A stretch of 13,785 nucleotides of DNA from JBDRGX01 sp043817485 [NCBI: bacterium] (GTDB lineage Bacteria > JBDRGX01): NCBI GenBank assembly GCA_043817485.1, contig JBDRGX010000054.1, positions 1-13,785 of the forward strand, read 5' to 3'. The first letter of the stretch is position 1, and each line of letters starts with the position of its first letter. The notes beneath the pieces are model-generated. The model did not search any database, was not told the DNA's origin, and worked only from the letters and a program-made list of their open reading frames with translations. Shown in pieces: positions 1 through 13,785 of this stretch. The position numbers and the translations under genes were made by a program.

Positions 1-56
1 GTAAATCCTATAAACTCAATAAAAAAATAGAAAGTTTTTTAAACCAACGAGAATAT

Positions 57-101
57 GTGAAAATATGTTAATTTTTCAATCTAAAAAATTAACATTTTCA
101 C
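57..101. repeat. Imperfect inverted repeat at the end of the truncated POTRA gene
   Basis: The arm at 57-76 is the reverse complement of 83-101 apart from a two-base bulge, around a 6-base loop. It spans the stop codon of the minus-strand POTRA gene (76-78). There is no T-tract after it on the minus strand, so it is not a convincing intrinsic terminator. A near-palindrome this close to a sequence end can also be a fold-back assembly artefact; I cannot separate the two. Confidence 0.5.
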
Positions 102-708
102 GTAGTAAAAAATTAACATATTGACAAAGTAACAACAGTTTATAATTATATCCTAAAGTAATTTTTTTAGTATATTGTTCTATTTCGAATTTTTTTTCAG
201 TATTTTCTACTTCATATTCTTCTCCAATAGTATGAGATCCAAATATATCTATAATAAATCGAGTATCAAATAATTTTAAATCTTTATAATGAATGCTTTG
301 TATATTTAATCCTAATTTACAATCAATATTTTTAGCTTGTCCACAAAGATTATCTAATCCAATACTTGCATAAATAGGACCTCCTCCAAATCGCCATAAA
401 AAGCCTTCTTCTACTTCAATTAAAATTACAGCTTTATTTAATTCAGAACTAGGTAAAAGAAATACATTAACATCAAAAAAATAAAAAGTAGAAAATAATT
501 TTTGTTGTGTTTTTTTTATTTTTTGCTCTAATTCTTGTTTAGATAATTTATCCCCTATTTTAAAATCAAGAAAATGTAGAATTACCTTTTCTTGTGTATA
601 ATAATTTCCTTTAATTCGTATTTCTTTTATTATAAAATCATTTGCTATAATTTGTTTATTTATTAGCAAAAACAAAAAAAATATCAAAAATATTATTTTA
701 TTTTTCAT
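76..708 (-). CDS. POTRA-domain outer-membrane protein (Omp85/BamA type), C-terminally truncated
   Basis: The 210-residue product has a signal peptide (about residues 1-22, ending IIA before ND) followed by one POTRA domain at about 25-101, with the typical pattern IKEIRIKGN, FKIGDKLS, KLFSTFYFFDV and VILIEVEEG. POTRA domains bind client proteins or chaperones in the periplasm and precede a 16-strand outer-membrane barrel that inserts or exports proteins. Here residues 102-190 (GGGPIYASIGLDN onward) look like the first barrel strands, but a barrel needs roughly 300 more residues and the frame stops after a tandem 8-residue duplication. The 75 bases downstream show no convincing continuation in any frame. 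It starts with ATG 17 bp after the rhomboid gene, with a weak AAGAAG ribosome site, so the two are probably co-transcribed. I see it as a truncated Omp85 gene or one damaged at an assembly edge; a free-standing one-POTRA protein is less likely. Confidence 0.75.
   Translation of the reverse strand: MKNKIIFLIFFLFLLINKQIIANDFIIKEIRIKGNYYTQEKVILHFLDFKIGDKLSKQELEQKIKKTQQKLFSTFYFFDVNVFLLPSSELNKAVILIEVEEGFLWRFGGGPIYASIGLDNLCGQAKNIDCKLGLNIQSIHYKDLKLFDTRFIIDIFGSHTIGEEYEVENTEKKFEIEQYTKKITLGYNYKLLLLCQYVNFLLRENVNFLD
83..130. repeat. Two-copy 24-bp tandem repeat inside the POTRA gene's 3' end
   Basis: Positions 83-106 and 107-130 are two head-to-tail 24-bp units matching at about 20 of 24 bases; both begin AAAAAATTAACAT on the plus strand. 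Read on the minus strand they encode two 8-residue units, LCQYVNFL and LRENVNFL, directly before the stop. The same core also forms one arm of the inverted repeat at 57-101. A local duplication here fits with the abrupt loss of the barrel-coding sequence. Confidence 0.6.
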
Positions 709-725
709 AGTGTATTTTCTTCTTT

Positions 726-1391
726 TTATTTTTTATGTAAAACAGAAATTGTAAATATACCAGTCAAAAATCCTCCTATATGTGCCCAATGAGCAATCCC
801 TCCAGTATTAGATGTAATGATTGTTGTAGTTCCATTTAAAAATTGAATTGCAAACCATAAAAAAAGAATTAAAAATGCTGGTAATTCTATAATTTTTAAA
901 AACATAAAAATAGGAACTAATGTTAAAATTTTTGTTTTAGGAAATATAATTAAATATGCTCCTAAAACACCAGCTATTGCTCCACTTGCTCCAATACAAG
1001 GAATTTGAGAATTTGGATTGAAAATAATATGAATTAAAGAAGCAATCCAACCACAAAAAAAATAAAATAAAAAATATTTAAAATGACCTAATCTATCTTC
1101 AATATTATCTCCAAATATCCATAAATACCATATATTTCCAATTAAATGAATCCAACCACCATGTAAAAAAATAGAAATAATAAAAGGAAAAATTAATTTT
1201 TTTATATCTATAATATTAAAAATATTAGGATGAGTTATTTTGTAAGGAATAATAGCATTATTTATAACAAAATCATTTAATTTAGATCCCATTTTAATTT
1301 CATAAATAAAAATTACTATATTAACACAAATGAAAAGTAAGTTAATAAAAGGAAAAATTTTTGTAGGTGCTCTGTCTTTTAAAGGAAACAA
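726..1391 (-). CDS. Rhomboid family intramembrane serine protease
   Basis: The product (221 residues) is a polytopic membrane protein with about six hydrophobic segments, the usual bacterial rhomboid core. Rhomboids cut transmembrane segments inside the lipid bilayer with a Ser-His dyad. The nucleophile is Ser136 in IGASGAIAG, the general base is most likely His204 in GGIAHWAHIGGF, and FLHGGWIHLIGN (about 76-86) supplies the conserved His and Asn of the oxyanion region. The start is TTG: an AAGGAG ribosome site lies 6 bases before it, and the next Met (34) would delete the first membrane helix. It precedes the POTRA/Omp85-like gene by 17 bp on the same strand. Its promoter may lie in the repeat-rich spacer upstream. 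The natural substrate cannot be told from sequence. Confidence 0.9.
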   Translation of the reverse strand: MFPLKDRAPTKIFPFINLLFICVNIVIFIYEIKMGSKLNDFVINNAIIPYKITHPNIFNIIDIKKLIFPFIISIFLHGGWIHLIGNIWYLWIFGDNIEDRLGHFKYFLFYFFCGWIASLIHIIFNPNSQIPCIGASGAIAGVLGAYLIIFPKTKILTLVPIFMFLKIIELPAFLILFLWFAIQFLNGTTTIITSNTGGIAHWAHIGGFLTGIFTISVLHKK

Positions 1392-1397
1392 AATATA

Positions 1398-1403
1398 CTC
1401 CTT
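1398..1403 (-). promoter_or_regulatory. Ribosome binding site that fixes the TTG start of the rhomboid gene
   Basis: The minus strand reads AAGGAG here, with 6 bases (TATATT) before TTG at 1391-1389. No ATG lies at a suitable distance, so this site decides for the rare start codon. Confidence 0.75.
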
Positions 1404-1417
1404 TTTTATTTATATTA

Positions 1418-1590
1418 AGTAGAACCGATTGAAATTTAATATATCATGCCTACGGCATTTGTATTATACAGAAATGATTTTTTCTACCAATATATCATTC
1501 CTATGGGACATTTACGAAATGATAATTGTTGATAAAGAACATAAACCAATTCATTCCGTTAGGAATAAGATATTGGTAAAAACGAATATC
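1418..1590. repeat. Composite extragenic palindromic repeat element
   Basis: This is non-coding and built from short hairpins. ATGCC-TAC-GGCAT (1446-1458) and ATTCC-GTTA-GGAAT (1553-1566) are small perfect stems. Larger inverted arms at about 1479-1501 (TTTTCTACCAATATATCATT) and 1562-1582 (reverse complement TTTTTACCAATATCTTATT) enclose the middle part. The module AATATATCAT-CCTA appears twice (1438-1453 and 1490-1503). A 66-codon open frame runs through it (1429-1629), but it is made of repeat sequence and shows no protein-like character. Interspersed palindromes of this style are known from several AT-rich Gram-negative genomes; I do not know a formal name for this family. Confidence 0.6.
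1463..1490 (-). promoter_or_regulatory. Possible sigma-70 promoter for the rhomboid gene, inside a palindromic repeat
   Basis: On the minus strand TTGGTA (1490-1485) and a perfect TATAAT (1468-1463) are 16 bp apart, about 72 bp before the TTG start. The -35 overlaps the conserved TTGGTAGAAA motif of the repeat element. In DNA this AT-rich a TATAAT can occur by chance, hence the low confidence. Confidence 0.3.
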
Positions 1591-1603
1591 GAAATACGAA
1601 AAG

Positions 1604-1837
1604 AATTTTCAATTTTCAATTTAAAATAAATTCGAATGTTTTTACCAATAATTCTAACCCCGAAGGGGGGTGGCATTATTGTAGAAAATTTTCAATTTAA
1701 ATGTTTTTCCCGATTATTGTTTCTATGGTAATTTTAAAATTTTCAATTTGTAATTTGTAATTTAAAATAAATTCAAATGACTGAAATCAAAAACAAATTT
1801 TCAATTTTCAAATTAAAATAAATTCGAATATTTTTAC
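1604..1837. repeat. 42-bp direct repeats bracketing a palindrome in the ilvE-rhomboid spacer
   Basis: The 42-bp segment at 1604-1645 recurs at 1796-1837 with only two mismatches (1620/1812 and 1638/1830). Both contain TCAATTTTCAA, then AAAATAAATTCGAAT and TTTTTAC. A partial third copy (TTTAAAATAAATTCAAAT) lies at 1761-1778, and a shortened version at about 1687-1710. The whole spacer 1392-1854 holds no gene that I can support, only this repeat family and the palindromes. Confidence 0.65.
1639..1688. repeat. 50-bp imperfect palindrome with a G+C-rich tip
   Basis: The arms TTTTTACCAATAAT (1639-1652) and ATTATTGTAGAAAA (1675-1688) pair around ACCCC-GAA-GGGGGG (1657-1670). It stands out because G+C runs are almost absent elsewhere in the spacer. 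The outer arms share TACCAATA with the element at 1479-1582, so both belong to one repeat family. It lies downstream of ilvE and could fold in RNA in either direction, but lacks a simple T-tract. Confidence 0.6.
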
Positions 1838-1854
1838 TTACCGTTAAAAACAAA

Positions 1855-2730
1855 TTAAATTTTTACTCCATTTGTTTTTACATATTCTTTGAAAAGTTTA
1901 ATTAGTTTTACTGTATTAATTCCAGGTTTTCCATTTCCAATTATTCTTTCATCTATATTTATTACGGGAATTACTTCACAAGCAGTTCCAGTTAAAAAGC
2001 ATTCAAAAGCATTGTAAAGATCATATCTTGTAAGTATCTCTTCTCTAAAAGTTAACCCAATATTTTTACTTAAATCAATAATCGTATCTCTTGTAATTCC
2101 TTTTAATGCTCCTAAATAAGTAGGTGGAGTTAAAAGTTCATTTTTATCATTAATAATAAAAATATTATCTCCAGTTCCTTCAACTACATAACCGTTATTA
2201 TCTAACATAATTGCTTCTAAAACATTCATATTATTAGCTTCAATTTTAGCTAAAATATTATTAAGATAATTTAAAGATTTTATATTAGGATTAAGTGATT
2301 CAATAGAATTTCTTCGAGTAGGAACTGTCATTATTTTTAATCCATTTTTATAAAAATCTTCTGAAAAAAAATGAATTTTACTTGCAATAATAATAACAGA
2401 TGCTTTAAGACATTTTCGAGGATCTAATCCCAAATCTCCTACTCCTCTTGTAACTACTAATCGAATATAACATTCTTGAAAATTATTAGCTCTTACAGTT
2501 TTTAAAACTGCTTGTTCCATTTCCTCTTTATTTAAAGGAATTTTTAGCATTATTGCTTTAGCAGATTTATAAAGTCTATCAATATGCTCTGTTAATTTAA
2601 AAACTCTTCCAGAATAAGCTCTAATGCCTTCAAATACACCATCTCCATACAAAAGTCCATGATCGAAAACAGAAATTTTTGCTTTATCGTCTGCAACTAA
2701 TTTTCCATCTATATAAATTTTTAGATTCAT
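1855..2730 (-). CDS. ilvE: Branched-chain-amino-acid aminotransferase
   Basis: This is a fold-type IV PLP enzyme of 291 residues, the normal length. It interconverts Leu, Ile and Val with their 2-oxo acids using 2-oxoglutarate/glutamate and acts in the cytoplasm as the last step of branched-chain synthesis. The catalytic lysine is Lys151 in SLNPNIKSLNYLNN. Other family marks are VFDHGLLYGDGVFEGIRAY (21-39), YIRLVVTRG (88-96), VVEGTGDNIF with Glu184, and the phosphate-binding FLTGTACEVIPV (245-256). The start is clear: GGAGGT lies 6 bases before ATG. It is on the same strand as wtpA but 154 bp behind it, and no other branched-chain synthesis gene is nearby. D-amino-acid transaminase and 4-amino-4-deoxychorismate lyase share the fold, but the motifs and length favour IlvE. 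Confidence 0.93.
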   Translation of the reverse strand: MNLKIYIDGKLVADDKAKISVFDHGLLYGDGVFEGIRAYSGRVFKLTEHIDRLYKSAKAIMLKIPLNKEEMEQAVLKTVRANNFQECYIRLVVTRGVGDLGLDPRKCLKASVIIIASKIHFFSEDFYKNGLKIMTVPTRRNSIESLNPNIKSLNYLNNILAKIEANNMNVLEAIMLDNNGYVVEGTGDNIFIINDKNELLTPPTYLGALKGITRDTIIDLSKNIGLTFREEILTRYDLYNAFECFLTGTACEVIPVINIDERIIGNGKPGINTVKLIKLFKEYVKTNGVKI

Positions 2731-2827
2731 TGATTACCTCCAAATTAAATAAATATTTTGATTTTTTATGTTTATTTTTTTACTTTTTATTTAACAAAAA
2801 CAATATATTTTGCAATTTTTTTTTAAA

Positions 2828-2886
2828 AAATATATATAACGACTTAATTTGTATGTATAATTTTTTTTTTGCCATTATATATATTT
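2828..2886 (-). terminator. Weak AT-only hairpin after wtpA
   Basis: A perfect 12-bp inverted repeat (2828-2839 with 2875-2886) begins at the wtpA stop codon, and its distal arm runs into a T6 tract on the minus strand. The stem is almost entirely A-T and the loop is 35 bases, so thermodynamic support is poor. It sits in the 154-bp wtpA-ilvE gap, where ending the upstream transcript would make sense. I saw no strong promoter for ilvE in that gap. Confidence 0.25.
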
Positions 2887-3853
2887 ACTTATTCTTTTTT
2901 ATTTTAACTCCTTCTTTTTGTAATTCTTTTATAAAAAATTCGTTTTTACAGATTTTATTTTTAATTATTAAAGCTGGAAATATAAAATTTTGATAATTTT
3001 TTTCAATTATTTCTCGACCTTTTTTACTTAAAAGAAATTTTATGAAATTTAAAGATATTTTTGGAGAAGATGCATTTAAAGGGATTGTTAAAGCATAAAC
3101 AATTGGTTCTCCAATTTTTTCAGACCATTCTCCTATATTTTTACCAGCAATTTTTACTTTTGCTTTTTTATAATATTTTTTATTTTCAATACTTCCAAGA
3201 TTTATTTCTTGTGGTAATTTTACATACTTAAAATTATGTTGTTTGGCAACTGAAAAATATTCAAAAGCATAATCAATATCTTCTTTTTCTAAAAGTGCTA
3301 ATAATTCTTCACTTGTAGGTCTTATGAAAGTGCATTTATTATTAAGCAAAACTGAAATATTTTTTTTATAATAAATATTAGATAATTGCCAAAGTATCAA
3401 TGTTCTATAACCGCAAGGATCCATATTTTCATTCCCCCTACCAAATTTTACATTTGGATCAAGAAGAATTTGATACCAATTTTGTGCATTTATTTTATTA
3501 CTAAATTTACTTTTTTTTTGATAAGCAATAACCATTTCATTTTTTGCAAAAATTAAATACCAATCTACATATTGAGGCATAAGTAATTCTTCAATAACAT
3601 CATAATCTGAAACTGCTATTAAATCTGCTTTTTTATCTAATTCACTTATTTTTCGTGCAGCCATTCGACTACCACTTACTTCTTTTAAAATTTCAATTTC
3701 AGGATAAATTTTGTTAAATTCTATACATAAATTTTGAAAAATAAAAGATAAACTTCCAGCGTAAAATATAGTTAATTTTTCCTTAGCATAAATTTTACAA
3801 TTAAAAATTAAAAAAGAAAAAATAATTATACAAATAATTCTTATTTTTTTCAT
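2885..3853 (-). CDS. wtpA: Tungstate/molybdate ABC transporter substrate-binding protein (WtpA type)
   Basis: The 322-residue product has a signal peptide ending near IYA (residue 23), so it should be periplasmic. Cys19 sits in a poor lipobox (LIFNC), so a lipoprotein is less likely. It matches the WtpA/ModA class II binding proteins: FYAGSLS (30-36), EVSGSRMAARKI (58-69), ADLIAVSDYDVI (77-88), NMDPCGYRTLILW (143-155) and the long DYAFEYFSVAKQH (194-206). By analogy with crystallised archaeal WtpA/ModA proteins, Asp145 and Glu198 are the likely carboxylate ligands that make the oxyanion six-coordinate, with Ser34 and Ser61 as other ligand candidates. The gene starts 7 bp after the Fn3/barrel gene; an AAGGT sits about 13 bases before ATG, inside that gene's last codons. 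No permease (wtpB) or ATPase (wtpC) gene is in the window, so it is an orphan here. Confidence 0.88.
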   Translation of the reverse strand: MKKIRIICIIIFSFLIFNCKIYAKEKLTIFYAGSLSFIFQNLCIEFNKIYPEIEILKEVSGSRMAARKISELDKKADLIAVSDYDVIEELLMPQYVDWYLIFAKNEMVIAYQKKSKFSNKINAQNWYQILLDPNVKFGRGNENMDPCGYRTLILWQLSNIYYKKNISVLLNNKCTFIRPTSEELLALLEKEDIDYAFEYFSVAKQHNFKYVKLPQEINLGSIENKKYYKKAKVKIAGKNIGEWSEKIGEPIVYALTIPLNASSPKISLNFIKFLLSKKGREIIEKNYQNFIFPALIIKNKICKNEFFIKELQKEGVKIKKNK

Positions 3854-3860
3854 AAAAAAA

Positions 3861-4718
3861 TTAATACCTTCTATAAAAATGAATACTAAATGAGTTTGAA
3901 TTTTTGTAATCTTGATAAAATAAACTAATATTGCTTTGATTGTTTATTGTATATAAAGTTTGAAAAGAAAAAACATTGAAATTATTATGTAGAGAATATC
4001 CAAAATTTAAATTTAATACAGGTTTAGGAATATAATAATTAAAATTAACATTTTGATAAGTTTGATTAGAAGAAAAATAACGATTAAAATTATAAGAAAT
4101 GCTTAAAGGCACTTCTTTAAATCTTGGACAAAAAGAAAATCCATATTTAAAATTGTTTTGTAAACTGTTTTCATAAGTTAAATTACTTGAAGTTAATAAA
4201 TTAAGTTTTTCAAATGTCCAATTAAAATTATTATCTAAATTATAAGTTTGAAAAAAAGAATTTATGTATTTATTTTCTGAATAAGAAAATGTTTGAGAAA
4301 ATATAGGAAAATATGATTTTTTTTCTGTAATTGTATTTTGTTTTTGTGATACAGAAATATTGATATTATCTATCCATTCATGTGTAGTATCTGGTGAAAT
4401 AATAGAAGAAGTTAAATAACAACTAATTTGTTTTCCATTTTCATTTATTGCTCTGATGTCTAAATAAAAAGCTTCATTAGAAAATAAAATAGTTTTAGAA
4501 AATTTAGCAGAAGGTTCTTTTGTAGAAATAGTCCAAATTAAATTTTTCAATTCTTTTTCTTTGAAAATAAGAAGATTATACCATGATGCTTCTTTTAAAG
4601 GCATCCAATTAATTATAATTTCATCTTTTTGAACTACAAAATTTATTTTCCACTGATCACTAAAAATAAATGATAACAAAGAAAAAAAAGATATAATACA
4701 TATAAAAAAAAATTTCAT
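3861..4718 (-). CDS. Exported protein: N-terminal Fn3-like domain plus predicted outer-membrane barrel
   Basis: I do not recognise a named family. The 285 residues begin with a signal peptide (about 1-20, FFSLLSFIFS then DQ). Residues 22-110 look like a fibronectin type III fold: DEIIINWMPLKEASWYNLLI resembles the W..V..A..Y.L start of such domains, and FYLDIRAINENGK the later strands. From about 130 to the end the sequence is rich in Asn, Ser, Phe and Tyr with alternating polar and aromatic residues (SISYNFNRYF, NLNFGYSLHN, NISLFYQDY, SFSIHFYRRY), as in small outer-membrane barrels. The terminal aromatic strand fits a barrel-assembly signal. It lies 36 bp after the M24 peptidase gene and 7 bp before wtpA. 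It may anchor or export the larger Fn3 protein of the same cluster, but that is inferred from the neighbourhood only. Confidence 0.65.
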   Translation of the reverse strand: MKFFFICIISFFSLLSFIFSDQWKINFVVQKDEIIINWMPLKEASWYNLLIFKEKELKNLIWTISTKEPSAKFSKTILFSNEAFYLDIRAINENGKQISCYLTSSIISPDTTHEWIDNINISVSQKQNTITEKKSYFPIFSQTFSYSENKYINSFFQTYNLDNNFNWTFEKLNLLTSSNLTYENSLQNNFKYGFSFCPRFKEVPLSISYNFNRYFSSNQTYQNVNFNYYIPKPVLNLNFGYSLHNNFNVFSFQTLYTINNQSNISLFYQDYKNSNSFSIHFYRRY

Positions 4719-4754
4719 TATTATTTTTATTATCCTTATGTTGTTTTACAAAAT

Positions 4755-5822
4755 TTATAATTCTATCATTTCTTTAGGTGATTTAGTTAAAATTTCTATT
4801 TTGTTTTTTCCTAAAAATACCATATCTTCTATTCTTATTCCACCCCATCCTGGGATATATATTCCTGGTTCTATTGTTACTACAGTATTTTCTTTTAATC
4901 TTTCATTATTTTGTTTGCTTAAATAAGGATTTTCATGAACATCTAAACCAATTCCATGTCCAAGCCCATGAATAAAATATTTTCCAAATCCTTGTTTATC
5001 AATAAAATTTCTTGCTAATAAATCTAATTTTCCACATTCTATATTTGGTTTTATTTTTTCTAATACTATTTTTTGAGCAGAAAGCACTATGTTATAAATT
5101 TTTTTATATTTTTCACTTGCTTTTCCTAAAAAAATAGTTCGAGTTATATCTGAATTATACGCTTTATAATTTACTCCAAAATCAAATAAAATCATTTCAT
5201 CTTTTTTTAATTTTTTATTTGTTGCAGTTGCATGAGGATATGCACAATTTTTTCCAAAAGCAATAATATAATCAAAAGGAATTTTATCTCCACCATTTTT
5301 TTTAATAAAATAATCTAATTCAATAGATACTTCAATTTCTTTTAAATCTGGCTTTATAAAATTAAGTAAATATTGAAATGCTTTATCTCCAATTTTTGCT
5401 GCTTTTTTTAATAATTTTATTTCATCATCATCTTTTACTTCTCTTATTTTTTCTATCAAATTATTTGAAGGAATAAATTTTATGGAATGTAATTGTTGAG
5501 ATAAGTTTTTATATTCTTGATAAGAAAAATAATTTTCTTCAAAATAAAGTTTTTTTATTTTGAATTTTTTAAATATATTTTTCAAAGAATCTGCTAAACT
5601 ATTTTTACATAAAATTATTTCAAAATTTTTTATTTTATTTTTAACTTCTTCATAATAACAACTATTAGTAAAAAAAAAGTTTTTTTCAGGAGTAATTAAA
5701 ATTTTTGCCCAATTTCCAGTAAATCCAGTTAAATACTGAATATTTTTTAAATTAGAAATAAGGAAATTTATATTTATAATTTGTTTTATTTTTTTAATTC
5801 TGTTTTGTAAATGTATTTTCAT
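4755..5822 (-). CDS. M24 family metallopeptidase (Xaa-Pro aminopeptidase/dipeptidase type)
   Basis: This cytoplasmic pita-bread-fold enzyme removes residues next to proline and uses two metal ions. Numbering here starts from an ATG three codons upstream (5831). All five metal ligands are visible: Asp217 (LFDFGVNY), Asp228 (NSDITRT), His292 (GLGHGIGLDVHE), Glu321 (TIEPGIY) and Glu335 (GIRIEDM). His200 (CAYPHATAT) and His299 are the usual substrate-side histidines. Residues 10-125 form the creatinase-like N-terminal domain (YLTGFTGNWA). I place the start at the ATG at 5822, because it overlaps the upstream stop as TAATG (translational coupling) and has GGAAA before it, whereas the ATG at 5831 has no ribosome site. 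PepQ, PepP and YpdF share the motifs; the roughly 355-residue length fits the short PepQ/YpdF-like group. There is no signal peptide, so it is a housekeeping enzyme lodged among exported proteins. Confidence 0.9.
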   Translation of the reverse strand: MKIHLQNRIKKIKQIININFLISNLKNIQYLTGFTGNWAKILITPEKNFFFTNSCYYEEVKNKIKNFEIILCKNSLADSLKNIFKKFKIKKLYFEENYFSYQEYKNLSQQLHSIKFIPSNNLIEKIREVKDDDEIKLLKKAAKIGDKAFQYLLNFIKPDLKEIEVSIELDYFIKKNGGDKIPFDYIIAFGKNCAYPHATATNKKLKKDEMILFDFGVNYKAYNSDITRTIFLGKASEKYKKIYNIVLSAQKIVLEKIKPNIECGKLDLLARNFIDKQGFGKYFIHGLGHGIGLDVHENPYLSKQNNERLKENTVVTIEPGIYIPGWGGIRIEDMVFLGKNKIEILTKSPKEMIEL

Positions 5823-6418
5823 TATTTCCATAAAACTACTTGTTTAATTGTTTTTTTAACAAAAGTTCCATCTGTAATTTGTAAAAGCACTAAATATCTA
5901 CCATTACAACAAGATTTATTAAAATCATCTGTTCCATTCCATATTTCTATATATTCTTCAAAAACTCCACAATATTTATTTTCAATTAAAGATTTTACTA
6001 ATTCTCCTAACATATTGTATATTTTTATAGTAATACGAGGTTTTCCTTTTTCACAATTAAGTTTATATTTAATTTGAAGTCCTGATTTATAAGAAGAAAA
6101 AGGATTAGGCACTAATTCTAATGTTTCAAAAGATAATAATTGTCTTGAGCCCAATAAAACAAATTCTGTAGTTCCAGTAATAGATAAAGAAATATTTTCT
6201 GCTATAATTTTATTACCAAATATTTGAGAATTTAATTTTTGATAACTTAAATCTCCACTTTTTTTTATTCCTACAAAAAGGTTTTCTTTATTTTTAATTT
6301 CATTTGGAATTACTATAGCAACTTTAATAAGCCCTTGATTAATAATAAAATTTTCTGTTCCTATTTTAAAATATTTAGAAGAAATAACAGTATATTTTTC
6401 CATTTTTTTTTTCTTCAT
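5822..6418 (-). CDS. FlgD-Ig-like C-terminal domain, probably the frameshifted end of the giant repeat protein
   Basis: The open frame has 198 codons, lacks a signal peptide and overlaps the upstream gene by 44 bp. Residues 100-198 are a typical FlgD-like immunoglobulin domain found at the ends of secreted proteins: LELVPNPFSS (101-109), ITIKIYNMLGELVKSL (129-144), WNGTDDFNKSCCNGRYLVLL (160-179) and a basic KKTIKQVVLWK end. Residues 7-95 continue smoothly from the last sensible residues of the upstream ORF. A domain of this type makes no sense in the cytoplasm, so I think it belongs to the 6375-9866 product, joined across the A10 tract. Separate translation cannot be excluded: its ATG at 6418 has AAAGGG about 9 bases before it. 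Its stop overlaps the ATG of the M24 peptidase. Confidence 0.7.
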   Translation of the reverse strand: MKKKKMEKYTVISSKYFKIGTENFIINQGLIKVAIVIPNEIKNKENLFVGIKKSGDLSYQKLNSQIFGNKIIAENISLSITGTTEFVLLGSRQLLSFETLELVPNPFSSYKSGLQIKYKLNCEKGKPRITIKIYNMLGELVKSLIENKYCGVFEEYIEIWNGTDDFNKSCCNGRYLVLLQITDGTFVKKTIKQVVLWK

Positions 6419-9400
6419 CTTTTAAATCCCTTTCTTGTAACCATATTCTTCCAGTTTTATCTTTAGCATCAATATATTGCGTATTAGATAATAATATTTC
6501 AAATTTATCATTGCCTAATTTTTTAATGGAATTTTCAGGAGATAAAAATTGAGATAAAACAGTTACTTTATAAGGAGAAGATTTAATTTTATTGAAATTA
6601 TCTGTTGCGATAACGGTTATTTCACCAATAAATCTAAAATCAAATTCATCATGATTAAAATAAAAATAATTTTCTTCATCAAAAGGATTTTGAGTTCTTC
6701 CAGAAATTTTTGGCTCATTAGACCAAGTAATTAAATTACTTTCCATTGTTTTTCCAGTTATTGTATCTATTGCTTCACAAATAAATTTAACTTTGGGATC
6801 AGTGCTTTTTATCATTCCATTATACATATTACTATCTCGAATATAAATTTTAAGTTCTTTAGATTCTGAAATAGTAATTTTTGTTTCAGTAATTTTTTGA
6901 TCTTCTACTTCTTTAAAATTAACTTTTGCTTTTAAAATTATTTCTCCTTTTTGATTTGCTTTTATTTTCCCAGTATAACTTTTTCCTGCAATTCCAGATA
7001 TCCAAGTAATTTGATTTAAAGCCACTGTACTTTCATTTCCTATTTCCCATTTTACTTCTATTTTACCCTCATTTATCATTTTTTCCATATCAATATTATT
7101 GCCTTGTTTATCTAAAGTTACTATTTCAAAATTACAAAAGGATTCTTTTCCTAAAATTGGAAAGGAAGGTGTAATTTCTACTTTATCAGCCATTGTTCCC
7201 ATAGAAATTGTATAAACATTACTTTGAAATTTTTTTATTTCAAATGAAAGCCCTGAACATTCAGCTTCTATTTGATAAAATATTTCTCCTTTTTGTACTT
7301 GATGTAATGATAAAGGTATTATAAAATTACAAAAGCCATCATTTTCTCTTACAATTATCGTTGAAAGAGTTTTCCAATCTGCATTTAATAATGTTTTCCA
7401 TTTTAAAGTTACTTCAAATTGTTTGTTAATAAATTTGTCAATTTTAATATTTATATCACCTTTTCCATATTTAACTGATGTATGTTTTAAAGGTAATAAA
7501 ATATTAAAATTAAAATCATTGGCATTTATTGCTTTTTCAAGTAATCCAGAAATATATCCTTCTTTATTTGCAGTAATGCTAATTTGATTTTGAGGAATTT
7601 TTTCAATTGAATAAAATCCATTTATAGCACTTAAACTACTTTTTTCAAATGATAAATTATTAGTTGCTACTTTTATTGTTGCATTAGATATTTCAGTAGT
7701 TCCATTTTCTGTAATTTTTCCAGATAAAGTATAAGAAGTATCAAATGGTGTTAAATAAAAATCTTTATCACTTATTGATTGATTTATAGATCTAAAATCT
7801 AATTCTTCTTTTAAACTCCAATAACCATCAGCAGAAATAATTATTTGATATAAATCTTTTTTTAAACCTAATTCATAAAAACCAATTGTGTTTGTAAATG
7901 TTTCTAAACTTTCATTTGTTTCTTTTGTAACTATAATTTTAGCAGAAGATATTCTTGTTTTGCTTTTAACATCTAAAATAAAACCTTTTAAAATTATATC
8001 TGCAGAAATAAGTTTAAAATTTAATATTTTTTCATCTTCTGTTTTTAACAAAATAGATTGAGATGTAGAAATATATCCATTAAAACTTGCTTCAATATTC
8101 CATAAAAGACCTTCTTCTGTAAATTCTAATAAAAATTCATATTTGCCTTCATTATTAGTTTTGGTAGAAAAAGTAGTACCTTTTTCATTAATTGCTTTTA
8201 CTAAAACATTTTCAAGTAATTGATCATTATTAGCATTTTTAATATTCCCTGAAACAATGGCTGCATTTTCATAAAGAATAAAATCTTTTTGTAAATTTTG
8301 TCCAAAAGATAAAGAAATTTTTTCAATAATTGTTTTAAACCCTGATTTGGAAATTTTAATAGTCCAATCTCGAATTTCAGTAATATTATCTGTTTGAAAA
8401 GGCAAGTCCATACAATACCAACCATATTCATCTGTAAAAGTTGTTTTTGTAATATTTTCTACATCAAGAGAAGTAAATTCAATTAAAGCTCCAACTATAT
8501 TTCCTCCACCAAAATTTTTTATTTTTCCCAAAAAAGTAGCAGTATTTCTTTTAAGATTTATTGCTTTTGATATATTTGTTCCAATGTTTTGTTGATTTAT
8601 TTCTATTATATCTTCATTGATTTGTTTATAACCAGTTTTCGTAACGGTAATTCGATATTTTCCTATGGGTAATTTAATATCTTTAATTTCACCTTTATCA
8701 TCAACAATTGTTTCAATAACTAATATTTCTCCAGGTATTTGATTCAATCTAATATAAGCTCGAGAAATTGGAGAAGCATTAGATATATCTTTTATATATA
8801 AATTAAGATTAGCAGTATTTATTTGATATTTAAAGCCAAAAATTTCACTACAAGAAGATTTTTTAGTATTTGTCTCATCTAAAGCCAAAACTTTCCATTT
8901 AAATTCATAATTAGAAAGTATTTTACTTGCATTTGTTAAAGTAATAGAAGGTTGAGTTGTAAAAGATTCCCATATTTTATTATAAACAGAACTTTCTCCT
9001 TCTGTTCCTCCAAGAAAAATATAAAGAATAAAATAATAATGAGTAGCTCCAGATACAGGATTCCATGTAAAATCAATTTTATCATCAGCATTATAACCAA
9101 TAATTGTATTATTTAAAGGAGAAAGTAATTGTGCTTGTTCTAAATTTATTGGGGAAAAATTTACCTTAAAATCTCTATACAAATTTATTCTAGGAGAAGT
9201 CATAACAATTGTATTATCATAATTATTTAAAACTACCCAGCTATATTTTCCTCCATGAAATAAAGGAGGTGTTTGTGTATTATTAAATGTTCCAGAAGGA
9301 TCTAAATCACCATAATTTATTGTTGATGATGAAGTAATAGCTTGCCATATTGGAGAAATGTTTTTTACTTTTATATTTTTTCCACTTTTATCTAAAGTTA

Positions 9401-9866
9401 TAGGCATATCAGAAACTATAATATGATAAAAAGGAACATTTTCAACTTTTGTCCATGAAAAAATTAAAGGTAATTGAGATAAAGTAATAGTAAATAAATC
9501 ATCGGGTTTATTCATTAAAGGAACTTGATTAGCATCAATACAAATTCTAAAAATAGTTGAAAAATTATTAGAATCTTTTTGTTTTATTCGAGCATAATAA
9601 ATTCCAGTTTGAAAATTTACATTATTAGGAATAAAAGTTATTTCTCCTTTTTGTGTTTGATTAAGAAAATTAGCACCTTCGAATTCTGGAACTCTTGAAT
9701 ATTCTAAAACACAAACATCTTCTGTTAATGCTTGCCATTTTATAATTACAGATTCATTTTCAGAAATTGGCAAAAAAGGTGTTTGTAATAAAGGAATTTC
9801 TGAATGAGCTAAATTTATTAAAAAAAGAAATATGCTTAATTTTTTTATAATTTGTTGAATAAACAT
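6375..9866 (-). CDS. Large secreted Fn3 / carboxypeptidase-regulatory-like repeat surface protein
   Basis: The 1163-residue product has a signal peptide (about 1-22, ending LAHS). Three Fn3-like domains follow at about 24-110, 112-230 and 240-345 (SVIIKWQALTEDVCVLEYS, PLIFSWTKVENVPFYHIIVS, KIDFTWNPVSGATHYYFILY). Five carboxypeptidase-regulatory-like (CarboxypepD_reg) domains lie at about 350-790, each with the pattern hhGxI then T.x.G.Y and a closing GY or GF (YRITVTKTGYKQ, WTIKISKSGFKT, NIEASFNGYIS, QIIISADGYWS, ISITANKEGYIS). Residues 880-1130 look like Ig-like domains. It probably acts at the cell surface in adhesion, matrix or carbohydrate contact; no catalytic domain is visible. The start is supported by AAGGAG 8 bases before ATG. 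The last 11 or so residues (after EEKK, GKIYCYFF) are out-of-frame junk after an A10 run, and the true C-terminus is most likely the FlgD-like domain at 5822-6418, giving about 1350 residues. It heads the tightly packed minus-strand cluster down to wtpA. Confidence 0.85.
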   Translation of the reverse strand: MFIQQIIKKLSIFLFLINLAHSEIPLLQTPFLPISENESVIIKWQALTEDVCVLEYSRVPEFEGANFLNQTQKGEITFIPNNVNFQTGIYYARIKQKDSNNFSTIFRICIDANQVPLMNKPDDLFTITLSQLPLIFSWTKVENVPFYHIIVSDMPITLDKSGKNIKVKNISPIWQAITSSSTINYGDLDPSGTFNNTQTPPLFHGGKYSWVVLNNYDNTIVMTSPRINLYRDFKVNFSPINLEQAQLLSPLNNTIIGYNADDKIDFTWNPVSGATHYYFILYIFLGGTEGESSVYNKIWESFTTQPSITLTNASKILSNYEFKWKVLALDETNTKKSSCSEIFGFKYQINTANLNLYIKDISNASPISRAYIRLNQIPGEILVIETIVDDKGEIKDIKLPIGKYRITVTKTGYKQINEDIIEINQQNIGTNISKAINLKRNTATFLGKIKNFGGGNIVGALIEFTSLDVENITKTTFTDEYGWYCMDLPFQTDNITEIRDWTIKISKSGFKTIIEKISLSFGQNLQKDFILYENAAIVSGNIKNANNDQLLENVLVKAINEKGTTFSTKTNNEGKYEFLLEFTEEGLLWNIEASFNGYISTSQSILLKTEDEKILNFKLISADIILKGFILDVKSKTRISSAKIIVTKETNESLETFTNTIGFYELGLKKDLYQIIISADGYWSLKEELDFRSINQSISDKDFYLTPFDTSYTLSGKITENGTTEISNATIKVATNNLSFEKSSLSAINGFYSIEKIPQNQISITANKEGYISGLLEKAINANDFNFNILLPLKHTSVKYGKGDINIKIDKFINKQFEVTLKWKTLLNADWKTLSTIIVRENDGFCNFIIPLSLHQVQKGEIFYQIEAECSGLSFEIKKFQSNVYTISMGTMADKVEITPSFPILGKESFCNFEIVTLDKQGNNIDMEKMINEGKIEVKWEIGNESTVALNQITWISGIAGKSYTGKIKANQKGEIILKAKVNFKEVEDQKITETKITISESKELKIYIRDSNMYNGMIKSTDPKVKFICEAIDTITGKTMESNLITWSNEPKISGRTQNPFDEENYFYFNHDEFDFRFIGEITVIATDNFNKIKSSPYKVTVLSQFLSPENSIKKLGNDKFEILLSNTQYIDAKDKTGRIWLQERDLKDEEKKNGKIYCYFF
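6403..6412 (-). other. A10 homopolymer, frameshift or slippage site
   Basis: The minus strand reads GATGAAG, ten A residues, TGGAAAAATATAC. With ten As the repeat-protein frame gives DEEKKNGKIYCYFF and stops. With nine (or twelve) it runs on through MEKYTVISSKYFKIG into the FlgD-like domain. This could be RNA-polymerase slippage, ribosomal +1 frameshifting, a phase-variable tract, a genuine mutation or a sequencing error. Confidence 0.7.
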
Positions 9867-10007
9867 TGAATAATCTCCTTTTTTGAATAAACTTGTTAAA
9901 GTTTTAAAAAATACAAAAATATTTAAAATTGTGTTATAAATATTTTTTCAAATCATTTACCAATAAAGATATTGTTTTTTCAATTTGAATTTTCTCTTAC
10001 AATTGTC

Positions 10008-10238
10008 TTATTTTGCATCATAGAGAACCCTTCCTTCTTCAAAAATACTCTTTACAAAAGAATCGCCCAAGTTTAATTTCTGCTCTATTTCCTCAGATTT
10101 GTAGACAACGAAGTCAGTTGCTAACCTATATTTGATCAGCCTATCCAATTGACGAATCCTATCAACACCAAGAAAAATGTTATTTATGGTTAGGCTAAAC
10201 GAAGTTGCAAAGCAATTTAGGTGAATATAGCGAATCAT
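10008..10238 (-). pseudogene. C-terminal remnant of an MNT-type nucleotidyltransferase
   Basis: About the last 48 residues of this 76-codon frame (LDRLIKYRLATDFVVYKSEE, then LNLGDSFVKSIFEEGRVLYDAK) resemble the C-terminal end of small minimal nucleotidyltransferases, which typically ends with a DxxV segment, a P/SEE-E helix and F...I.EEG.VLY. The catalytic part (GSxxxGxxxxxSDxD) is absent, and only 82 bp separate this frame from the AIPR stop, so the N-terminal part is lost. The first 25 residues look unrelated, and the ATG has no ribosome site. MNT proteins are usually paired with HEPN partners as a toxin-antitoxin module. G+C is higher than in the flanking host genes, as in the AIPR gene. 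I see a decayed fragment, not a working gene; the family assignment is by pattern memory and moderately sure. Confidence 0.5.
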
Positions 10239-10320
10239 TTAGCCATTGTTATTTGCTATTGCGTTTCCTTATCTATTACTACATTCAACATTCCCGGTTT
10301 GACCCCAATTTTTCCTTTTT

Positions 10321-12078
10321 TTAATCAGCTTCCCATCTATATTCAAAATCTTCGTTTGCTAATGTTAATGTTTGTTTTAGTCGTTTGCTAATGTCTTGTC
10401 CACCAGGAATCATTGGAAGCATACTAAAATAGTTGCGAATTGCAAAATTTATCCCCGCAAGACAAGCTTTAGTTTTAATCCAATTAGAAGGGCTAAATAT
10501 TTTCCCTTGTGGTTGAGCTTCATTAGCAGCAGCTTCTAATGCCATATTGACACTACTTCCACTAATGCTAATTATTTCAGTTACCATTCCATCTTGTTGG
10601 GCTTTTTCTAAACAACGACTCGGATTTGGAACTCTGTCTGATTCATTATTTGAAATTGCAAAGCACATTGATATAGCATAAAGATGATGATATGGCGCGT
10701 ACGCTTTCATTGCAAGCAATGTTTCATTCAATCCGAGAGGATTTTGGTCAGTCCAACTTTTTAGAAGCTCTTTCGTCCAAAAATTAAGTGCGTGAGCGTT
10801 CTCTGGTTTATATTCCCGCTTAAAAAGTTGCTCAAAATATTTATCAAAAATTTTTGCTTCACTATATGAAATATTAGGTCTTTTAGAGTGCCAAGCAATT
10901 AAATATTTGCCAAGGTCGGAAAAGTCTAACACATAATTTTTGTCTTTGTCAGCAGGAGCTTGCTCGCCCCGTTTTGTAATGAAGTAACCGCTGGGATACT
11001 TTTGTTCAAAGAGTTTCTTTAAGTTCAAAACTCTTTTATCATTGCTTCTTAAATCACGGGGCTTGACAGCACTTTGAGAGTTTGTGTTAATACTTATTCT
11101 GTCTGCTCTTTCTCTTTGTGGAATTTCGTAAAACCTAAATAAAACAAAAGTGTCGTCTAATGTTTTTATTTTTTCACTACAATTTATAATAGTATTTAAC
11201 GATTGACAACCGTTCACAACGCTTAACCCATTAAGTTTTAATTTGTGGTCTTGTAATTCAAGTTTATTGCAAATGGCAGTAATACCATTGTGAAAAAAGA
11301 AAAAGTCACGATGTTTGTCGCTGTATATTGTATTTTTTATCCCCTTATTTACTGCATTATTTAAACCCAAACTTTGTCTAACATTTTTTTGGAATAATGT
11401 TCCGTCCTTTATGCCAGGAATGTTAATACATTCACTTAAAGGAATTGCAGCAACAATGACTTGCGTTCCCGCTATATTAAGAGGTAGAAAATGGCTGTTA
11501 GATAAATCTATTGTATGTTTAATTGATGGATTTTCTCTTTCCAGTGCCAAATCATATCTTCTGTTTAACTCGTCTTTATCAATGACAGTTATTGATGATG
11601 GAAAATCTTCATTTTCAGCAAGGTCAGCTAATTGTTTTTGAAATGTTGCAAGGTCATTGTTTGCAGATTCTGTTAGAGTAGAAGTTGTAATCAATTCAAA
11701 AGCAACTTCATAATCGTCCTCAAGTGCTTTCGCAACTTCTGATAATTTCCTTTTCAATTTTATATTTCCAACCTCCTGTAATCTTACTATATCTCGTAAT
11801 TGCAACCAAGAGGATAAAACTTCTCTCAAGGGTTCTGCGTCAACTGAAGAACTCCCAATAAACTTTCCTTGAATTGTAAAAATAGTTTGCTTATCATCAT
11901 CAATTACGATAGCGTCAATTTGTTTGTCATCCGCACCGTCTGTGATGTCGTCTTTGGTTTCATTCATACTTCTTAAATGAATGTTCATTAAATACCAAGC
12001 AACAAATTTTTGTCCGTCATTTGAAAAATTTTGCTGGTAGTAATCTTGTTTGATTTCTTCTTTTATCTGTTTATACAT
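10321..12078 (-). CDS. AIPR-family (abortive infection phage resistance) protein with PD-(D/E)xK-like N-terminus
   Basis: The 585-residue product carries the AIPR-domain signature in order: DGTLFQKNVRQSLG then VNKGI (225-247), FFFHNGITAICNKL (260-273), LSVVNGCQSLNTI (285-297), VLFRFYEIP (312-320) and ISINTNSQSAVKPRDLRSND (328-347). AIPR-domain proteins are linked to phage defence by abortive infection. The N-terminal part reads YLMNIHL, ITDGADDKQIDAIVID, IFTIQGKF; Asp55 with Gln70 and Lys72 gives a D-x14-QxK pattern like that of restriction-type nucleases, so I infer a nuclease or nuclease-like domain. It is cytoplasmic, with no signal or membrane segment. ATG is preceded by AAAAGGA about 9 bases upstream, and a good promoter lies 102 bp before it. 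It appears complete and intact. Its G+C content is visibly higher than that of its neighbours, which indicates transfer. No methylase or other restriction subunit accompanies it. Confidence 0.85.
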   Translation of the reverse strand: MYKQIKEEIKQDYYQQNFSNDGQKFVAWYLMNIHLRSMNETKDDITDGADDKQIDAIVIDDDKQTIFTIQGKFIGSSSVDAEPLREVLSSWLQLRDIVRLQEVGNIKLKRKLSEVAKALEDDYEVAFELITTSTLTESANNDLATFQKQLADLAENEDFPSSITVIDKDELNRRYDLALERENPSIKHTIDLSNSHFLPLNIAGTQVIVAAIPLSECINIPGIKDGTLFQKNVRQSLGLNNAVNKGIKNTIYSDKHRDFFFFHNGITAICNKLELQDHKLKLNGLSVVNGCQSLNTIINCSEKIKTLDDTFVLFRFYEIPQRERADRISINTNSQSAVKPRDLRSNDKRVLNLKKLFEQKYPSGYFITKRGEQAPADKDKNYVLDFSDLGKYLIAWHSKRPNISYSEAKIFDKYFEQLFKREYKPENAHALNFWTKELLKSWTDQNPLGLNETLLAMKAYAPYHHLYAISMCFAISNNESDRVPNPSRCLEKAQQDGMVTEIISISGSSVNMALEAAANEAQPQGKIFSPSNWIKTKACLAGINFAIRNYFSMLPMIPGGQDISKRLKQTLTLANEDFEYRWEAD

Positions 12079-12179
12079 ATTTTTTTTCCTTTTATTTAGG
12101 TTAATACATTCATTAATTACGAAAAAATTAACACCTTGTTTTTCTAAAATTTCTAAAATATGAAATTGAATAAAATTTA

Positions 12180-12208
12180 ATAATAAAAAACTTATATTTA
12201 TTTGTCAA
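12180..12208 (-). promoter_or_regulatory. Sigma-70 promoter for the AIPR gene
   Basis: On the minus strand a perfect TTGACA (12208-12203) is followed, exactly 17 bp later, by TATTAT (12185-12180, five of six consensus bases). The start site would be near 12173, leaving a leader of about 95 bases before the ribosome site AAAAGGA. Confidence 0.6.
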
Positions 12209-12272
12209 ATGTTTTTTTTAAAAAGGTTGTTACTAAATAAAAAAATAAAAAAAATTTTAAAATGGTTATTTT

Positions 12273-12324
12273 TTCATTTAATTATCTAATTTTCTAATCT
12301 ATCTGTATTCGTAAATTAAATGAA
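12273..12324. repeat. 11-bp perfect inverted repeat between two divergent promoters
   Basis: TTCATTTAATT (12273-12283) is the exact reverse complement of AATTAAATGAA (12314-12324), with 30 bases between. It lies upstream of both the AIPR and aminotransferase promoters. It might be an operator or a spent repeat, but AT-rich chance matches are common here. Confidence 0.35.
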
Positions 12325-12365
12325 TAATATATTTTTGATAAAAAGTAAAAAAATAATTAAAATAT

Positions 12366-12394
12366 TTGACAAAAAAAATATAAGTCAATATACA
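12366..12394 (+). promoter_or_regulatory. Sigma-70 promoter for the class III aminotransferase
   Basis: A perfect TTGACA (12366-12371) and TATACA (12389-12394) are 17 bp apart. A second candidate -10, TATAAT at 12410-12415, has no good -35. The ribosome site AAAGGAG (12421-12427) follows and stands 8 bases before ATG. Confidence 0.55.
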
Positions 12395-12435
12395 AAAAAC
12401 ATTTGTAATTATAATATAAAAAAGGAGTTTTTAAA

Positions 12436-13785
12436 ATGGCTAAAGTTTATGAAATGATACCAAAAGATGTTAAAAAAATAAATACTTGTTTTAGACGAAT
12501 TCAAACTAAATTTCCAGTTCCAGAATCTATTCCTATATTAGAAAATTTACAAAAATATGAACCTATATCTATGCAAGGACAACCTTTAATTGTTTGGGAT
12601 AAAGCAAAAGATTTTCAAATTTTTGATAAATGGGGAAATATTTGGTTAGATTGGAGTAGTGGTGTTTTAGTAACAAATGCTGGACATAGTAATTCCAAAA
12701 TACAAGAAGCTATTATTAATCAAGTTAATTATGGACTACTTCATAATTATTGTTTTCCAAGTGAAATGAGAGCAAAATTAGCAGAAAAATTAGTAAATCT
12801 TGCTCCAAAATCACTTGGTAAAGTTTTTTTACTTACTACTGGATCTGAAGCTACAGAATGTGTTTTAAAATTATCACGAACTTATGGTTTTAAAAATGGT
12901 GGTAAAGAAAAAATAAAAATGATTTCTTTTACTGGTGCTTTTCATGGAAGAACATTAGGTTCTCAAATGATGGGTGGTATTCCATCTTTAAAAGATTGGA
13001 TTATTAATTTAGATAAAGATATACAACAAGTACCATTTCCAAATTGTTTTAGATGTCCATGGGGTAAAGAAAATTATCAAAATTGTGATAAAGAATGTTT
13101 TGAAAATTTTAAAAACTACTTATCATCTATTTCTGTTTCTCCTAATCAAATAGCTGGAATTATTACTGAAACTTATCAAGGTGGTGGTTCTACATTTCTT
13201 CCCAAAGGATTTGTTAAATTATTATCTAATTTTTGCAAAGAAAATGATATTCTTTTAACTTTTGATGAAGTGCAAGCTGGATTTGGTCGTACTGGAAAAA
13301 TGTTTGCATTTGAACATTATGAAGTAGAGCCAGATCTTATTTGTTGTGGAAAAGGTATTACAAGCTCTCTTCCTTTATCAGCAGTTATTGGAAGAAATGA
13401 TGTAATGGATCTTTATCAAGCTCGAGCAATGACAAGTACTCATACTGGAAATCCTGTATGTATAGCTGCAGCATTGGCAAGTATAGATTGTATTGTTGAA
13501 AATAATCTTGTTAAAAATGCTGATGAAATTGGTAAAATATTGTTAGAAGAATTAGAAAAAATTCAAAAAGATTTTAAAGATGTAGTTGGTGTTATTCAAG
13601 GAAAAGGATTAGTTTATGGAATGCATATTGTTATGCCTAAAACAAAAACACCAAATCCAGATTTGGCTTTTGAACTTGTTGGTAAAGCAGTAGAAAAAGG
13701 ATTAGCTCTTTTTACTCCAGTAGGAGAAGCAACTTTGAAAATAGCACCTCCATTAACAATTACAAAAGAAGCTATTAAAGATGGA
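12436..13785 (+). CDS. Class III PLP aminotransferase (4-aminobutyrate aminotransferase-like), 3' end outside window
   Basis: The gene opens with ATG behind a strong AAAGGAG site and reads 450 codons without a stop to the window edge; few codons should be missing. It transfers an amino group, usually from an omega-amine or amino acid, to a 2-oxo acid in the cytoplasm. Fold-type I class III motifs are present: TTGSEATECVLKLSR (134-148), FTGAFHGRTLGS (165-176), TFDEVQAGFGRTG (275-287) with Asp277 holding the PLP ring, and the Schiff-base Lys306 in LICCGKGITSSLPLSAVIGR. Residues 204-221 contain four cysteines (CFRC, nine residues, CDKEC), a cluster that I recall from archaeal-type GABA-aminotransferase relatives and that could bind metal. 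GabT-like activity is the best guess; ornithine, acetylornithine or other omega-amine substrates, and a related amino-acid racemase, are alternatives. It is the only plus-strand gene, with its own promoter, so it is not part of the surface-protein cluster. Confidence 0.88.
   Translation, partial: MAKVYEMIPKDVKKINTCFRRIQTKFPVPESIPILENLQKYEPISMQGQPLIVWDKAKDFQIFDKWGNIWLDWSSGVLVTNAGHSNSKIQEAIINQVNYGLLHNYCFPSEMRAKLAEKLVNLAPKSLGKVFLLTTGSEATECVLKLSRTYGFKNGGKEKIKMISFTGAFHGRTLGSQMMGGIPSLKDWIINLDKDIQQVPFPNCFRCPWGKENYQNCDKECFENFKNYLSSISVSPNQIAGIITETYQGGGSTFLPKGFVKLLSNFCKENDILLTFDEVQAGFGRTGKMFAFEHYEVEPDLICCGKGITSSLPLSAVIGRNDVMDLYQARAMTSTHTGNPVCIAAALASIDCIVENNLVKNADEIGKILLEELEKIQKDFKDVVGVIQGKGLVYGMHIVMPKTKTPNPDLAFELVGKAVEKGLALFTPVGEATLKIAPPLTITKEAIKDG

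Follow-up and report, generated by a model that had tools for sequence, protein, structure and literature searches.

A run of ten adenines divides what is most likely a single gene for a large surface protein in an AT-rich bacterium, probably by accident

Two overlapping reading frames meet at a run of ten adenines

The stretch of DNA analysed here, called the window in the following, comprises 13,785 nucleotides and contains two overlapping reading frames that, judging from sequence comparison, most likely belong to one gene. Its product would be a surface protein, apparently exported and about 1347 residues long, with carboxypeptidase-regulatory domains and a FlgD/T9SS-tail-like end. The homologues described below give good support to the view that the two frames together encode one protein. 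The frames part at a run of ten adenines, the length of which is probably accidental and due either to an error in consensus or assembly or to a mutation that is recent and possibly confined to a strain. The argument builds on the following features:

6375-9866, minus strand: N-terminal frame of 1163 codons with an apparent signal peptide, carboxypeptidase-regulatory domains, the first part of a conserved stretch and 8 nonsense residues
5822-6418, minus strand: C-terminal frame of 198 codons with the rest of the conserved stretch and a FlgD/T9SS-tail-like terminal domain; its start lacks a signal peptide
6403-6412, minus strand: A10 run at the frame break (T10 on the plus strand)
approx. 6155-6554, minus strand: conserved stretch that precedes the FlgD-like end and contains the break (from the alignment of the joined protein with 14 homologues; boundaries by eye)
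5825-6136, minus strand: FlgD-Ig-like/T9SS-tail-like domain with PNPFS, WNG, NGRY and a final K (boundaries by eye)
9875-9880, minus strand: Shine-Dalgarno-like AAGGAG before the ATG of the first frame at 9866 (by eye)
4755-5831, minus strand: downstream gene for an M24 metallopeptidase, the start of which overlaps the end of the second frame

The two frames overlap by 44 bases, and the A10 run lies inside this overlap. The first frame reaches its stop 8 residues beyond the last codon that touches the run, while a stop codon of the second frame is found at 6422-6424, just upstream of the run. As these stops bound both frames, the reading frame must change within about 50 bases, and the A run is the only long run there. 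It is also the sole run of ten within any listed gene of the window, the second one being intergenic (2861-2870). The second frame is free of stops over its 198 codons and, apart from the one break, none occurs in about 1350 codons. The coordinates and counts given in the original prediction, and the nonsense tail of eight residues after the A run, all proved correct. The domains it had proposed held in part: the N-terminus of the first frame resembles a signal peptide by eye and a Pfam search returned three CarboxypepD_reg and two CarbopepD_reg_2 stretches, possibly overlapping, and no Fn3 domain was found in this frame at E<=0.01. The start of the M24 peptidase gene and the end of the second frame share ten bases (5822-5831, minus strand), which suggests coupled translation of the two.

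Homologues encode a single unbroken protein

The first frame was searched in 1,420 counted genomes (overlaps included), starting from the loci that a genome scan with the M24 peptidase had yielded, and the region around each homologue was then examined. With E<=1e-10 as the threshold, homologues were present in 38 genomes, with homology covering residues about 22-778. Twenty-nine of these homologues have a complete C-terminus, and every one of them ends in a counterpart of the second frame that is read in frame with the rest of the protein. The remaining nine of the 38 are cut by contig ends; at L026, one of the nine, the second part can still be seen to begin in frame. None of the 38 is split. 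The final lysine and NGRY are present in 29 of 29 complete homologues and a PNPFS-type motif in 25 of them. Identity to the window protein is about 23-31%, with none closer than about 31%, so that the absence of the frameshift from all 29 complete homologues is an observation on distant relatives. Seven of the 13 matching genomes of one search (G058, G061, G068, G081, G144, G149 and G184) were left out of the homologue count; they matched the middle domains only (query 372-814, E 1e-7 to 4e-4), and for one of them (locus L024 of G149) no second-frame match was listed in its region.

When the last 420 residues of the joined protein were aligned with 14 of the 16 homologues then in hand (12 with a complete C-terminus, two cut), the ten residues on either side of the break were free of gaps. 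A C-terminal profile was built from 23 homologues, with the window excluded; against it, the joined protein scored 129.0 bits, the second frame 116.9 and the first frame 5.6, with the first frame covering the model up to position 108 and the second frame covering it from position 152. Joining gains about 6.5 bits over the sum of both frames, a modest gain because conservation is weak on the side of the break that belongs to the first frame, and the case for one protein therefore rests on the census. It had been predicted that the frames joined at the A run would give a seamless protein, and this agrees with both the fusion in every complete homologue and the gap-free alignment; two separate, individually complete genes in relatives, named beforehand as the contrary outcome, were looked for and not encountered among relatives that are 23-31% identical. 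An arrangement as two separate genes was rejected, as none of the 38 homologues is split, although by eye the second frame has an ATG next to the run that could serve as a start, with a weak AAAGGG before it. Eleven columns are invariant over 15 rows, consisting of 14 of the 29 complete homologues and the second frame, and as these residues are kept and no stop occurs in 198 codons, decay is absent or recent.

In the alignment with the 14 homologues the break falls inside a conserved beta-rich stretch that ends before the PNPFS of the FlgD-like domain and that in the homologues reads roughly GFSLxIPAxA...RITL...GxIYKLTxGFxF...LTLPLP...IGxW...W..IGG...FSEYAV. Such a position suggests that the break would cut one domain in two and that the product of the first frame alone would end in part of a domain followed by eight foreign residues. 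A single-sequence structure model of the second frame, of low quality as a whole (mean pLDDT 53.6), has strands at residues 31-100 in a block of moderate confidence (pLDDT 69-87); on this model a domain border may lie near the break, which slightly raises the standing of a functional switch, discussed below, and slightly lowers that of an accident.

For annotation, the locus calls for caution: in a genome of 22% G+C, two 'genes', one of them an apparent sorting-like domain without a signal peptide, are most likely one protein.

Base composition accounts for nine adenines

The G+C content of the window is about 22% outside one gene, and lysine is encoded by AAA in 343 of 350 cases and glutamate by GAA in 214 of 222. 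Written in the window's codons, Glu-Lys-Lys-Met yields nine As with a probability of about 0.93, and nine-base runs of A or T are also present in three other, intact genes of the window. At the equivalent site at most six As were found in the 14 homologues checked (of 16 then in hand), two of which have about 31% G+C. Since nine As are expected from the codons and homologues have no more than six, the run appears to be a by-product of base composition and not a conserved element. Ten As are more than the coding sequence requires: in 2000 codon resamplings, based on the window's other coding sequence with the break and the AIPR gene left out, A runs of ten never arose, and for T the expected number of such runs was 1.19 and the observed number zero.

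The explanation that we consider likely starts from this composition. At about 22% G+C, Glu-Lys-Lys-Met would be encoded as a run of nine As, such a run would be a hot spot at which DNA polymerase slips and consensus sequences go wrong, and the ten As in the record would reflect one such slip, either as a consensus or assembly error or as a recent mutation. AT-rich genomes are known to contain indels in poly-A tracts (PMC3017870). We infer that the difference in length is accidental, an explanation that covers a sequencing error as well as a real indel. The lack of the usual neighbour genes in the window (see below) fits real decay equally well as error, and a true ten-A allele has to be reckoned with.

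Slippage, decay and switching as alternatives

A real, fixed frameshift could be tolerated if RNA polymerase slipped in the A run and thereby returned a share of the transcripts to the correct frame, a 'pseudo-pseudogene' as in Buchnera and Blochmannia. The run of ten As at the break and the intactness of the rest of both frames speak for such a rescue, and precedents are available: a review puts the share of corrected transcripts at long poly-A runs in insect endosymbionts at 12-50% (PMC5009743), Blochmannia genes of this kind are annotated as intact (PMC3017870), and Baranov and colleagues report frameshifted genes in which a mutation extended the A run to nine, a length prone to slippage (PMC1088944). 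In Buchnera, deletions of single bases are also seen in runs and become more frequent with run length; however, transcription slips in runs are mostly insertions (homopolymeric tracts held 151 of 157 insertions but 16 of 57 deletions), and frame-restoring cases were not observed in that study (PMC5574713). In the window, one inserted base leads into the third frame, which closes 13 residues beyond the run, and no split homologue exists among the 38, though none of them is close. We therefore regard rescue by slippage as unlikely. Minus-one ribosomal frameshifting at the run was likewise considered as a route for joining the frames and rejected, as it leads into the third frame, which stops soon. 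Baranov and colleagues further state that A/T runs of nine bases or more often show signs of being selected against and that genomes with frequent, not under-represented nine-base runs were set aside as unlikely to slip (PMC1088944). The locus resembles the poly-A/poly-T frameshifted genes of Blochmannia and Buchnera (PMC3017870; PMC5009743) in its AT-rich genome, its otherwise intact gene, its long A run and its unbroken homologues, but differs from them in that the frameshift is putative, the homologues are distant and the gene encodes a large, apparently exported protein. With the nine-A slippage genes of IS elements, dnaX and mxiE it has in common an A/T run of at least nine in coding sequence with a second frame behind it; those genes, however, make use of slippage (PMC1088944), and in the relatives of the window's gene the product is single and unbroken. 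If the allele with ten As were true, another lineage would be added to the slippage cases of insect endosymbionts.

The surface protein could also be an early-stage pseudogene that is being lost together with its partner genes, and the two barrel-like genes that often flank the homologues are indeed absent from the window (best profile matches E 0.17 and 1.9), while an AIPR/AbiU-like gene of higher G+C stands upstream (region 33-36% versus about 22%). The partner genes may lie elsewhere in the genome, however, and about 1350 codons that are stop-free apart from the one break, together with the presence of the residues invariant in homologues, make early decay quite improbable. Programmed or phase-variable expression, in which the run would switch between, or set the dose of, forms of a surface protein that have or lack the C-terminal sorting-like domain, is suggested by the surface-type protein, the homopolymer in frame and the sorting-like domain downstream of it, and the strands modelled in the second frame (see above) would allow a domain border close to the break. 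We nevertheless hold it to be very improbable that the run is a genuine switch or dosage valve of a very AT-rich bacterium, in which slips would decide on the terminal sorting-like domain and hence on whether the surface protein is displayed on the outside. Nine As need no selection here, and no published match appeared among the titles and abstract beginnings listed. In the original prediction it was suggested that slippage or phase variation may give the cell two forms of the protein; this idea is disfavoured because the run is not conserved in the 14 homologues checked, because by alignment the break lies within a conserved stretch and because a single-base insertion, the commonest slip of RNA polymerase in such runs, leads into the third frame.

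The C-terminal domain resembles FlgD and T9SS tails

The terminal domain had been predicted to be FlgD-like, which holds as a resemblance, although FlgD_ig (PF13860) is not listed even at E<=1 for the window's own second frame. The same model exceeds its gathering cut-off in four of four homologues scanned. With a 15-row profile of 14 homologues and the window, structures of FlgD came first (3c12, E 4.5e-4) and PorU was retrieved at E 0.023. The second frame stays below the cut-offs of TIGR04183 (22.2 versus 23 bits), CHU_C (PF13585; 21.6 versus 27 bits) and Por_Secre_tail. Shared with the FlgD Ig-like domain (PF13860) and with T9SS tails (TIGR04183, CHU_C PF13585) are the motifs PNPFS, W.G and NGRY, the C-terminal place, a signal-peptide-like N-terminus on the same ancestral protein and barrel-like genes beside homologues. 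The domain differs from these families in that it falls under the curated cut-offs and in that FlgD structures outrank PorU in the 14-homologue profile. 'FlgD/T9SS-tail-like' is a fair term for a resemblance at the level of sequence, short of family membership.

Relationships of the window

A tree was calculated from 28 of the 31 homologues then found, the other three being omitted with matches spanning <600 query residues. The window appears on a long branch (2.68 changes per column), has no supported kin and is placed unsurely. The genome scan with the M24 peptidase led to three distant loci with 27-30% identity. A class-III aminotransferase encoded in the window had its best match, among 290 genomes, in G120 (59% identity); the first frame found no match among the 6 genomes of G120's phylum and the 5 of G140's. 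No relative came up in the viral contigs searched.

Barrel-like genes recur beside the homologues

By homology, large proteins of this kind form a family with members in several bacterial groups. In 28 of 38 loci, by a distance rule, the gene directly upstream of the surface-protein homologue encodes a protein of about 480-590 residues (truncated in some cases). Three further loci (L020, L068 and L070) also have this upstream partner, with more overlap since frames were read from stop to stop, and in five without it (L026, L067, L071, L075 and L092) a contig edge is close upstream. At L063 (G453) the partner is located downstream instead, with nothing in 4.1 kb upstream (L078), and at L093 there is room upstream and no partner. 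A second protein of about 310-340 residues is encoded directly downstream in 22 of 29 loci by the same kind of rule; it is also present, with more overlap, at L070 and L073, whereas L017 and L072 have under 330 bases of sequence downstream and L021, L066 and L068 have room there and no match to it. Sub-threshold matches to the FadL type (Toluene_X) were obtained for two of four upstream and three of four downstream proteins scanned. Two loci illustrate the arrangement:

L022, 1804-3237 and 8720-9658: partner genes flanking the homologue
L088, 2197-3918 and 12437-13423: partner genes flanking the homologue

Profiles for the neighbours were built from 14 upstream and 15 downstream rows of the same loci, which match them by construction; in the window neither barrel-like partner was detected by these profiles, with the best E values given above. 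The surface protein and its two barrel-like neighbours may represent a recurrent export module of several bacterial groups, in which the former would presumably act as T9SS-like cargo and the latter as PorV-like shuttles. The family revealed by the homologue search, with its recurrent barrel-like neighbours, is worth a closer look.

Other genes in the window

Three further sites on the minus strand drew attention, two of which are genes or frames:

10321-12078, minus strand: AIPR-family gene (AbiU in PADLOC, E 4.3e-34), a stretch of 33-36% G+C in a window of 22% G+C
76-708, minus strand: BamA/POTRA-like frame of 210 codons that stops where the barrel should continue

The AIPR/AbiU-like gene is probably an acquired defence gene, and it occupies the upstream position that in homologues belongs to the partner gene. 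The third site, at 10011-10163 (minus strand), is a short open stretch; to its likeness, by eye, to the end of a nucleotidyltransferase no Pfam hit at E<=1 corresponded. In the 75 bases remaining beyond the BamA/POTRA-like frame, stops occur in all three frames, and this frame may be another broken or unusually short gene.
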